Of a DNA stretch of 64,000 nucleotides, positions 1 through 64,000 are shown in pieces; the stretch's first letter is position 1; every line of letters begins with the position of its first letter. This DNA comes from Aliidiomarina iranensis (GTDB lineage: Bacteria > Pseudomonadota > Gammaproteobacteria > Enterobacterales > Alteromonadaceae), in assembly GCF_003987135.1 (NCBI RefSeq), contig NZ_PIPJ01000002.1:1-64000 (forward strand), written 5' to 3'. Made by a program: the position numbers and the translations under genes. The notes below the pieces were generated by a model. It saw nothing but the letters and a program-made list of their open reading frames with translations, did no database searches and was not told the origin of the DNA.

Positions 1-49
1 CTTTCAAAACTTTAAGGATCTGTGTTTCAGTAAAACGTGATTTACGCAT
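1..49 (-). mobile_element. IS3-family OrfA, N-terminal fragment cut by the window edge
   Basis: Read leftwards from the ATG at 49, the first 16 codons give MRKSRFTETQILKVLK, the usual opening of IS3-family OrfA, the helix-turn-helix protein that is frameshifted with OrfB to make the DDE transposase. A GGAG ribosome binding site lies just upstream (about 56-62). The rest of the element is outside the window, so completeness, OrfB and the far inverted repeat cannot be judged. The near end of the element should fall between about 60 and 100; a stretch reading TGTGTCTGTGG on the minus strand (about 79-89) may be its terminal repeat, but this is a guess. Confidence 0.75.
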
Positions 50-155
50 TATCTTGTCTCCGTGGTTAAGACTATTATCCACAGACACACTAAAAAATCA
101 CTGGTACTATTTTAAGGGATGTTTACAGCAGCACCAAGCAAAGAAACTGAACCGG

Positions 156-1187
156 TTATTTATACAAAAACAGCTCTACTAAATCGGCCCCGTAAAGCTT
201 GGAAGGCGTGCTAAAACCAGCGGTTGGGTTGCTGCTTAAAACATGCTTTGCCATAGTAACTGCGCCTTTTGCCGTGAGCGTGTAGCCGTTTAAAACTTGC
301 TTGCGCATGGTTTCAGTATCGCCTTTGGCATTTTTCGCTTCACCCCACACCCAAGTGTAATACTTCTCACGCTCTTCATCTTTCGGGCCGGCTGGTTGTG
401 AATCAATTTTTTTCATCAACCAATTTTTCATGAATTCCATTCGAAATAGCCAACGGAACCAATTCATCTTGCGCATACGGCTTACCAATTTCGGGCTGGC
501 GGGTATAAAAACTTCAACATTGCCGATACCCGTGCTGTGGTATGCAGTTGAAACATCGCCCCAAGGAATTGTCATAGCGAGCTTTTCGCCACCACCAAAA
601 TCAATCTTTTTCGATTTGTAAGCCAGCGGAACACTGGTGATCTTACCGTTTTTACGCACTGCACCACCTTCACCAATACGCCGGGCACTTGTTTTCGCGG
701 TGCCACGGCTCATGCGAGAGCGTGAATCGAAACCAAGTTGCAAGTGTGTTGCATCGGGGAGTTTGGCTTTTAACTGAGCGGCTACGCAATCGGTTGGAAT
801 AACATCGAAGCCTACGCCAGGGCACAGCACAACACCGGCTGCTTTTGCCTGTTCATGGAAGCTAAATGCGAGTTCAAAAATATCAAGCTCACCGGTAATA
901 TCCAAATAATGCGTTTTACTTTGGATGCAGGCTTTCATCATGATTTCGGCAGTGAGTTCAAACGGCCCTGCGCAGTGGATTACTAAATCGACATCAGCGA
1001 GTTCAGCCGCTACTTGCTCTACTGAATCAAGCGAAAATGATTTATGTGCTAAACCGAGTTCCTTGCCGAGAGCAGCTACTTTTTCTGGGTTGCGCCCGGC
1101 TAAAAGCGGTTGTTCGTTTTGCGCTACGGCTTCTTTTGCAATTAGTTCGCCGGTGTACCCGGTTGCGCCATAAATCATATATTTCAT
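156..1187 (-). CDS. Saccharopine dehydrogenase-like NAD(P)-binding oxidoreductase
   Basis: The 343-residue protein begins with a Rossmann fingerprint (GATGYTG at residues 8-14) and continues like the saccharopine dehydrogenase / trans-acting enoyl reductase family, including the ITGELD and PGVGFDVIPTD blocks that family members carry near residues 95-130. No signal peptide or membrane segment is evident, so it should be a soluble cytoplasmic oxidoreductase. The substrate is not known; proteins of this family are annotated by fold and not by proven reaction. Its ATG overlaps the fur stop codon by four bases (ATGA), so it is probably translated from the fur transcript. It is the last gene before the IS3 fragment. 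Confidence 0.75.
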   Translation of the reverse strand: MKYMIYGATGYTGELIAKEAVAQNEQPLLAGRNPEKVAALGKELGLAHKSFSLDSVEQVAAELADVDLVIHCAGPFELTAEIMMKACIQSKTHYLDITGELDIFELAFSFHEQAKAAGVVLCPGVGFDVIPTDCVAAQLKAKLPDATHLQLGFDSRSRMSRGTAKTSARRIGEGGAVRKNGKITSVPLAYKSKKIDFGGGEKLAMTIPWGDVSTAYHSTGIGNVEVFIPASPKLVSRMRKMNWFRWLFRMEFMKNWLMKKIDSQPAGPKDEEREKYYTWVWGEAKNAKGDTETMRKQVLNGYTLTAKGAVTMAKHVLSSNPTAGFSTPSKLYGADLVELFLYK

Positions 1188-1651
1188 TGTGATAACTCGA
1201 TTCGTTGGTGTTTGGCTTCATCGGTATTGTGCTCACAACTATCCGGCTTTTTGCATTCGCCATATAAATAGAGGCTATGATTTGTAAGCTTAATACCATG
1301 TTCTTTGGCAACTGATAGCTGGCGGCGCTCGATGGTTTCATCTTCAAATTCAATCACTCGGCCGCAGGTTAAGCAAACAAGGTGATCGTGATGATCTTTT
1401 GCGCTGAGTTCGAATACTGAGCGGCCGCCTTCAAAATGGTGGCGAGTTACAATACCGGCGTCGTCGAATTGGTTGAGCACGCGATAAACCGTTGCTAACC
1501 CTACCTCGTCGCCTTGCTCGAGGAGAATTTTGAACACATCTTCGGCACTGATATGCTGGTGATCAGGGTTTTTCATCACTTCCAGAATCTTAATTCGAGG
1601 TGATGTAACTTTTAAACCGGCTTGTTTTAATTGAACATCAGCATTGCTCAT
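1184..1651 (-). CDS. fur: Ferric uptake regulator Fur
   Basis: Fur is a dimeric metal-responsive repressor that binds Fur boxes when loaded with Fe(II). The 155-residue protein (E. coli 148) has the winged-helix DNA-binding half at about residues 1-85, then the metal site HHDH at 87-90 and paired cysteines C93/C96 and C133/C139 for structural zinc. Gene order flavodoxin-fur matches E. coli. The start has its own upstream gap of 67 bases with a TATAAT on the minus strand, so it probably has a private promoter as well as read-through from fldA. A likely target in this window is the operon at 50077-56556, which has a close Fur-box match. Confidence 0.97.
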   Translation of the reverse strand: MSNADVQLKQAGLKVTSPRIKILEVMKNPDHQHISAEDVFKILLEQGDEVGLATVYRVLNQFDDAGIVTRHHFEGGRSVFELSAKDHHDHLVCLTCGRVIEFEDETIERRQLSVAKEHGIKLTNHSLYLYGECKKPDSCEHNTDEAKHQRIELSQ

Positions 1652-1683
1652 TTCAGTTCCTCTTTAATAACAATCTGGCAACG

Positions 1684-1689
1684 ATTATA
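1684..1689 (-). promoter_or_regulatory. Candidate -10 element for fur
   Basis: A perfect TATAAT on the minus strand sits 33 bases upstream of the fur ATG. The -35 region 17 bases away (TTCATT) is a weak match, so the promoter is only a candidate. No Fur box is obvious here. Confidence 0.35.
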
Positions 1690-1718
1690 GCCACATCTTG
1701 CCGTGGAATGAAATGGGC

Positions 1719-2243
1719 TTAGGCGAGTTGATCTAGGCCCATCTCATCGCGTAACTGCGCACACCACTGTTCAACGCGCTCTTTGGTTAACTCGGGCTGC
1801 CGATCTTCATCGATTCCTAAACCAACGAAGTGGTTAGCATCGGCCATACCCTTTGATTCTTCGAAATGATAACTTTCGGTTGGCCAGTGGCCAATAATAA
1901 TGCCACCACGTGCTTCTACGATATCGCGGATCATGCCCATGGCATCAAGAAAATACTCGGCATAATCTTCTTGGTCGCCGCAGCCAAATATGGCCACGAT
2001 TTTGCCTTCAAAATCTATTTCTTCAAGTTCGGGAAAGAAATCGTCCCAATCGCACTGTGCTTCACCGTAATACCATGTTGGGATACCAAACATGAGCAAA
2101 TCGTATTCAGCGATTTCTTCTTTACTTGATTTAGCAATATCTTGCACATCAATCAGGTGCTTGCCTAATTCTTTTTGAATCATGTGAGCAACGGCTTCGG
2201 TATTACCGGTATCGCTGCCAAAGAATAATCCAACAGTTGCCAT
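1719..2243 (-). CDS. fldA: Flavodoxin FldA
   Basis: FldA is a long-chain flavodoxin, a small FMN electron carrier that replaces ferredoxin in low iron and feeds enzymes such as methionine synthase and IspG/IspH. The 174 residues match the usual length. The FMN phosphate loop SDTGNT is at residues 10-15, and the FGIPTWYYGEAQ segment holds the tryptophan/tyrosine region that stacks on the flavin. The protein is acidic and cytoplasmic. It lies upstream of fur in the same direction with a 67-base gap, and downstream of ybfE, as in E. coli. Confidence 0.97.
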   Translation of the reverse strand: MATVGLFFGSDTGNTEAVAHMIQKELGKHLIDVQDIAKSSKEEIAEYDLLMFGIPTWYYGEAQCDWDDFFPELEEIDFEGKIVAIFGCGDQEDYAEYFLDAMGMIRDIVEARGGIIIGHWPTESYHFEESKGMADANHFVGLGIDEDRQPELTKERVEQWCAQLRDEMGLDQLA

Positions 2244-2312
2244 AATTAAGTTGTTCCAATCTGCTTATAGTGGATAAATGTGTATATCAAAATTTGTATG
2301 CTTTAAATGCCG

Positions 2313-2591
2313 CTAGCGCTTGTCAGCCAAAGCTTGCTTTAACAAACGTTCAATTAACGCGTTACGGCTGATGCCGAGAGCTTCCGAACGCTCATGTAGC
2401 TCTTCATACATGGAGGCCGCGATTTTTAATTCAACTCGCTTAAGCCCTTTTTCCTTATCTCGCCTTAATTGCCGGCGCTTGTTTAAGCGCATTTGCTCTT
2501 CGCGTGATAAGGGGTTGCTTCGCGGGCGCCCCGGGCGCCGCTCACTTTGAAATAGATCTGGCGTGATTTTATCACTTGCTTCTTTCGCCAT
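2313..2591 (-). CDS. ybfE: YbfE family protein (LexA-regulated in E. coli)
   Basis: This 92-residue basic protein has an arginine-rich N-terminal half (ERRPGRPRSNP and RRQLRRDKEKG) followed by a ribbon-helix-helix-like segment (about residues 48-90, VELKIAASMYEELHERSEAL) typical of YbfE/CopB-like proteins. In E. coli ybfE is an SOS gene between fldA and ybfF; the position is the same here. The function is unknown, but the composition suggests DNA binding. I could not find a clear LexA box (CTGT-N8-ACAG) upstream, so SOS control is not shown here. It is 12 bases downstream of the DUF2788 gene. Confidence 0.85.
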   Translation of the reverse strand: MAKEASDKITPDLFQSERRPGRPRSNPLSREEQMRLNKRRQLRRDKEKGLKRVELKIAASMYEELHERSEALGISRNALIERLLKQALADKR

Positions 2592-2603
2592 AGGGTTCAG
2601 CTC

Positions 2604-2822
2604 TTATTGCAAATTAGCTTCAATCACAAACTGAATCACGCCTTTTGCTAAGAACCCAGCCATTCCTAGAAAGAGCACAAGCCAAACGGCCCAGCGGCCA
2701 AACTTTGGCACGTCGCCTTTCTTTAATACATCATGAATAGCTAAGCCGATCAGTAAAAACAACACCGCAATGGCGAGGTTTGTCATGAGCGCTTCGATTT
2801 GTTCGAAATTTTCAGCAAACAT
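2604..2822 (-). CDS. DUF2788 small membrane protein
   Basis: A 72-residue protein with two predicted membrane helices, about residues 14-33 (LAIAVLFLLIGLAIHDVL) and 43-66 (WAVWLVLFLGMAGFLAKG), joined by a short charged loop with KKGDVPKFGR. This is the DUF2788 pattern seen between ybfE and ybfF in Shewanella and Vibrio relatives. An AGGA ribosome binding site precedes the ATG. The function is unknown; it should be an inner-membrane protein. Probably co-transcribed with ybfE. Confidence 0.75.
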   Translation of the reverse strand: MFAENFEQIEALMTNLAIAVLFLLIGLAIHDVLKKGDVPKFGRWAVWLVLFLGMAGFLAKGVIQFVIEANLQ

Positions 2823-2961
2823 TTGAATTCCTATTGCTCTGGCAAAGGCGGCTGTACACTAGCATAAAGTGTTGTTTTCCGCGAGTATTGCAGCCTCTAG
2901 TATACGTAATAACGCAGTGCAAAAGTGTTAAATTTTGGTGCGAATTTGGCATCAAATGATT

Positions 2962-3774
2962 TTAGCTATTCGTAACCTCAGAGCCGAAGTTTTCTTCAAG
3001 AAAACGTTCCACCAAGCCGTTAAACACCGCCGGCTTCTCTGCGTGCAACCAATGCCCGGTACCATTAATTGTTTTTGATTCTGCCTGTGGAAAGCGATTA
3101 AGAATGGCATCGCGATGCTCTGCTTGAATATAATCGGAATCACCACCACGAATAAAAAGAACAGGCGCATCAAATTGGCCTTGCTGAGCCGGCTCGCCAA
3201 TTAAATCTTCGTAGCAATTACGCAAGCCTTCGATATTCATTCGCCATTGCCATTTATTGTTTTCTTTGTATAAGTTTTTCAAGAGAAACTGGCGAACACC
3301 CTTTTCAGATATTGCATCAGCTAGCGCTTTATCGGCCTCTTGCCGGCTTTTTATTGCGCTAATATCCAGTGCTTCCAGCGCATCAAGAATACTGTTGTGG
3401 CTGGGTTCATACGCAACAGGTGCAATATCCGCGATAATAAGTGAATGCACTCTATCTGGGTGTTCAAGGGCAAATTCCATGGCTACTTTGCCACCCAAGG
3501 AATGCCCGAGTATGTGCGCCTTGCTGATTTCTAATTTATCCAGTAACGCTTCGATATCGGCGGCCATTTCCATGAATGTCATGGTTTCACACCATGGCGA
3601 TTCACCATGATTACGTAGATCAATATTCACCACATGATAAGCGCTCTGTAATGCCCGGCTGATACTTTTTAGGTTATCAAGGTCGCCAAACAAGCCATGA
3701 ATTAACACTACGGTATCTGCCGTTGATTCTTTCGCGGTTGTTATTTCATAGTTTAATTGAATTGCATCGGCCAT
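2962..3774 (-). CDS. ybfF: Alpha/beta-hydrolase esterase YbfF
   Basis: A 270-residue serine hydrolase of the YbfF family, which in E. coli hydrolyses short and medium acyl esters including acyl-CoA-like substrates in vitro. The oxyanion-hole strand VLIHGLFGD is near residues 23-31, the nucleophile elbow GHSLGG puts the catalytic serine at 92, and NGTGHWLHAEKP near the C-terminus carries the catalytic histidine. I chose the ATG at 3774, not one nine codons earlier, because AGGGG lies six bases upstream. It is divergent from seqA with a 255-base intergenic region. Confidence 0.9.
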   Translation of the reverse strand: MADAIQLNYEITTAKESTADTVVLIHGLFGDLDNLKSISRALQSAYHVVNIDLRNHGESPWCETMTFMEMAADIEALLDKLEISKAHILGHSLGGKVAMEFALEHPDRVHSLIIADIAPVAYEPSHNSILDALEALDISAIKSRQEADKALADAISEKGVRQFLLKNLYKENNKWQWRMNIEGLRNCYEDLIGEPAQQGQFDAPVLFIRGGDSDYIQAEHRDAILNRFPQAESKTINGTGHWLHAEKPAVFNGLVERFLEENFGSEVTNS

Positions 3775-3929
3775 TATTTCCCCTCGGCTTGTAGAGTACA
3801 TGCAAAAGTACGTTATTCTCCCTCAGGTGGTTCATGGGTGCAAATTTACGTACGCTCTCGCCACCGTTGCTAGCCGATGAATGGAGTAGCTTATGGATAA
3901 TGCCAGTTAGGCTGGATTGCGATAGAGCC

Positions 3930-3958
3930 ATTACATGGGCACGATAAACGGTTATAAT
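3930..3958 (+). promoter_or_regulatory. Candidate promoter of seqA-pgm
   Basis: A perfect TATAAT at 3953-3958 lies 71 bases before the seqA ATG, with a partial -35 (ATTACA, 3930-3935) 17 bases upstream. It is the best sigma-70 match in the ybfF/seqA divergent region; the remainder of 3775-4029 shows nothing else clear. Confidence 0.45.
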
Positions 3959-4029
3959 GCTTTTTTAGGTTCGTATTTAGGTACGCAGTTAGCCTATTAT
4001 TCCTTCACGTTGTTTTTGAGCCCGAAATT

Positions 4030-4584
4030 ATGAAAAAAATTGATATCGACGACGAACTTTACACCTATATTGCCTCGCATACGCAACATATAGGTGAGAG
4101 TGCATCAAGTATTTTACGCCGGCTGCTCGGCTTTTCTGCAGATAGCAGCGATGTTGGTGGTTTCTCTCCAGCACACGTGGCTTTAGGCTCGGATTCAGGC
4201 TCAGCCTCTGGTAATGATGAGTTGGCGCGTGGGATGTCGGGTAGCCGAACTGTATTTGATATTCTCACACTGGCGGATTTAGCGAATCAGAAAGGCGCAG
4301 TGGGGCGGTTCTTGTTTATCCTCTCTATGTTGCATCGCTGCCATAGCCAAGATTTCCCGCAGGTGTTGGATATTCGTGGCCGTAATCGTTTGTATTTCGC
4401 CGCATCAGAGGCGCAATTGTTAGCGGCGGGCAACAGTACCAATCCCAAGCAAATTCCGGACACAGCTTTTTGGGTAGTAACCAACAACAACACAACGAAG
4501 AAGAAATCAATTCTCACTGAAGTAGCATTAGAGCTGGGTTATAGCGCTAGTGATGCCGAAAAAATTAGAGATTTTTTATCATGA
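4030..4584 (+). CDS. seqA: Replication initiation negative regulator SeqA
   Basis: SeqA binds hemimethylated GATC sites, sequesters oriC and dnaA after initiation and organises new DNA. The 184-residue protein (E. coli 181) has the N-terminal oligomerisation segment [15 protein letters not shown], a variable linker rich in serine and glycine at about 45-75, and the C-terminal DNA-binding domain (about 80-184) with the [12 protein letters not shown] and GRNRLYFA blocks. The stop overlaps the pgm ATG by four bases, the same coupling as in E. coli. Presence of SeqA implies Dam methylation in this organism. Confidence 0.97.
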
Positions 4585-6215
4585 GTAAACACCCGCGTGC
4601 TGGCCAACCAGCCTTACTGAGCGATTTATGTAATATTCCAGCGCTCATGTCGGCTTACTATGTAAATGAACCTAACCCTGGTAAGCCGGCTCAACAAGTG
4701 AGCTTTGGTACCTCGGGGCATCGCGGCAGTTCACTAAAACATTCGTTTAACGAAGCGCATATTTTGGCGATCAGCCAGGCTATCGTGGCGTATCGTGAAG
4801 AGCAGGGCATTACTGGGCCTTTGATGTTAGGCAAAGATACCCATGCGTTATCGGAAGCTGCTTTTATCAGTGCTTTGGAAGTATTTGTTGGTAATGGCGT
4901 GGAAGTGCATATTCAAGCCGATGTGGGATACACACCTACACCCGTAATCAGCCACGCAATTATTAGTTACAACAAAGGCCGTAGTTCTGGTTTTGCCGAT
5001 GGTGTGGTTATTACACCATCCCATAACCCACCGCAGGATGGGGGATTCAAATACAACCCGCCCCACGGCGGCCCGGCTGATGGCGATGTAACGAAAACAA
5101 TTGAAAAGTATGCGAACGCTATTTTAAGTGCAGAACTGATTGGTGTGAACGTTGTTTCTTTCGCCCAAGCGAAGAAATCTAAGCGGGTGAAAAAGCGCGA
5201 TTGGCTGAATGAATATGTAGCGGCGCTAAACGATGTGGTGGATATGCAGGCCATTGCCAAGGCAAACTTGCGCGTAGGCGTTGATGCTATGGGCGGTTCC
5301 GGCGGTGCGTATTGGCAAGCGATTGCCGATCAATACGAATTACCCTTCGATATATTGAATAATGTGGCCGATCCTACCTTTCGGTTTATGAGTTTAGATA
5401 AAGATGGCGCGATTCGAATGGATTGCTCATCACCCGATGCCATGGCCGGCTTATTAGCTCTTAAAGATAATTATGATTTAGCGGTTGGCAACGATCCTGA
5501 TTATGATCGCCATGGCATTGTAACGCCTGATGGTTTAATGAATCCAAATCACTTTTTAGCGGTTGCTATCGATTATTTAGCTCGCTATCGGAATTGGGGC
5601 CAAGACGTAGCGATTGGTAAAACATTAGTTTCTAGTGCCATGATTGATCGGGTAGTAGCGGGGGTTGGCTTATCGCTTATGGAAGTGCCGGTTGGCTTCA
5701 AATGGTTCGCTGCCGGCCTTGCTGATGGTTCCCTTGCCTTTGCTGGTGAAGAGAGTGCCGGTGCCAGTTTCTTAAATAGGGCGGGCGAGGCGTGGAGCAC
5801 TGATAAAGATGGCATCATTATGTGCTTGTTAGCGATGGAAATTCAGGCTGTTACGGGCAAATCACCCAGTGAATATTATCGTGAGCTAGAGGCGAAGTAT
5901 GGCACCTCGAGTTATGCGCGTATTGATTGCCAAGCCACTCCCGAGCAAATGGCCGCTTTTGCAGATTTAGCTGCGAACCCACCCATGTTAGAAGCGTTTG
6001 CTGGTGAAACGGTTACTTCGGTGCTGAGCAAAGCGCCCGGCAATAATGCAGGGTTCGGGGGCATTAAAGTTACCACCGAAAATGGTTGGTTTGCAGTGCG
6101 CCCTTCGGGTACTGAACCGGTGTATAAAATTTATGCCGAAAGTTTAACCGGGCCCGAGCATCTTGCGCAAATACAAGGTGAAGCCCAAGCATTGTTGGCT
6201 ACTTGGTTGGCATAA
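4581..6215 (+). CDS. pgm: Phosphoglucomutase
   Basis: Alpha-D-phosphohexomutase interconverting glucose 1-phosphate and glucose 6-phosphate, feeding UDP-glucose and glycogen pathways. At 544 residues it matches E. coli Pgm (546). The phosphoserine loop TPSHNPP places the catalytic serine at 147, the sugar-binding SFGTSGHRG is at 41-49, the Mg-binding loop DPDYDRHG is near 303-310, and the C-terminal phosphate loop RPSGTEP is present. It is translationally coupled to seqA by ATGA overlap and ends at a bidirectional hairpin terminator. Confidence 0.97.
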
Positions 6216-6236
6216 TTCGATAGTTACCAAGGCATT

Positions 6237-6273
6237 GCTCAGCGCACTGGCAACAGCGCGCTGAGCTGCTTTT
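6237..6273. terminator. Bidirectional terminator between pgm and MFS gene
   Basis: Nine-base perfect arms GCTCAGCGC (6237-6245) and GCGCTGAGC (6258-6266) with a 12-base loop, followed by TGCTTTT. It lies between the convergent ends of pgm and the MFS gene and can serve both. Confidence 0.75.
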
Positions 6274-6290
6274 CAACTATCTTGAAGCAA

Positions 6291-7586
6291 TTAAACCACA
6301 CCATTGGAGCCGGGTTTTACAGGGATATTCCCGCTTGGCTCTTCGAAATCCTCGTTCGCTTCTTCTACGATACTGGCAAACAATTCTTCTGATAACTGCG
6401 ATGGTGCCAGCGCGGTAAGCGGTGAATGTACCTGCTCGGCAGCTTTGGCGCGCTGAGTAACCCGATAAAATGCATACACGGCTACAACGAAAGTGAAACT
6501 GGCCATAACCGCAAAAAACATATAAATCGCGCCAAATTGCATAAGCGCCGCGGCCAAGGGTGCCCCGATAATGGCGCCGATGCCACCCACCTTAATAATC
6601 GCGCCGGTAGCACCAATCATTTGGTCTTTATCTAAGTAATCGTTCGTGTGCGCCATGGCCAATGAATAAAGCGGCAGCAATGCGCCACCAAGCAACGCCA
6701 TGACTACAAACACCAAGATGGGTTGGCTGCCAGGAATGAATGCAAGCAATACCGCGAGAATTGAAGCGGCGAGGGCACAGAAGGCCAAAACTATTCGCCG
6801 ATCATAGCGGTCGGATAGTAAACCAATGGGCGTTTGCGCCAGCATGCCACCAAAAATAAAAGCAGCCATAAAGATAGTTACTTGGCTCACCGAAAGCCCA
6901 ATTTGCGTGGCGTAAACGGGGCCCACACCGTAAAACATAGCGCTACAAGCTTGCACGATAAACGCGGTTGCGATGCCGAGCGGCGCTTGTTCGATGAGAA
7001 ACTTTAAAGGCACTTTTTTCGATTCATGGGTGGTGGGCTCCACCGTTACCGTAGCTAAAATCGGAATCAGTGAAACATTAATCAGCAGGGCAATAATGGC
7101 AAAGGGCACAAAGGTAGCAGGATCGGCAAAGCCAAGAATTAACTGCCCGGCTACTAAGCCACCGTAAATTAATACTAAATAAACCGATAACATAGCGCCA
7201 CGGTTGCGATTATCGGCCATAGTATTAAGCCAACTTTCGGAAATAACGAAGAGCGCGGAGATAGCGAAGCCACTGATGAAACGCATCACAAACCAAACGA
7301 TGGGGTCGATCCAAATGGCTTGCACGAGAACGGCAACCGAGGCAAGGGCGGCTAAGCCGCCAAAAGCTCGGATGTAACCTACGCGGCGGATATCTTTGGC
7401 GGCACGGGTACTGCCGAATAAGTAACCCACGAAATAAGCCGACATGATTAAACCAATGGTAACGGTTGTAAACCCTTCCATGGTGCCACGCAAACTTAAA
7501 AGCGTACTGGTCATGCCGACACATAAACCGATGAGTGTCATTGTTGAAAGCAGAGAACTGACCGCGCGGATTTGTTGTCGAAGCAT
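6291..7586 (-). CDS. MFS transporter, YcaD-like
   Basis: A 431-residue major facilitator with about 12 hydrophobic helices over residues 10-385 and a hydrophilic C-terminal tail. The layout and motifs (GYLFGSTRAAKDIRRVGYIR after helix 2 and DRYDRR between helices 8 and 9) resemble the YcaD/UMF group of permeases, inner-membrane secondary transporters of unknown substrate. It stands alone, convergent with pgm and divergent from the DUF2066-hda pair. The substrate cannot be predicted from sequence. Confidence 0.85.
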   Translation of the reverse strand: MLRQQIRAVSSLLSTMTLIGLCVGMTSTLLSLRGTMEGFTTVTIGLIMSAYFVGYLFGSTRAAKDIRRVGYIRAFGGLAALASVAVLVQAIWIDPIVWFVMRFISGFAISALFVISESWLNTMADNRNRGAMLSVYLVLIYGGLVAGQLILGFADPATFVPFAIIALLINVSLIPILATVTVEPTTHESKKVPLKFLIEQAPLGIATAFIVQACSAMFYGVGPVYATQIGLSVSQVTIFMAAFIFGGMLAQTPIGLLSDRYDRRIVLAFCALAASILAVLLAFIPGSQPILVFVVMALLGGALLPLYSLAMAHTNDYLDKDQMIGATGAIIKVGGIGAIIGAPLAAALMQFGAIYMFFAVMASFTFVVAVYAFYRVTQRAKAAEQVHSPLTALAPSQLSEELFASIVEEANEDFEEPSGNIPVKPGSNGVV

Positions 7587-7672
7587 GCTAAGTGGATTCC
7601 AAATAACTGGGGTGGGTGATTATGTGCATACTTTATCAGGCAAACTGAGTTTTCGCCAGAATTCCCCCAGGC

Positions 7673-7681
7673 TTATCCACA
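7673..7681 (+). promoter_or_regulatory. Consensus DnaA box upstream of the DUF2066-hda operon
   Basis: A perfect TTATCCACA lies in the 164-base gap between the divergent MFS and DUF2066 genes, about 80 bases before the likely DUF2066 start. Its position upstream of hda, the gene for the regulatory inactivator of DnaA, suggests possible feedback; a chance match is not excluded. Confidence 0.5.
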
Positions 7682-7750
7682 GGTTGTCACTTGCTCATCG
7701 CTAGAGGGATGTTTATTATCGATGCTCAACTATTATCTAAGGCGAACTTT

Positions 7751-8935
7751 GTGCGTTGTTTAATTCAAAATTTAATGCGGCATATTGCACTTGCAGCGAT
7801 GGCAAGCGCATTGTTGTTTAGCTCTGCGGCTTTTGCGCAGGGGAATAGCCTTGGTGATCTGTTGCAAGCTGATGCGCCTGTTAACGGGCAAACTCGTGCA
7901 GAGCGGCAACGGGAGCTTCCCAATTTATTTCAACAGGTGCTGGTGCGCGTTTCAGGCACCACTCAAGTTCTAGAGAATGAGATTATTCGTAACGAAATCA
8001 GTTCTTTTAATGATTACTTGCTGCAATACGGGTATCAGAGCGCAGAAAACGTGATATCGCTGCAAGCGAGCTTTGATGAGCGCCGAGTACGTGATTTGTT
8101 GCAGCGCGCTGGTTTCCCGATATGGACGGGCGATCGCCCGCAACTTTTATTATGGGTTGCGGAAAATAACCCAGATCTCGGCGTTCGTTTAGTGCGGCGT
8201 TCAGAGCAACGCCCCTTTTTAGAAGGCCTATACAGTGAAGCGCAGCGCCGTGGCATTCGAATGTTAATGCCACTTATGGATCTTGAAGATCAAATGGCGG
8301 TGGGCGCTCGCGATGTATGGGGCCGCTTCCAACGTGAGGTATTGCAAGCTTCGCAGCGTTATCCGGTAGCAGGGGTAGTGAGTGCGCGAATGTATTCTGC
8401 GGAAATGCCGGGCTTGGAAAGCTTCGATGATCTTTCAGTAGATGCCTTCACCGATGCGCCTGATGCGGTTTCGTTAACGCCGATCGAGCCGAACCTAGTG
8501 ATGGAAACCACCATTGTGATCGGCGATATGCAGTTTATTGAATATGTAACAGCCGCCGATGAGGAAACCTTAGCGCGCAACTTTGTGAATCAGGTAACGG
8601 ATCGTGTGGCGGCTTTGTTTATTAGCCAATCAGATGATGGTAGCGAGTTAATCACGCTTCGTTTCAGTGGTTTTAGCGATATTGGCCAATTGTTAGCAGC
8701 GGAACAAATGTTGCAGCAACAAGGGCAGGTTTATCGGGTACACCTAGCGCAATATCAGCAAGGTATTGCTGAGTTTCACGTGCAAGTAAATGGCGGCGCT
8801 GCTTGGTTGGCGCAAGCATTGGCGTTTGAGCGCCGCGTGCAAAGAATAGCGGCTCCAGAACAGGATTTGCCAGTAGTGGATGACTTTGATACGGCCGAGC
8901 GAAAACCCACTTTGGAGTACCGATGGCTGCGTTGA
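7751..8935 (+). CDS. DUF2066 secreted protein
   Basis: A DUF2066 family protein of about 394 residues. An N-terminal signal peptide is clear (MRHIALAAMASALLFSSAAFA, cleavage expected before QG), so the mature protein should be periplasmic. I prefer the GTG at 7751 because AAGG lies eight bases upstream; an in-frame ATG at 7775 begins directly at the signal peptide and is an alternative. DUF2066 genes often sit beside hda or purM in gammaproteobacteria, and their function is unknown. The gene overlaps hda by 13 bases and a DnaA box lies upstream. Confidence 0.8.
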   Translation: MRCLIQNLMRHIALAAMASALLFSSAAFAQGNSLGDLLQADAPVNGQTRAERQRELPNLFQQVLVRVSGTTQVLENEIIRNEISSFNDYLLQYGYQSAENVISLQASFDERRVRDLLQRAGFPIWTGDRPQLLLWVAENNPDLGVRLVRRSEQRPFLEGLYSEAQRRGIRMLMPLMDLEDQMAVGARDVWGRFQREVLQASQRYPVAGVVSARMYSAEMPGLESFDDLSVDAFTDAPDAVSLTPIEPNLVMETTIVIGDMQFIEYVTAADEETLARNFVNQVTDRVAALFISQSDDGSELITLRFSGFSDIGQLLAAEQMLQQQGQVYRVHLAQYQQGIAEFHVQVNGGAAWLAQALAFERRVQRIAAPEQDLPVVDDFDTAERKPTLEYRWLR

Positions 8936-9648
8936 TGCTACAGGAACAGCAATTGCCATTACCTGTGCAACTGCCGGATCATGCACAGTTTGATAATTTT
9001 ATTCTGGGAGACAACGCTGAAGCGCATGCTCATTTGGCCCGCTTAGCCATTGCCAGTTGGCAACCGCAAGCGCAATTTACGTTGCTGTTTGGTGCCAATG
9101 GGCGGGGAAAAACACATTTATTGTGTGCCCTTTGCGAAGCGTTCGCCAGCGCTGAACGTTCAAGTATTTATCTGCCTCTCGCGGAGCTTGCTAATCCACA
9201 AGCAGCGGCTGCGTTAGCGGATATCGAGCGCTATGATTTAATTGCCCTTGATGATATTCATGAGGTTGTTGCGATACCTGAGTGGGCGGAGGCGTTGTTT
9301 GCGCTTTTTAATCGCGTTATCGATAAACGCGAGGGGTATCTGGTTTGTACTTCAATGCAGAGCACAGCACGTTTATCTATCGCTTTGCCTGATTTGCGTT
9401 CGCGCTTGCAACTGGCGGTAACCTTTCATTTGAAAAGCCTTAGTGATGGCGACAAAGTTGTTGCTCTGCAACAGCACGCTAAGGCGCGTGGGTTGGAGCT
9501 TGCAGCAGATGTGGGTGATTACATGATGCAGCGCTTAAGCCGGGATATGCATCAACTTATGGCGGTGCTGGATGAGCTTGATAAAGCCTCGATGGCACGG
9601 CAGAGGCGGTTAACCTTGCCTTTTATCAAGCAAATTCTCGATTTTTAA
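8923..9648 (+). CDS. hda: DnaA regulatory inactivator Hda
   Basis: Hda is a short AAA+ DnaA paralogue that, bound to the DNA-loaded beta clamp, stimulates ATP hydrolysis by DnaA after initiation. The 241-residue protein has the clamp-binding pentapeptide QLPLP at residues 10-14, a P-loop GANGRGKT at 57-64, a Walker B-like LDDIHEV near 103-109 and an arginine-finger region LRSRLQLAV. GGAG five bases upstream of 8923 supports this ATG, inside the end of the DUF2066 gene; the TGATG at 8933 offers a second, four codons shorter start. Confidence 0.95.
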   Translation: MAALMLQEQQLPLPVQLPDHAQFDNFILGDNAEAHAHLARLAIASWQPQAQFTLLFGANGRGKTHLLCALCEAFASAERSSIYLPLAELANPQAAAALADIERYDLIALDDIHEVVAIPEWAEALFALFNRVIDKREGYLVCTSMQSTARLSIALPDLRSRLQLAVTFHLKSLSDGDKVVALQQHAKARGLELAADVGDYMMQRLSRDMHQLMAVLDELDKASMARQRRLTLPFIKQILDF

Positions 9649-9652
9649 ATGG

Positions 9653-10078
9653 TTAATCCATCTTGCCAGCGTTGGTTACTACTTTTTCACCTTTCTTTTT
9701 CTTAATTCCCAATCCAAGTTCACGGCCTCGATACCGGGCGTAATAAGTTGCGCCGATAAACGCGCCCGTAGTGAGCAATAATTCAATGGCTGCATACCAA
9801 CGCTCGCCGGGGTTAGTGTAAAGCGCGGTAAGGCTGTGCATAAAGTAAAATATCAGAATGAAGTTTGCCCAGGCATGGGTGTATGCGTTGCCTTGTAAAA
9901 TACCTTTGAGTGGAAAAAGCAAGGGTACAACCCAAATAGCCATGGTGAGCCAAACGCTTAAAAATTCATTTGGCGCCAAAAAGCCGTGCCACAAAATCAC
10001 GAAAATCAGTAAGCCCGGATAACAAATTAGGGTTAGCTTGCGATGAAAGCTGGCTGTTTTCAAGAAATCTGTATTCAC
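9653..10078 (-). CDS. DUF2069 membrane protein
   Basis: A 141-residue protein with four predicted membrane helices (about residues 16-34, 40-56, 67-86 and 94-113) and a lysine-rich cytoplasmic tail, matching the DUF2069 family. It begins with a GTG that overlaps the arsC stop by four bases (GTGA), so it is translationally coupled to arsC. The function is unknown. It ends four bases from the hda stop, convergently. Confidence 0.8.
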   Translation of the reverse strand: MNTDFLKTASFHRKLTLICYPGLLIFVILWHGFLAPNEFLSVWLTMAIWVVPLLFPLKGILQGNAYTHAWANFILIFYFMHSLTALYTNPGERWYAAIELLLTTGAFIGATYYARYRGRELGLGIKKKKGEKVVTNAGKMD

Positions 10079-10431
10079 AATAGCTCCAATACCGCTTCAG
10101 GCGGGCGGCCGATACGCGCATGTTGATCGCTCTCACGCACAACAATAGGGCGCTCAAGTAATTTTGGGTGTTCGCTGACGATCTCAGCTAAGGCTTCATC
10201 AGTGCCAGTGAAGCCTTTAAGATGCAGCGCTTTGTATTCATCTTCTTTATGACGCAGAAAATCAGCCACAGGAAGCCCTAAACCTTTGCTAAGTGCAAGC
10301 ACGGTGGCTGCGCTCGGCGGAGTTTTTAGATACTCAACAATATGGGGTTGAATACCTTTTTCTTCTAGCAGCTTTAGTGTTTCCCGGCTCTTCGAGCAAC
10401 GAGGGTTGTGGTAAATCGTATAGGCAGCCAT
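10075..10431 (-). CDS. arsC: ArsC-family arsenate reductase-like protein (YfgD)
   Basis: A 118-residue thioredoxin-fold protein of the ArsC/YfgD group. The active-site segment HNPRCSKSRETL places the catalytic cysteine at 12, and PIVVRESDQHARIGRPPE near the C-terminus carries the conserved arginines. ArsC enzymes reduce arsenate with glutathione and glutaredoxin. In E. coli the chromosomal paralogue yfgD lies in the same place beside bepA, hda and perM and its physiological role is not settled, so arsenate reduction is family inference. No ars operon genes are nearby. Confidence 0.88.
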   Translation of the reverse strand: MAAYTIYHNPRCSKSRETLKLLEEKGIQPHIVEYLKTPPSAATVLALSKGLGLPVADFLRHKEDEYKALHLKGFTGTDEALAEIVSEHPKLLERPIVVRESDQHARIGRPPEAVLELL

Positions 10432-10475
10432 GGTTTCTCCGTAATTCGCAGGGTGCGAACTCTACAAGGTTTTCA

Positions 10476-11966
10476 TTAAATGTCAAAAACTCGGTTCCGT
10501 TCAGCCTCAAGCGAACGCATTTGGAAAATTCGAGCTTGGATACGCTGGCGGTTACTTTCATCTTTTTCATCAGTTTTTGAGTAGGCTGAATGCAATTCTT
10601 CTACCGCCATTTGGAAACTGCCGCGCAAACTGTGTAATTCAGCTTGTGCCTCATGTAATGCTACCGAATTCCCAGCGCGCTGATGCAAATCAATGAGCAT
10701 CTGATAAGCCACAACATCGGTACGATTTTGCGTTATGTAATCATTTAAAATATTGCGCACTAAGCTATATTCACCCGCCTCAATGCCTGCGTAGGCTAAA
10801 TTCAGCGTAACAACTTGATTATTTGGCCGGCGCATATATTCTCGCGTTAACCATTTAACCGCCTCAGTTGAGCGCTCCAAACCCAATAAAACATCAGTTT
10901 TGGTATCTAAATAAAACAAATTGAACGGCTCGATCGCTATTAAGGCATCGATGATCTCATTAGCTTCTTCATAGCGCTCAAGCTCAAATAATGTGAGCGC
11001 ACGGCCATATTGTGCAGCCTGTGTTTTGTGCGGATGACTAGCATTACGCTCATCGCGCTCGAAATCCAATAGCAAATCACGAGCTTGCCGCGTGCCATAA
11101 CGCACTAAAACTCGGGAACGCGCTAATTCGAAATCGAGCACAGGTGGCAAGTTCACCGCACCTAACGCTTGCGCGCGTGAGCGTGTATCGGCAATGCGCG
11201 ATTCTGGCAGTGGGTGCGTTACCAAAAATTGCGGAACCTGAGTAGCAAAACGATAGCGATCTTGCAGCTTCGTAAAAAATCGTGGCGCGCCTTCGGGGTC
11301 ATATCCTGCTCTAGCAAGAGCCGCCATACCCACGCGGTCGGCTTCGCGCTCGAATTGCCGGGTATAGTTGATCTGCCGTTGTTGCGCTCCAGCCATACCT
11401 GTGGATAGCACAGCCATACCAAGCGTAGGGTTGATTAACCCAACTACGATACCCCCTAACATCTGCGCTAAGGTTAAAGGGGCTGCTGCTGTCATGCGCT
11501 CCATATTCCGAGCTATATGGCGTTGGGTAACGTGAGCAATTTCGTGAGCCAGAACAGCCGCCATCTCAGATTCATCTGAGGCTTCGAGTAAAAGGCCCGT
11601 GTGCATGCCCACATTGCCACCGAGAAAGGCGAAGGCATTAATACTGTTATCCCGCACCCAAAAGAATTGAAAAGGATATTGCACGTTATCGGCATGGCGA
11701 ACTAAACGGTTACCAACGGTATTGAGGTATTCTTTAAGCACAGGATCTTCAACAATCGGGGCAAGGCGGCGAATTTCGCGTAAATAGTGTTCACCGTACA
11801 AGCGTTCGCGCTCGATGGACATAAACGCGCCACCCGCCGTTCCAATGGTGGGCACCTCTGTGCGGCTTTGAGCTTGTGCACTGTGAATACTGCTAGTGCC
11901 AACACTGAAGGCGAAAAGTGCTGAACACGTGAGGGCTACGCTAATCCTGGGCAACGTTTTTAACAT
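10476..11966 (-). CDS. bepA: Periplasmic metalloprotease/chaperone BepA (M48)
   Basis: BepA helps assemble LptD and degrades stalled outer-membrane proteins. The 496-residue protein has a signal peptide (cleavage expected near residue 32, AQA), an M48 protease domain with HEIAH (H141, E142, H145) and the third zinc ligand in FEREADRVG near residue 211, and a C-terminal TPR half (about 300-480). E. coli BepA is 487 residues with the same order. It is upstream of arsC in the same direction and divergent from perM, matching the E. coli cluster. Confidence 0.95.
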   Translation of the reverse strand: MLKTLPRISVALTCSALFAFSVGTSSIHSAQAQSRTEVPTIGTAGGAFMSIERERLYGEHYLREIRRLAPIVEDPVLKEYLNTVGNRLVRHADNVQYPFQFFWVRDNSINAFAFLGGNVGMHTGLLLEASDESEMAAVLAHEIAHVTQRHIARNMERMTAAAPLTLAQMLGGIVVGLINPTLGMAVLSTGMAGAQQRQINYTRQFEREADRVGMAALARAGYDPEGAPRFFTKLQDRYRFATQVPQFLVTHPLPESRIADTRSRAQALGAVNLPPVLDFELARSRVLVRYGTRQARDLLLDFERDERNASHPHKTQAAQYGRALTLFELERYEEANEIIDALIAIEPFNLFYLDTKTDVLLGLERSTEAVKWLTREYMRRPNNQVVTLNLAYAGIEAGEYSLVRNILNDYITQNRTDVVAYQMLIDLHQRAGNSVALHEAQAELHSLRGSFQMAVEELHSAYSKTDEKDESNRQRIQARIFQMRSLEAERNRVFDI

Positions 11967-12293
11967 TGATGCTTACTACTCCATGGCCTAGCAATTTCTG
12001 TAACTGTGCCTTAAGCCTAACGAACGAATTGAATATTGTATATTACATGAGATTGTAAAATTTGGGTCAGGTTCCCTTGCGAAAGGATTAAATCACTGCA
12101 TAAGTAATCTCATCATTTACGCTACAGGAAGTTTCCTTACACCAGCTTTAATAGCATAACAGCAACTAGCTTGATATTATGAGCGGGTAGCTTTGAGGTG
12201 ATTTTAAGGCCTCGTATTCGAGCCACAAATGAAACGCTAAATTATGAAGTAAGTGCATCATTCTTTTCCAACTTTTGGAGCGAACAGATAGCC
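11967..12293. other. bepA/perM intergenic region
   Basis: This 327-base divergent region should carry both promoters, but no strong -35/-10 pair stands out. It contains GGGTCAGGTTCCC at 12064-12076, a motif resembling the conserved ends of REP-like or IS200-type repeat units in marine gammaproteobacteria; only one partial copy is present, so it may be a relic. No credible gene is seen. Confidence 0.4.
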
Positions 12294-13394
12294 ATGCTGG
12301 GATATTTACGAAACTGGTTTCAACGCCGATTCTCGGATCCAAATGCGGTAACGCTGACACTGCTTTTGGTCATAAGTTTTGCCATTATTATGTTTGCAGG
12401 GCAAATCTTGGCTCCGATCTTAGTGGCTATTGCTCTTGCATATTTGCTCGAGTGGCCAGTGGCGCGGTTGCAAAGTGTTGGCTTAGGGCGGCTCTATGCG
12501 GTTCTTATTGTGTTTTTGCTATTTATCAGTTTTGCTTTGCTGCTGGTATTTTTCTTGGTGCCAGTAATTTGGCAACAGGGTGTAAATTTACTCAGCGAGC
12601 TGCCGCTGATTGCGCAAGCGTGGCGCGATTTAATGGAAAGCGCGGAAGAAATAGCGCCGGCGTTCATAGACGGCTCGCAAATTCAAATGTTCACCGACAA
12701 GGTAAACGATCGCTTATTGCAGTTCGGGCAAAGCATTCTTGAACGTTCTTGGAATACGATTGTGCTTCTTGCAGTGTTCTTGGTTTACATGATTATTGTG
12801 CCGCTGTTGGTATTTTTTATGTTGAAAGATAAAGCTTTGCTGCTTTCACATTTCAGCCGAGTATTGCCGGAACAGCGCCGTTTGATAAGCCAAGTTGGCA
12901 CGGAAATGAACTCTCAGATCATGAATTATATCCGCGGGAAATCAGCGGAAATTGTAATTGTGGGTGTAGTTACCTTTATTACCTTTAGCTTTTTTGATTT
13001 ACGTTACTCGGCATTGCTTGCAACCCTAGTGGGGCTATCGGTACTGGTGCCTTACATTGGTGCTGCGGTGGTTACTATCCCAGTGGCACTTGTAGGCTTG
13101 TTCCAATTTGGTATTTCGCCCATTCTATTTTGGTTAATTTTTGCTTACTTAGTGATTCAGGCGCTTGATGGCAATGTGCTGGTGCCGATTTTATTCTCTG
13201 AGGCGGTGAGCTTGAACCCCGTTTACATCATAGGCGCAGTGCTTATCTTTGGTGGTATCTGGGGATTTTGGGGCGTGTTCTTCGCGATTCCGTTGGCAAG
13301 TTTAGTGAAAGCGGTGATTACGGCATTATCGCACCAAGGTGAACATGTGGATGAACAGCCCACCGAGCCCACAGGTGCTGATTTAGCCGAGTAG
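12294..13394 (+). CDS. perM: AI-2E family transporter PerM
   Basis: A 366-residue inner-membrane protein of the PerM / AI-2 exporter (AI-2E) family, with a pair of helices near residues 20-60, a soluble segment about 75-130, and further helices about 145-330 (GVVTFITFSFFDL, LVPYIGAAVV). I chose the ATG at 12294 because the length then fits E. coli PerM (353) and it starts just before the first helix; the open frame continues 32 codons upstream. GGAG is 13 bases away, a long spacing. Some relatives act as sodium/proton antiporters or signal exporters; the substrate is unknown here. Synteny bepA-perM-bcp is as in E. coli. Confidence 0.88.
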   Translation: MLGYLRNWFQRRFSDPNAVTLTLLLVISFAIIMFAGQILAPILVAIALAYLLEWPVARLQSVGLGRLYAVLIVFLLFISFALLLVFFLVPVIWQQGVNLLSELPLIAQAWRDLMESAEEIAPAFIDGSQIQMFTDKVNDRLLQFGQSILERSWNTIVLLAVFLVYMIIVPLLVFFMLKDKALLLSHFSRVLPEQRRLISQVGTEMNSQIMNYIRGKSAEIVIVGVVTFITFSFFDLRYSALLATLVGLSVLVPYIGAAVVTIPVALVGLFQFGISPILFWLIFAYLVIQALDGNVLVPILFSEAVSLNPVYIIGAVLIFGGIWGFWGVFFAIPLASLVKAVITALSHQGEHVDEQPTEPTGADLAE

Positions 13395-13466
13395 GGTGCA
13401 AAGTGGTTAAAAAACGGCTAACCAACCAATCTATTGAGTGAGCCGGCGAATGTTTGTGCGCTAAGA

Positions 13467-13492
13467 AATAAACCGCCAGTTGGCGGTTTATT
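13467..13492. terminator. Bidirectional terminator perM/bcp
   Basis: An 11-base perfect inverted repeat, AATAAACCGCC-AGTT-GGCGGTTTATT, with T/A-rich flanks on both sides lies between convergent perM and bcp. Confidence 0.85.
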
Positions 13493-13540
13493 TGTGAACG
13501 GCGTTGTTAACTTTACCCTAAGGCTACGTTTACCCAGCTT

Positions 13541-14005
13541 TTACGCTAAGGCGTTGAGCACTACTTCGTGGTGATCTTTGGTTTTGAACTTATCAAACAC
13601 CTTGGCTACTTTGCCATCTTTGCTAATTAAAAAGCTGATACGGTGAATGCCATCATATTCACGGCCCATAAATTTCTTTGGCCCCCAAACACCAAACGCA
13701 TTAGCCACCTCATTTTGCTCATCTGCAAGTAAGGTGAAATTAAGCTCATCGCGCTCGGTAAACTTGGCCAAACGTTTCGGCGCATCGGGGCTAATACCCA
13801 CAACGGTAACGCCTTTTTCGGCTAGTTCATCGCGCTTATCACGTAGGTTTTGTGCTTGTACCGTGCAACCTGGTGTCATTGCTTTTGGGTAGAAATAAAC
13901 CAGTACCTGCGCCGATTTCAACAAATCAGCCAAACTAACCGCTTCGCCGTTTTGATCGGGAAGGGTAAACATAGGCACTTTATCGCCAGCTTGTAATGTT
14001 TTCAT
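13541..14005 (-). CDS. bcp: Peroxiredoxin Bcp (single-cysteine form)
   Basis: Bcp is a thiol peroxidase reducing H2O2 and organic peroxides. The 154 residues carry the peroxidatic motif AMTPGCT with C47 and the usual FGVWGPKKFMGREYDG and GIHRISFLI blocks. E. coli Bcp has its resolving cysteine five residues after the peroxidatic one (CTVQAC); here that position is glutamine (CTVQAQ) and no other cysteine exists in the protein. It should therefore work as a 1-Cys peroxiredoxin needing an external thiol. It lies between perM and dapA, as in E. coli, where gcvR usually intervenes but is absent here. Confidence 0.95.
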   Translation of the reverse strand: MKTLQAGDKVPMFTLPDQNGEAVSLADLLKSAQVLVYFYPKAMTPGCTVQAQNLRDKRDELAEKGVTVVGISPDAPKRLAKFTERDELNFTLLADEQNEVANAFGVWGPKKFMGREYDGIHRISFLISKDGKVAKVFDKFKTKDHHEVVLNALA

Positions 14006-14143
14006 TAGATTAGCTCCATGTTCTGAATTAGTTAATGTACAGTTCTATGAAACCATAGTTTATCGTGAATCGCTAGTGCGCTGCTCTTGTCATTCAACGG
14101 CTGCACGAGTAAGATTGTGGCCTTATTTTGAAAGGGAGAATCT

Positions 14144-15022
14144 ATGCTGACCGGCAGTATGGTGGCGCTTGTCACCCCATTTACCAGCAACGGTAACGTT
14201 GATTACAAACTTCTTGCTGAACTTGTGGAGTTTCATGTGGAGTATGGCACTGATGCCATTGTTTCTGTGGGCACTACGGGTGAATCACCCACTTTGAGCC
14301 ACGATGAGCACGTTGATGTGGTTCGAGCAACAGTAGAGTTAGTTGATAAACGAATTCACGTTATTGCCGGAAATGGCTCCAACTCAACCCATGAAGCAGT
14401 TCAGCTAACCGAACGCATTGCCGTGCTCGGTGTTGATGGCTTTCTGAATGTAACGCCGTATTACAACCGGCCAAGCCGTAAAGGCTTAATTGAGCACTAC
14501 CGGCATGTTAGTGAAGCCAGCGATTTACCGCAATTTTTATATAATGTGCCTGGCCGCACTGCCTGTGATATGTTGCCAGAACTGGTGGCAGAGCTTGCTG
14601 AATTCCCGAATATTATTGGTATTAAAGAAGCTACCGGTGAAATTGATAGAGTGGCGGAACTACAACGTTTGTGTGGGCCAGATTTTCTTTTGTTAAGTGG
14701 TGACGACCCAACAGCGCGTGATTTTATCCTCGCCGGTGGGCACGGGGTAATTAGCGTTACCGCTAATCTAATGCCGCAAACCATGAAGCGTATGATAGAT
14801 GCTGCTCGCCGCGGCGATGTTGAGCTAGCAGCAGAGCTGGATAAGAAGTTAACTGCGTTGCATCATGCCTTGTTCATTGAAGCAAACCCGATTCCGGTAA
14901 AGTGGGCGATGGCAAGATTGGGGTGGATTCAACCGAATTATCGATTACCTCTAACAGCTCCGGAACTTGAGAACGAAAAAGTTATCGAACAAGCACTCAA
15001 AGATGCTGGATATTTACAATAA
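14144..15022 (+). CDS. dapA: 4-hydroxy-tetrahydrodipicolinate synthase DapA
   Basis: DapA condenses pyruvate with aspartate semialdehyde, the first committed step of lysine and diaminopimelate synthesis. The 292 residues equal the E. coli length. The Schiff-base lysine is K161 in GIKEATG, the tyrosine of the proton relay is Y133 in FLYNVPGRT, and the GTTGES loop is at 43-48. GGGAG precedes the ATG. BamC follows after 10 bases, so dapA-bamC (and probably purC) form one operon, the conserved E. coli arrangement. Confidence 0.98.
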   Translation: MLTGSMVALVTPFTSNGNVDYKLLAELVEFHVEYGTDAIVSVGTTGESPTLSHDEHVDVVRATVELVDKRIHVIAGNGSNSTHEAVQLTERIAVLGVDGFLNVTPYYNRPSRKGLIEHYRHVSEASDLPQFLYNVPGRTACDMLPELVAELAEFPNIIGIKEATGEIDRVAELQRLCGPDFLLLSGDDPTARDFILAGGHGVISVTANLMPQTMKRMIDAARRGDVELAAELDKKLTALHHALFIEANPIPVKWAMARLGWIQPNYRLPLTAPELENEKVIEQALKDAGYLQ

Positions 15023-15032
15023 CGGAGTTTTG

Positions 15033-16151
15033 ATGAAGTTTAATAAAGTTTGGGTAGTGGCCTTAAGCGCGTTAGTGCTAAGTGGATGCGCAGCGCAACG
15101 TGATTTAGCTGAAGGTAGTTTTGATTATCTAGAAGTTGAAGATTATGGCTCGTTAAATGCTCCGGAAGGGCTCGAAGTGCCTCAGCAACGTTCTCAGTAC
15201 GTTTTACCTACACTTTCAGCAGAACAGCGAGAAGGTTCTATTGGCCAAGCTGTGAGTGTACGTTCGCCTCGGCAAGTACTCACGCTGGCACCGGGAAGCC
15301 GTATCGAAGAAGGTTCAAACGAAACTCGTTTGGCTTTTGATGCAGTGGAAGGTATCAGCGATTTACCCAATTGGGTGTGGAACGGTGTTGTTGCCGTGAT
15401 GGGTGAAATGGGGGCGGAAATTGTTGAAGAAAGCCCACAGGAACGTATTGTAACTGCACGCTTCACCCGCGAACACTATCAATTAGGACGGGAAGGCTTT
15501 TTTAACCGCTTACGCCGGGAACGTGATCAATACACTTCTGAGCAAGTGATTACCATAGAAATGCAAGCTGCAAGCCACCGCCGCAGTGCAGTAATCGATG
15601 CGCAAGCCTCTGAGATTGCTTGGCTTGAGAACGGTAACCCAGTTTCTTCGCAAGATACGCCAATTATGTTGCAACGGGAACTTGAAGCGGGTGTTTTGAA
15701 CCAGATTTCAGCGTATTTGGCGCGTAACTACTCTGCCGATCAAATTGCTGATGCGCGCCAGGGTGTTGAAATTCGTCAAGGTGAAACAGCAGATGGCTTC
15801 TCGGCCATTGTATTTGATAGTAATTTCAACGTTGCATGGAGTTTAATGCCGGGTGTGTTAGAAAGCGTTGGTTTTGTGATTGAAGATTTTAATCAATCGG
15901 AAGGCATTTATTACACGATTTATGAGCCAGCTGGTAAACGCTCATTTTTCCAACGCTTAGCATTTTGGCGGGGAACCGAACAAGGCGAGCTGCCCATTGA
16001 ATTAGGTACCGAAATCGAATTTAACGTAGATGATAGAGATGGCGTAATTTACGTGATTCCTTACATCAATGAAGAACCTGCGTCGGCAGAGAGTTTGGCA
16101 GAATGGATGCCTTCCTTCGCTCGTGCATTTCGTGAACAAACTCAAGATTAA
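15033..16151 (+). CDS. bamC: Outer-membrane assembly lipoprotein BamC
   Basis: BamC is an accessory lipoprotein of the BAM complex. From the ATG at 15033 (ACGGAG upstream) the 372-residue product has a lipoprotein signal ending in LSGC with the lipidated cysteine at 19. An unstructured N-terminal stretch (about 20-90), which in E. coli lies over BamD, is followed by two helix-grip domains (about 100-220 and 255-360). The position between dapA and purC is the classical one. Length is slightly above E. coli (344). Confidence 0.93.
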
Positions 16152-16165
16152 TCGAGATTAGATTG

Positions 16166-16879
16166 ATGCAAAAACAAGAAGAGCTTTATCGGGGCAAGGC
16201 GAAAACGGTATATACCACTGACAACCCAGATTATTTGATTCTGCAATTTCGTGATGATACCTCGGCTTTTGATGGCGAGCGTATTGAGCAGTTGGCGCGA
16301 AAGGGCATGGTAAATAATAAGTTTAACTTTTTTATTATGGAGAAGTTGGCGGCGGCGGGCATTCCTACGCAAATGGAATCACTGCTTTCTGATACCGAAT
16401 CTGTGGTAAAGAAACTCGATATGATTCCGGTTGAATGCGTTGTTCGTAATATTGCCGCGGGTTCACTTGTGCGCCGGTTGGGTGTAGAAGAGGGGATTAC
16501 TCTGAACCCGCCAACCTTCGAATTTTTTTTGAAAAACGATGCATTGCACGATCCGATGGTAAACGAAAGCCACGCTGTTGCCTTTGGTTGGGCCACAGAA
16601 GCGCAACTGGCCGAAATGAAGCGCCTAACGTTTGCGGTGAATGAAGTGTTGCAGCCGTTATTCGCAGAGGGCGGTATGTTGCTCGTTGATTACAAATTGG
16701 AGTTCGGTGTTTTTGCTGGCCAAGTAGTGTTGGGCGATGAGTTTAGCCCCGATGGCTGCCGCTTATGGGATAGCGAAACACGTACGAAGCTAGATAAAGA
16801 TCGCTTTCGCCAAGGCCTTGGCGGTGTAGTAGAAGCCTACGAAGAAGTAGGTAAACGCTTAGGTGTGCAATTCGATTAA
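16166..16879 (+). CDS. purC: SAICAR synthetase PurC
   Basis: PurC (phosphoribosylaminoimidazole-succinocarboxamide synthase) joins aspartate to CAIR in purine synthesis. The 237 residues equal E. coli PurC, and the N-terminus [16 protein letters not shown] aligns with it, which decides for the ATG at 16166 over the in-frame TTG just before it. The ATP-binding RGKAKTVY, the ECVVRN(I) block near residues 92-97 and the VDYKLEFG and [11 protein letters not shown] blocks are present. It follows bamC after 14 bases and ends at a bidirectional terminator. Confidence 0.98.
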
Positions 16880-16911
16880 ACGCGAAATTCTACAAAATCG
16901 TAAAAATAAAG

Positions 16912-16944
16912 TAGCGCTTAACTAATGTTTAGCGCTATTTTTTT
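16912..16944. terminator. Bidirectional terminator purC / DUF2897
   Basis: Arms TAGCGCT (16912-16918) and AGCGCTA (16931-16937) are followed by seven T on the plus strand, and on the other side by an A-rich run that reads as T-rich on the minus strand. The hairpin overlaps the last codons of the DUF2897 gene. Confidence 0.75.
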
Positions 16945-17177
16945 GTTTCATCGGTTTCATCGGTTTCATCTTTGTTTTGTTTTTCACCCCAATCATCATC
17001 TTCCCAATTATTTTCATCCCACTCATCGCTTTGCCAATCTTTTACCTTTTTTCCCTGTTTGTTCAGGATATCGGGCATTTTCATATTCGCGGTTTTTTTC
17101 ACCAACATTACATTGCTGAAAATAACCGCGAGGGCTAATACAATAATTAAGATAACGGCCCACAATGGCATTGTCAT
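16935..17177 (-). CDS. DUF2897-like small membrane protein
   Basis: An 80-residue protein with one N-terminal membrane helix (about residues 5-27, PLWAVILIIVLALAVIFSN), then KKTANMKMP, the pattern of DUF2897 proteins in Alteromonadales. The C-terminal 30 residues are extremely acidic (EWDENNWEDDDWGE) and end with three copies of DET written by near-identical 9-base repeats. Its ATG overlaps the stop of the M15 peptidase gene (ATGA), so it closes the yffB-dapE operon. Function unknown; probably inner membrane with a cytoplasmic acidic tail. Confidence 0.65.
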   Translation of the reverse strand: MTMPLWAVILIIVLALAVIFSNVMLVKKTANMKMPDILNKQGKKVKDWQSDEWDENNWEDDDWGEKQNKDETDETDETKK

Positions 17178-17908
17178 AAGGCTATCTCTTTAGGTGGTGA
17201 TTCCACCTGTAAGCTGTAGCGTTGAATGATACTTGCGAGTTGTTCACTAATTAGCGAAAAACCGGCCAGTTCTTGGCTATGGAGAAAATCACGAAGATAG
17301 CCAATTTGCTCCGGTTGCCCCCATAATGCCTGAAATTCTGCGGCAAGTGGCGCATAGCTAAGATGCCATGGTTCTGCGGCTACGCCATTGCCGCGGCCTT
17401 GATAGGGCCAGTAGAAACCATAATTTGGTGCATGCTTCAGCAACCATTGATACAGGGCATGACATGGCCCATTGGGCTGGTATTCACTGCTCAATAACTG
17501 CAAGGTTCGATTGTTTTCCTGAAAGGGTGGAAACTCGCCTTCATCAAAGAAATCAAAATCTGTGCCCCAGTGGTGGCGGCTTGTGCCCGGTAAAGCCGAC
17601 CAATGCAGAATCTGTTCCAAAGCTCGGCTACTTTCATCGCTGGCATTGAGCTTTTTGTTCCAAATAGTTTTTTGCCGCTGAAAATCACGAAATCCGCTGG
17701 CAACCTGTAAGCGAAACCCTGCTGCAGATGCGGCTTCTCGCATCTGTTCATAGGCGTTGATAGCTGCAGGTTGTAGCTTAACCTTACTGGATACAGCCGA
17801 GGCGAGCGATACCACATGCGCATCGGTGGCACCGAGCAATTGCTCGCGAGTAACGGCCGCTTTTGCTCTCGCTAGCGCACTGGTTTGTTCGCCTCGCTTA
17901 TCTTTCAT
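17174..17908 (-). CDS. M15-family D-Ala-D-Ala carboxypeptidase-like protein
   Basis: A 244-residue M15B/VanY-type metallopeptidase. The zinc motif [10 protein letters not shown] gives H112 and D119, and EPWHLSY gives the third ligand H182 after the catalytic acid E179. Such enzymes cleave the terminal D-alanine of peptidoglycan stem peptides. No signal peptide or membrane helix is seen, so it may act on cytoplasmic recycling intermediates; this is inference. It overlaps dapE upstream and the DUF2897 gene downstream by four bases each, linking it to diaminopimelate synthesis. Confidence 0.85.
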
Positions 17909-19203
17909 GGGCCTGAATGCCCGAAGCTAGGCGAATTTTTATCTCCGGAGCCCTTGATTTCGGAATCCGTTGTTCCGGAATTGTTTGCTGCTACACCACT
18001 GGCTTCGGTATCCTTGCCCCGGTGATTCCCACTGTTGGCATTTGCGCCCTCGTTCCGCACCAACATATTAAACAAGATCTGTTCGTACATATCGGTTAAA
18101 TCAATTAAATCGCGATGGCTCACGTTTTCGTTAACCTTGTGAATTGTTGCATTTACCGGCCCGAGTTCGATTACCTGTGCGCCGGTAGGGGCAATAAAGC
18201 GGCCGTCCGAGGTGCCGCCGGCGGTTGAAAACTCTGGCTCGCTTCCGATTACCGTTTTAACCGCAGCGCGGGTAGCACTTACGAGTTCGCCATGATCCGT
18301 TAAGAACGGCAGGCCATTCAGTGCCCAGTTTATTTCATAAGTTAGTTCGTGCTTATCGAGTATGGCTAAAATACGTGATTTTATGGATTCAGCAGTGGAT
18401 TCGGTACTGAATCTAAGGTTAAAGGCAATTTTAACCTTGCCGGGTACAACATTAGTAGCGCCAGTACCGGCCTGAATATCAACGATCTGGAAGCTGGTAG
18501 GCGGAAACGCTTCGTTACCCTCATCCCAAACTTCGGAAGCCAATTCGGCAAGGGCCGGTGCGGCTTGGTGAACTGGGTTGCGCGCTAAATGTGGGTAGGC
18601 TACGTGGCCCTGGATACCTTTTACCGTAAGATGCCCGGTTAAACTGCCACGGCGGCCATATTTCACCACATCGCCGCAGTAATTTGTGCTCGAGGGCTCA
18701 CCCACTAAGCACCAAGTAATCTTTTCGTTACGCTTTTCTAGCGTTTCAATTACCTTTACAGTACCGTTAATAAACGGGCCTTCCTCGTCGCTGGTAATCA
18801 AGAAAGCAAGGCTGCCCGCATGTTCAGGGTAGTTATGCAAAAACCGTTCGGTGGCCACAATCATAGCCGCCAAACTGCCTTTCATATCAGCCGCACCGCG
18901 GCCGTAAAGTACACCTTGTTTATCCACTGGCTGAAAGGGTGGCGTATCCCAATCGTTTTCATCACCCGCGGGAACAACATCAGTGTGGCCGGCAAAACAA
19001 AAAACTGGTCCGCTTTTATTTCGGCGTGCCCACATGTTGGTAGTATCGGCAAATACCATCGACTCGATATCGAAGCCCAAGGGGGCTAAGCGCTCAGCGA
19101 GTAAATGCTGGCATGCTGCATCGTTTGGTGTTACTGAACGGCGGCTAATTAATTCGCGTGCTAAAACAAGCGTTGGGTGATCAACATCATAGGATTTATC
19201 CAC
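17905..19203 (-). CDS. dapE: Succinyl-diaminopimelate desuccinylase DapE
   Basis: DapE removes succinate from N-succinyl-LL-diaminopimelate in the lysine/peptidoglycan pathway. I chose the GTG at 19203 because AGGAG lies seven bases upstream; this gives 432 residues. The M20 metal site AGHTDVVP (H73, D75) and SDEEGP are present. E. coli DapE is 375 residues and ends near the match to [10 protein letters not shown]; here about 50 extra residues follow, rich in Gly, Ser, Asn and Thr, with no visible fold. The gene overlaps yffB by eight bases and the M15 gene by four. Confidence 0.95.
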
Positions 19204-19546
19204 CGAAACGCTCCTGCCATTCACCTTCATTAAACCCTACAGTTATCTCGCTACCTTTCACCACTATCGGCCGTTTAAGCAGCGTTGGGTTGCTTTGAAT
19301 TAAATGAATAGTGCGGGGCAAAGTGAGCTCGCCCTTGTCGTCATCGGGTAATTGGCGCCACGTAGTACCGCGTTTATTTACCAGAATATCGGCGCCAACT
19401 TGGTTTAACCAATGTTCGATAGTGCTACCGGCTAATGGCGTTGTTTTCAAATCTTCAAATTGATAATTCACATCATGCTCTTTTAGCCACTTGCGTGCTT
19501 TGCGAACGGTATCGCAATTTTTTATACCGAAAACTACTATGCTCAT
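19196..19546 (-). CDS. yffB: ArsC/Spx-like protein YffB
   Basis: A 116-residue thioredoxin-fold protein of the YffB/Spx-MgsR group; [16 protein letters not shown] carries the single cysteine at 11 and RGTTWRQL the conserved arginine region. In E. coli yffB sits directly upstream of dapE, as here. YffB binds glutathione in structural studies, but its role is not known; with no second cysteine a glutathione-dependent thiol reductase is plausible. The ATG at 19546 has GGGA seven bases upstream and is preferred to an earlier TTG. Confidence 0.85.
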
Positions 19547-19902
19547 ATTCAATTCCCATTCGTATATAAAAGCTAAAATACAGGCTTACAGTGCCACAGA
19601 AGCGAAAAAAACGGAAGCTCAGCAAAGTAAACTCAACAAGGATACGTAAGCCCCGCAAATCATGCTTTCACAGTTCATAAAATATTTTATAGTGGTGTAT
19701 GCGTTGAATTACCGGTGAGTTACTCAATTCCATCCACTTTTTCTGTGGATAACCTTGTTAATTAGCTGGAGTGAAGTTTCTATATCACTGAAAATAAACA
19801 ATTAAATTGATTGTGCGAGTTTTCATCACATGCTGATTTTTTGATCTTATTTGCTGCTTTGTGCGAATATAGAGGTATATTTGCGAAATAGGTGGATGCT
19901 CC
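19547..19902. other. yffB/yfbV divergent intergenic region
   Basis: This 356-base gap has no gene that I can support. It is AT-rich towards yfbV. It contains one consensus DnaA box on the minus strand (TGTGGATAA, 19744-19752). Promoters for both flanking genes must be here but none is strong enough to call. Confidence 0.4.
19744..19752 (-). promoter_or_regulatory. Consensus DnaA box, isolated
   Basis: Perfect TTATCCACA on the minus strand in the yffB/yfbV gap. It is a single site without neighbours, so it is not an origin; it could titrate DnaA or be chance. Confidence 0.35.
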
Positions 19903-20328
19903 ATGTGGAAAACTTTACAACGCGGGGCTAATTACTTAAAACTTTGGCCCAACCATGCCGTTGTTGGCAACATGCCGGAAAGCAAATTCATTCCGGCTAC
20001 TAAACTAGGGATAAAACTATTGCCGTTTGCGGCTGTGGCTAATTTCTTTGTGCAATTTCAATATTTGGGAGCAGAGTTCCTACCTCAGATTCTAGGCGCA
20101 TCTTTGTTTTTATTGGCCTTGCCAATTCAAGGGTACTATTGGTTAGGTAAACGTGCGCATCAGATATTGCCGCCAGCGCTAAATAGTTGGTATTTCGAAC
20201 TGCAAAACAAATTAAATGCAGCGGGCGAGGATATTCGTTTGCCCGGGCATCGCAAAGGGCCGTGTTATGTGGATTTGGCGCGGGTGTTACGGAAGGCCTT
20301 GGCGGTATTGCCACCCGAGGAGCAATAA
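19903..20328 (+). CDS. yfbV: YfbV/UPF0208 membrane protein
   Basis: A 141-residue protein matching UPF0208 (YfbV): an N-terminal RGANYLKLWP segment, two membrane helices at about 34-53 and 59-78, the WLGKRAHQILPPAL block and a soluble C-terminal tail. In E. coli YfbV helps insulate the Ter macrodomain of the chromosome. The start is an ATG 14 bases after GAGG. It is convergent with xthA, with only T-rich sequence between. Confidence 0.85.
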   Translation: MWKTLQRGANYLKLWPNHAVVGNMPESKFIPATKLGIKLLPFAAVANFFVQFQYLGAEFLPQILGASLFLLALPIQGYYWLGKRAHQILPPALNSWYFELQNKLNAAGEDIRLPGHRKGPCYVDLARVLRKALAVLPPEEQ

Positions 20329-20365
20329 CGCCAAAGCCAGTTGTTTTTTTCTAGTTTTTTGTACT

Positions 20366-21178
20366 TTATTCTACTTTGAAGGTGCTCCAAATCGGTGCAT
20401 GATCTGAGGGTTTTTCAATGCCGCGCAGTTCATAATCGATGCCGGTATCGATACAGCGATTCGCGAGGTTCTTAGTAGCAAGAATTAAATCGATACGCAG
20501 GCCCCGGTTATCATCAAACCCGCGAGAGCGGTAATCAAACCAACTAAATTGATCATCGCGTTCTGGATGTTCAGCGCGATAGGTATCGGTGAAACCCCAA
20601 TCCATTAGGCGCTGCATCCATTCCCGTTCTTCAGGCAAAAAGCTACATTTGCCCGTTTTCAACCAGCGTTTACGATTCGCTTCGCCAATACCAATATCTA
20701 AATCAGTAGATGAGATATTCACATCACCCATCAAAATTAATGGTTGCTCTGGCGATTGAGTTGTTTCTAAGTAGTGCATTAAATCCTGATAGAATTTTTC
20801 TTTCGCTGGGAACTTCAGCGGGTGATCACGCGATTCGCCCTGTGGGAAATAGCCATTCATTACGCGTATTTTTTCGCCATTCGCGCTGGTTACTGTTGCC
20901 ATAATCATGCGGCGCTGAGCATCTTCCGCATCACCGGGCCAGCCATAACATACATCTTCGAAGGGCAGTTTAGTTAATAATGCCACGCCGTAATGGCCTT
21001 TTTGGCCGAAATAAAGCACTTGATAACCCATGGCTTCCACATCAGCGAGCGGAAATTGATCATCGTGTACCTTGGTTTCTTGCAGGCCGATAACATCAGG
21101 CTGATGTTTATCAATAAGCGCCTGAAGTTGATGTAAGCGTGCGCGAATTCCGTTGATATTAAAACTTATGAATTTCAT
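20366..21178 (-). CDS. xthA: Exonuclease III
   Basis: Exonuclease III is the main AP endonuclease and 3'-5' exonuclease of base-excision repair. The 270 residues match E. coli (268). [15 protein letters not shown] opens the protein with metal-binding asparagine, LQETKV holds the catalytic glutamate near 34, MGDVNIS the Asp/Asn pair, and PSDHAPIW the terminal Asp-His. The frame is open 47 codons further upstream, but the ATG at 21178 gives the family N-terminus. The gap 21179-21445 to the patatin gene holds no gene I can support. Confidence 0.97.
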
Positions 21179-21445
21179 AAAATTATTCTTTTTAGTGTTG
21201 ATGTTTAAGAATAAACATTCTGGGTTTAGGGTTCGATGTAAGAAATTTAGTAACGAAAGAATACCATTGCCGAACAAATGTTGCAGTAGCGATGGCAACT
21301 GTACTTCAAAATCATGCAAGGTATACTAAGCGCTATCTCTTTTTCGAGATTCTTTTTTGCATTCGGTGGTGCATTTGCTAGTGCATTCGTTCATGTTTTT
21401 TAGTGCAGTGGTAAACAAACACGTTAACTAGGATTGATAGCGTTC

Positions 21446-22510
21446 ATGATGAAATGGGCAGAAGTAAAGGCAGGTGCAAGGGCGCTTGCGCACATTCGTG
21501 AAAATGGGTTGCAGGCGAATGATGTGAGCACCTTGCTGGGAGCATCAGGCGGGCCGAAGTGGTTTGTTTTGCAGGGCTTGGATAACTTTTTATTTGCTGA
21601 TTTTTTTGCCGATCGGCAGCAACCACTTAACCTTTTGGGTACATCTGCTGGCGGTTGGCGCTTTGCCAGCTTGGGCAGGAAAAATGCAGCCGAAGCGAGC
21701 GCACTATTCAGTAAGCTTTATCGCGCTACCGTTTATTCCGAAAAACCCGATATTCGAGAAATTACTGATAAAGCCATTGATTTACTGCATGAATATGTGC
21801 CCGATTCCGCGGTTGCTGAAATTTTACAGCAAGATACTTTTCGCCATCATATGATTGCGGTGCGGTGTAAAGGCTTAAACGCAGCAAATGGCCGCTTGGG
21901 GCAGGGCCTTGGTTTACTGAAAGCCGCTGGGTTAAACGCGATTTCCAGAAAAACACTGGGAAGCAGTTATGAAAGAGTGATTTTTCATCACCCGAAAGCA
22001 AACCCTATTATGGGAAAAGAATGGCGGGATTTACCAACATTGCATGTGCCCTTGAGTGAGGAAAACTTTCGGCAAGCGCTATTGGCTACTGGTTCGATAC
22101 CGCTCGTTCTCGATGGTGTGCGCGATATCCCAGGAGCGCCTCCGGGTGTTTATCGAGATGGCGGTGTTACGGATTACCATTTTGATGTGCCGCTCGATGA
22201 TCAAGAGGGCCTAGTGCTGTATCCACATTTTCAGCGCGAAGTGATACCGGGCTGGTTTGATAAAAATACCAAGCGGCGAACTACGGGGGCGCATTGGCCA
22301 AATGCGGTGCTGATTACACCAAGCCAAGCTTTTATTGATGCCCTACCTTACGGCAAAATTCCCGATCGTCATGATTTTGCCGATCTTGATGTTCCTGCGC
22401 GGCAAAAATTTTGGCAACAGGCCACGGATGCTGGCTATCGTTTGGCCGAGGAGGTTGCTGAGAGCATCGTAACGGGGCGGATTAAACATGATGCAGTGCT
22501 CTGGAAATGA
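21446..22510 (+). CDS. Patatin-like phospholipase family protein
   Basis: A 354-residue protein with patatin hallmarks: a glycine-rich oxyanion loop GASGGPKW at residues 32-39, the nucleophile elbow GTSAG with serine 67, and the catalytic aspartate in DGGVTDYHFD. Patatins are Ser-Asp dyad lipid acyl hydrolases. No signal peptide is visible, so it should be cytoplasmic or membrane-associated. I start at the first of two ATGs (21446), 12 bases after GGA; a TTG four codons earlier is possible. It stands alone; the substrate is unknown. Confidence 0.82.
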   Translation: MMKWAEVKAGARALAHIRENGLQANDVSTLLGASGGPKWFVLQGLDNFLFADFFADRQQPLNLLGTSAGGWRFASLGRKNAAEASALFSKLYRATVYSEKPDIREITDKAIDLLHEYVPDSAVAEILQQDTFRHHMIAVRCKGLNAANGRLGQGLGLLKAAGLNAISRKTLGSSYERVIFHHPKANPIMGKEWRDLPTLHVPLSEENFRQALLATGSIPLVLDGVRDIPGAPPGVYRDGGVTDYHFDVPLDDQEGLVLYPHFQREVIPGWFDKNTKRRTTGAHWPNAVLITPSQAFIDALPYGKIPDRHDFADLDVPARQKFWQQATDAGYRLAEEVAESIVTGRIKHDAVLWK

Positions 22511-22667
22511 TTGAAATCGCGTTGCTGAGCTTATGAATATCGAAATTTAAACGAGTAACGCACTTGAAAAAAAGTAAAGGTGCATGAGCAAACTGGACTT
22601 TTAGTTTATTTGCTCTACGCTAAAAAGGTACTTAAAAGCAATTAGTTAAACTTACGTTAGTATTAAC

Positions 22668-22725
22668 ATAAAGTTTTTACGAGTATAAAGTTTTTGCAAT
22701 AAAAAGTTTTAGAAACATAAAGTTG
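22668..22725 (+). repeat. Degenerate AT-rich tandem repeat upstream of DUF3185 gene
   Basis: Four related units of the type ATAAAGTTTTT recur with their G at 22673, 22690, 22706 and 22722, a 16-17 base period. The 22511-22773 gap is otherwise AT-rich and without a gene. Confidence 0.5.
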
Positions 22726-22773
22726 CTAGTTCGATAAAAAGAAAAGTTCTTAGAACTCAAAGGAGAAGTGTTC

Positions 22774-22980
22774 ATGAATAAATTTGTATCACTCGCTATT
22801 TTAGTTGCTGGCTTAATCATTTTATATTTCGGATGGCAGGAGCGTGAATCAGCGCTAGGCCAAGCTTCAGAGGCAATTACCGGGCAACCAACCGATAATG
22901 CACTCTGGTTTTTAATCATCGGCGCGGTGCTCACTATTGTAGGGATTGGCGGTGTGCTTACCGGTTTGAAGAAAAACTAA
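22774..22980 (+). CDS. DUF3185 small membrane protein
   Basis: A 68-residue protein with two membrane helices (about residues 3-20 and 46-64) separated by a polar stretch ESALGQASEAITGQPTD, the DUF3185 pattern. AGGAG eight bases before the ATG at 22774 is a strong ribosome binding site. The gene is monocistronic, between a repeat-rich leader and a strong terminator, an arrangement common for stress-induced small membrane proteins, though no function is known. Confidence 0.8.
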   Translation: MNKFVSLAILVAGLIILYFGWQERESALGQASEAITGQPTDNALWFLIIGAVLTIVGIGGVLTGLKKN

Positions 22981-23005
22981 CCAAAGCAATTTTTAGGATC
23001 TGTGA

Positions 23006-23042
23006 TTAGCGCCATGATTTGTTATCATGGCGCTAATTTTTT
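23006..23042 (+). terminator. Rho-independent terminator after DUF3185 gene
   Basis: A 13-base perfect stem TTAGCGCCATGAT / ATCATGGCGCTAA (23006-23018, 23024-23036) with a five-base loop and a run of six T. Confidence 0.92.
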
Positions 23043-23066
23043 GGGCGTTCGAAAGTGAGAGATTAT

Positions 23067-23939
23067 ATGGCGGGAACGGGAAGTAAAAGCGCAGCGCAGA
23101 ATGGTTTTCAAAGCACAGCGAATTACATTGTATCGAACGAATTAGCCTTGGCGGTGAATGCGGCGGTTACTTTGCAGAAGCCGTTATTGATCAAAGGTGA
23201 GCCGGGTACGGGGAAAACCCGCTTGGCGGAAGAGTTGGCAGCCGCGCTGGATACCAACCTTCTACGTTGGCACATAAAATCAACGACGAAGGCGCAACAA
23301 GGCCTTTATGAATATGATGCGGTTTCGCGCTTACGTGATAGCCAGTTAGGCAGCGAGAAAGTGCATGATATTAGTAATTACATTAAACCGGGCAAGCTAT
23401 GGTTAGCCTTCAGTGCTGAAAAACGGCCGGTGCTATTAATTGATGAGATTGATAAGGCGGATATTGAATTTCCCAATGATTTGTTGCACGAACTCGATCA
23501 AATGGAGTTTCATGTTTATGAAACCGGTGAGCAAATAAAGGCTAAGCAACGGCCCATCGTTATTATCACTTCGAACAATGAAAAAGAGCTCCCCGATGCA
23601 TTCTTACGCCGCTGTTTCTTTCACTACATTCGATTCCCTGATGCCGAAACACTTGCCGCGATTGTGGCGGTACACTTCCCAAATATCCAGAAACAACTTT
23701 TAGCAACCGCGCTAGAAGTATTTTTTGATTTACGGCAAGTGCCAAACCTGAAAAAGAAACCATCAACCTCAGAATTACTCGATTGGTTAAAGCTTTTATT
23801 GGCTGAAGATATTAGCCCTAGCGATTTAACTAAATCTGATGGCGGCTTAATGCCGATGTTTGGTGCGTTGCTGAAAAATGAACAGGATGTTGAGTTAATA
23901 GAAAAGCTTGCGTTTATGTCACGTCGGGGCGCACGCTAA
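23067..23939 (+). CDS. MoxR-family AAA+ ATPase
   Basis: A 290-residue AAA+ ATPase with Walker A GEPGTGKT at 44-51, Walker B LLIDEIDKAD near 123-132 and sensor 1 ITSNNEKELPDAF. MoxR ATPases act with von Willebrand factor A (VWA) partners as chaperones for metal-cofactor insertion or complex assembly. The gene for such a partner follows after five bases. The ATG at 23067 is taken as the start, shortly after GAGAG. Confidence 0.9.
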   Translation: MAGTGSKSAAQNGFQSTANYIVSNELALAVNAAVTLQKPLLIKGEPGTGKTRLAEELAAALDTNLLRWHIKSTTKAQQGLYEYDAVSRLRDSQLGSEKVHDISNYIKPGKLWLAFSAEKRPVLLIDEIDKADIEFPNDLLHELDQMEFHVYETGEQIKAKQRPIVIITSNNEKELPDAFLRRCFFHYIRFPDAETLAAIVAVHFPNIQKQLLATALEVFFDLRQVPNLKKKPSTSELLDWLKLLLAEDISPSDLTKSDGGLMPMFGALLKNEQDVELIEKLAFMSRRGAR

Positions 23940-23944
23940 ATTTT

Positions 23945-25111
23945 ATGCTTATTGAATTTTTCTTTCGGCTGCGGGCGCATGGTTTAAAGGTAAGCATTAC
24001 GGAACTTTTAGATTTACTGAATGCCCTCGAGCAACAGGTTATCTTTGCTAATATCGACGATTTCTATTCACTTTCACGCATGGTGTTAGTGAAAGATGAA
24101 AGCCAATACGATCGCTTTGACCGTGCGTTTGCTGAATATTTCGAAGGGGTGAATGAGGTGGATATTGCCGCCTCAATCCCGCAAGAATGGTTAGAGAAAA
24201 GTTTGCAGCGTCAATTAAGTGCTGAAGATAAAGAAAAACTAAAAGCACTGGGTGGTTTGGATGAGCTTTTAAAGCAGTTCAATGAGCGCTTGGCTGAGCA
24301 ACAAAAACGGCATGCAGGTGGCAATAAATGGATTGGCACTGGTGGCACTTCGCCTTTTGGTGCCTATGGCTATAATCCAGAAGGTATTCGAATCGGCCAA
24401 GAGGGCAGCAATGCCCGCCGTGCTGTGAAGGTTTGGGATAAGCGCGAGTTTGCTGATTTAGATACCGATGCGGAACTGAGTAATCGAAATATCAAATTAG
24501 CTTTAAGGAAGCTCCGGAAATTCGCGCGCACAGGGGCAGCAGATGAACTTGATTTGGCTGCAACCATTCGTGCCACGGGCAAAAAAGGGATGCTTGATTG
24601 GCAATGGCAGCAAGAGCGCCACAATGCCGTGAAAGTGCTCATTCTGTTTGATGTGGGTGGCTCAATGGATGATTACATCTATGAATGCCAGCAGTTATTT
24701 GCAGCGGTACGCTCGGAGTTTAAACACCTCGAATTCTTTTACTTTCATAACTGTGTGTACGAGGGATTATGGAAGAGCAATCAACGTCGCTTCAAAGAAC
24801 AAACACCACTTTTAGAAGTACTCAATAAGTATGGCAGTGATTACAAGTTGTTCTTCGTTGGCGATGCCACCATGGGGCCTTATGAAATTGCTTACCCGGG
24901 TGGCAGTGTTGAACATTGGAATGAAGAGCCGGGGCAGGTGTGGATGCAGCGCTTATTAAACCACTACCCAAAAGCGGTGTGGCTAAACCCACAACCACAA
25001 GAGCGCTGGGATTATTATCATTCCATTCATATGATGCGCGATATTATGCAGGGCCGAATGTATCCGCTCACCCTTGCCGGCATTGGCGATGCAATTCAAA
25101 GCTTGCGCTAG
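23945..25111 (+). CDS. VWA-domain protein, CoxE-like, partner of MoxR ATPase
   Basis: A 388-residue protein with an N-terminal helical domain (about 1-110), a glycine-rich middle (GGNKWIGTGGTSPFG) and a C-terminal VWA domain starting near 228. The MIDAS motif DVGGSMD (residues 236-242) is intact in the form DxGxS. Proteins of this type (COG3825) pair with MoxR ATPases; CoxE in carboxydotrophs helps activate the CO dehydrogenase metal site. No obvious metalloenzyme client is adjacent here, so the client is unknown. Cytoplasmic. Confidence 0.88.
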   Translation: MLIEFFFRLRAHGLKVSITELLDLLNALEQQVIFANIDDFYSLSRMVLVKDESQYDRFDRAFAEYFEGVNEVDIAASIPQEWLEKSLQRQLSAEDKEKLKALGGLDELLKQFNERLAEQQKRHAGGNKWIGTGGTSPFGAYGYNPEGIRIGQEGSNARRAVKVWDKREFADLDTDAELSNRNIKLALRKLRKFARTGAADELDLAATIRATGKKGMLDWQWQQERHNAVKVLILFDVGGSMDDYIYECQQLFAAVRSEFKHLEFFYFHNCVYEGLWKSNQRRFKEQTPLLEVLNKYGSDYKLFFVGDATMGPYEIAYPGGSVEHWNEEPGQVWMQRLLNHYPKAVWLNPQPQERWDYYHSIHMMRDIMQGRMYPLTLAGIGDAIQSLR

Positions 25112-25129
25112 ATAAAGCCTATATCCCTA

Positions 25130-25942
25130 TCATTCATCACTACTAATTAGCTCTATCGCTTGCTGCAGGCGAGCAGGCGAGAATTCGCCTACATGAGTAT
25201 CAATAAGCATGCCTTCGGCGTTGAAAAACAAAGTAGTGGGAAGGGCAAAAGAGCCTATTTCGTTACTCAAGCGATTATTATGATCAAGCAACATATCCGT
25301 GAGATTTAGGTTTTGCTCAGCAACAAAATCTAACACTTGCTGCTTGGTATCACCCTGATTCACAGTAACAATGGCAACATCAGGCCATTTTGCTTGCGCA
25401 TCTTCAAGTAGCGGCATTTCTCGAACACAAGGCGGGCACCAAGTGGCCCATAGATTCACAACCATAGGTTGGCCCAAGTACTCACGGTTTAAATAGGCGG
25501 TGCGGTCGTCTAAAGTTTGTACTTGTACGTTGGGAACAAAAAGTTCGCCGCCATATTTATGCTGGTAATAACCATTCATTGCTGTATAAGCAATAGCGCC
25601 GGATACACACGCGATAGTAAGAGGTTGCCAAATTTTTCGATTGCGGCTTATTTCCCACACCGCCATCAGAATTGACCCCACAACGCCTGCCCAAAGGTCG
25701 AAACCACCATCACGAATATTGATAATTTGCCAGGGTGCTTCAGCGTATAATTCAAAGTAACGAACAATAAAGCTGATACGAGCAACAAGAATGCCTACCG
25801 CTAAAACGTGAAAAACAGAATCAGAAATAGCCACTTTGTATTTTTTACTTACCAACCACGCCATAAGCATGGTTACCACCACTGCCAAAACAAATATAAA
25901 CTGCAGCATACCCATGGCAAACGGGCCAAATGAAACCGACAT
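25130..25942 (-). CDS. Lgt-like membrane domain fused to TlpA-type thioredoxin
   Basis: This 270-residue protein has about 120 N-terminal residues with four hydrophobic segments, including ARISFIVRYFELY and RDGGFDLWAGVVG, which resemble prolipoprotein diacylglyceryl transferase (Lgt). A C-terminal TlpA/ResA thioredoxin domain (about 138-268) has WCPPC (C169, C172) and cis-proline FALPTT. The redox domain should face the periplasm and may reduce disulfides, for example for cytochrome assembly. The Lgt-like part is too short for the full enzyme and probably anchors or redirects it. It is convergent with the VWA gene and divergent from cydA. Confidence 0.8.
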   Translation of the reverse strand: MSVSFGPFAMGMLQFIFVLAVVVTMLMAWLVSKKYKVAISDSVFHVLAVGILVARISFIVRYFELYAEAPWQIINIRDGGFDLWAGVVGSILMAVWEISRNRKIWQPLTIACVSGAIAYTAMNGYYQHKYGGELFVPNVQVQTLDDRTAYLNREYLGQPMVVNLWATWCPPCVREMPLLEDAQAKWPDVAIVTVNQGDTKQQVLDFVAEQNLNLTDMLLDHNNRLSNEIGSFALPTTLFFNAEGMLIDTHVGEFSPARLQQAIELISSDE

Positions 25943-26065
25943 AATCTAATCTACCTTGCGTTAATCTTCGTAGTGAATGTAGGTATGTTGCCACCAAACT
26001 TGATCTAGCTCAATGTTCTGGTGAATGTAGTATTTTCTTGCCAACAAAAGGAGCGTAAACTGAAT

Positions 26066-26101
26066 ATTAGCATGTGCTAATTAGATTAAGGTGTGCTAAT
26101 T
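26066..26101. promoter_or_regulatory. Palindrome with extra half-site upstream of cydA
   Basis: ATTAGCA-TG-TGCTAAT (26066-26081) is a perfect 7-2-7 inverted repeat, and TGTGCTAATT recurs at 26092-26101, 19 bases after its first copy at 26073. It lies about 100-130 bases before cydA and looks like an operator for a dimeric regulator; which one is unknown. Confidence 0.5.
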
Positions 26102-26198
26102 TGCCACGGCTTGCAAAACTTTTAAAGCTATCAATTGAGCGTATACTTTTATATGAAATCTTGGTTGATAGATAATTGCTGTAACGAGGAGCTCTACC

Positions 26199-27605
26199 AT
26201 GGATCTTGATCCGCTCTTACTCTCGCGAATTCAATTCGCATTCGTAGTATCATTTCACGCAATATTCCCTGTATTCACTATTGGTTTGGCGTCATATATT
26301 GCTGCGCTAGAAGGCCTATCGTGGCGAACGAAAAATCCAGTGTGGGAACGATTATCGAGGTTCTGGATTCAAGTATTTGCTGTTGTTTTCGGTATGGGCG
26401 TTGTATCCGGTATCGTGATGGCGTTTCAGTTTGGTACTAACTGGAGTAATTTCGCCTATGCGGGCGCTAACTTCTTAGGGCCAGTACTGAGTTACGAGGT
26501 GGTTACTGCGTTTTTCCTCGAAGCAGCGTTCTTAGGTGTACTGCTATTTGGGCGGGGTAAAGTGCCCCAGGGCGTGCATTTCTTTGCCGCAGTAATGGTA
26601 GCCGTGGGCACCTTTATTTCTTCATTCTGGATTCTTTCTGCGAACAGCTGGATGCAAACACCGGGCGGTTATGAGTTGCGTGATGGTATGGTGCATGTTA
26701 CCAGCTGGGCCGATGCAATTTTCAACGCCAGTTTATGGCCGCGCTTCTTCCACATGGGCTTAGCGTCGTTCTTAACCGGTGGCTTTGTGGTTGCCGGTGT
26801 GAGTGCTTGGTATTTGTTGCGTAAGAAAGATGTAGAGGTGCATAAACGTGCGCTTTCCATGTCGTTATGGTTACTCCTTATCATTGCACCAGCGCAAGTT
26901 GTGGTGGGTGATATTCATGGTTTAAATACGTTTGAGAATCAACCTACGAAAGTAGCTGCGATGGAAGGGGTGTGGGAAACCGAACGTGGCGCGCCATTGC
27001 TCTTGTTCGCAATTCCTGATCAAGAAGCTCAAACCAATCATTTTGAAATTGGCATCCCGCGTTTAGCAAGTTTTATTCTTACCCACGATTGGGATGGTGA
27101 AGTGCAAGGCTTAAAAGAAGTGCCGCCAGAAGAGCAACCACCGGTGGCTATTGTGTTCTGGTCGTTCCGGATCATGGTGGGCATAGGCATGCTAATGGTG
27201 CTCTTCGCGATAACCGGCTTAGTACTGCGCCGCAAAGAGGCTTATGCTCGTACAACTTGGTTCTTACAAGGTATGCGGTTCATGGCCATTAGCCCCTTTA
27301 TTGCTGTGCTTGCAGGCTGGTTTGTGACCGAAGTAGGCCGTGCGCCATGGTTAATTTACGAAGTAATGACTCATGCGCAAGGCTTAACGCCCTCGCTTAC
27401 GGGCGGCATGGCACTGTTTACCTTGATTGGTTATATCTCGGTATATGCGGTGGTATTCGCAGCTGGTTTGTATTATCTGATGCGCGTATTGCGTGTGGGT
27501 GTAGCGCCCGAGCATGAGATGACGACCGCCGATAGCAATAACCAACGGGCGAAACGTCCGTTATCAGCCGCTAGTGCCGCTTGGGAAGAGGAGACTCAAC
27601 AATGA
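26199..27605 (+). CDS. cydA: Cytochrome bd-type (CIO-like) quinol oxidase subunit I
   Basis: CydA carries the haem sites and quinol site of bd-type oxidase, reducing O2 to water in the inner membrane. The 468-residue protein is shorter than E. coli CydA (522) because the Q-loop after QPTKVAAMEG is short, as in cyanide-insensitive oxidases (CioA). The haem-ligand histidine H20 in VSFHAIFPVF, the conserved K and E of the Q-loop and the GRAPW motif (GRxPW) are seen. It heads an overlapping cydABDC operon. CIO type is my inference from the Q-loop and CydB sequence. Confidence 0.95.
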   Translation: MDLDPLLLSRIQFAFVVSFHAIFPVFTIGLASYIAALEGLSWRTKNPVWERLSRFWIQVFAVVFGMGVVSGIVMAFQFGTNWSNFAYAGANFLGPVLSYEVVTAFFLEAAFLGVLLFGRGKVPQGVHFFAAVMVAVGTFISSFWILSANSWMQTPGGYELRDGMVHVTSWADAIFNASLWPRFFHMGLASFLTGGFVVAGVSAWYLLRKKDVEVHKRALSMSLWLLLIIAPAQVVVGDIHGLNTFENQPTKVAAMEGVWETERGAPLLLFAIPDQEAQTNHFEIGIPRLASFILTHDWDGEVQGLKEVPPEEQPPVAIVFWSFRIMVGIGMLMVLFAITGLVLRRKEAYARTTWFLQGMRFMAISPFIAVLAGWFVTEVGRAPWLIYEVMTHAQGLTPSLTGGMALFTLIGYISVYAVVFAAGLYYLMRVLRVGVAPEHEMTTADSNNQRAKRPLSAASAAWEEETQQ

Positions 27606-28609
27606 GCGAACCCGTATTTGATCTAACTATTATTTGGGCCGGCATTATTGCGTTTGGCGTAATTATGTATGTGCTAATGGATGGCTTTGATTTGGGGCTT
27701 GGGGTGCTATTCCCATTTGCTCCGAGCGAAGATGCCCGCGATGTTATGATGAATTCCGTAGCACCGGTTTGGGATGGTAATGAAACCTGGTTGATTCTGG
27801 GGGGAGCCGGTTTATTGGCCGCATTCCCATTGGTTTATGCCGTATTCCTTCCGGCACTATACATTGGTGTGTTTTTACTGCTGGCAGGGCTAATTTTCCG
27901 CGGTATTGCTTTTGAGTTTAGGTTCAAAGCGAGAACGTCTAAGTATCTGTGGAATTGGTCATTCGCGATTGGTTCAACGGTAGCGGCATTCGCCCAAGGT
28001 GCTGTAGTAGGCGCCTATATTCAGGGCTTTAATGTTGAAAACATGGCCTATGTGGGCGGCGCTTTAGATTGGTTAACACCCTTTACGGTTTTAACTGGCC
28101 TCGGCTTGGTAGCGGGCTATGCTTTGTTGGGTGCTACTTGGTTAATTTTGAAATCTGAAGGTGATATTCAAAATTGGGCATTTAAAATAACGCCATATCT
28201 ACTCATTGCGGTGTTAGTTATCTTCGCGATTATCAGCATTTGGACTCCTTTTGTGGATGCCTTTGTTGCTGAGCGTTGGTTCAGCGGTATTAGCTATATC
28301 TGGTTATTCCCAGTGCTCACATTACTGAGTGCCGTGTGGTTGATTCGAGCGTTGTATCAGCGTCGCGATGGCACGCCATTCGTAGCAACTATGAGCATGT
28401 TTATCTTTACCTACCTCGGGTTGTTAGCGAGTAAATTCCCATATGTAGTGCCACCAAACTATACATTGTGGGATGCAGCCTCAGCGCACGAATCACAGCT
28501 ATTCTTATTGCTAGGGTTATTGTTCGTGATTCCAATTGTGTTGGTGTATACCGCATGGACTTACTGGGTATTCCGCGGCAAGGTAACAGCAGACGTTGGC
28601 TACCACTAA
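27602..28609 (+). CDS. cydB: Cytochrome bd-type oxidase subunit II
   Basis: A 335-residue membrane protein with about eight or nine helices, opening with FDLTIIWAGIIAFGVIMYVL and the conserved DGFDLGLG, APVWDGNETWLIL and FRGIAFEFR blocks of CydB/CioB. It stabilises CydA in the inner membrane. The ATG overlaps the cydA stop by four bases, with AGGAG 9 bases upstream. No cydX small subunit gene follows, because cydD begins before cydB ends. Confidence 0.95.
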   Translation: MSEPVFDLTIIWAGIIAFGVIMYVLMDGFDLGLGVLFPFAPSEDARDVMMNSVAPVWDGNETWLILGGAGLLAAFPLVYAVFLPALYIGVFLLLAGLIFRGIAFEFRFKARTSKYLWNWSFAIGSTVAAFAQGAVVGAYIQGFNVENMAYVGGALDWLTPFTVLTGLGLVAGYALLGATWLILKSEGDIQNWAFKITPYLLIAVLVIFAIISIWTPFVDAFVAERWFSGISYIWLFPVLTLLSAVWLIRALYQRRDGTPFVATMSMFIFTYLGLLASKFPYVVPPNYTLWDAASAHESQLFLLLGLLFVIPIVLVYTAWTYWVFRGKVTADVGYH

Positions 28610-30419
28610 ACCTGAAAAGCCCTTTGCGGCAGAGAAGAGATATCTCGCAAGAATAGGAGCGGCCACCGGCCGCTCTTTGTTCTGGGCAAAGCTATATGGC
28701 AGTTTGCAAGCCATTGCGCTGATTGTGCAGATGGGGTTGTTTGCGTGGTTGGTTTATGCCGCATTACAGGGCGAAACCGTGGCAACCCTAATGCCCTTTG
28801 CTCTGAGTGCGATAGCTGCTATTGCGGTGCGCAGCATAGCCAACTGGCAGTATCAACGCTGGGCGCTCAAGGCTTCCGATAGCGCTCAAGATGCAGCGCG
28901 GTACAATTTGCTGCAATTTTGGCAACAGCAAATGCAAAACTTCTCGTGGCAGCGCATGGGCGATGCTAGCGCTGCTAACGATTTAGTTGAGCCGGTGAAT
29001 TCACTGGCGGGTTACTACTCACGCTTTTTACCTCAAATTTGGTTAGCTACCTGGCAACCCTTGCTTATTCTGGCTGTTGTTTTTTATCTTGATTGGCTCG
29101 CCGGATTATTTTTACTTCTGAGCGCTCCTTTGATTCCGGTGTTTATGGCGCTGGTGGGTATGGGGGCGGAACGAATTCATCAGAAGCAAGCGGTGGCGGT
29201 GCAACGTATTGCTAGTTTATTCATTGATCGTGTACGTAATTTAACCTTGCTATTTTTAATGCAAAAGCTGCCCATGGCAGAAAAACAAGTGGCTGTTGCA
29301 AGCGATGAGTATCGTGCACTGAATATGCGTACTTTGAAAATCGCCTTTTTATCTTCGGCAGTTTTGGAGTTTTTTGCGGCAATAGCGATCGCCGCAATTG
29401 CTATCTACATTGGCTTTTCCTTACTTGGCTATTATGAGGTTGGACCGGGCGCCGAGCTCACATTGTTTTCGGGATTGTTTATTTTGTTGTTGGCGCCGGA
29501 GTTTTTTCAACCAATACGGTTACTTTCTCAGTTTTATCACGATCGTGCCGCGGCTCTGGGTGCGGCAACTATTCTTGCGCCGCAAACATGCGCTGCAGAT
29601 CGCGAAAATAGCGCCGCTAGCCTGAAGTGCGCGGCTAGCCCGAACAACACGGCTAATAAGGATGTAAGTGAAGCAGCACAAGAGCAACCAGAGTATCCTG
29701 ATACTAATCTAGTGCATACTCAGGCATGCCAATTCCAATACGAATCGCGCAATCAAACTATTTTCATTCCGGAACTTAATTTGCAGGTAGGGCAAACATT
29801 GTTACTCCAAGGCCCATCGGGAGCGGGTAAGAGTACGGTGCTACAGCTTTTAGCGGGGTTGTTGCCATGGCCGAAAGAGGCTGATGCCAGAGCACTAAAT
29901 TCGGTTGCCTACCTACCACAAAGCCCGTGGATAATTTATGGTTCCATTGCCGATAATTTGCGCTTGTTCACGCCGGATGCAAGTTCTACTGCGTTACATA
30001 AAGCCATGCATGATATGGGCTTAGCACCGCTCATTCAGCGCTTACCCCATGGGCTAGATACCCAGATTGGTGAGAGTGGTGCTGGGATATCCGGCGGTGA
30101 GGCAAAACGCTTAACCTTTGCGCGTTGGCTTGTGGCCATTGAAACTGGTTTCACTCCAAAACTGATGCTGCTCGATGAGCCCACGGCTGCTCTCGATGAT
30201 ACTTCCGCCCAGTATATTGTGGCAACAGTAAAACGGCTGCGTAAACAGGGCATAAGTATGGTGATTGCAAGCCATAGTGATGATTTTACTGCATTAGCAG
30301 ATCGCACTGTTTTGTTTGAAAAGTTCGCTGAGCCTGATGAAACTGCAAAATCTTTCGATACCGAGGAAAGTAGCAGGGCCCCAGCTCGTATTAACGCTGG
30401 AGAACAGAATGAAAAGTAA
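28596..30419 (+). CDS. cydD: Cysteine/glutathione ABC exporter subunit CydD
   Basis: CydDC is a heterodimeric ABC transporter moving reductant and needed to assemble bd oxidase. The 607-residue protein has the transmembrane domain (about 25-325, with FMALVGMGAERIHQ and AFLSSAVLEFF as in E. coli CydD), then an unusual linker of about 50 residues rich in Ala, Asn and Ser, then the nucleotide-binding domain with Walker A GPSGAGKST and signature ISGGEAKR. The best start is a TTG at 28596 inside cydB, judged by the family N-terminal length; AAGG lies 11 bases away. cydC overlaps the end by 11 bases. Confidence 0.93.
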   Translation: MATTKPEKPFAAEKRYLARIGAATGRSLFWAKLYGSLQAIALIVQMGLFAWLVYAALQGETVATLMPFALSAIAAIAVRSIANWQYQRWALKASDSAQDAARYNLLQFWQQQMQNFSWQRMGDASAANDLVEPVNSLAGYYSRFLPQIWLATWQPLLILAVVFYLDWLAGLFLLLSAPLIPVFMALVGMGAERIHQKQAVAVQRIASLFIDRVRNLTLLFLMQKLPMAEKQVAVASDEYRALNMRTLKIAFLSSAVLEFFAAIAIAAIAIYIGFSLLGYYEVGPGAELTLFSGLFILLLAPEFFQPIRLLSQFYHDRAAALGAATILAPQTCAADRENSAASLKCAASPNNTANKDVSEAAQEQPEYPDTNLVHTQACQFQYESRNQTIFIPELNLQVGQTLLLQGPSGAGKSTVLQLLAGLLPWPKEADARALNSVAYLPQSPWIIYGSIADNLRLFTPDASSTALHKAMHDMGLAPLIQRLPHGLDTQIGESGAGISGGEAKRLTFARWLVAIETGFTPKLMLLDEPTAALDDTSAQYIVATVKRLRKQGISMVIASHSDDFTALADRTVLFEKFAEPDETAKSFDTEESSRAPARINAGEQNEK

Positions 30420-32247
30420 TTCGAAGAAAAGTACAACTATTCTTCAAAATATGTTCTACAAAGGTTTAAAACAGGAACGTAAACGCCTGCTGTTGGGCTT
30501 CGCTTGTATGTTTGTAACCGCGGCGGCAGGCGTGGGTTTACTCGCACTTTCAGGTTGGTTTATTACAGCCTCGGCACTTACTGGAATTGCCACGGCGGCT
30601 GGTATTTTAGTGCTTTTTGATATTTTCACCCCAGGCACTGGTATTCGTGTGTTTGCGTTAATGCGCACCGTAGGTCGATATTTCGAAAGGATATTTCATC
30701 ACGATGCGGTGTTAAGAGTGCAAGCCCGTTGGCGAGTTGCTTTTTTTCATCGTCTTAGCCAAAAACCGGCGCACAGCTTTGCAAAACTTCGCACGGGAAC
30801 CGTGTTACAGCGATTGACGCAAGATTTAAATATTTTAGACGGGCTGTACTTGCGCTTGTTGGCTCCGCCAGCTGTGGCCGGGTGGATGCTAATTCTCGTG
30901 TTGATTCTGATTAGTGCGTTCAGTTGGCGGGCCGCACCCGAAATTATATTTTTGATAGCTGTTGTTTTGCCGTTTCTTTGGTATTTAGCCGTGATTAAAG
31001 CACGCCAAAAAACCGAAGCATTAGGCCGGCAAGAGCTGCGAGCAAGTGCCGCATTTCGGCAACAAAGCATGGATTTTTACGAGGGGATGGCAGAGCTTTT
31101 TGGTGCTGGTAGGCTGGCACAAAATAGCGCTGAGCAACGCCAGTTAGGGGCGACTATTAATCGATTTGGCCAAGAACGCCTGCAGCGAATAGCGGCCATT
31201 GAAAATGTGCTGCAGTTCTTATTGCAGAGTTTAGCTCTAGCCGTTTTGCTTTTCGGCTTGCATGCCTATAGCCAAGAGCAGATGAGCTTGCCGATAGCGG
31301 TTATGCAAGCACTAGCCATTTTAGCCTTAGCCGAAGTGCTGGTGCCCTTGGCTGAACAGAGCAGCCAGATTGGGCTGGTGAATGAAGCTGCGGAACGCTT
31401 GCATGATTTGAATGGGCCTGCGCCTAGTGGGAATCAAAGGCAAGCAGCGGCACTTCGCTTTACCGATAAGGTTAAGGCCACAGCTGCCACAGCTAACATC
31501 GAAAACGCAGAGGGCACAGCTAACACGGTTAACACACAAAGCGCCGCTAACAGAGCTAATATAGAGATTGCAGAGAATACAGAGAATACAGAGAATACTG
31601 GGGAAGCCTTGCCGGGTTTGAATTTACAAGGCCTGAAACTACCCCTTCGGGCTGGTAAGATTACCGCGGTGTTAGGGAGTTCTGGCTCTGGGAAGAGCAC
31701 AATGGCGCAGGTTTTTGCCGGAATACGTGAGCTTCCTGGCATTCAGGTGTTTATAGAAACAGATGAAGCAAACGATAAAGTAAGCAATAAAACGCAACCC
31801 GATAGTAGTTGGTTAGGGCAATTAGGCTACGTTACCCAAGCAAATTTAGTATTGGCGGGTACCATTGCCACCAACTTGCGTATTGCGGCTCCTCGTGCAA
31901 GTGATGAGGAATTGTGGCGAGCACTTACGTTTGCAGCCTTCGCCGATGAAGTGAGGGCAATGCCTGAGCAGTTGGAAACCTGGGTGGGTACAGCGGGTTT
32001 AGCTATATCCGGAGGCCAAGCGCGGCGCCTTGTGTTGGCGAGGTTATATCTACAAAATCCAGCTGTGGTGATTTTAGATGAGCCATGCACCGGCTTGGAT
32101 GGAATGACTGCAACGAAGATTAAGAATACCTTAGAAGAATGGTTGGTAGGGCGCACGTGCTTAATGCTCGGGCATAAAACCGAAGCGCTACCGAAAGCTC
32201 ATTATTATTTCAAAATAGCGGAAGGGAAGTTACAGAGCCTGGGTTAA
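30409..32247 (+). CDS. cydC: Cysteine/glutathione ABC exporter subunit CydC
   Basis: Partner of CydD, 612 residues from the ATG at 30409 (GGAG eight bases upstream; the frame is open further upstream inside cydD). The transmembrane domain shows GWFITASALTG and RTVGRYFERIFHHD, typical CydC. Between it and the nucleotide-binding domain lies a low-complexity linker (about residues 340-405) of Ala, Asn, Thr and Glu, including an NTE repeat written by three exact copies of CAGAGAATA at 31571-31597. Walker A SSGSGKST and signature ISGGQARR follow. E. coli CydC is 573 residues. Confidence 0.93.
   Translation: MKSNSKKSTTILQNMFYKGLKQERKRLLLGFACMFVTAAAGVGLLALSGWFITASALTGIATAAGILVLFDIFTPGTGIRVFALMRTVGRYFERIFHHDAVLRVQARWRVAFFHRLSQKPAHSFAKLRTGTVLQRLTQDLNILDGLYLRLLAPPAVAGWMLILVLILISAFSWRAAPEIIFLIAVVLPFLWYLAVIKARQKTEALGRQELRASAAFRQQSMDFYEGMAELFGAGRLAQNSAEQRQLGATINRFGQERLQRIAAIENVLQFLLQSLALAVLLFGLHAYSQEQMSLPIAVMQALAILALAEVLVPLAEQSSQIGLVNEAAERLHDLNGPAPSGNQRQAAALRFTDKVKATAATANIENAEGTANTVNTQSAANRANIEIAENTENTENTGEALPGLNLQGLKLPLRAGKITAVLGSSGSGKSTMAQVFAGIRELPGIQVFIETDEANDKVSNKTQPDSSWLGQLGYVTQANLVLAGTIATNLRIAAPRASDEELWRALTFAAFADEVRAMPEQLETWVGTAGLAISGGQARRLVLARLYLQNPAVVILDEPCTGLDGMTATKIKNTLEEWLVGRTCLMLGHKTEALPKAHYYFKIAEGKLQSLG
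31571..31597 (+). repeat. Nine-base in-frame tandem repeat in cydC
   Basis: Three exact copies of CAGAGAATA encode an NTE-type repeat in the linker between the CydC domains; the copy number could vary without shifting the frame. Confidence 0.9.
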
Positions 32248-32313
32248 ATAGCTTTAGTTAAGTAGCTTTAGTTAAATAATTTTAGCTAAGTAGCTTTGGC
32301 TAGATTGTTTTAG
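32244..32313 (+). repeat. 14-base tandem repeat, five copies, at the cydC stop
   Basis: Five head-to-tail units of 14 bases: TTAAATAGCTTTAG, TTAAGTAGCTTTAG, TTAAATAATTTTAG, CTAAGTAGCTTTGG, CTAGATTGTTTTAG. The array starts one base before the cydC stop codon and lies in the 208-base gap before the next gene; no inverted-repeat terminator is seen here. Confidence 0.9.
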
Positions 32314-32455
32314 TCTATATTTCCAGCGCTGCGGCGGTGCGTTTATCGTAGATCAAATATGAGAGTTGTCATAGTGATCGCATGAAACCTGTTTAGCTAC
32401 TACAATACAACCCATTGCAATCATTCTTCGAGCGAAGAACTACTGTTAGGGCTTT

Positions 32456-34219
32456 ATGAAAAATAAATCGAACGCTGATACTCAAGTAAAAACTAACGAA
32501 TCAGCGAGCGTTAAAACGACGGGCAAAAAAAACAATGTGGGCAAGCGGCTAGGGGCTAATCAAGAGAACACTTCTGAACACCAATGGTTATTAAATTTTT
32601 TTGATTGTTTGTTTGATGCAATTGTGATCATTAATCAAGCAGGCACTATCGTTGCTTTCAATCGCACCGCACAAAGTATGTTTGGGTATTATCCGCGCGA
32701 TGTGATCGGCCGCAATGTAAGTATTCTAATGCCGCCTTCCATGGCCCAACAACATCAAAATTTTATGCATAATGCAATGTATGGTGCTGGCCCCCGCGTA
32801 TTGGGACGGCAGCGCGAACTTGAAGCCCAACGCAAAGATGGCTCGTTATTTCCGGTTACCATTGGTATCAATGAAGCTGATTGGCTTGGCGAGCCTTGTT
32901 ATATCGGCTCGATCCGCGATATTTCTGAACGTAGAGAAGCGGAACAAACCATTGAAAGCTTATCGATGTTTGATGCCCTTACGGGCTTACCGAACCGAGC
33001 TAACTTTATAAAACTCGTACAGCACCAACTGCATTACAGCAATGTGCGCGTTGTTGCGATAAATATGGACTACTTTAATCGTATTAATATCGCCCAAGGC
33101 GAGGATGAAGGTGATGAGGTGCTTCGTGTAATCGCCGGCCGCTTAAGTTATCTAGTTTCAGAATATAACGGCGTGTTGGCGAAAGATATTGAAGATCGGT
33201 TTTGGATTGGTATTCAAGTATCCGAAGAAGAGGGTAAGGGGTATCATCAGAAGCGCATGAGCCGCTTACTTTCAGTGCTGCGGGAAGAAATTATTATCAA
33301 CGGCCGCCGTTATAAACTTACTGCAAGCATTGGGCTGGCTACCATGGAAAAGGGAGGCAGTGCCTCAGAAATTGTGGCCCATGCCGAAACTGCCGTGCAT
33401 CAAGCGAAAACCAACGGGCGCGATCAATTTTCCGTTTACAAAGGCATAATGACCACTCAGGTTGTTGCGGATTTCAAGCTTGAACAAAAACTTCGTGCTG
33501 CGGTGCAAGGTAATGAAATCGAGTGCTGGGTTCAAAGTAAGGTAAATGGTGATGGCCAAGTTATTGCGGCCGAGGCGCTCGCGCGTTGGCGCCATAAAGG
33601 TAATCTTGTAAGCCCAGATGAATTCATTCCGTTAGCTGAACGCTTGGGTATCATTAATGATATTGGTGATATCATGAGCCGTGCAGTTGCTCGAGCTATA
33701 CGCGCCGTACGGCAATATCAACCGGCTTTTAAGATCGCGATGAATGTTAGCCCACGGCAATTTATGAATGAATATTTCGTAGCTAATCTCTGCGCTATAT
33801 TTGTCGAAGAAGAGGTTGATTTAGCAGGCCTGCAAATCGAAATTACAGAAAACCTGTTGATCCATGATATTGAGCGGGTGAAGGTGATAATGGATGAACT
33901 AGCAGCGCAAGGTGTGAGTTTTTCCGTTGATGATTTCGGCACTGGTTACTCTAATTTGCAACGTTTGCAGTGGATTCCGGTAACGGAATTAAAAATCGAT
34001 CGGCAGTTTGTACAAGGTGGTATGGAGGGTGGCCGACCGCAGGTTTTACTCGAAACTATTATTTCAATGAGCCAAAATTTAGGTATGAGCACTGTGGTTG
34101 AAGGTATTGAAACTGAGCAACAATTCAAATACTTGCGAGCTAAGGGAATTGAGGAGTTTCAGGGATTCTTTTTCCATCGTCCTGAGCCTGTAGCGGAATG
34201 GTTACAAACGCTCAACTAG
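32456..34219 (+). CDS. PAS (haem-like)-degenerate GGDEF-EAL c-di-GMP phosphodiesterase
   Basis: A 587-residue soluble signalling protein. The PAS domain (about 45-160) has the FixL/DosP pattern: GRNVSILMP, then H100 where FixL and DosP keep the haem-ligating histidine, and R120 in RQREL where they keep the O2-contacting arginine; the DosP methionine ligand position is R118. The GGDEF domain (about 165-330) is degenerate: the signature reads IEDRF at 245-249. The EAL domain (about 335-587) keeps EAL at 373-375, NVSPRQF, EITEN, DDFGTGYSN, KIDRQF and VVEGIE, so phosphodiesterase activity is expected. It follows the cydABDC operon and its end overlaps the lysR end. Confidence 0.9.
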   Translation: MKNKSNADTQVKTNESASVKTTGKKNNVGKRLGANQENTSEHQWLLNFFDCLFDAIVIINQAGTIVAFNRTAQSMFGYYPRDVIGRNVSILMPPSMAQQHQNFMHNAMYGAGPRVLGRQRELEAQRKDGSLFPVTIGINEADWLGEPCYIGSIRDISERREAEQTIESLSMFDALTGLPNRANFIKLVQHQLHYSNVRVVAINMDYFNRINIAQGEDEGDEVLRVIAGRLSYLVSEYNGVLAKDIEDRFWIGIQVSEEEGKGYHQKRMSRLLSVLREEIIINGRRYKLTASIGLATMEKGGSASEIVAHAETAVHQAKTNGRDQFSVYKGIMTTQVVADFKLEQKLRAAVQGNEIECWVQSKVNGDGQVIAAEALARWRHKGNLVSPDEFIPLAERLGIINDIGDIMSRAVARAIRAVRQYQPAFKIAMNVSPRQFMNEYFVANLCAIFVEEEVDLAGLQIEITENLLIHDIERVKVIMDELAAQGVSFSVDDFGTGYSNLQRLQWIPVTELKIDRQFVQGGMEGGRPQVLLETIISMSQNLGMSTVVEGIETEQQFKYLRAKGIEEFQGFFFHRPEPVAEWLQTLN

Positions 34220-35074
34220 GAATTCAACTAAATGCCGAACCTTTGCGGAAAGATGACGATTCTGTGGGTAAACAGCCCAAATGCCATCATCGGGTAGCCG
34301 ATAATCTTCTAACAGCATCCGTAAATCACCGCTGCGAATCGCCGCTTTTACATAGTAATCTGGCAATTGCGCTAAACCTAAGCCACATAATGCCGCATTT
34401 AAGAGAGTAGGGCCGCTGTTACAGCGTAAGCGGCCATGTGGTTTAAATGAGATAGGTTTACCCTGTGCGTTTAAGATACGCCAGGTATCTACGCTACCGA
34501 GTAGACATTGATGTTGGCTGAGCTCTGCTGGAGATTGTGGTTCGCCATATTTTTTTAAGTAACTCGGAGCGGCCACTATATGCTGGGTTCGGGAACTTAG
34601 GCGGCGAGCGATAAGCGACGAGCTCTCCAGTTGCCCTAACCGGATAGCGAGATCGAAGCTACCTTGTATGAGGTCAAGTTTATTATTAGTAAGTTGCAAA
34701 TCAAGCTCCACCTCTGGGTAAGCGAGCAGAAATTGATTCAATAATGGTGCCAAATGATTTTCGCCATAGTAAACCGGTGCAGTGATCTTTATGAGCCCGC
34801 GAGGTGTTAGTTTAAGGTTAGTAATACTGCGATTCGCCTCATCTAAGCTGCTTACTAAATTGCGGCAATGTTGTAGGTAAAGCGCGCCCTCTTCGGTGAG
34901 GCTAACTTTTCGCGTAGAGCGATAGAGCAGTTTGATATCCAGCCTTGCTTCGAGTTCGCTAATATTGCGACTAACTTGCGCCACGGAAATTCCGAGTTGT
35001 TGCGCAGCATGGGTGAAACTATTGGTTTCTGCTACTGCGGTAAATTCGCTAATGCCCTGCCAGATTTTGGTCAT
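34202..35074 (-). CDS. LysR-family transcriptional regulator
   Basis: A 290-residue LysR regulator: N-terminal winged helix (about 1-60, with FTHAAQQLGISVAQVSRNISELE as the helix-turn-helix) and a periplasmic-binding-protein-like effector domain (about 90-288). It is divergent from frmA with a 228-base gap, the usual position for a regulator of the neighbouring operon, so control of frmA-fghA is likely but unproven. Its 3' end overlaps the phosphodiesterase gene by 18 bases, convergently. Confidence 0.88.
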   Translation of the reverse strand: MTKIWQGISEFTAVAETNSFTHAAQQLGISVAQVSRNISELEARLDIKLLYRSTRKVSLTEEGALYLQHCRNLVSSLDEANRSITNLKLTPRGLIKITAPVYYGENHLAPLLNQFLLAYPEVELDLQLTNNKLDLIQGSFDLAIRLGQLESSSLIARRLSSRTQHIVAAPSYLKKYGEPQSPAELSQHQCLLGSVDTWRILNAQGKPISFKPHGRLRCNSGPTLLNAALCGLGLAQLPDYYVKAAIRSGDLRMLLEDYRLPDDGIWAVYPQNRHLSAKVRHLVEFLVERL

Positions 35075-35245
35075 GTGGTTGCCTTTATGCCGTGGCTAGT
35101 TCGGTTGCTTGTATTTGGCTAATGTTTATTGGCTAACGTTCGCCAGTTAGCGCTAGTTAGTTACCGTGATTTAATTGCAATTGATTAGTCCATTATTGCA
35201 TAAATGAAAAAGTAAATTTAATTAATCACTATTATCATTTAATGA

Positions 35246-36421
<1,176 letters not shown>

Positions 36422-36446
36422 TTGTTTTTGAGTAAAGGAGCGTGCT

Positions 36447-37334
36447 ATGGCATTTTTTACAGGTGTTCGGTTTGCCGGTAAGAACGCAATTGAATTAAAA
36501 GACGAGAAAAAAGCGTTTGGTGGTAAACAATTGCGTTTTCGCCACAATTCGGGTGTATTGAATTGCGCCATGGATTTCTCTGTGTTTCTGCCGCCCCAGG
36601 CTGAACGCGAAAAAGTGCCTGCAGTGTATTGGCTCTCTGGGCTTACTTGCACTGATGAGAATTTCTCCAGTAAAGCTGGCGCTCAACGAGTAGCGGCTGA
36701 TTTGGGCATAGCACTCATCATTCCAGATACGAGCCCGCGAGGCGATGGTGTGCCCGATGATCCTGATGGGGCTTATGATTTTGGTTTAGGTGCTGGCTTT
36801 TATGTTAATGCCACTGAGCAACCCTGGGCCAAGCATTATCAAATGTATGATTACATTGTGAAAGAGCTACCTGAATTGGTGGAATCAGGCCTTCCGCTTA
36901 CTTCTGACCGCGCTATTAGTGGCCATTCAATGGGCGGCCATGGAGCGCTTGTTATTGGTTTACGGAACAGTGAACGTTATCAATCAATTTCAGCGTTTGC
37001 ACCGATAGTAAATCCAATCAACTGCGCTTGGGGTAAGAAAGCGTTCAGTGGGTATTTGGGGGATGATGAAAGCCAATGGCGGCAATACGACGCTACCGTG
37101 CTTTTGCAAGAACGCGATAGCCGCAGCCACGATATTCCACCGATTTTAATCGACCAAGGAGATGCCGATAATTTTTACCCCGATCAACTGAGAACCGAAG
37201 CTTTAATTGCGGTGAACAATGAAACCAGTGCTGGCGCGAAAATTCGTTATCAACCTGGCTATGATCATAGCTATTACTTCATTGCGAGTTTCATTGAAGA
37301 ACATTTGCATTTTCACGCTAGTAATCTTAGGTAA
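36447..37334 (+). CDS. fghA: S-formylglutathione hydrolase
   Basis: FghA hydrolyses S-formylglutathione to formate and glutathione. The 295-residue esterase-D-type protein has WLSGLTCTDENF near 62-73, the nucleophile in GHSMGGHGAL (S161), the aspartate in DQGDADNF and the histidine in GYDHSYYF. It is somewhat longer than the usual 278 residues through its N-terminus. Operon with frmA; AAAGGAG precedes the ATG. A strong terminator follows. Confidence 0.96.
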   Translation: MAFFTGVRFAGKNAIELKDEKKAFGGKQLRFRHNSGVLNCAMDFSVFLPPQAEREKVPAVYWLSGLTCTDENFSSKAGAQRVAADLGIALIIPDTSPRGDGVPDDPDGAYDFGLGAGFYVNATEQPWAKHYQMYDYIVKELPELVESGLPLTSDRAISGHSMGGHGALVIGLRNSERYQSISAFAPIVNPINCAWGKKAFSGYLGDDESQWRQYDATVLLQERDSRSHDIPPILIDQGDADNFYPDQLRTEALIAVNNETSAGAKIRYQPGYDHSYYFIASFIEEHLHFHASNLR

Positions 37335-37354
37335 CTATTAGCCCGTAAATAATT

Positions 37355-37398
37355 AGCCCCCAAGAATTGGTTAACTCAGTTCTTGGGGGCTTTTTTTT
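37355..37398 (+). terminator. Rho-independent terminator after fghA
   Basis: A 12-base perfect stem AGCCCCCAAGAA / TTCTTGGGGGCT with a 13-base loop and a run of eight T. Confidence 0.95.
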
Positions 37399-37474
37399 GC
37401 GGCTTCCACAATGATTGATCTACACAGCAGGGATGATTAGGCTTGTTGTGCGCGAATTTGCGTGCTTATTACAG

Positions 37475-37498
37475 TTATATTGTTCAAAAACAATATAA
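37475..37498. promoter_or_regulatory. Perfect 10-4-10 inverted repeat upstream of beta-CASP gene
   Basis: TTATATTGTT-CAAA-AACAATATAA lies 55-78 bases upstream of the start, just before a -10-like TATAGT at 37515-37520. The position over the likely -35 region suggests a repressor operator. Confidence 0.5.
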
Positions 37499-37552
37499 AT
37501 CACTTGTTTAAGGCTATAGTGATCATACTAAGTTAAGCAAAAGGATAACGTG

Positions 37553-38908
37553 ATGCGGGTTGTTTTTTTAGGTGGTACTGAAACGGTTACCGGTTCTAAA
37601 TATTTAGTAGAAACGGATACTACTCGAATTCTGATTGATTGTGGTTTGTTCCAAGGCTACAAATGGTTGCGCCGGCGGAACTGGCAACCTTTACCCTTAG
37701 ATATTGCCAACGTGGATGCCGTTGTGCTCACTCACGCTCATCTTGATCATTCCGGCTATGTACCGGTTCTCTATAAACATGGCTATCGCGGGCCCGTATA
37801 CGCGCATCAGGCAACGGTTGATCTTTGCGCCGTGCTTTGGGCTGATTCTGGGCGTATCCAAGAGGAAGATGCCAAGTATCTCGGGAAACACAAGCTTAGC
37901 AAACACGAGAAACCCGAGCCTTTATATACTGAAGAAGAAGCGAACAAAGCCCACAAACTTTGCCGACCGGTAACATTTAAGAGCCGGTTCGAAATCGGTG
38001 ATATTAGTATTGAATTAAACCCCGTGGGGCATATTTTAGGCGCCGCCAGTGTAGTTGTGGAGGCCGATGGCAAACGAATTGGTTTTTCCGGTGATGTTGG
38101 CCGCAGTAACGATTTGCTTATGCTGCCGCCGGATCCTATGCCTCCGGTAGATGTGTTGCTGTTGGAATCAACTTACGGTAATCGGCTGCACGAGAACACT
38201 GATGTAATGCAAGAAATGGCTGATGTTATAAACTCAACTGCGAAAGCGGGTGGGGTGCTGCTGATTCCTAGTTTTGCTGTGGGTAGAGCACAACTTATTC
38301 AACATTTGATTGTGAGCTTAATGGATAGTAAGCAAATTCCACGTTTACCCGTGTATCTCGATAGCCCAATGGCAATTCGCGTATCCGATATTTATCGTCG
38401 ACATAATGAATATCACCGCCTTACTGCGGAACAGTGTGCACGCTCTGAGCAAGTAATCGAATATACTAAAAGTATTGAAGATTCTAAGGCTATTGGTGAA
38501 CAGAAGGGGCCGCATATTATTATTGCTGGTTCCGGCATGGCAACAGGTGGGCGAATTTTGCATCACTTTAAACATTGGCTTGGCGATCATCGTAGCACAG
38601 TGTTATTTAGCGGATATCAAGCGGGCGGTACTCGGGGTGCGAAGATGACGCAAGGCGTGCAGCACATTAAGGTGCATGGAGAATGGTTGCCCATTAAAGC
38701 TCGAATCTGTTCCTTAGATGGCCTTTCTGCCCATGGTGATTATCAGGAACTGGCCAATTGGTTAAAGGTTTCAAAGCTAGCAAGTAATACGAATATCCAG
38801 CTCGTTCATGGCGAGCCGGATACGTTAGAAACTTTTCGTGATTTTCTTTCTGCAAATACTACCTATAACGTTGATATTCCGGATTATATGAGTATCTTAA
38901 AAGTTTAA
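37553..38908 (+). CDS. Metallo-beta-lactamase/beta-CASP RNA-processing nuclease
   Basis: A 451-residue protein of the MBL-fold beta-CASP nuclease family (the CPSF73/YSH1 group). The zinc motif HAHLDHSG puts ligands at H61, H63, D65 and H66; further ligands come from NPVGHILGAAS and FSGDVG, the beta-CASP insert includes LDSPMA and IIAGSGMATGGRI, and the C-terminal LSAHGDYQE supplies the last histidine. Such proteins act as endo- or exoribonucleases; the target here is unknown. Start chosen at ATG 37553 after AAAGGA. The c-di-GMP gene follows after 24 bases. Confidence 0.9.
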   Translation: MRVVFLGGTETVTGSKYLVETDTTRILIDCGLFQGYKWLRRRNWQPLPLDIANVDAVVLTHAHLDHSGYVPVLYKHGYRGPVYAHQATVDLCAVLWADSGRIQEEDAKYLGKHKLSKHEKPEPLYTEEEANKAHKLCRPVTFKSRFEIGDISIELNPVGHILGAASVVVEADGKRIGFSGDVGRSNDLLMLPPDPMPPVDVLLLESTYGNRLHENTDVMQEMADVINSTAKAGGVLLIPSFAVGRAQLIQHLIVSLMDSKQIPRLPVYLDSPMAIRVSDIYRRHNEYHRLTAEQCARSEQVIEYTKSIEDSKAIGEQKGPHIIIAGSGMATGGRILHHFKHWLGDHRSTVLFSGYQAGGTRGAKMTQGVQHIKVHGEWLPIKARICSLDGLSAHGDYQELANWLKVSKLASNTNIQLVHGEPDTLETFRDFLSANTTYNVDIPDYMSILKV

Positions 38909-38932
38909 CGTAAGATTGTTCAGGCAATATAA

Positions 38933-41572
38933 ATGCAAGAAAAAGTGCAACTCAGTATCTTACTCTCCGCCGTGATCGGTTTAGTAGTCGCTACCGCGTG
39001 GTTGTTTGTGCGTAATCGTAAGCAAAACATGCTGCTCGAAAATGAACAGGCTTTACTCGCGTTGGTAGCGCAAGACGCCTCACTAGTAAAAAAACTTAAT
39101 ACTGTGTGTAAGCTAATAGAGCAACAAATCGCAAGTTCACTGTGCACTGTGATGATTCGTGATTTTAAGGCCAATGTGTTGCGCGTAGTTGAAAATGAGA
39201 AGCTACCGATATCAATCATTGAACCCTTACGTGAATTAAACATCCGTGATGGTGTTGGTGCATGTGGTACGGCGGCCGCAACTGGAGAATCGGTTATTGT
39301 TGCCGACATGATGGTGGATGCGCGCTTCACTGATTTTATTGAGGTAATCGAAAAACATAACCTCCGGGCCTGCTGGAGTTTTCCGTTCTTTAATATTGAT
39401 CAGGAAGTGGTCGGTACCTTCGCACTATACTTCGATAAGCGAAAGAACCCGAGTAATAGAGATTTGCGGTTAATTGAACAAACTCGAGATCTTGTGGGGC
39501 TTATTTATGCCCAGCACCTAGAAAAAAACAGAAGAATGGAGAGTGAAGAGCACTATCGTTCTTTACATACATACAACCCTGAAACCGTGTTTACGCTTGA
39601 TGAAAATGGTAAATTTTTACAAATGAATGAGGCAGGGCTACGCCTTCTCGGCCTGAGTGAAACTGCGATCATCGGCCAACATTATTCCAAGGTAGTAAGA
39701 GCACAAGATCTTGAACGTACGCATGAGCATTTTGTTGCTGCTTTAAACGGCGAAGCACAACGCTACGAAATACAGATATTTAATCAAGCTGGTGAAACGC
39801 TTGATGTGGATATCACGAATATGCCCATTGTTGTGAGTGGTAAAATTACGGGTATTCATGGTATTGCCACGAATATTACGCAACGGTTGCGTGATCAAGG
39901 CCAACTTCAGATTTTGCAGCGCAGTGTGGAGGCCAGTGTAAACGGAATTGTAATCGCCGATGGGAGAAAGCCCGGCTACCCACTGGTGTATGTAAATCCT
40001 GCATTTCAGAAAATTACCGGCTACACAGCTTCTGAAATACTTGGAAAAACCTGCAAGGTTTTGCAAGGAGAGGGAAGTGATAAACGAGCGCTTGAGCAGA
40101 TTAGAAATGGTTTAAAGAAAGAGCGTGATGTGCAAACTACTATTCGTAACTATCGTAAAGATGGTACCGCGTTTTGGAATGATTTATATCTGGCCCCCGT
40201 GCGTGATCAAAAGGGCGAGTTAACGCACTACATCGGTATTCAGAATGATGTTACCGCACGCAAAGAACAGGAAGAACAAGTGGCGTGGCACGCCACTCAC
40301 GATCCGCTTACGCGGTTACCGAATCGTTCGCTGCTCGAAGATAGATTAGAACAAGCTTTTCGGTTTAGCCGGCGTTACCAACGCAATCTTGCAGTGATGT
40401 TTATCGATCTCGATGGTTTCAAACCTGTAAACGATTCAATGGGCCATAGTGTGGGCGATGCACTCTTGTGTGCGGTGGCAGAACGGATACAAAACACCAT
40501 CCGAGATGGTGATACGCTTGCGCGGTTTGGCGGTGACGAATTTGTGGTGGTTTTACCAAATGCGGGCACGGAATCGGATATCAATGAAATTGCTGAGCGA
40601 TTTTTATTTGAAATTGCTGAACCTTATAAGGTTGGAAACAAGGAACTTACGCTCACTGCGAGCATCGGTTTAGCTTTAAGTGATGAGGATTTGGATGATC
40701 CAAGGTTGCTTATTCAACGAGCCGACATGGCAATGTATAAAGCTAAACGCCGCGGTAATAATAACTTCGAATGGTTTACGCAAGATATTAACGATAAGGT
40801 TGAACGCCATGTTCTGATGCGCCATGAGATTCAAGAAGCGCTGAAATGTAAGCAGTTTTCATTAGTGTATCAACCCATCTTCGATCAAAACCAAAAGATT
40901 TGTAGTGTGGAAGCCCTGATTCGTTGGAATCATCCAGTGCAAGGGGTTATCTCTCCTTACGAATTTATCACCTTAGCTGAACACACTGGGCAGATAATTC
41001 CCATGGGGCGATGGGTTATTGAGCAAGTATGCCAAGACATGCTCCAGCTACAGGCTATGGATATCCCTACGGTGTCGGTTAATTTATCGCCCTTGCAGCT
41101 GAGTAGAAATCGCTTTGCTGATGATATCAAAGGATTGTTAGCAGAATACCAAATAGAAGCTCGGCAAATAGTTTTAGAGGTTACAGAAAATGTGCTTGTG
41201 AGCGATCTAACAAATGCTTCGAGCATTCTCAATGAGCTCCACAAACAAGGTTTTCGTATCGCCATTGATGATTTCGGTACCGGCTATTCAAGTTTAAGGT
41301 ATCTGCAAGAGCTGCCAATTGATATCTTGAAAATTGACCGCAGTTTCGTTTGTGATGTTGGCGAAGGTAAAAAATACGAAGGCATCACCCGTGCTATGCT
41401 AGCTGTTGCCCAAGAGCTGCAGCTGCAGGTAGTGGCGGAAGGGGTAGAAACCGAAGAGCAACTTACGTTTTTAAAAACACAGGATTGTGAATTCTACCAA
41501 GGATATTTACTGGCGTTGCCAATGGCTATCGATGACTTAGCTAGGTTTTGTGAGCAAAAAATGCAAGCCTAA
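38933..41572 (+). CDS. Membrane GAF-PAS-LOV-like-GGDEF-EAL bifunctional c-di-GMP enzyme
   Basis: An 879-residue protein: one N-terminal membrane helix (about 7-26), GAF (about 40-195), PAS (about 205-315), a LOV-like PAS (about 325-445), GGDEF (about 450-615) and EAL (about 620-878). The LOV-like domain has GKTCKVLQG with C374 at the flavin-adduct cysteine position, N406 in RNYRKDG, N416 in FWN and Q437 in GIQNDVT, all hallmark LOV positions; only the asparagine before the cysteine is T373. GGDEF (533-537) and its I-site RDGD (524-527) are intact, as are EAL (660-662) and DDFGTGYSS. It may be a blue-light-controlled enzyme. Confidence 0.9.
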   Translation: MQEKVQLSILLSAVIGLVVATAWLFVRNRKQNMLLENEQALLALVAQDASLVKKLNTVCKLIEQQIASSLCTVMIRDFKANVLRVVENEKLPISIIEPLRELNIRDGVGACGTAAATGESVIVADMMVDARFTDFIEVIEKHNLRACWSFPFFNIDQEVVGTFALYFDKRKNPSNRDLRLIEQTRDLVGLIYAQHLEKNRRMESEEHYRSLHTYNPETVFTLDENGKFLQMNEAGLRLLGLSETAIIGQHYSKVVRAQDLERTHEHFVAALNGEAQRYEIQIFNQAGETLDVDITNMPIVVSGKITGIHGIATNITQRLRDQGQLQILQRSVEASVNGIVIADGRKPGYPLVYVNPAFQKITGYTASEILGKTCKVLQGEGSDKRALEQIRNGLKKERDVQTTIRNYRKDGTAFWNDLYLAPVRDQKGELTHYIGIQNDVTARKEQEEQVAWHATHDPLTRLPNRSLLEDRLEQAFRFSRRYQRNLAVMFIDLDGFKPVNDSMGHSVGDALLCAVAERIQNTIRDGDTLARFGGDEFVVVLPNAGTESDINEIAERFLFEIAEPYKVGNKELTLTASIGLALSDEDLDDPRLLIQRADMAMYKAKRRGNNNFEWFTQDINDKVERHVLMRHEIQEALKCKQFSLVYQPIFDQNQKICSVEALIRWNHPVQGVISPYEFITLAEHTGQIIPMGRWVIEQVCQDMLQLQAMDIPTVSVNLSPLQLSRNRFADDIKGLLAEYQIEARQIVLEVTENVLVSDLTNASSILNELHKQGFRIAIDDFGTGYSSLRYLQELPIDILKIDRSFVCDVGEGKKYEGITRAMLAVAQELQLQVVAEGVETEEQLTFLKTQDCEFYQGYLLALPMAIDDLARFCEQKMQA

Positions 41573-41669
41573 CCAGTTAATGATTAGCTCTAGCCAACCG
41601 CATTAATTTCTCGCTATTCGCGCATGATTAGCTATGATGAAGAGCTAGCTATCGAATACTGGAGCATAA

Positions 41670-42482
41670 ATGAGCCAACGAACTGACATCATAAAAAGAA
41701 ACAATATCAGCGTGTTAGGTAGCGGTAGTGAAGTACTTTTGTTTGCCCATGGTTTTGGGTGTGATCAGCGGATTTGGGAACCGGCAATAGCTGCATTGCA
41801 AGGCGAGTATACCATTGTACTCTTTGATTATGTGGGGGCCGGCAAATCTGATAAATCTCATTTCATTGAGAGCCGCTACGCAAATATCCATGGTTATGCG
41901 CAGGATATTATAGAAGTCGTTGAAGCCCTACATCTAGAGGAATTCTCATACGTAGGGCACTCGATTAGTGGTGCTATTGGTTATTTAGTATCACTGGCCT
42001 TGCCAGAAAAAGTAAAAAAAGTTATCGCATTCAGCCCTTCTGCTTGCTACTTAAATGATCCTACAAATGATTACTATGGTGGCTTTGAAGAAGCGGATAT
42101 TCAGCAATTGTTTGCGATGATGGAGCACAATTTTTATGAGTGGGCTGGTTTTCTGGCACCGAAAGCGATGAATCAAGATGATCGCCCGGAGCTGGCAGCG
42201 GATTTAGCCGCTAGTTTCAGGGCCACTGATCCAACTATATTAAAAAGCTTTGCTCGAGCAACCTTCCTGTGTGATATTCGAGAACGTTTGCCAGAGGTTA
42301 AAGTGCCTGTGGTGCTTTTCTATGGCACCGCTGATATGGTGGTTCCGGAGAGTGCTATCGAATTCCAAATCGAGCACTTAGAACATTGCAAAGCGATACA
42401 AATACCGGTTACCGGCCACTACCCGCATGTAAGTGAACCCAAACTGGTGGCTATGGAAATTGAAAAGGAATTAAATCGATAG
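41670..42482 (+). CDS. RsbQ-like alpha/beta-hydrolase
   Basis: A 270-residue hydrolase closely resembling Bacillus subtilis RsbQ, the partner required by the PAS phosphatase RsbP in energy-stress signalling. Shared blocks include AHGFGCDQRIWE, VLFDYVGAGKSD, GHSISGAIG, SACYLNDP and YYGGFEE. The triad maps to S98, D222 and H250 (RsbQ S96, D219, H247). RsbQ is related to the plant KAI2/D14 receptors and has a closed hydrophobic pocket. The next gene begins 21 bases on and encodes a PAS protein, so it likely plays the RsbP-like role. Confidence 0.9.
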   Translation: MSQRTDIIKRNNISVLGSGSEVLLFAHGFGCDQRIWEPAIAALQGEYTIVLFDYVGAGKSDKSHFIESRYANIHGYAQDIIEVVEALHLEEFSYVGHSISGAIGYLVSLALPEKVKKVIAFSPSACYLNDPTNDYYGGFEEADIQQLFAMMEHNFYEWAGFLAPKAMNQDDRPELAADLAASFRATDPTILKSFARATFLCDIRERLPEVKVPVVLFYGTADMVVPESAIEFQIEHLEHCKAIQIPVTGHYPHVSEPKLVAMEIEKELNR

Positions 42483-42503
42483 AATCGATATAGGATAAAC
42501 GTT

Positions 42504-43463
42504 ATGAGCCAAAACGATGCGATCGTTGGTGACATTAATCAGTTACCTGCTGGCGTGCTATATATGGCGCCATCTGGGCTCATTTTGGATGTAAATTCCG
42601 AGCTAAATCGCTGGATTGCTCCCACTGGCATTCTGAAAGGCCAGCATATTTCCGATATTCTCTCTGGGGCTGCGCGCATTTTCTATCTTACTCACATACA
42701 GCCCGCGTTAGCCAATAAAGGCCACATTGAAGAAATGTTTCTGCATTTAAAATCAAAAGAGAATCAATTGATATCGGTGGTGTTGAATGCGGTGCGAACC
42801 GATTATTGCGATGTATTTGTGATGTTACCCATGGCGAAACGGCAGCAATTTGAACAGGAATTAATGGAAGCAAGAAAAGTGGCTGAAGCCGCGACGGCCA
42901 AATCGAAAGAAGCCTATGCGGAGCTTGCGCAACTACAGCAATTATTAACGGAAAAAAATCAAGAATTAGAAGCGCTGGCAAGTACAGATTCGCTCACTGG
43001 ATTGCATAACCGGCGATATTTCCAGAACACTTTAGAGCGCGAGTTAGAAAATTTTAATACCAACGATGAACCGGTTTCGTTAGTGCTTATTGATATTGAT
43101 CACTTCAAATCAATCAATGATAGCCATGGTCACGATATGGGTGATCAAACGCTGATTTCTATTAGTGAAAACTTATCTGAAAACATGCGGCATTGTGAGT
43201 ATCTTGCTCGGATTGGTGGAGAAGAATTTGCTGTTGTGTTGCCACAGCAATCGGGTAAGCAGGCACTTAAATTCGCTGAACGCCTCAGAAAAGTGATTGC
43301 TGCGGGTCATTATCCAACCGGGAAGTTAACCATTAGCTTAGGTGTGGCAGAAGCAAGAAAAAACGAAAGTATTCAAGGCTTATATATGCGTGCTGATGCA
43401 GCTCTTTATAGTGCCAAGGGCGCAGGTCGAAACCGAGCAGTGTTAGATGAGAGTACGCAATGA
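42504..43463 (+). CDS. PAS-coiled coil-GGDEF diguanylate cyclase
   Basis: A 319-residue soluble protein: PAS (about 10-110), a coiled coil (about 112-158, QFEQELMEARKVAEAA onwards) and GGDEF (about 160-315). GGEEF at 238-242 is intact, so c-di-GMP synthesis is expected; the inhibitory site reads RHCE (229-232) in place of RxxD, so product inhibition may be altered. The PAS-coiled-coil layout is like that of RsbP, with the PP2C output replaced by a cyclase. It sits between the RsbQ-like gene and the EAL gene, overlapping the latter by four bases (ATGA). Confidence 0.9.
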   Translation: MSQNDAIVGDINQLPAGVLYMAPSGLILDVNSELNRWIAPTGILKGQHISDILSGAARIFYLTHIQPALANKGHIEEMFLHLKSKENQLISVVLNAVRTDYCDVFVMLPMAKRQQFEQELMEARKVAEAATAKSKEAYAELAQLQQLLTEKNQELEALASTDSLTGLHNRRYFQNTLERELENFNTNDEPVSLVLIDIDHFKSINDSHGHDMGDQTLISISENLSENMRHCEYLARIGGEEFAVVLPQQSGKQALKFAERLRKVIAAGHYPTGKLTISLGVAEARKNESIQGLYMRADAALYSAKGAGRNRAVLDESTQ

Positions 43464-45283
43464 TAAGCGATTCAGATAAGAACGCGGTTTTTCGGGCGCT
43501 CGCCGATGTATTCACATTCAGCGAAGACACAGATTTTTTTGATATACTAAGCCAACGTCTAGCCGAAATCCTTTCTGTTCAACATGTTGTTATCTCGCGT
43601 GTTGATGGCGAAACTCAGATGGCGTATGCCCATTCATTTTTTTCGAATGGCCAGCATATTGCGGGCGTTGAGTATTCACTTTCTGGTACTCCATGTGAAC
43701 AGGTTTCTTCACAAACCGCCTGCCATTACGTAACCAACGCAGCTCATGATTTTCCTGATGATCAAATGTTAGTTGATTTGCAGGTTGATAGCTACATGGG
43801 CTATCCGTTGCTAGATCGCCAAGGCGATAAGTATGGCTTAATCGCAATCATGGCGGATAAACCGTTTTTAGATGCAGATCTATGCTTGGAGGTATTACGA
43901 ATTTCCGGCGCTCAAGTGGCTGCTGAGTTGCATCGGCGCAGTAACGAGAGCCGAATGCATGAACTGGCGTTTACCGACCCCGTTACAGGTATCGCAAATC
44001 GTACTGCGTTTATGCATCGCATCGATCGTGAGAAAAAACACGCCGATGAAAAAGGTGAAGGCTTATGTTTATTAGTGGTGAATATTCGCCGGTTTAAAGA
44101 AATAAACGATGCTCACAGTCATTACGTGGGTGATTTACTTTTGGCTGCTGTTGCCGAGCGATTATCAAACACATTGAGCGAGCAAGATTTTATTGCTCGT
44201 TTCAGTAGTGATGAATTTGGTATTTTAATGCCGTGCACGGCTGAAAATGAACTACCCGAAGCCATTGAGCGAGTGAAATTAGCATTTTCAGAACCCCTAG
44301 ATACCGGTGAGCGATTATTTGGTGTTGAGGTTCGAATTGGTGCCGCGCATTATCCTTCCACCACCCCGGAAGTTAGCACATTATTGCAGCGGGCCAGTAT
44401 TGCCCTAAATCACGCTCGGCATATTGCTTCCCATAGCCGAATTTATGATTCGTCCATGAGCCAACAGTTGCTCGATGAACAACAAATGTTGGAGCGTTTG
44501 AAACTAGCCATTAACGAAGAAAAGCTAAGTTTGTATTATCAACCACAATTTGATGTTCGTACCGGTAAACTATGCGGTGCGGAGGCGCTTTGTCGTTGGC
44601 ATGACGAAGAATTAGGAAATGTTCCTCCCATGCAATTTATTCAACTGGCGGAAGAGCGCGGCTTGATTTATTCGTTGGGGAATTGGGTGGTGCGTGAAGC
44701 AATTACACAGTTGCAAGATTGGCTCACACACTATGATGGCTTTGCAGGCACATTGAGTGTGAATATTTCAGCATTGCAATTTGAAGACCCATACATGGCT
44801 AATTATTTGATTGAGAAAACCTCTGATTTGCCAAAAGGCGTGTTTGCTCTTGAATTAACCGAAAGTATTATGATGCAGAATCCGCAACATGGGATGAAGC
44901 AGCTACAACGCTTGCAGGATAGCGGGATTGGTATCGCTGTTGATGATTTTGGTACGGGCTATTCCTCGTTGTCTTATCTTACGCAGTTTCCAATTTCGGT
45001 ATTGAAAATTGACCGTACTTTTATTCAAAAAATGTATCCTGGGAATCATCAACATGCGATTGTTACTACCATCATTGCTATGGCGGAGGCGCTAGGTTTA
45101 GATACTGTAGCTGAGGGTGTGGAAACACCTGAGCAAGAGGCTACGCTTAAGGCTCTTGGCTGTTTTTGTATGCAGGGTTTTTTACGTGGGAAACCTGTTC
45201 CTGCTAACGAGTTCGCAGAGCGTTGGTTGCAGCCAAAGTTAAGTGATAATGAATCACGGATAAATAATAAATTTCTGGAGTAA
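43460..45283 (+). CDS. GAF-degenerate GGDEF-EAL c-di-GMP phosphodiesterase
   Basis: A 607-residue soluble protein with GAF (about 10-160), GGDEF-like (about 165-330) and EAL (about 340-595) domains. The cyclase signature is degenerate, SSDEF at 249-253, whereas EAL is intact (E375-A376-L377, NISALQF, ELTESI, DDFGTGYSS, KIDRTF, AEGVETPEQ). It should act as a phosphodiesterase. Its ATG overlaps the stop of the PAS-GGDEF cyclase, so synthesis and breakdown are translationally coupled. Confidence 0.9.
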   Translation: MISDSDKNAVFRALADVFTFSEDTDFFDILSQRLAEILSVQHVVISRVDGETQMAYAHSFFSNGQHIAGVEYSLSGTPCEQVSSQTACHYVTNAAHDFPDDQMLVDLQVDSYMGYPLLDRQGDKYGLIAIMADKPFLDADLCLEVLRISGAQVAAELHRRSNESRMHELAFTDPVTGIANRTAFMHRIDREKKHADEKGEGLCLLVVNIRRFKEINDAHSHYVGDLLLAAVAERLSNTLSEQDFIARFSSDEFGILMPCTAENELPEAIERVKLAFSEPLDTGERLFGVEVRIGAAHYPSTTPEVSTLLQRASIALNHARHIASHSRIYDSSMSQQLLDEQQMLERLKLAINEEKLSLYYQPQFDVRTGKLCGAEALCRWHDEELGNVPPMQFIQLAEERGLIYSLGNWVVREAITQLQDWLTHYDGFAGTLSVNISALQFEDPYMANYLIEKTSDLPKGVFALELTESIMMQNPQHGMKQLQRLQDSGIGIAVDDFGTGYSSLSYLTQFPISVLKIDRTFIQKMYPGNHQHAIVTTIIAMAEALGLDTVAEGVETPEQEATLKALGCFCMQGFLRGKPVPANEFAERWLQPKLSDNESRINNKFLE

Positions 45284-45287
45284 ATGA

Positions 45288-45398
45288 ATGTCGTTGTTGC
45301 CGGTTTTAATGCTCGTATTTATTCCTGTGGCTTTCATTGCCATTATCGCGGGATATTTAATTTGGTTCTTCCGTAATGAAGAGAAAAAGAAACGTTAG
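45288..45398 (+). CDS. Tiny single-helix membrane protein
   Basis: A 36-residue protein starting MSLLPVLMLVFIPVAFIAI, with one hydrophobic helix (about residues 3-25) and the charged end FFRNEEKKKR, giving a C-in topology by the positive-inside rule. GGAG lies seven bases before the ATG, and the stop (TAG) is one base from the next gene's likely ATG, suggesting coupling. It starts four bases after the EAL gene ends. I do not recognise a family. A 31-codon frame from the ATG at 45284 is less likely. Confidence 0.6.
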   Translation: MSLLPVLMLVFIPVAFIAIIAGYLIWFFRNEEKKKR

Positions 45399-45399
45399 C

Positions 45400-46416
45400 A
45401 TGAGTGAATCGGCGAACAACGCTCCTTGTGATGAGAATCCTTCCTCCTGTTTGAGCTGTGGTAATGCGTTAAAAGGCCCTTTTTGCCATCATTGTGGCCA
45501 AGAAGATACTCACTACGTGCGCGGAATAGGTAGTTTAATTACCGAATTTTTCGGTGAAATGGGTAATTGGGATGGCCGCGTATGGCGTACGCTTATTCCA
45601 CTTTTTTTACGCCCAGCATTCCTTTCGAATGAGTATGTGCGCGGCCGAAGGGTTCCCTATGTTCCGCCACTACGCTTGTATCTATTTATTTCCATCGTTG
45701 CTTTTATTTTCTTTTCGCAACTGGGTAGTGGCCTAGCTATCAATGGCAACGCTGGAACGCCGCAAGAGATAGCTGAGGCAACTAATGCCGATACTAATAT
45801 TTTGCCTGAGCTCGCAGCAAAACAAGAGGATCAGAGGGAAATTAGCGGCTATTCAGAAGAGCAAGATCTCACTTCATTCAAACAATCTTCGGAAGAATAC
45901 ACAAATAATGAAGCTGTATTCCTTTGGCTTTTAAGTGATGAGCAAAACGCTGAACTCAATGAAAAGCTAAAAGTATTGGTAGAGCGGCCAAAAATACTTG
46001 TAGATAAGTTTTTTACGGTGGCTCCGCAAATGATGTTGATCATGCTACCCATCTTCGCTTTCTTTTTGAAAGTTTTGTATCTCGGCAGCAAGCGTTATTA
46101 TATCGAGCATGTGGTGCTAGCCTTACACACGCACGCGTTCATGCTTATCACATTATTGATTATTCTCGGTGTGAACCTGATTCATTCATTGTTAATAGAA
46201 AATAATGTGAGCGGTTGGTTAACCTCGCCATTTTCGTTTCTCTTAAAAGGGCTGTGGTTTTGGTTGCCTGTGTACTTGTTTATGGCGCAAAAACGCTTCT
46301 ATCGGCAATCGTTTTTCGTAACTTTTATCAAGTTTAATTTAACTGCGCTCTTTTACCTGTTCCTTTTAACTGTAGCCATAGCATTTGGGGTAATTTGGAG
46401 TATCTGGAGCGCATAG
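45400..46416 (+). CDS. DUF3667 zinc-ribbon membrane protein
   Basis: A 338-residue protein with an N-terminal zinc ribbon (CLSCGN and CHHCGQ, residues about 17-34), the DUF3667 hallmark WDGRVWRTLIPLFLRPA..LSNEYVRGRRVPYV, a first membrane helix, a soluble acidic loop and four more helices in the C-terminal half. I take the ATG at 45400; an in-frame ATG eight codons earlier overlaps the tiny membrane gene and has no ribosome binding site. Inner membrane, function unknown. Confidence 0.8.
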   Translation: MSESANNAPCDENPSSCLSCGNALKGPFCHHCGQEDTHYVRGIGSLITEFFGEMGNWDGRVWRTLIPLFLRPAFLSNEYVRGRRVPYVPPLRLYLFISIVAFIFFSQLGSGLAINGNAGTPQEIAEATNADTNILPELAAKQEDQREISGYSEEQDLTSFKQSSEEYTNNEAVFLWLLSDEQNAELNEKLKVLVERPKILVDKFFTVAPQMMLIMLPIFAFFLKVLYLGSKRYYIEHVVLALHTHAFMLITLLIILGVNLIHSLLIENNVSGWLTSPFSFLLKGLWFWLPVYLFMAQKRFYRQSFFVTFIKFNLTALFYLFLLTVAIAFGVIWSIWSA

Positions 46417-46445
46417 GCTAATAAATAGAAGAGGTTTGAAAGAAA

Positions 46446-46892
46446 ATGAGTGATTCAGTTCTGGTGGCTTGCCCGGTATGTAACCAGCGTAATAAATTTG
46501 GCCGAGCGCGGTTATCAAATCACCCCCATTGCGGTGCATGTAAAGAAAAATTAATTACCGGTGTGCCGTTTGATTTAACGTTGAATAACCTAAAAGCCCA
46601 TATGAGCAGCGATATGCCCGTAGTTGTTGATTTTTGGGCTCCGTGGTGTGGCCCATGCAAGCAGTTTGGCCCTATTTTTGAAATGGTTGCGGCACCTTTT
46701 GCTGAGCGCGCTCGGTTTGTAAAAGCTAATACCCAAAATGAAACTGTTTTGGGCCAGCGTTACAATATTCGCAGTATTCCTACTGTTGCTATTTTCCATC
46801 ATGACCAGGAGTTAGCTCGTGTTTCTGGCGCCATGCCGCCCCAGCAATTACACAAATGGTTAGAAGAAGAATTAACTAAAGTGGGTTGGTAG
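46446..46892 (+). CDS. trxC: Thioredoxin 2 TrxC
   Basis: TrxC is a cytoplasmic disulfide reductase induced by oxidative stress in E. coli. The 148 residues include the extra N-terminal zinc module (C9, C12, C29, C32) and the active site WCGPC (C68, C71) with cis-proline RSIPT. No OxyR site was recognised. It follows DUF3667 after 29 bases. Confidence 0.96.
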   Translation: MSDSVLVACPVCNQRNKFGRARLSNHPHCGACKEKLITGVPFDLTLNNLKAHMSSDMPVVVDFWAPWCGPCKQFGPIFEMVAAPFAERARFVKANTQNETVLGQRYNIRSIPTVAIFHHDQELARVSGAMPPQQLHKWLEEELTKVGW

Positions 46893-47053
46893 CATTCTTT
46901 GGCACTTTTTACGCCTGCATGGCGGATATTGCTTGCGTGGGGGTGCTTATTCGCATGGCCGGCAATTGTCCATTTGAGTGTGCTTGTACCCATGCGCAAA
47001 TTATTTTAGGATTCGGTATCCTTTAACCCTTCCAGCATTAAAAAGAGGCTGCT

Positions 47054-48604
47054 GTGAGTAATTCTTCTGAAACCAATCCTACCGGCTTTATCGCCTTTAT
47101 TGAACGCGTAGGGAAGCGCATTCCCGATCCAGTAATTATTTTTATTTACTTTCTTGTTGGCGCGCTCATTCTCACAGCCCTGATTGGTGGTTTAACCTTT
47201 GAAACCTACGGTGCCGGTGGCGCTCCAGTAGTGCATGAAATTCGCAATATGCTGGCGCGAGAAAATGTAGTTTGGCTATTCGATAACGCCTTGCTCGCGA
47301 ATTGGCTGGGATTTGGCGGTGGCGTTCTCGGTGTTATTTTGATTGTGATGCTAGGGGTTGGTATTGCGGAACATTCAGGATTATTTGCTGCGGTTTTGAA
47401 GAAAGTGAGCCGCGGGTTACCGGTAAAGTTCTTACCATTATTCTTGGTTTTCATTGGCATTATGAGCTCCATAGCTACTGATGCGGGCTACCTTATATTA
47501 ATACCCTTAGCCGGCTTGCTTTACGCCGGTTTGGGGAAAAACCCTTTAATTGGCATGGCAGCCGCTTTTGCCGGGGTTTCTGCTGGCTTTAGTGCCAATT
47601 TAATTCCGGCAACGCCCATTGATGTCATTATCGGTGAAAATGCGCGAATTTTCGCAGAAGCCCAAGGCATTCCTTTTGTTAACGCAGCCGGTGAAACGCT
47701 TACACCAGCCACCATGCACTATTACTTTATTTTGGTTTCCACCTTTGTGCTAGCAATAGTGGGCGCTTGGGTAACTCTTAAATTTGTTGGACCGCGCCTA
47801 GAACAAAAAGAGTTTACGATACCGGAAGAATTACGCATTTCCGATTTTGATGTAACTCCGGAAGAAAAACGTGGGCTGCGAGCTTCGGGTATCGCACTAC
47901 TTGCCGCATTGGCGGCCGTATATGGCTTGGCGGTTGGGCCTTTGGCTCCGTACACCAACGAAGCTGGTGTGGAAGTAACGCCATTTTTAAACAACATTAT
48001 TCTCCTAATTACCTTTGTGTTCGCAGCGATTGGTATTGCTTTTGGCGTGGCGAGCGGCAAATTTAAATCTATGATGGATGTAGTAAAGGCCATGGTGAAG
48101 CAGATGGATACAATGGGTTATATATTGGTGCTCACTTTCTTCTGTTATAACTTTTTGGGAGTACTGAGCTACAGTGGTTTGGGCGCCTATATTACGTTTT
48201 TAGGCGCAAACGCGCTCACGGGTATGGGGTTACAAAGTTTCCCGGTATTGCTGCTGATTGGCTTTGTGATCGTAACTGCGATTATCAATTTATTTGTGGG
48301 CGGATTAACTTCGAAATGGATGCTACTCGGGCCAATATTTATTCCCATGCTTTACATGGTGAACCCAGCCATGACACCCGATTTGGTTGCTGCTGCTTTC
48401 CGCGTAGCCGATTCTGCTACGAATATTATCACTCCCATGATGAGTTACGCCGGTATTATTCTGGCTTTTATGCGCAAATATAATCCGCAGCTTACATTCG
48501 GCGAGATGATCGCCATGATGCTGCCATATTCGATTGCTTTCATGTTGGTTTGGATTGCGTTGTTGGTAGGATTCTTTAGTTTTGGAATTCCGTTAGGATT
48601 TTGA
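47054..48604 (+). CDS. AbgT-family transporter
   Basis: A 516-residue inner-membrane transporter of the AbgT family, with about 11 hydrophobic segments, DPVIIFIYFLVGALIL near the N-terminus, GIMSSIATDAGYLILIP and the hairpin region SANLIPATPIDVIIG. Known members export sulphonamides or take up p-aminobenzoyl-glutamate, driven by protons. It starts with GTG after GAGG. No abgAB peptidase genes are nearby, so an efflux role is at least as likely as folate-breakdown uptake. Confidence 0.92.
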   Translation: MSNSSETNPTGFIAFIERVGKRIPDPVIIFIYFLVGALILTALIGGLTFETYGAGGAPVVHEIRNMLARENVVWLFDNALLANWLGFGGGVLGVILIVMLGVGIAEHSGLFAAVLKKVSRGLPVKFLPLFLVFIGIMSSIATDAGYLILIPLAGLLYAGLGKNPLIGMAAAFAGVSAGFSANLIPATPIDVIIGENARIFAEAQGIPFVNAAGETLTPATMHYYFILVSTFVLAIVGAWVTLKFVGPRLEQKEFTIPEELRISDFDVTPEEKRGLRASGIALLAALAAVYGLAVGPLAPYTNEAGVEVTPFLNNIILLITFVFAAIGIAFGVASGKFKSMMDVVKAMVKQMDTMGYILVLTFFCYNFLGVLSYSGLGAYITFLGANALTGMGLQSFPVLLLIGFVIVTAIINLFVGGLTSKWMLLGPIFIPMLYMVNPAMTPDLVAAAFRVADSATNIITPMMSYAGIILAFMRKYNPQLTFGEMIAMMLPYSIAFMLVWIALLVGFFSFGIPLGF

Positions 48605-48701
48605 TATGCAGATATCTAAATAAATCCCTGTAGCCAGCCCCTACAAAATTTGAGCTATCGCTGAAAAGCAGACACGAAACATTAATAACAAGGAGCTGGC
48701 T

Positions 48702-49985
48702 ATGCGCGTGAATACCGCTAAAGAAGCTGTAAGTATTGTCAAGAACAATGATGTGATTTGGTGCCAATCAATGGCAGCAACACCCTTTCTGTTGCTAAAT
48801 GCCCTTGCTGAGGTGGCCTTTGAACGGAAAAATCTAACGCTTTTGCAATTACACACCGAACGCAGTGGGGCGCTTTGTAACCCTGATTTACAGGGCCATC
48901 TGCGGCAACGTGCATTCTTTGTTGGTGCGGCAACACGTTCAGCGGTAAATCATGGGCTCGCTGATTATGTTCCTATGTTTTTATCCGAGATCCCAAAGCT
49001 CTTTCGCTCGAAAGAGCAACCGTTAGATGCCGTGTTAGTGCAGGTATCGCCTCCCGATGCACATGGCTATTGTAGCTTAGGAATTTCTGTAGAAGCGACT
49101 CGGGCTGCATTGCAAATGGCGGATAAAGTAATTGCATGGATAAACCCCAAAATGCCGCGCACTCACGGTGATTCATTCGTGCATCTAAGCCGTTTTAGCC
49201 GCTACTTTGAGGCTAGTGCTGAATTGCCCCAGCACAAACAACCTGAACAAGATGCAGTTACCCAACAGATCGGTCGGAATGTGGCGAGCTTAATTGGTGA
49301 TGGTGATTGTTTGCAAATGGGTATCGGCGGTATTCCGGATGCTACGTTAGCCTGTTTGGGCGATCGAAAAGATTTAGGTATTCACACTGAAATGTTCTCC
49401 GATGGCATTTTGCCCTTAGTGCGATCGGGTGTGATTAACAATTCACGTAAGCGCAAGCACCGAGGGCGAATAGTAACCACCTTCGCCATGGGCAGCCAAG
49501 CGCTCTACGATTTTGTTGATGATAATCCCGAAGTTGCGTTTTTAGACGTTGAATACACTAACGACACCTCAGTTATTCGCCAAAATAAACAAGTGATGGC
49601 GATCAATAGTGCATTACAAGTAGATTTGAGTGGCCAGGTATGTGCTGATTCTCTCGGCACTTCGATTTACTCCGGGGTTGGTGGGCAGATGGATTTTGTT
49701 CGTGGGGCGAGCTTATCCGAGGGCGGGCGCTCGGTCATTGCATTGCCCGCAACCGCAAAAGGGGGCCGTGTTTCTCGCATTAGTTCCATGCTTAGCCCCG
49801 GAGCGGGTGTAGTAACTACTCGAGCGCATGTGCATTATATTGTTACTGAGTATGGTGTAGCCAACTTGCGTGGGCGAAGTATGAATGAGAGAGCCGGGGA
49901 GTTAATTAAGGTAGCGGCGCCAGAATTTCAGGAACCCTTAGCTCGAGAAGCGCGTGATCAATGGGGATTGAAACTAAAAGTTTAA
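48702..49985 (+). CDS. Acetyl-CoA hydrolase/transferase family CoA-transferase
   Basis: A 427-residue class I CoA-transferase of the Cat1/4-hydroxybutyrate CoA-transferase group. PDAHGYCSLG, QMGIGGIP, the catalytic glutamate in GIHTEMFSDG, FAMGSQALYDFVDDNP and GQMDFVRGA are typical. It moves CoA between short acids, most likely acetate and a 4-carbon acid; the exact substrate cannot be fixed. AAGGAG precedes the ATG. It is followed by a Fur-box promoter for the next operon. Confidence 0.9.
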   Translation: MRVNTAKEAVSIVKNNDVIWCQSMAATPFLLLNALAEVAFERKNLTLLQLHTERSGALCNPDLQGHLRQRAFFVGAATRSAVNHGLADYVPMFLSEIPKLFRSKEQPLDAVLVQVSPPDAHGYCSLGISVEATRAALQMADKVIAWINPKMPRTHGDSFVHLSRFSRYFEASAELPQHKQPEQDAVTQQIGRNVASLIGDGDCLQMGIGGIPDATLACLGDRKDLGIHTEMFSDGILPLVRSGVINNSRKRKHRGRIVTTFAMGSQALYDFVDDNPEVAFLDVEYTNDTSVIRQNKQVMAINSALQVDLSGQVCADSLGTSIYSGVGGQMDFVRGASLSEGGRSVIALPATAKGGRVSRISSMLSPGAGVVTTRAHVHYIVTEYGVANLRGRSMNERAGELIKVAAPEFQEPLAREARDQWGLKLKV

Positions 49986-50008
49986 TATAAAAATATGTAA
50001 AGCGCCTG

Positions 50009-50037
50009 TTGCAAACAAGAATGATTTTCATTAAGAT
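50009..50037 (+). promoter_or_regulatory. Candidate promoter of the Fur-boxed operon
   Basis: TTGCAA (50009-50014) and TAAGAT (50032-50037) are spaced by 17 bases. A palindrome AATGATTTTCATT (50020-50032), itself a partial Fur-like site, lies between them. Confidence 0.5.
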
Positions 50038-50048
50038 CCCAATCCAAA

Positions 50049-50063
50049 TGATAACTATTATCA
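50049..50063. promoter_or_regulatory. Fur box
   Basis: TGATAACTATTATCA matches the 7-1-7 Fur consensus TGATAATNATTATCA at all but one defined position. It sits just downstream of the candidate -10 and 13 bases before the lipoprotein ATG, a position where bound Fur would block transcription. Confidence 0.8.
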
Positions 50064-50076
50064 ATTGGAGGTTGGA

Positions 50077-52776
50077 ATGTTCTCGCAAAAGGTACGTATT
50101 TTTAGTGTTTTGGTTTTTTGCATATCGCTAGTAGCCTGTGGCGGAGGGGGTAGTGAAGGTGTAAATGAAGTTAATATCTCCGCTTCGCTTGATCAAGGTG
50201 AACAGTGGCAAGATAACCTTGAACTAGGAAATTTCGGAGCGATTATTCAATCGCCAACAAACGGCTCGCTTAACATTCAAGGCAACCAAGTAACCTATGT
50301 GCCTGAGCCATCCTTCCGGGGCAGCGATAACGCAAGCATTGAAGGTGATAATGTAATTTATCGGGTTAGTTTTACCGTAAACCCGGTTAACCAATCACCT
50401 GTGCTAGAAAATACTGAAATAGAGGTGATTGCCAGTAGAGAAATATTTGGAACTCTGGTTGTTTATGATCAAGACAACGACCCCATTGAATTCTCCTTAA
50501 TAAGCGCTCCAGAAGCTGGCAACTTTTCTCTTGCCGACGATGGTACTTTCTCATACACCGTTGATGAACTGATTCTTCCGAACGCCCAGTTTACCGTAGC
50601 GATCAGCGATGGTGTAAACGCCGACGTTGTTGAGAATGTAGTGATGCTTCCAGCGTATCGCTCGAATGAAGAAAAAGCGGCTTACTACTACTTTTCAGAA
50701 CATTCCCACCTTTTACAGAGCGAACGCCGTTTAGCCGCTTTGCAATCCGATGTTGATACCGAGATAGCCTATGGTGCAATCGCGCAGGGCTATGTGCTTG
50801 CCAGCATGGACCAGGAAGTTGAACGTATTCTAGCGAATAATATTAATAGCCAATCTGCGCTAGCCAGCAGCTATGCGGACATTGCGGAACTTTATGCCAG
50901 CAGAGATGAATTGCAGCTAGCATCAGAATTTCGAAGTAATGCCTTAACAACCCATGCCCGGATGGTTATCGATAACGGCATTGAAAACATGACAAATGCC
51001 GATGGCCAATTCTATTTAGGCTTACTGCGTGAGGCGCGGGAAAATAATGATGAAGAAACGGCAAGCAATATTGTTAATCAGATAAATCTTTATATCGATG
51101 CGCTTGGTGGTGGCGAATACAAAAACGCCATTGGTTTTATTGCCCAAGCAGCCCGCACCAACGCGGTAGCCCTTGTGGAAACATATCTACAAAGCAATGA
51201 TGCAAATTTGTATACTCAAGCCCTACAAAACATTGACATCATGGCACGCGCCGGTGCTCAGGCGGGCTTTCAAGATTTAAGCAATCGGCCGCGGCATTTC
51301 CGTTTAGCACCTTTGTATAGTGTTTGGGCGGCTGAGCAATATTTCTACATTGGCGAACTCGAGAAAGCCAAAACTCAGTTAGCCTTTAGCTTGTCTTATT
51401 ATGGCGATGTGGACTACGACCCGGCGAATAGCTTTCCTGCGCAGCCATATGCAGAGGCCACATTAGAACAATACACAGCACCGCTTCGAGACGCGGCAGT
51501 AATGTTTTCCGTGCTGTACCCTGAAGCAGACAACTATCCCTTAGCGCTTCTTGAAGCGAATGGCAATGCCGTTGCCTTTGCTCGAGCGCTCGACGATATC
51601 GAGGGTATGTCGTTCTTTCTGCGAATTCTGAATGATGGCACGGGCACCAACAGTGTGGAAAACGTGATTGATGAGCTTCTCGTATTCCATGCTGGTAATC
51701 CGCGTACGCAGGTTTCAGAAATTATTGAAGTATCGCCACAATTTCCAAAATTAGCATCTCTGCTTTGGCGCTTTGGTTTATACGATGAGGCTCTGTACGC
51801 CTACGATCGAGCGTTTACGCTTATGCTATCGGACGAATACATCGAACAAAATGGCAGCGTGCCGCGATTCTTAACCGGCAACAGCGGTTGTTTCCGCGCG
51901 GTAAATCGACTTTTGGGCATTGGTGAACAAGAGCGCGCCCAACAAGGCGCCCTTCAGTGTGAAAGCCTCTTGGCTGAGGCCACCGCCGGCGCGTTTGAAA
52001 ATACAACGAACATTATAAAAATGCATCTTGCTGTTCAGCAACCGCAACGCGCAGAGGTTTTATTTCAGCAAGCTGAATTTGTTTTAAATGATGAAATTGA
52101 AAGCGAGTTTGATGCTGCAAATCGTTGGTTGGATTTAGCGCGAAGCGCAGTAAATGCTCGTCTTTATGAGCGTGGTCAGAATTACTTTAATCAGGGTTTT
52201 GATGAACTTAATAGTGTGCAAACGTCAGCGATTGACGATATTTCCAGCACGCTTGAGGCCATTGAACAAATCACCGGCTGGCAGGAAGCAACTGTTTATA
52301 CTCCGGCGCGTTCTCTTTTCGTGGAATTGCGCAGCCATGCATACAACGAACTCAATTATTCTCAGTGGCTGCAAAATATTACATCTTCAGTACAGGGATT
52401 ACTAACTGAGATAGCGGGAACGGTAACAAGCTTGCCCCTACCAGAGCAAGATGAGCTCGTTGAAGAATTAACGGAAGCTTTGGCTCTAGCTCGCCTTTAT
52501 CGCACCGCTGAGAACACACTGCAATCTCTGAGTATTGGTGACGTAGAACGCTTACAAAACCTTACTTTAATTTCAAGCATTCAAGCGATCCAAGATGATT
52601 TTCCAGCAAGTGCAATTGCTACGGTAGATTCCGATAGCGATGGCCGCGCAAATTTCTATGCGATTGCAGCATCTACCGCGCAACTTGCTGAAACTGATAT
52701 TCAACTTGATGATGACGCCGATGGCGATGGAGTAATTGATGAAGAAGATCCACAACCGCTTGGCTCTGCGCTTTAA
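50077..52776 (+). CDS. Large surface-type lipoprotein with cadherin-like and helical repeat regions
   Basis: An 899-residue lipoprotein: signal ending LVACGGGGS (lipidated cysteine near 21), then a beta-rich part with cadherin/VCBS-like segments (about 30-200, VYDQDNDPIEFSLISAP and DDGTFSYTVDE), then a long alpha-helical TPR-like region (about 210-850). The C-terminus DDDADGDGVIDEEDPQP is a thrombospondin type-3-like calcium loop. ATG 50077 has GGAG six bases upstream. It lies first in a Fur-boxed operon, overlapping the TonB receptor gene by 38 bases. Likely an outer-membrane partner; I do not recognise a named family. Confidence 0.8.
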   Translation: MFSQKVRIFSVLVFCISLVACGGGGSEGVNEVNISASLDQGEQWQDNLELGNFGAIIQSPTNGSLNIQGNQVTYVPEPSFRGSDNASIEGDNVIYRVSFTVNPVNQSPVLENTEIEVIASREIFGTLVVYDQDNDPIEFSLISAPEAGNFSLADDGTFSYTVDELILPNAQFTVAISDGVNADVVENVVMLPAYRSNEEKAAYYYFSEHSHLLQSERRLAALQSDVDTEIAYGAIAQGYVLASMDQEVERILANNINSQSALASSYADIAELYASRDELQLASEFRSNALTTHARMVIDNGIENMTNADGQFYLGLLREARENNDEETASNIVNQINLYIDALGGGEYKNAIGFIAQAARTNAVALVETYLQSNDANLYTQALQNIDIMARAGAQAGFQDLSNRPRHFRLAPLYSVWAAEQYFYIGELEKAKTQLAFSLSYYGDVDYDPANSFPAQPYAEATLEQYTAPLRDAAVMFSVLYPEADNYPLALLEANGNAVAFARALDDIEGMSFFLRILNDGTGTNSVENVIDELLVFHAGNPRTQVSEIIEVSPQFPKLASLLWRFGLYDEALYAYDRAFTLMLSDEYIEQNGSVPRFLTGNSGCFRAVNRLLGIGEQERAQQGALQCESLLAEATAGAFENTTNIIKMHLAVQQPQRAEVLFQQAEFVLNDEIESEFDAANRWLDLARSAVNARLYERGQNYFNQGFDELNSVQTSAIDDISSTLEAIEQITGWQEATVYTPARSLFVELRSHAYNELNYSQWLQNITSSVQGLLTEIAGTVTSLPLPEQDELVEELTEALALARLYRTAENTLQSLSIGDVERLQNLTLISSIQAIQDDFPASAIATVDSDSDGRANFYAIAASTAQLAETDIQLDDDADGDGVIDEEDPQPLGSAL

Positions 52777-55471
52777 AATCTGCTGGCCAATTGCATTCAT
52801 CATTGCTTTGCCGGTGCCCTTCGGGGCATTGGCTACTGCTGCTGATGAACAAAATTCTGGGCCGCAGGCAAACTCTGAATCACAGCAAAGCCAAACTTTA
52901 AACAGAGATACAGAAAGCAATGTTGAGCAAGCTCGTGATCGCACTAATATTGAGCGCATTCAAGTTTACGGCCGCCGATGGTTACCGCAAACAACCAGTG
53001 CTCAGGGTAGTTTCACGTTAAATCGCGAGTTTCTTGATAACGCACTGAAAGGGAATGGAAATATAACTGATATGCTGTTATTTCTTCCCGGTGTACAGGG
53101 CTCAGAATCGGCATTGAGTGCTAGTGAACAAGCAGAAATACGCAGCCAGTTACTCTCAATATCCGGAGCTCAACCCTGGCACACCGCTTTTATGTTGGAT
53201 GGGGTGAACAATAACTCGTATCTTGATCCGGGTAGTAGTGGCCGTTCGCCCACAGCGATTAATGATGTGCAGGGGCACCCAGAAGCTACCTTTGTAAATC
53301 AGGAGTTGGTTGGCAGTGTTACGCTTTACGATAGTAATATTCCGGCACGATATGGGGCTTTTAATGGTGGTGTGGTAGACATGCAACTGCGGGAACCGCG
53401 ATTAAGCCCGAGTTTCACCTTGAATTATCGGCGTTCTCACAGTGACTGGGGTAGTTATCACCTACTTGATTTGCGGGAATACAATGAGGATGCCGAGGCT
53501 GAAGCTTTAGATGTTGATTGGCCGGAACAGCCAAATTTTGATAAGGAAAGCTTAAGCTTTAGCGCCAGTAGAGAAATATCGGATAATCAAGCGGTTACTG
53601 TTTCAGTAGCACGGACAACTTCAACGATAACCGATATTTCGTTGCAAGATGCGGTGCAAACCAAGCGTGAATCAATCAGTACCGCAATTACTTATCAACT
53701 CGATGATATTGTTTTTGATCGTATCCGGCTGAATGCGGGATATTCTCCCTACACTGGGCGTCACATCATTACCAATGTTCGTGACTCGGAATTTGATTTA
53801 GAAGGCGGTGGAGCGAAACTTAGCCTCAAATTAGAAAATGAGCTTTGGGATGGTGATTGGAGTGCATTATTTTCTTGGTCGCAGAGTGAAAATAGCCGCA
53901 CAGCCCCCAATTTGTTTTTACCCTGGATTCGAGCTCAAGGGAAATCATGGGGTATCGATAGCGGACAACCCCCATTAAGTGTAGAGGGCGGATACGGTGA
54001 TCTCGATAAAACACAAACATCATGGTCGATGAACACGGATTACCAACGCTTTTTAGGAGAGTGGTTAGGCGCACTGCATAGTGTCGATGTTGGCGTTTCA
54101 GCAACGCAGCTCGATTTGCAACGAGAGCGGCCTAATACAGCGGCTACATATTCGTCAGCATGGCGTGATGCAAATATCCAGTGTAACGGGCAAACAATTG
54201 ATTGTGTTGAACAAACATATCAGATACCGCTAGCTGAGCTAGAGGTGATGCTGGGTGGCAGTATTGATTTCAGTAATCCGGAGCATGTGCAAGCATACGC
54301 GGATAACTTGATTACACGTGGCCAGTTTTTCCGCTATCGCCGTTTATATTTGGCAGAAGATATTGCGGTCAGCTTGCAAAAAGCTAGTGTTTACGGTGAG
54401 TATTCATTGGATTGGCCACGCCTAAAACTTACGTTGGGTTTTCGTGCCGACCACGATGATTTTCTCGAGAATTTAAATGTGGCTTATCGCAGCCGGATTG
54501 GGTTTGATGTGTTTGGGAATGATTCAACCGTTATTGTGGCAGGCTTAAATCGTTATTATGCTGCAAACCTAATTACCTATAAGTTGCGGGAAGAACAACG
54601 CCCATACATAACCCAATACAGAACGCTTAGCGGTGGAGTGGTTGGGCCGTGGGTAACGTCTTCCTCGGCGCCGCGTTTTCGTTATCGATTTGATGATGTG
54701 CGAACGCCTTACAGCGATGAGGCAACTTTGGGGATTAATCAATATCTAGGCCATAACGCAATCGTTTCGCTGAACTATGTGCAACGCCGAGGCTATGATC
54801 AGATTACGCGAGGGCCACAGCAAGTTATTGATGGGCTTACCTATTTGTTTCAAACAAATGAGGGCAGTAATCAGCATGATCGTATTTCGTTATCATATAA
54901 CCAAGCGTGGGATAGGCATGCGCTAACATTTAATGTGAGTTACACGGAAAATGAATCCTCAGCTGAATCATACGATGGCACCGTAGTGGGCGTTCCAGAA
55001 GATGAGCTGGTAGTTGTTCGCTCCCTGAATGATCAGCTGCAACTTTTGAGTTTTGATGATCTGACTCGTAGGCAAATGGATTTTAGCCGCCCAGTTACTG
55101 CAAACCTAGTATGGAACGCTCGTTGGTTCGAAAATTTCTCTTCAACTCTAACTGCAAGCTACATGGGTAAATTTGATTCAATCATTGATACCGGGCTGTT
55201 GTATGAGTTTGAACGCGATGGCGCGCTGATTTGTGAAAATTGCGATATCAATGCGCTTACTTATCCTTTATTTCGGGAATATGAGCGGCCCGAACGCCTA
55301 GCATTTGATGGTCGATTCGAGTATCGCTTAACACTAGCTAATGAGTTAAGTGCAGCGATTAATTTCGAAGTTAGCAATTTATTAAACGAGCGCACCTACT
55401 TAGTATCTCCAGGCACGGCCGGTATTGAGGTTGGCCGTGAGTTTTGGCTGGGAGTAAATATTGCATGGTAA
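52739..55471 (+). CDS. TonB-dependent outer-membrane receptor
   Basis: A 910-residue receptor: signal peptide (about 1-34), an unstructured acidic stretch, a plug domain (about 65-225, with IERIQVYGRR, LLFLPGVQGSE and FMLDGVNNNSYLDPGS), and a long beta-barrel ending in NIAW with aromatic-rich strands, as expected for BAM recognition. No clear TonB box is seen. GGAG six bases before the ATG supports the start within the lipoprotein gene. The Fur box upstream suggests an iron-related ligand, but none is shown. Confidence 0.88.
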   Translation: MKKIHNRLALRFKICWPIAFIIALPVPFGALATAADEQNSGPQANSESQQSQTLNRDTESNVEQARDRTNIERIQVYGRRWLPQTTSAQGSFTLNREFLDNALKGNGNITDMLLFLPGVQGSESALSASEQAEIRSQLLSISGAQPWHTAFMLDGVNNNSYLDPGSSGRSPTAINDVQGHPEATFVNQELVGSVTLYDSNIPARYGAFNGGVVDMQLREPRLSPSFTLNYRRSHSDWGSYHLLDLREYNEDAEAEALDVDWPEQPNFDKESLSFSASREISDNQAVTVSVARTTSTITDISLQDAVQTKRESISTAITYQLDDIVFDRIRLNAGYSPYTGRHIITNVRDSEFDLEGGGAKLSLKLENELWDGDWSALFSWSQSENSRTAPNLFLPWIRAQGKSWGIDSGQPPLSVEGGYGDLDKTQTSWSMNTDYQRFLGEWLGALHSVDVGVSATQLDLQRERPNTAATYSSAWRDANIQCNGQTIDCVEQTYQIPLAELEVMLGGSIDFSNPEHVQAYADNLITRGQFFRYRRLYLAEDIAVSLQKASVYGEYSLDWPRLKLTLGFRADHDDFLENLNVAYRSRIGFDVFGNDSTVIVAGLNRYYAANLITYKLREEQRPYITQYRTLSGGVVGPWVTSSSAPRFRYRFDDVRTPYSDEATLGINQYLGHNAIVSLNYVQRRGYDQITRGPQQVIDGLTYLFQTNEGSNQHDRISLSYNQAWDRHALTFNVSYTENESSAESYDGTVVGVPEDELVVVRSLNDQLQLLSFDDLTRRQMDFSRPVTANLVWNARWFENFSSTLTASYMGKFDSIIDTGLLYEFERDGALICENCDINALTYPLFREYERPERLAFDGRFEYRLTLANELSAAINFEVSNLLNERTYLVSPGTAGIEVGREFWLGVNIAW

Positions 55472-56556
55472 AGCGTTTTTACGCCTCAGCCGCGTTGGTT
55501 TGTTTAAGTGTTCTAGCGTGGTGCGCCGGGTTCGGTGTTGCCCCGAGTTTAGCAGCCGAGAGCGAGTTGACACAGCGCTACCTCGAACCCCAAAGCAAAT
55601 GGCCTACACTTCATGAAAATGCTCATGCAGATGTGGCTGCACTGCCTGAACCTCTCGAAACTAATGCGGATATAGTGCAACTTGGGGAACAGTTATTCCA
55701 CGATCCGGGTTTATCACGGGATGGGAGTGTGAGTTGTGCAAGTTGCCACAAAAGTTCAGCCCACTTTGCCGATACCGTGCGTATTTCGCCTGGAGTAGAA
55801 GGCAGAGAAGGGCGCAGAACATCACAAATGCTTCGGCTAGCAGGGCATTGGGATATTTTATTTTGGGATGGCCGAGTAGCGAATTTAGAAGCTTTAGTGG
55901 CACATCCGGTGCAAGATCCTATGGAAATGGATAGCACTATAGCTCACGTTGAGAGTTATGTAACTGCAAGTGATCGGTATTCGGAAATGTTTCAACATGT
56001 GTTTCAGCAACCGGCAACATGGAACCTTATTGCGGAAGCGATCGCGGAGTTTATGCGCGCGGTTGAACATCCACCCACGCGGTTCGATAAGTTCATGTAC
56101 GCAGTAGCTGAAGGAGATAAAGTAGCGGCTGCTGAACAGTTAAATGCTGAGGAGCGGTTAGGCCTCCATTTGTTTCGAACAAAAGCGGGTTGTGTACAGT
56201 GCCATGCTGGCGATCTATTTTCAGATCAGCGCATGCACAACATTGGTTTGGCCTATTACGGCCGGAGCTTTGAGGATCTCGGCCATTATCAAATCAGTGG
56301 TAATCCAGCTCACGTAGGGGCATTTAGAACGCCTTCGTTGCGTTATGTTGGGGAGCGCGAACACTTAATGCACAATGGCCTTTTCAATGACTTGCTCGGC
56401 ATTGTGCGCATGTATAGCCACGGTGGCGCTCGGCCAAAACCGCGAGGTGAGCAGGTAAATGATCCCTTATTTCCGGAAACATCAGAACTATTGCAGCCCT
56501 TTTCGTTGACGAAAGAGGAGGAGCAAGCGCTGGTGAAATTCTTGAATGCGCTGTGA
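55465..56556 (+). CDS. Di-haem cytochrome c peroxidase / MauG-like protein
   Basis: A 363-residue periplasmic protein from the ATG at 55465, with a signal peptide (cleavage expected near SLAAES) and two haem c motifs, CASCH (C91, C94, H95) and CVQCH (C243, C246, H247). FWDGRVANLEALVAHPVQDPMEM and FRTPSLRYV match the bacterial CCP/MauG family. These enzymes reduce H2O2 or, in MauG and MbnH, oxidise tryptophan in partner proteins. It overlaps the receptor gene by seven bases, making it the third gene of the Fur-boxed operon. Confidence 0.9.
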   Translation: MVKRFYASAALVCLSVLAWCAGFGVAPSLAAESELTQRYLEPQSKWPTLHENAHADVAALPEPLETNADIVQLGEQLFHDPGLSRDGSVSCASCHKSSAHFADTVRISPGVEGREGRRTSQMLRLAGHWDILFWDGRVANLEALVAHPVQDPMEMDSTIAHVESYVTASDRYSEMFQHVFQQPATWNLIAEAIAEFMRAVEHPPTRFDKFMYAVAEGDKVAAAEQLNAEERLGLHLFRTKAGCVQCHAGDLFSDQRMHNIGLAYYGRSFEDLGHYQISGNPAHVGAFRTPSLRYVGEREHLMHNGLFNDLLGIVRMYSHGGARPKPRGEQVNDPLFPETSELLQPFSLTKEEEQALVKFLNAL

Positions 56557-56571
56557 GGCAGCGCATTCAAG
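56541..56571. terminator. Hairpin spanning the peroxidase stop codon
   Basis: CTTGAATGCGCTG-TGAGG-CAGCGCATTCAAG has perfect 13-base arms with the TGA stop in the loop. There is no strong T run on the plus strand. It lies between convergent genes and probably ends both transcripts or protects their 3' ends. Confidence 0.65.
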
Positions 56572-56598
56572 GTGAAAATCAAGAACAATAGTTTTCAT

Positions 56599-57801
56599 TT
56601 AGTTACTGAGCGCGGGATTGCGAATTCGAGATCGTGTTAAGGCTATTTCACGACTTTGTAGAGCATTTTCAGAAAGTACAGTGATAGAAACTTTAGAGCC
56701 CTCAGCGCCACGAAGATTATCTTGTACATAGGTGGAATCGTGAGCATCTGTTAACGCAACACCGTTAATAGCAAGAATGGTATCGCCTACTGTTATTCCG
56801 GCCCTCGATGCGCCACTTGGGTGAAATAATCCGTGAACTTGAAAGCGACCACGTATCTCATTGGGAAGCATAATGCCTATTCCTACAAACTCGGAAAGTG
56901 GTGCTGCAGCGGAAAAACGCTGACAAGCGGTATTGGCAACAGTTTGGTTATTCCACATACAAGAGGTTCCCAATAGCTGATTGTTGTTATAGGTGTAGAA
57001 CCAGCCGTAAATAGCATTCTGGAAGGTGGTATACATGTTACTCATATTGCGCCCAGTGAAGGTTCGTACCCGCCGCATTTCATTATCATAGGGGCTATCC
57101 GTGATAGTTAAACTGTTGAATTGTGGAAACTCAGCGTAAGTCATTTGGGTCCCACTAATTTGGCCATTGTTAAACTCATAGCTTTGCGCAGACCAGCTGG
57201 TTTGATCGCTACCAAAATACTCTGATTGGCTGCGAACACTTGATATAGATTGCCATTGGCCGCGTTGGGTATTATTAACGAGTTCACCCTTGATGCGTGC
57301 TGTGTAAGTTGTATTTTGCTGCGTGTTACTTGCCAACATTGTATTCGTTGAATAGGAAACAATGGCTTCAAACGGGCCAGAGATCTCACCATTATTACAC
57401 TCACCAGCAAGAAGGTGGACCTGAATTGGTGACATCGTCGTTCTTTGATTTAAACTTCTAGCCCCCATTCGTATGATGCTCTTGCTCACATTCATGGGTG
57501 CATTTTGCGATATGATGTAAGCGCTGTTTTGGTTAACTTCACAGGGCTGGGCATTACCTGTGTTGAAAGTTTGCGAATTGTTTGCCCAAGATTTGTAATG
57601 CGCAACCACATTCTGATAGTGGGCGGTTTCTTCGGTAGTTAGTGTAGGTTGTTCTTTTCCACCGGGAATGGAGGAATTAGCTGCATCAGCTAAACTTTGT
57701 AATGCGGCCCTTTGATACATCGGCCGAGTATCAACGCAACCCGATAAAGTAATAGCTAACACTGAAATAACGGCTAGGGCCGTAATAGTTGAGTTTTTCA
57801 T
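56599..57801 (-). CDS. PDZ-domain lipoprotein, unknown function
   Basis: A 400-residue lipoprotein from the ATG at 57801: signal ending LSGC (lipidated C22), a large Asn/Thr/Gln-rich middle (about 40-300) with no recognised domain, and a C-terminal PDZ (about 305-390, FHPSGASRAGITVGDTILAINGV). The composition of the middle suggests an extended beta protein in the periplasm or outer membrane. PDZ domains bind peptide ends or partner tails; no protease domain is present. It is a single gene, convergent with the di-haem peroxidase and upstream of tRNA-Val on the opposite strand. Confidence 0.75.
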   Translation of the reverse strand: MKNSTITALAVISVLAITLSGCVDTRPMYQRAALQSLADAANSSIPGGKEQPTLTTEETAHYQNVVAHYKSWANNSQTFNTGNAQPCEVNQNSAYIISQNAPMNVSKSIIRMGARSLNQRTTMSPIQVHLLAGECNNGEISGPFEAIVSYSTNTMLASNTQQNTTYTARIKGELVNNTQRGQWQSISSVRSQSEYFGSDQTSWSAQSYEFNNGQISGTQMTYAEFPQFNSLTITDSPYDNEMRRVRTFTGRNMSNMYTTFQNAIYGWFYTYNNNQLLGTSCMWNNQTVANTACQRFSAAAPLSEFVGIGIMLPNEIRGRFQVHGLFHPSGASRAGITVGDTILAINGVALTDAHDSTYVQDNLRGAEGSKVSITVLSENALQSREIALTRSRIRNPALSN

Positions 57802-57937
57802 TCTGGTTACTCTGTTATTAAGTTGTTTAATATATAGGCAAATCCTTTGATAAAAGCACGAAAAAATTAAAAATACTTGCAGCTTTTGAGGCAGAGCTCT
57901 ATCATGCACACCGCCTACAATCCGGGCTTCAAAATGT

Positions 57938-58014
57938 GCGTCCTTAGCTCAGTTGGTTAGAGCACCACCTTGACATGGTGGGGGTCGGTGGTTCGAGTCC
58001 ACTAGGACGCACCA
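57938..58014 (+). tRNA. tRNA-Val (GAC)
   Basis: A complete 77-base cloverleaf with encoded CCA. The acceptor arms GCGTCCT/AGGACGC pair fully, the D-arm starts AGCTCAGTTGGTTAGAGC, the anticodon stem CCACC/GGTGG encloses TTGACAT with anticodon GAC at 57972-57974, and the T-arm carries GGTTCGAGTCC. GAC reads GUC/GUU valine codons. It is a single tRNA with no visible integrase next to it. Confidence 0.98.
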
Positions 58015-58177
58015 ATTCTTTACTTCCGTAAATCTCCTAGTATCCTACTTCATATATTTTCGCAGGCCCCTGTGTATTAATCTGTAGCGGCGGGCGACGT
58101 TTTTGAACTAGATAATTCTACTGAGTAGATTGCTTTCTGCTTAGTGTTTCGATCAATCTAATATTTGGCACAGATTT

Positions 58178-58723
58178 ATGAAAAATGCATTGCAAGAACA
58201 GTTGTTAAAAGCCGGTTTGGCAGACGAAAAGAAGCTAAAAACCTTAAAGAAAGAGCGGCATAAACAGCGGAAGCAAGCGGGTAAAAAGCAAGTTATTGTT
58301 AATGAAGCAACGGTTTTAGCCGAGCAACAGCGATTAGAAAAAGTAGCTCGCGATAAAGAATTGAATCGTCAGCGGCAGGCGCAACTGCAAGAACGCGCAG
58401 TGGCAGCGCAAGTGCGCCAATTAATAACGGTTAACCGTATTAGCCACCAAGGTGAAGTAGCATTCAATTTTGCTGATGATAATCTGGTGAAGCGTTTATA
58501 TGTAAATCAAAAAATACATAATGAGTTGAGTAAAGGCAAATTGGCTATTGTCCGTGACGATACCGGTTACGCATTGATTCCAACGCAAATAGCAGAAAAA
58601 ATTCAACAGCGCATGCCCGATGTGATTGTTCTTATGAATAGCCAAGATGCCCCGAGCGATAAAACTGATGTAGATGACGACCCTTATGCGGATTACAAGA
58701 TTCCAGATGATTTAATGTGGTGA
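58178..58723 (+). CDS. DUF2058 protein (YaiL-like)
   Basis: A 181-residue protein with a very basic, coiled-coil N-terminal half (about 10-100, many Lys, Arg and Gln: KKERHKQRKQAGKK) and a more compact C-terminal half with NFADDNLVKRLYV and GYALIPTQIAEKI, as in the YaiL/DUF2058 nucleoprotein family. It is probably nucleic-acid-binding and cytoplasmic; its role is unknown. Confidence 0.85.
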   Translation: MKNALQEQLLKAGLADEKKLKTLKKERHKQRKQAGKKQVIVNEATVLAEQQRLEKVARDKELNRQRQAQLQERAVAAQVRQLITVNRISHQGEVAFNFADDNLVKRLYVNQKIHNELSKGKLAIVRDDTGYALIPTQIAEKIQQRMPDVIVLMNSQDAPSDKTDVDDDPYADYKIPDDLMW

Positions 58724-58739
58724 TAGGTTAATGAAAGTA

Positions 58740-58764
58740 AATTTGTTAAATATTTTAACAAATT
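58740..58764. promoter_or_regulatory. Perfect AT-rich 11-3-11 inverted repeat
   Basis: AATTTGTTAAA-TAT-TTTAACAAATT lies between the DUF2058 gene and the CsgG-like operon, 73 bases before the latter. With no T run after it, it looks more like an operator than a terminator. Confidence 0.5.
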
Positions 58765-58837
58765 AGTAGTATTTACGGCGTGCTCTGCTAGTATTCCTAA
58801 CTCACAAAAAATAACAATTAAACTAAACGGAGTTAGT

Positions 58838-59809
58838 ATGAAAACTAAATTCCTCGCGCTAGCAATAGCAGCCGCGATTTGTTCCGGCTGCGCATCTCAA
58901 GCCCCAGCTCCATCACCATCAAACTCACAAATTAGTGACCAACAGCAGTTGGAAGCTCAGCAGCAAATTCTTCAGCAAGCCCCAGAATCGGTGCAATTAA
59001 AGCGAAAAATAGCAGTGGGTCGGTTATCGAACGAAACCAATTACGGCCGCTCACTATTGAGGGGCGCCGATGAGGGGCTTTTCGATAATAAGATTGCTGA
59101 TATGTTCAATCAAGCGATCGTGAACACGAATAATTTTTTAATCTTTGAGCGTCAAGATATTTCTCTCTTAGAAAATGAGGTTGCTTTGAATGACCGTGTT
59201 TCAGAGATGGTTGGTGTTGATACCCTAGTGATCGGCTCACTCACTGAATTTGGCCGTTCCACAACGGGTGAACGTGGTTTCTTATCGAGCAGTGCAAAAC
59301 AAGAAGCAACTGCAACCGTTGATATTCGGTTAGTAGACGTTGCAACCGGACAGGTAATCGCGTCGGTTACCGGAACTGGCAGCTCTTCTAATGAACAATC
59401 TCGAACCATGGGGTTCGGCTCGGTATCTGGTTACGATGGCAGCCTGAATGACCAAGCCATTGGTGCCGCAGTGAATGCTGCTGTAGCAAAAATGTCGAGT
59501 TTATTGTTAGAGAATCCTTGGTCTGCCGATATTTTGGCAGTAGAGGAAGGAAATATTTATATTAGCGGCGGTGAAGCACAAGGAATCAAAATTGGGCAAA
59601 CCTTCGCTGTAAAAACAAAGGGTAGACGTGTTAACTCAGGCACAACCGGCGCCATGATAACGTTGCCAGGATCAGAAGTAGCCAAGCTTGAAATTGCTGG
59701 TACTTTCGGCCGCACCGAGCTTGATCAAGGTTCGTTCGGAACGTTAACAGAAGGTTCAATTGATGGCTATGACATGGCAACCTTGGAAATTGTGGAGTTA
59801 GCAAAATGA
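58838..59809 (+). CDS. CsgG/HfaB-family lipoprotein
   Basis: A 323-residue lipoprotein (signal ending CSGC, lipidated C18), a Pro/Gln-rich linker (about 20-55), then a CsgG-type domain (about 58-225, KIAVGRLSNETNYGRS, LIFERQDISLLENE and VDTLVIGSLTEFG). A C-terminal extension about 230-323 is FlgT-like. CsgG itself forms the curli export pore, but many paralogues are LpoB-like periplasmic proteins without pores. No curli genes are present. It heads a four-gene coupled lipoprotein operon, overlapping the next start by four bases. Confidence 0.85.
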   Translation: MKTKFLALAIAAAICSGCASQAPAPSPSNSQISDQQQLEAQQQILQQAPESVQLKRKIAVGRLSNETNYGRSLLRGADEGLFDNKIADMFNQAIVNTNNFLIFERQDISLLENEVALNDRVSEMVGVDTLVIGSLTEFGRSTTGERGFLSSSAKQEATATVDIRLVDVATGQVIASVTGTGSSSNEQSRTMGFGSVSGYDGSLNDQAIGAAVNAAVAKMSSLLLENPWSADILAVEEGNIYISGGEAQGIKIGQTFAVKTKGRRVNSGTTGAMITLPGSEVAKLEIAGTFGRTELDQGSFGTLTEGSIDGYDMATLEIVELAK

Positions 59810-60135
59810 TTAAGTTCAAACATTTAGCGCTAGTAAGCGTGTTGTGCGTGGCCGCCAATGGTTGTGTATATCAGCCGAATCAAACAACGCAAGCGATTGA
59901 TGATAGGCCGCAAGTGAGTATTGCTTGGAAGCATCGCTCAATAACGCCGGAAACCGCCTATCTTTATATCGATGGCCAAAACTTTGGAGCGGTATCTCAA
60001 TTTCTTTATCCCAATAATTCAGTGGGTGTGTTAATTGGTGAGCACCTTGTTGAAGTGCGTGCAAATGGCAGTGTGATTTATTCGCAACAACAGTACTTTG
60101 GTGAGAAGCAAAGTTATACCGTGGAGATACGCTAA
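59806..60135 (+). CDS. Small lipoprotein of the CsgG/DUF4810/DUF799 operon
   Basis: A 109-residue lipoprotein with signal ending ANGC (lipidated C20) and a small beta-rich mature domain with YLYIDGQNFG and GEHLVEVRANG, reminiscent of PEGA-type modules. I do not recognise a named family. The start overlaps the CsgG stop (ATGA) and its stop overlaps the next start (TAATG). Confidence 0.75.
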   Translation: MIKFKHLALVSVLCVAANGCVYQPNQTTQAIDDRPQVSIAWKHRSITPETAYLYIDGQNFGAVSQFLYPNNSVGVLIGEHLVEVRANGSVIYSQQQYFGEKQSYTVEIR

Positions 60136-60488
60136 TGAGCCAACTACGATTAATTTTACTGGCTTTAAGCTCACTCACTTTAGTGGCATGTGCCAGTAAC
60201 CAAGGGCTTTATAATTGGGCGAATTATGAGGAAACTTTATTCGTTAACTATCATGAGCCCGCTGTAAAAGAACAAATGCTCGATGGATATCTTAATTATA
60301 TCACTGCGTATGATACCCAAGGTAAACGTTTAGGCCCGGGGCTCTATGCCGAAGCAGGCACCTTTATGCTTGAACGTGGCGATTCGGAGAGTGCGATAAA
60401 ATTCTATGAACTGGAACGCGATAACTGGCCAGAGAGTGAACTATTAATGAATACGTTAATTAAAAATCTGCAGGAGCGTGCACAGTGA
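60135..60488 (+). CDS. DUF4810 lipoprotein
   Basis: A 117-residue lipoprotein (signal ending VACA, lipidated C19) with the DUF4810 pattern: LYNWANYE near 25-32, then a TPR-like pair of helices with PGLYAEAGTFMLERGDSESAIKFYELER. DUF4810 genes are usually found between CsgG-like and DUF799 genes, as here. Overlaps both neighbours. Confidence 0.85.
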   Translation: MSQLRLILLALSSLTLVACASNQGLYNWANYEETLFVNYHEPAVKEQMLDGYLNYITAYDTQGKRLGPGLYAEAGTFMLERGDSESAIKFYELERDNWPESELLMNTLIKNLQERAQ

Positions 60489-61162
60489 GTTATGGAAAAG
60501 GAATTTTAGCGGCTCTTTTGGTTGTTGTTCTCGCTGGTTGCGTATCTACCGGGCCTGATACCGAGTTTTTACAACCGGTACATGAGCACAAACCGCGTTC
60601 GGTGTTAATTGTTCCAGTAAAGAATGAAACCATCGATGTTCAGGCTCCAACATCTGTATTAGCAACCTTACCAATGGTTTTAGCGGAGCGTGGCTATTAC
60701 GCTTTTCCAGTGAATACGGTTAAAACATTGCTTGAGAACGAAGGCTATTATGAGGCAGCAGAAGTGCATAATGCACCGCCTGAGGCTTTGGCAAGCATGT
60801 TTGGCGCCGATACAATCCTGTACGTAACCATTCACGAGTGGGATGCAAAGTATATCATTCTCTCAACAACTACTACCGTTGATTTCGAATATCGGTTGGT
60901 AAATCATGATGGCACCGAACTTTGGCATGCGCGCAAATCATTGGCGTATAACCCAAACAATCAAAACAGCTCAGGAAATCCGTTAGTCGATTTATTTGCT
61001 ATGGCGATTACGGCAGCTATCGAACGTGCTGCGCCTAATTACCTGCCACTTACGCGTACAGCAAATGCGGAAGCTTTTCGGAATGGTCAACGAGGCTTAC
61101 CACCGGGCCCATACGATCCCTTGTACATCGAGTACTACAATGGCTTAGCTATTAACGAGTAA
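60485..61162 (+). CDS. DUF799 (GNA1162-like) lipoprotein
   Basis: A 225-residue lipoprotein with signal ending LAGC (lipidated C19) and the DUF799 blocks SVLIVPVKNETIDVQAP, LAERGYYAFPV and GADTILYVTIHEWD. Neisseria GNA1162 is a surface-exposed member; its fold resembles TolB N-terminal/LpoB-type domains. It begins with GTG overlapping the DUF4810 stop (GTGA). Terminator follows. With CsgG and DUF4810 it may form an outer-membrane-anchored complex. Confidence 0.85.
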   Translation: MSYGKGILAALLVVVLAGCVSTGPDTEFLQPVHEHKPRSVLIVPVKNETIDVQAPTSVLATLPMVLAERGYYAFPVNTVKTLLENEGYYEAAEVHNAPPEALASMFGADTILYVTIHEWDAKYIILSTTTTVDFEYRLVNHDGTELWHARKSLAYNPNNQNSSGNPLVDLFAMAITAAIERAAPNYLPLTRTANAEAFRNGQRGLPPGPYDPLYIEYYNGLAINE

Positions 61163-61183
61163 ACTACAGTACTAAACAAATTC

Positions 61184-61212
61184 AAACCGAGATTCGTCTC
61201 GGTTTCTTTGTT
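61184..61212 (+). terminator. Rho-independent terminator after the lipoprotein operon
   Basis: AAACCGAGA-TTCG-TCTCGGTTT, a nine-base perfect stem with a UUCG tetraloop, followed by CTTTGTTT. Confidence 0.88.
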
Positions 61213-61217
61213 TCTGG

Positions 61218-61249
61218 CTGTCATGTTTTTGTCATGAAATGGCTATAGT
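61218..61249 (+). promoter_or_regulatory. Pho box and -10 upstream of ppk
   Basis: CTGTCAT-GTTT-TTGTCAT (61218-61235) matches the PhoB direct-repeat consensus (two CTGTCAT heptamers four bases apart) with one mismatch. A -10-like TATAGT at 61244-61249 follows. This predicts phosphate-starvation induction of ppk-ppx. Confidence 0.75.
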
Positions 61250-61322
61250 TTAGCAATATATTTATAAGAAGTGCCCGAAGATCTCATAGGTGTTCCGGAT
61301 TGTTAGGCTAGAGGGTTATCCG

Positions 61323-63383
61323 TTGAAGTTTTTTGCGAAAGAATTGAGTTGGTTGGCGTTTAATGAGCGCGTATTGCAGGAAGCAGCCGACAAATCAGTG
61401 CCTGTGATTGAGCGTGTGCGCTTTTTAGGTATCTTTTCTAGCAACATGGATGAATTTTTTCAGGTTCGTGTGGCTGATGTGCGGCGCAAGATCTTCTTTG
61501 CCAAAGATAATGAAGAAAAAGAAGCCGCACAGCGCTTACTGAGGCAAATTCAAGATAAAGTTATTGCCTTGCAGCTAAAGTTTGATGAAATTCAGAATGA
61601 AGTTGTTATCGCCTTAGCGCGGAAAAATATTTTTATCATCAACGAACAGCAACTTACTGACGCTCAGCGTGATTGGGTTGTTTCTTACTTCCACGACAAG
61701 ATTAAGCGATACATTGTGCCGCTTATCATTTCCCCAAAATCGAACCTGTTAAAACATTTAAAAGAAGATCGTATTTATTTCGGTGTGGAACTGCAGATGG
61801 CGAATGAGCTACTTTATGCGGCTGTTGAAGTGCCCACGGAAGAAGTTCCCCGCTTTGTGCGTTTACCCCATCAAAAAAGTAAGCGGCGCAAAGATGTGAT
61901 TCTTCTCGATAATATTATTGCTATGTGCCTCGGGCAAGTTTTGCATTTAATGTTTGATTGCGCCGATATTCGTTCGTATTCCTTTAAACTTACTCGAGAT
62001 GCCGATTATCGGCTTCCACACGACATTGACCAGGGTTTGTTGGAGCGAATGGAAGAGGGCATTAAACAACGCGAACAGGCTGATCCTGTGCGCTTAGTTT
62101 ACGATAGGGCGATGCCAGAAGCGATGTTGAAGTTCCTGTGCAAGAAACTCCACATGAACGAGTATGATTCTCGAGTGGCTGGTGGGAGTTACCGCAATAC
62201 CCGTGATTACCAAAAGTTCCCAAATTTTGGCCGCAAAAGCCTAGCGTATCCGCCCATGCCTGCGATCGAGCACCCGCGATTTTTGCGCGATAGTAATGTG
62301 TTTGAAGTGATTGCGAAACGTGATGTATTACTCTATTTCCCGTACCATAAATTTGCGCATGTAACGGAGATTTTGCGGCAAGCAGCCTATGATCCTGCTG
62401 TGCGCAAGATACAAATTTGCGTTTATCGCGTGGCCCCGAACTCGCGAATTATGCGTTCGCTGATGGAAGCGGTTCACAACAATAAACACGTTAAGGTTAC
62501 GATTGAACTACAAGCTCGGTTTGATGAGGAAGCGAATATTGAACTTGCCAAAGAACTCACCGATGCAGGCGTGCATGTAGTGTTTGGCATTTCGGGTTTG
62601 AAGGTGCATGCAAAATTATTTTTGATTCATCGCGAGGAGGCATCGGGCGTTCGCCGTTATGCCTATATTGGCACTGGCAACTTCAATGAGAAAACGGCGA
62701 AGGTGTATACGGATTTTGCGTTAATGACCGCGAGCCCCGAAATTTGTAGTGACGTTGAGAACGTTTTTACCTACTTAGATACGCCTTACTTACGGCCAAA
62801 CCTTAATAAGTTAATGGTTTCCCCAGTGAATTTGCGAGAACGCTTCGTAGCTCTGTTGGAGGTCGAAATTGCAAATGCGCAGCAAGGCAAGCGAGCCGAG
62901 TTATTGGTGAAAGTGAATAATTTGGTGGATGAAGCCATTATTGTTCAGCTATACCGGGCTAGCCGGATGGGCGTTAAGATTCGCTGTATTGTTCGTGGTA
63001 TGTGCTCTTTAAGAGCTGGCGTACCGGGCCTAAGTGAAAATATTGAAGTGCGTAGTATCGTTGATCGATTTTTGGAACATCCGCGCGTATATTGGTTTTA
63101 TCAGGATGGGGCGAACAAGGTGTTTATGTCGTCTGCGGATCTAATGACTCGAAATATTGATCATCGCGTGGAAGTTGCGTGCCCGCTCGAGGATCCGGAA
63201 TGTAAACAACAAGTAATGGACATTATGCAGCTACAGTGGAAAGATAACTGCAAGGCTCGATTGATTGATGCAGACCAACGCAACGAGTACGTAAACCGTG
63301 GCAACAAGAAAAAAGTGCGCAGCCAAGTGGAGATTTTGAATTATTTGCTGGCACACGCTCGTAGCAGCAATTCTCCAGAATAG
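61323..63383 (+). CDS. ppk: Polyphosphate kinase Ppk1
   Basis: Ppk makes polyphosphate from ATP and reverses it. From the TTG at 61323 (AGAGGG seven bases upstream) the product is 686 residues, as in E. coli (688), and starts MKFFAKELSWLAFNERVLQEA, matching the family; the frame is open a little further with a GTG at 61290. The active site HAKLFLI with the phosphorylated histidine, GTGNFNEKTAKVYTD, LVRGMCS-like IVRGMCSLR and DLMTRNIDHR are present. Pho box upstream; ppx follows after 10 bases. Confidence 0.96.
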   Translation: MKFFAKELSWLAFNERVLQEAADKSVPVIERVRFLGIFSSNMDEFFQVRVADVRRKIFFAKDNEEKEAAQRLLRQIQDKVIALQLKFDEIQNEVVIALARKNIFIINEQQLTDAQRDWVVSYFHDKIKRYIVPLIISPKSNLLKHLKEDRIYFGVELQMANELLYAAVEVPTEEVPRFVRLPHQKSKRRKDVILLDNIIAMCLGQVLHLMFDCADIRSYSFKLTRDADYRLPHDIDQGLLERMEEGIKQREQADPVRLVYDRAMPEAMLKFLCKKLHMNEYDSRVAGGSYRNTRDYQKFPNFGRKSLAYPPMPAIEHPRFLRDSNVFEVIAKRDVLLYFPYHKFAHVTEILRQAAYDPAVRKIQICVYRVAPNSRIMRSLMEAVHNNKHVKVTIELQARFDEEANIELAKELTDAGVHVVFGISGLKVHAKLFLIHREEASGVRRYAYIGTGNFNEKTAKVYTDFALMTASPEICSDVENVFTYLDTPYLRPNLNKLMVSPVNLRERFVALLEVEIANAQQGKRAELLVKVNNLVDEAIIVQLYRASRMGVKIRCIVRGMCSLRAGVPGLSENIEVRSIVDRFLEHPRVYWFYQDGANKVFMSSADLMTRNIDHRVEVACPLEDPECKQQVMDIMQLQWKDNCKARLIDADQRNEYVNRGNKKKVRSQVEILNYLLAHARSSNSPE

Positions 63384-63393
63384 GCCCATCTTT

Positions 63394-64000
63394 ATGGTTA
63401 AACCCTCAGATCCAACATTCACGGCGGCAACCGAAGAGCCCCCGCAATTTGCTACTTTGGATTTAGGCTCAAACTCTTTTCACTTGTTAACGGCGCGGCT
63501 CGATAAGGGCACTATGCTTCCGGTGTTGCGTTTCAAAGAAAAAGTTCAGCTCGCCGCGGGCCTAAAAGCTCCCGGGATTCTCACCGAAGAGGCCATAGAG
63601 AAAGCGGTTTTAGCTCTACAAGGTTGCGCTCAGCGCTTGCAAGGGTTTAGCCCAGAACAAGTTCGTGTTGTAGCAACGCATACGCTACGTATTGCCCAGA
63701 ATAGTGATATTTTGTTGAATCGCGCTAAGGCTATTTTCCCGTTCCCTATCGAAATTATCTCGGGGCACGAAGAAGCTCGCTTGATTTACCATGGTGTGGC
63801 GCAAACTACAGCAATGGATAATAGCCGGTTTATTATCGATATCGGTGGGGGCAGTACCGAGCTTGCTGCGGGCCATAAGGTTTATCCGAAAATGGTGGCT
63901 TCTGTGAGTATGGGCTGTATTTCCTATACGGAACATTTTTTTTCGGCCGGTAAGCTGAGCCGTAAGCGCTTCGATAAAGCTATTATTTCAGCCCGGCGAG
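63394..64000 (+). CDS. ppx: Exopolyphosphatase Ppx (3' end outside window)
   Basis: An open frame of 202 codons runs off the window end. After 19 residues the ATPase-fold phosphate loop ATLDLGSNSFHL appears, then VRVVATHTLRIAQN, IISGHEEARLIYHG and the second loop FIIDIGGGSTEL, all Ppx/GppA signatures. Ppx degrades polyphosphate from the ends. Directly downstream of ppk, in the E. coli order, so Ppx is preferred to GppA. Confidence 0.93.
   Translation, partial: MVKPSDPTFTAATEEPPQFATLDLGSNSFHLLTARLDKGTMLPVLRFKEKVQLAAGLKAPGILTEEAIEKAVLALQGCAQRLQGFSPEQVRVVATHTLRIAQNSDILLNRAKAIFPFPIEIISGHEEARLIYHGVAQTTAMDNSRFIIDIGGGSTELAAGHKVYPKMVASVSMGCISYTEHFFSAGKLSRKRFDKAIISARR

Follow-up and report, generated by a model that had tools for sequence, protein, structure and literature searches.

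Layout and domain composition of the locus

The window (the whole 64,000-nucleotide stretch of Aliidiomarina iranensis DNA analyzed here) carries on its + strand an RsbQ-type alpha/beta hydrolase of 270 aa (41670..42482; defined by its ORF, phmmer against the PDB and a structure model), a PAS-helix-GGEEF protein of 319 aa predicted to be a diguanylate cyclase (42504..43463; ORF, Pfam, family profile and AlphaFold2 model) and a GAF-degenerate GGDEF (SSDEF)-EAL protein of 607 aa, presumed to be a c-di-GMP phosphodiesterase (43460..45283; ORF and Pfam). In the sequence 21 bases (42483-42503) separate the hydrolase and cyclase genes, and the stop codon of the cyclase overlaps the start codon of the phosphodiesterase on the + strand as ATGA (43460..43463). 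The coordinates, gap and overlap of the initial annotation all agree with the ORF table and the sequence, and its domain orders hold as well, PAS-helix-GGEEF by family profile, AlphaFold2 and the Pfam GGDEF match, and GAF-SSDEF-EAL by Pfam and the motif. The upstream neighbor encodes a GAF-PAS-PAS-GGDEF-EAL protein of 879 aa (38933..41572, + strand; ORF and Pfam), an order common to the window and genome G004, and the downstream neighbor, recognized by locus comparison, is a DUF3667 gene (346 aa; 45376..46416, + strand) that several sister species likewise have close to the phosphodiesterase. Scans of both strands of 41300-45500 gave 3 promoter-like sites where shuffled sequence would give 8.8, and 5 terminator-like sites where it would give 3.7 (sd 1.8), and thus do not argue for a promoter or terminator inside the locus.

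The catalytic triad of the hydrolase, read from the sequence as S98 (41961-41963), D222 (42333-42335) and H250 (42417-42419), corresponds in the alignment to the Ser, Asp and His of RsbQ, confirming the triad originally proposed. RsbQ is the top PDB match both by sequence (1wom, E 3.4e-68 over 4-258 by phmmer) and by fold (hydrolase model vs 1wom, Z 43.1, rmsd 1.1, 269 residues aligned) and is the closest solved relative over the full length; the protein first described as RsbQ-like is a close RsbQ homologue. Olei00960 of Oleispira antarctica (3qvm) is the second-best match by sequence and ranks next after two RsbQ entries by fold; its entry describes it only as a hydrolase. The plant butenolide receptors KAI2 and D14 have the fold in common (Z about 37-40), but the hydrolase is closer to RsbQ than to the best KAI2-like chain (E 2.3e-55). 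The partner of KAI2 and D14 is an F-box protein, whereas the partner here is a bacterial PAS-cyclase.

The N-terminal part of the cyclase is an RsbP-type PAS domain (about residues 10-109; 42531..42830, + strand), delimited by family profile, residue mapping and model, with a profile match at 42534-42875 (E 1.0e-34). Pfam reports for this protein a GGDEF domain (E 2.3e-45) and detects no PAS, and the PPM family is missing from the same table, with GGDEF there instead; PF13426 is matched by 22 of 29 aligned PAS family members (E<=0.01), the window's own PAS lying outside those 22. The AlphaFold2 model has a PAS-like strand-helix order, a GGDEF fold and, between them, a single helix in the monomer (residues 110-159; 42831..42980, + strand), presumably a dimeric coiled coil; the criterion of the RsbQ-PAS module at this place is a potential coiled coil of at least 21 residues ahead of the output. 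Fold comparison of this model covers the GGDEF domain and linker well and is a poor test of the PAS part. Against solved structures the PAS family gives weak generic PAS matches alone (best E 0.0012), with no RsbP-named chain among the best 60 of 66 matches.

Residue mapping equates F60, H64 and E77 of the cyclase PAS with F55, Y59 and E72 of B. subtilis RsbP, in which loss of L48, F55, Y59 or E72 abolishes signaling and F55A data place the RsbQ contact on the PAS F-alpha helix (PMC3183031). These four essential positions read L, F, H and E in the window. Residue and triad counts were taken from 120 of the 130 loci surveyed, the other 10 lacking a PAS match longer than 80 residues downstream; at RsbP position 59 the commonest residue is H (55/120), with Y in 51/120. 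The window has A at position 10, where 81/120 relatives have C, and S at position 86, where 105/120 have P; C10 and P86 are consensus residues of the RsbQ-PAS module rather than absolute criteria, and in RsbP C10A has a mild and P86A a partial effect (PMC3183031). The PAS domain ends in DVFVMLPMAKRQQFEQEL, with the DIT motif absent as the module requires.

The GGDEF domain (42978..43436, + strand; sequence and Pfam) carries GGEEF at 43215-43229, the motif of 58 of 60 surveyed cyclases (one has GGDEF and one was unparsed). Its I-site (43188-43199) reads RHCE in place of RxxD, and such an RxxE site occurs in 2 of 59 parsed cyclases, those of the window and G004. A pattern search of viral contigs for relatives of the cyclase gave none.

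Pairing of hydrolase and PAS domain across genomes

Separate profile searches of a family sample of 196 genomes (hydrolase E<=1e-40, PAS E<=1e-10) detect the hydrolase in 40 genomes; the PAS domain occurs in 39, all of them among those 40. The PAS profile derives from domains adjoining hydrolases, and the counts ignore shared ancestry. The two matches lie within 94 bases of each other in 41 of 42 PAS places of this sample and 1379 bases apart in one. None of 19 other alpha/beta hydrolases, taken as controls from the next-best matches with loci given in related genomes, has this PAS domain in its 1.5-kb flanks, which makes the pairing more than chance. At one control locus (L029) a kinase match lies on the opposite strand.

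Beyond the family, a PAS gene lies directly downstream of the hydrolase in 74 of 80 named loci, which are the best 80 of at least 585 and thus no random sample; the outputs in these 74 are 31 kinase, 26 GGDEF, 13 PPM, 1 GGDEF-EAL and 3 unassigned. Gene order is not kept at all loci, as the remaining six make clear: L053 runs into the end of its contig, a PAS-GGDEF-EAL gene immediately precedes the hydrolase at L081 and L096, L089 is an additional hydrolase that follows an already complete pair, the PAS-PPM gene of L101 lies on the opposite strand, and no PAS gene was found in 12.8 kb at L099. Two further hydrolase loci outside the 43 family places, L040 (genome G005, same genus) and L191 (G117, a 6-kb contig), have no PAS match. 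Among the 123 surveyed loci (43 family and 80 named) the script assigned no output at five; at L055, L056, L066 and L180 a subsequent frame encodes an output domain, and at L039 two PAS domains were found and no output domain. On a quick hydrolase tree, with the labels of L033, L034, L041, L056 and L180 set to kinase by hand, output type switches 9 times, and for GGDEF output at least 5 switches are forced by well-supported branches alone; these repeated changes indicate that the sensing head was retained while outputs were swapped.

In one genome, G018 (L038), hydrolase, PAS and GGDEF lie in a single reading frame of 582 aa, within which in-frame GTG/TTG codons are possible internal starts; a naturally fused hydrolase and PAS is not mentioned in the passages of PMC3183031 covered here. 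Hydrolase and PAS domain thus occur together almost without exception in the samples searched, contrary to the lack of co-occurrence that would have counted against the initial annotation, and these co-occurrences together with the G018 frame support the original proposal that an RsbQ-type head has been joined to c-di-GMP output. That the hydrolase is instead a metabolic esterase sharing an operon with the cyclase by chance, functionally unlinked to it, is very improbable in view of the controls, the reciprocal co-occurrence, the single frame and partners that span many phyla and three output types.

Two further comparisons were uninformative. The mirror-tree (58 of 60 GGDEF loci, near-duplicates dropped) gives r 0.61 for hydrolase-PAS vs 0.63 for hydrolase-GGDEF. 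Column coupling between hydrolase and PAS (120 pairs) exceeds shuffles, but its top pairs involve mainly a handful of PAS columns, above all position 116, and these columns resemble clade markers; there is no enrichment in F-alpha, which accounts for 5 of the top 50 pairs and 16 of 124 columns.

The phosphodiesterase gene

Pfam finds GAF, GGDEF and EAL domains in the third protein, the EAL domain being full (E 1.3e-66) and the GGDEF motif reading SSDEF; visual inspection shows EAL, DDFGTG and further motifs that we take to be putative phosphodiesterase catalytic motifs. The initial annotation regarded this gene as the pair's own breakdown enzyme, and three genes selected together as a dedicated on/off cassette of sensor, cyclase and phosphodiesterase would account for the ATGA overlap and for the same three-gene order in G004; the RxxE I-site of the window and G004 cyclases could in addition make a phosphodiesterase more necessary. 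Against this, the phosphodiesterase has matches (E<1e-100) in 12 of the 17 genomes of the genus, and 9 of these 12 have no RsbQ-type hydrolase (itself present in 7 of the 17); in sister species the gene sits in an equivalent neighborhood with different genes alongside, such as PLD-like in G015 and G016. In G004 (L031) the overlap is not kept and a gap of 210 bases separates cyclase and phosphodiesterase; among the 123 surveyed loci, some of which end at contig edges where such a gene could not show, a stand-alone GGDEF-EAL gene immediately follows the cyclase in the window and G004 alone, and the I-site change is confined to this one lineage. A cassette of this kind is accordingly unlikely, and the phosphodiesterase was rejected as a dedicated partner. 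The gene, on the same strand behind the pair, was probably at the site before hydrolase and cyclase arrived, and its product probably lowers the same messenger, c-di-GMP, without being a dedicated part of the sensor. Of the overall reading first proposed, the head joined to c-di-GMP output is supported, and a phosphodiesterase of the pair's own is not supported.

Proposed mechanism and relation to known systems

The explanation we favor, and consider reasonably likely, is that hydrolase and cyclase form a two-protein cytoplasmic RsbQ-PAS sensor with ligand-gated GGEEF output, in which the phosphodiesterase has no dedicated part. The hydrolase would dock onto the N-terminal PAS domain of the cyclase at its F-alpha helix, a contact for which the single frame of G018 is indirect support. 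A small molecule that binds or is processed in the Ser-His-Asp pocket of the hydrolase would alter that contact, which is expected to depend on an intact active site. The change may then travel along the 50-residue helix and alter the meeting of two GGEEF domains, so that c-di-GMP synthesis would follow the ligand. The explanations considered here are not all mutually exclusive.

Among hydrolases with a PAS partner the triad is nearly invariant (S 120/120, D 120/120, H 119/120). Plant KAI2 and D14 receptors also keep an intact triad, as does the window hydrolase, and triad conservation thus cannot separate one model from another. It would suit product delivery (Model 1 of Nadezhdin et al.), in which the hydrolase converts a substrate and passes the product to a pocket in the PAS domain, the PAS being the true sensor and contact with the hydrolase serving only to load it; the catalytic residues of RsbQ are likewise required in B. 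subtilis, but no ligand of the RsbP PAS had been found by 2011 (PMC3183031). Product delivery is a possibility to which we give about one chance in three at most.

Tentatively, the RsbQ-PAS head might in this family of bacteria be a small-molecule receptor that has converged repeatedly on c-di-GMP, directly through GGDEF, through the kinase variant and, in one genome, as a single chain. Kinase-variant neighborhoods include REC-HD_5 and GGDEF-EAL-REC genes in G009, G010 and G011 (a truncated contig), and GGDEF-EAL-REC genes also lie near the kinase variant in G432 and G588.

The natural signal of RsbQ-PAS was unknown as of 2011 (PMC3183031), and none of the titles and abstract openings surveyed names it. 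A c-di-GMP output makes the pair readable with simple reporters, and the G018 chain, if translated whole, would permit a ligand screen without first proving complex formation; it would then be a self-contained ligand-gated cyclase for screening the signal. The hydrolase is related to the receptors by which plants perceive karrikins and strigolactones, so a ligand from bacteria would inform the question of how that receptor family arose.

The RsbQ-PAS sensing module was described by Nadezhdin, Brody and Price in 2011, with diguanylate-cyclase outputs already reported, Psychromonas ingrahamii A1SVT3 being an example (PMC3183031); the idea central to the window is thus supported and already known. 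The pairing was restated in 2025, and a 2025 eLife paper reports an RsbQ/RsbP model. In the literature searched, RsbQ occurs together with GGDEF only in PMC3183031 and PMC12143880, and together with diguanylate cyclase in two further papers that mention each term once. With its upstream hydrolase, N-terminal RsbP-type PAS and diguanylate cyclase output, the window locus belongs to this known class and is no new kind of system. It has the hydrolase family, PAS class and gene order in common with B. subtilis RsbQ-RsbP, where the output is instead a PPM phosphatase. With the RsbQ-PAS-cyclase pairs of 2011 it shares an RsbQ homologue directly upstream, an N-terminal RsbP-type PAS without DIT, a helical linker and a GGDEF output. 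It differs from those pairs in having S for P at position 86, A for C at position 10 and an extra, separate GAF-SSDEF-EAL gene behind the cyclase, whereas the passages of the 2011 paper covered here mention EAL solely as fused to the cyclase, in 3 proteins (PMC3183031).

Co-occurrence of the hydrolase and the PAS domain

Hydrolase, cyclase and phosphodiesterase genes lie as the initial annotation gives them. Both sequence and fold match the hydrolase (41670-42482, + strand) to RsbQ. Among solved structures RsbQ itself (1wom) is the top match by sequence (E 3.4e-68), and the AlphaFold2 model of the hydrolase (mean pLDDT 95.2) superposes on RsbQ over 269 residues (Z 43.1, rmsd 1.1), whereas KAI2 and D14 chains score lower, at Z of about 37-40. 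Residues S98, D222 and H250 line up with the catalytic triad, which is kept in the loci retained for counting (120 out of 130 surveyed) at 120/120 for S, 120/120 for D and 119/120 for H. Matches at E<=1e-20 also occur in 74 plasmid records (Streptomyces, Rhizobium, Phaeobacter and others), all below 60% identity.

Hydrolase (E<=1e-40) and PAS (E<=1e-10) profiles were searched separately against a family sample of 196 genomes. The hydrolase has 43 places in 40 genomes and the PAS domain 42 places in 39, all 39 lying within the 40; the PAS profile was built from domains adjoining hydrolases and thus defines the very class being counted. In the fortieth hydrolase genome (G432) the PAS domain falls under the cut-off, yet is found beside the hydrolase with another profile. 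Spacing between the two is 30-94 bases in 41 of the 42 places and 1379 bases, with a transporter gene between, in the other. The Fisher value for co-occurrence is 1.9e-40 over the 196 genomes, a figure that ignores shared ancestry; by genus, each profile matches in 17 of 52. In a class-wide sample of 369 genomes the hydrolase occurs in three, one of them the window's own.

The 80 named loci are the closest among at least 585; a PAS gene lies directly downstream of the hydrolase in 74 of them, and four of the remaining six have an adjacent PAS gene in another arrangement. No RsbP-type PAS was found in the 1.5-kb flanks of 19 other alpha/beta hydrolases of related genomes. A quick tree of the hydrolases with 120 rows, 119 of them labelled, shows nine changes of output type, and for GGDEF output well-supported branches alone force at least five changes. 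Judged from these sequences, the RsbQ-PAS head is stable while its outputs are exchanged. The order is reversed in a Marinobacter MAG (L081) and in Vreelandella populi (L096), where the hydrolase is immediately preceded by a PAS-GGDEF-EAL gene, and in Planomicrobium okeanokoites (L089) one PAS-GGDEF gene is flanked by two RsbQ-type hydrolases.

Proposed contact between the hydrolase and the cyclase

The cyclase (42504-43463, + strand; GGDEF domain E 2.3e-45, motif GGEEF) was modeled with AlphaFold2 as a PAS-like domain, a single helix (110-159) and a GGDEF fold (mean pLDDT 92.0, pTM 0.66). A Pfam search of the protein did not detect PAS; in the PAS alignment, 22 of 29 members match PF13426. 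Residues were numbered on an RsbP-like protein of Mesobacillus persicus (L098), which has C10, L13, L48, F55, Y59, E72 and P86 at the positions of PMC3183031. On this ruler the window PAS has L13, L48, R53, F55, Y56, H59, P62 and E72, and positions 10 and 86 are A and S; in B. subtilis RsbP the effect of C10A is mild and that of P86A partial (PMC3183031). At all four positions that are null on alanine change in B. subtilis, the window PAS carries a residue common in the class.

One genome, G018 (a single contig), holds the system in two copies, an ordinary unfused pair and a version (L038:8078-9826, - strand) in which one 582-aa reading frame spans hydrolase, PAS and GGEEF in that order. At the junction there is neither a stop nor an in-frame ATG; internal initiation may occur there, since in-frame GTG and TTG codons precede the PAS. 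This long frame is alone among the 43 family places and among eight places in 13 genomes of its genus, and no fusion was scored at the 74 named loci where PAS comes directly downstream. The literature passages and searches covered on RsbQ-PAS contained no mention of a single-frame hydrolase-PAS-GGDEF. The single frame supports hydrolase-PAS contact indirectly.

Best supported for the pair is the published contact model, in which the hydrolase would dock on the F-alpha helix of the PAS domain and the signal would then run via the helical linker to the cyclase output; the hydrolase probably controls the cyclase directly. The hydrolase may itself be the receptor or may produce a ligand of the PAS domain, the conservation of its triad being compatible with either, and mirror-tree and coupling analyses were uninformative on mechanism.

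Neighboring c-di-GMP genes

The putative GAF-SSDEF-EAL phosphodiesterase (43460-45283, + strand; Pfam domains) had been taken in the initial annotation as the cyclase's own breakdown enzyme, a reading that its distribution does not support. A search with the window protein (E<1e-100) finds it in 12 of 17 genomes of the genus, nine of them without the RsbQ-type hydrolase, which occurs in seven of the 17 and has a PAS-GGDEF partner in only three of these (G004, G006 and the window). The phosphodiesterase of G015 and G016 has the same surroundings as in the window (metallo-hydrolase and DUF3667 genes) and is preceded by a relative of the GAF-PAS-PAS-GGDEF-EAL gene found directly upstream of the window pair (38933-41572, an order common to G004), with a PLD-like gene in the pair's place; in G002 it is near a DUF3667 gene, and its other side has ~1.7 kb in which no gene was matched, plus a P-type ATPase. 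Because the gene holds this neighborhood without the pair in sister genomes, we infer that it was at the site before the pair. Within the genus the window's order is kept only in G004, where 210 bases separate cyclase and phosphodiesterase in place of the window's ATGA overlap. No other separate GGDEF-EAL gene was seen to follow the cyclase directly at the loci surveyed (43 family and 80 named, some ending at contig edges); in L042 one lies two genes further along, after an aldo/keto reductase. The window genome (2.65 Mb) has 32 GGDEF and 17 EAL domain matches, and an EAL neighbor is therefore not rare. The cyclase I-site (43188-43199, + strand) reads RHCE, that is RxxE instead of RxxD; RxxE is found only in the window and G004 (2 of 59 parsed cyclases, with RxxD in 47). 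It fits a link of the pair to the phosphodiesterase, but carries no weight because these two are one lineage.

Elsewhere in the genus, in G009, an MFS/Atg22-like transporter gene comes next after the hydrolase (Pfam was run at this locus alone), and beyond it are genes for a PAS-kinase, a REC-HD_5 protein and a PAS-GGDEF-EAL-REC protein. G010 matches G009 in gene order and gene size; on the short contig of G011 a gene of transporter size is followed by PAS-kinase, REC-HD_5 and a truncated GGDEF gene; and in G005 the hydrolase is accompanied by a transporter-like gene and REC-HD_5, with no PAS kinase detected at the locus. The HD_5 proteins of G005, G009 and G011 read YN in place of the usual HD dyad, which makes their activity doubtful. 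In G432 and G588 hydrolase, PAS-kinase, a second kinase-like protein and GGDEF-EAL-REC lie on one strand; such GGDEF/EAL neighbors were not seen at the family's remaining kinase loci, and only 8 of 43 family loci have a further same-strand GGDEF or EAL match within 6 kb downstream. As a lead, the module may sometimes meet c-di-GMP by a second, kinase-linked route.

Relation to the published RsbQ-PAS class

The central proposal of the initial annotation, an RsbQ-type head joined to c-di-GMP output, is correct and already in print, since cyclase outputs were reported in 2011 (PMC3183031) and repeated in 2025 (PMC12143880). Nadezhdin, Brody and Price (2011, PMC3183031) describe 45 RsbQ homologues whose genes lie immediately before those of RsbP-type PAS proteins, with a PPM phosphatase, histidine kinase or diguanylate cyclase as output, the cyclases occurring in Gram-positive and Gram-negative bacteria and three of them bearing a C-terminal EAL. 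Two-hybrid and pull-down results there show that RsbQ contact requires F55 of the PAS F-alpha helix. The 2025 eLife paper (PMC12143880) models the RsbQ/RsbP complex with AlphaFold2 and restates the coupling of the module to kinases and cyclases. PMC3183031 describes the class as having no DIT motif, and none is present in the window PAS.
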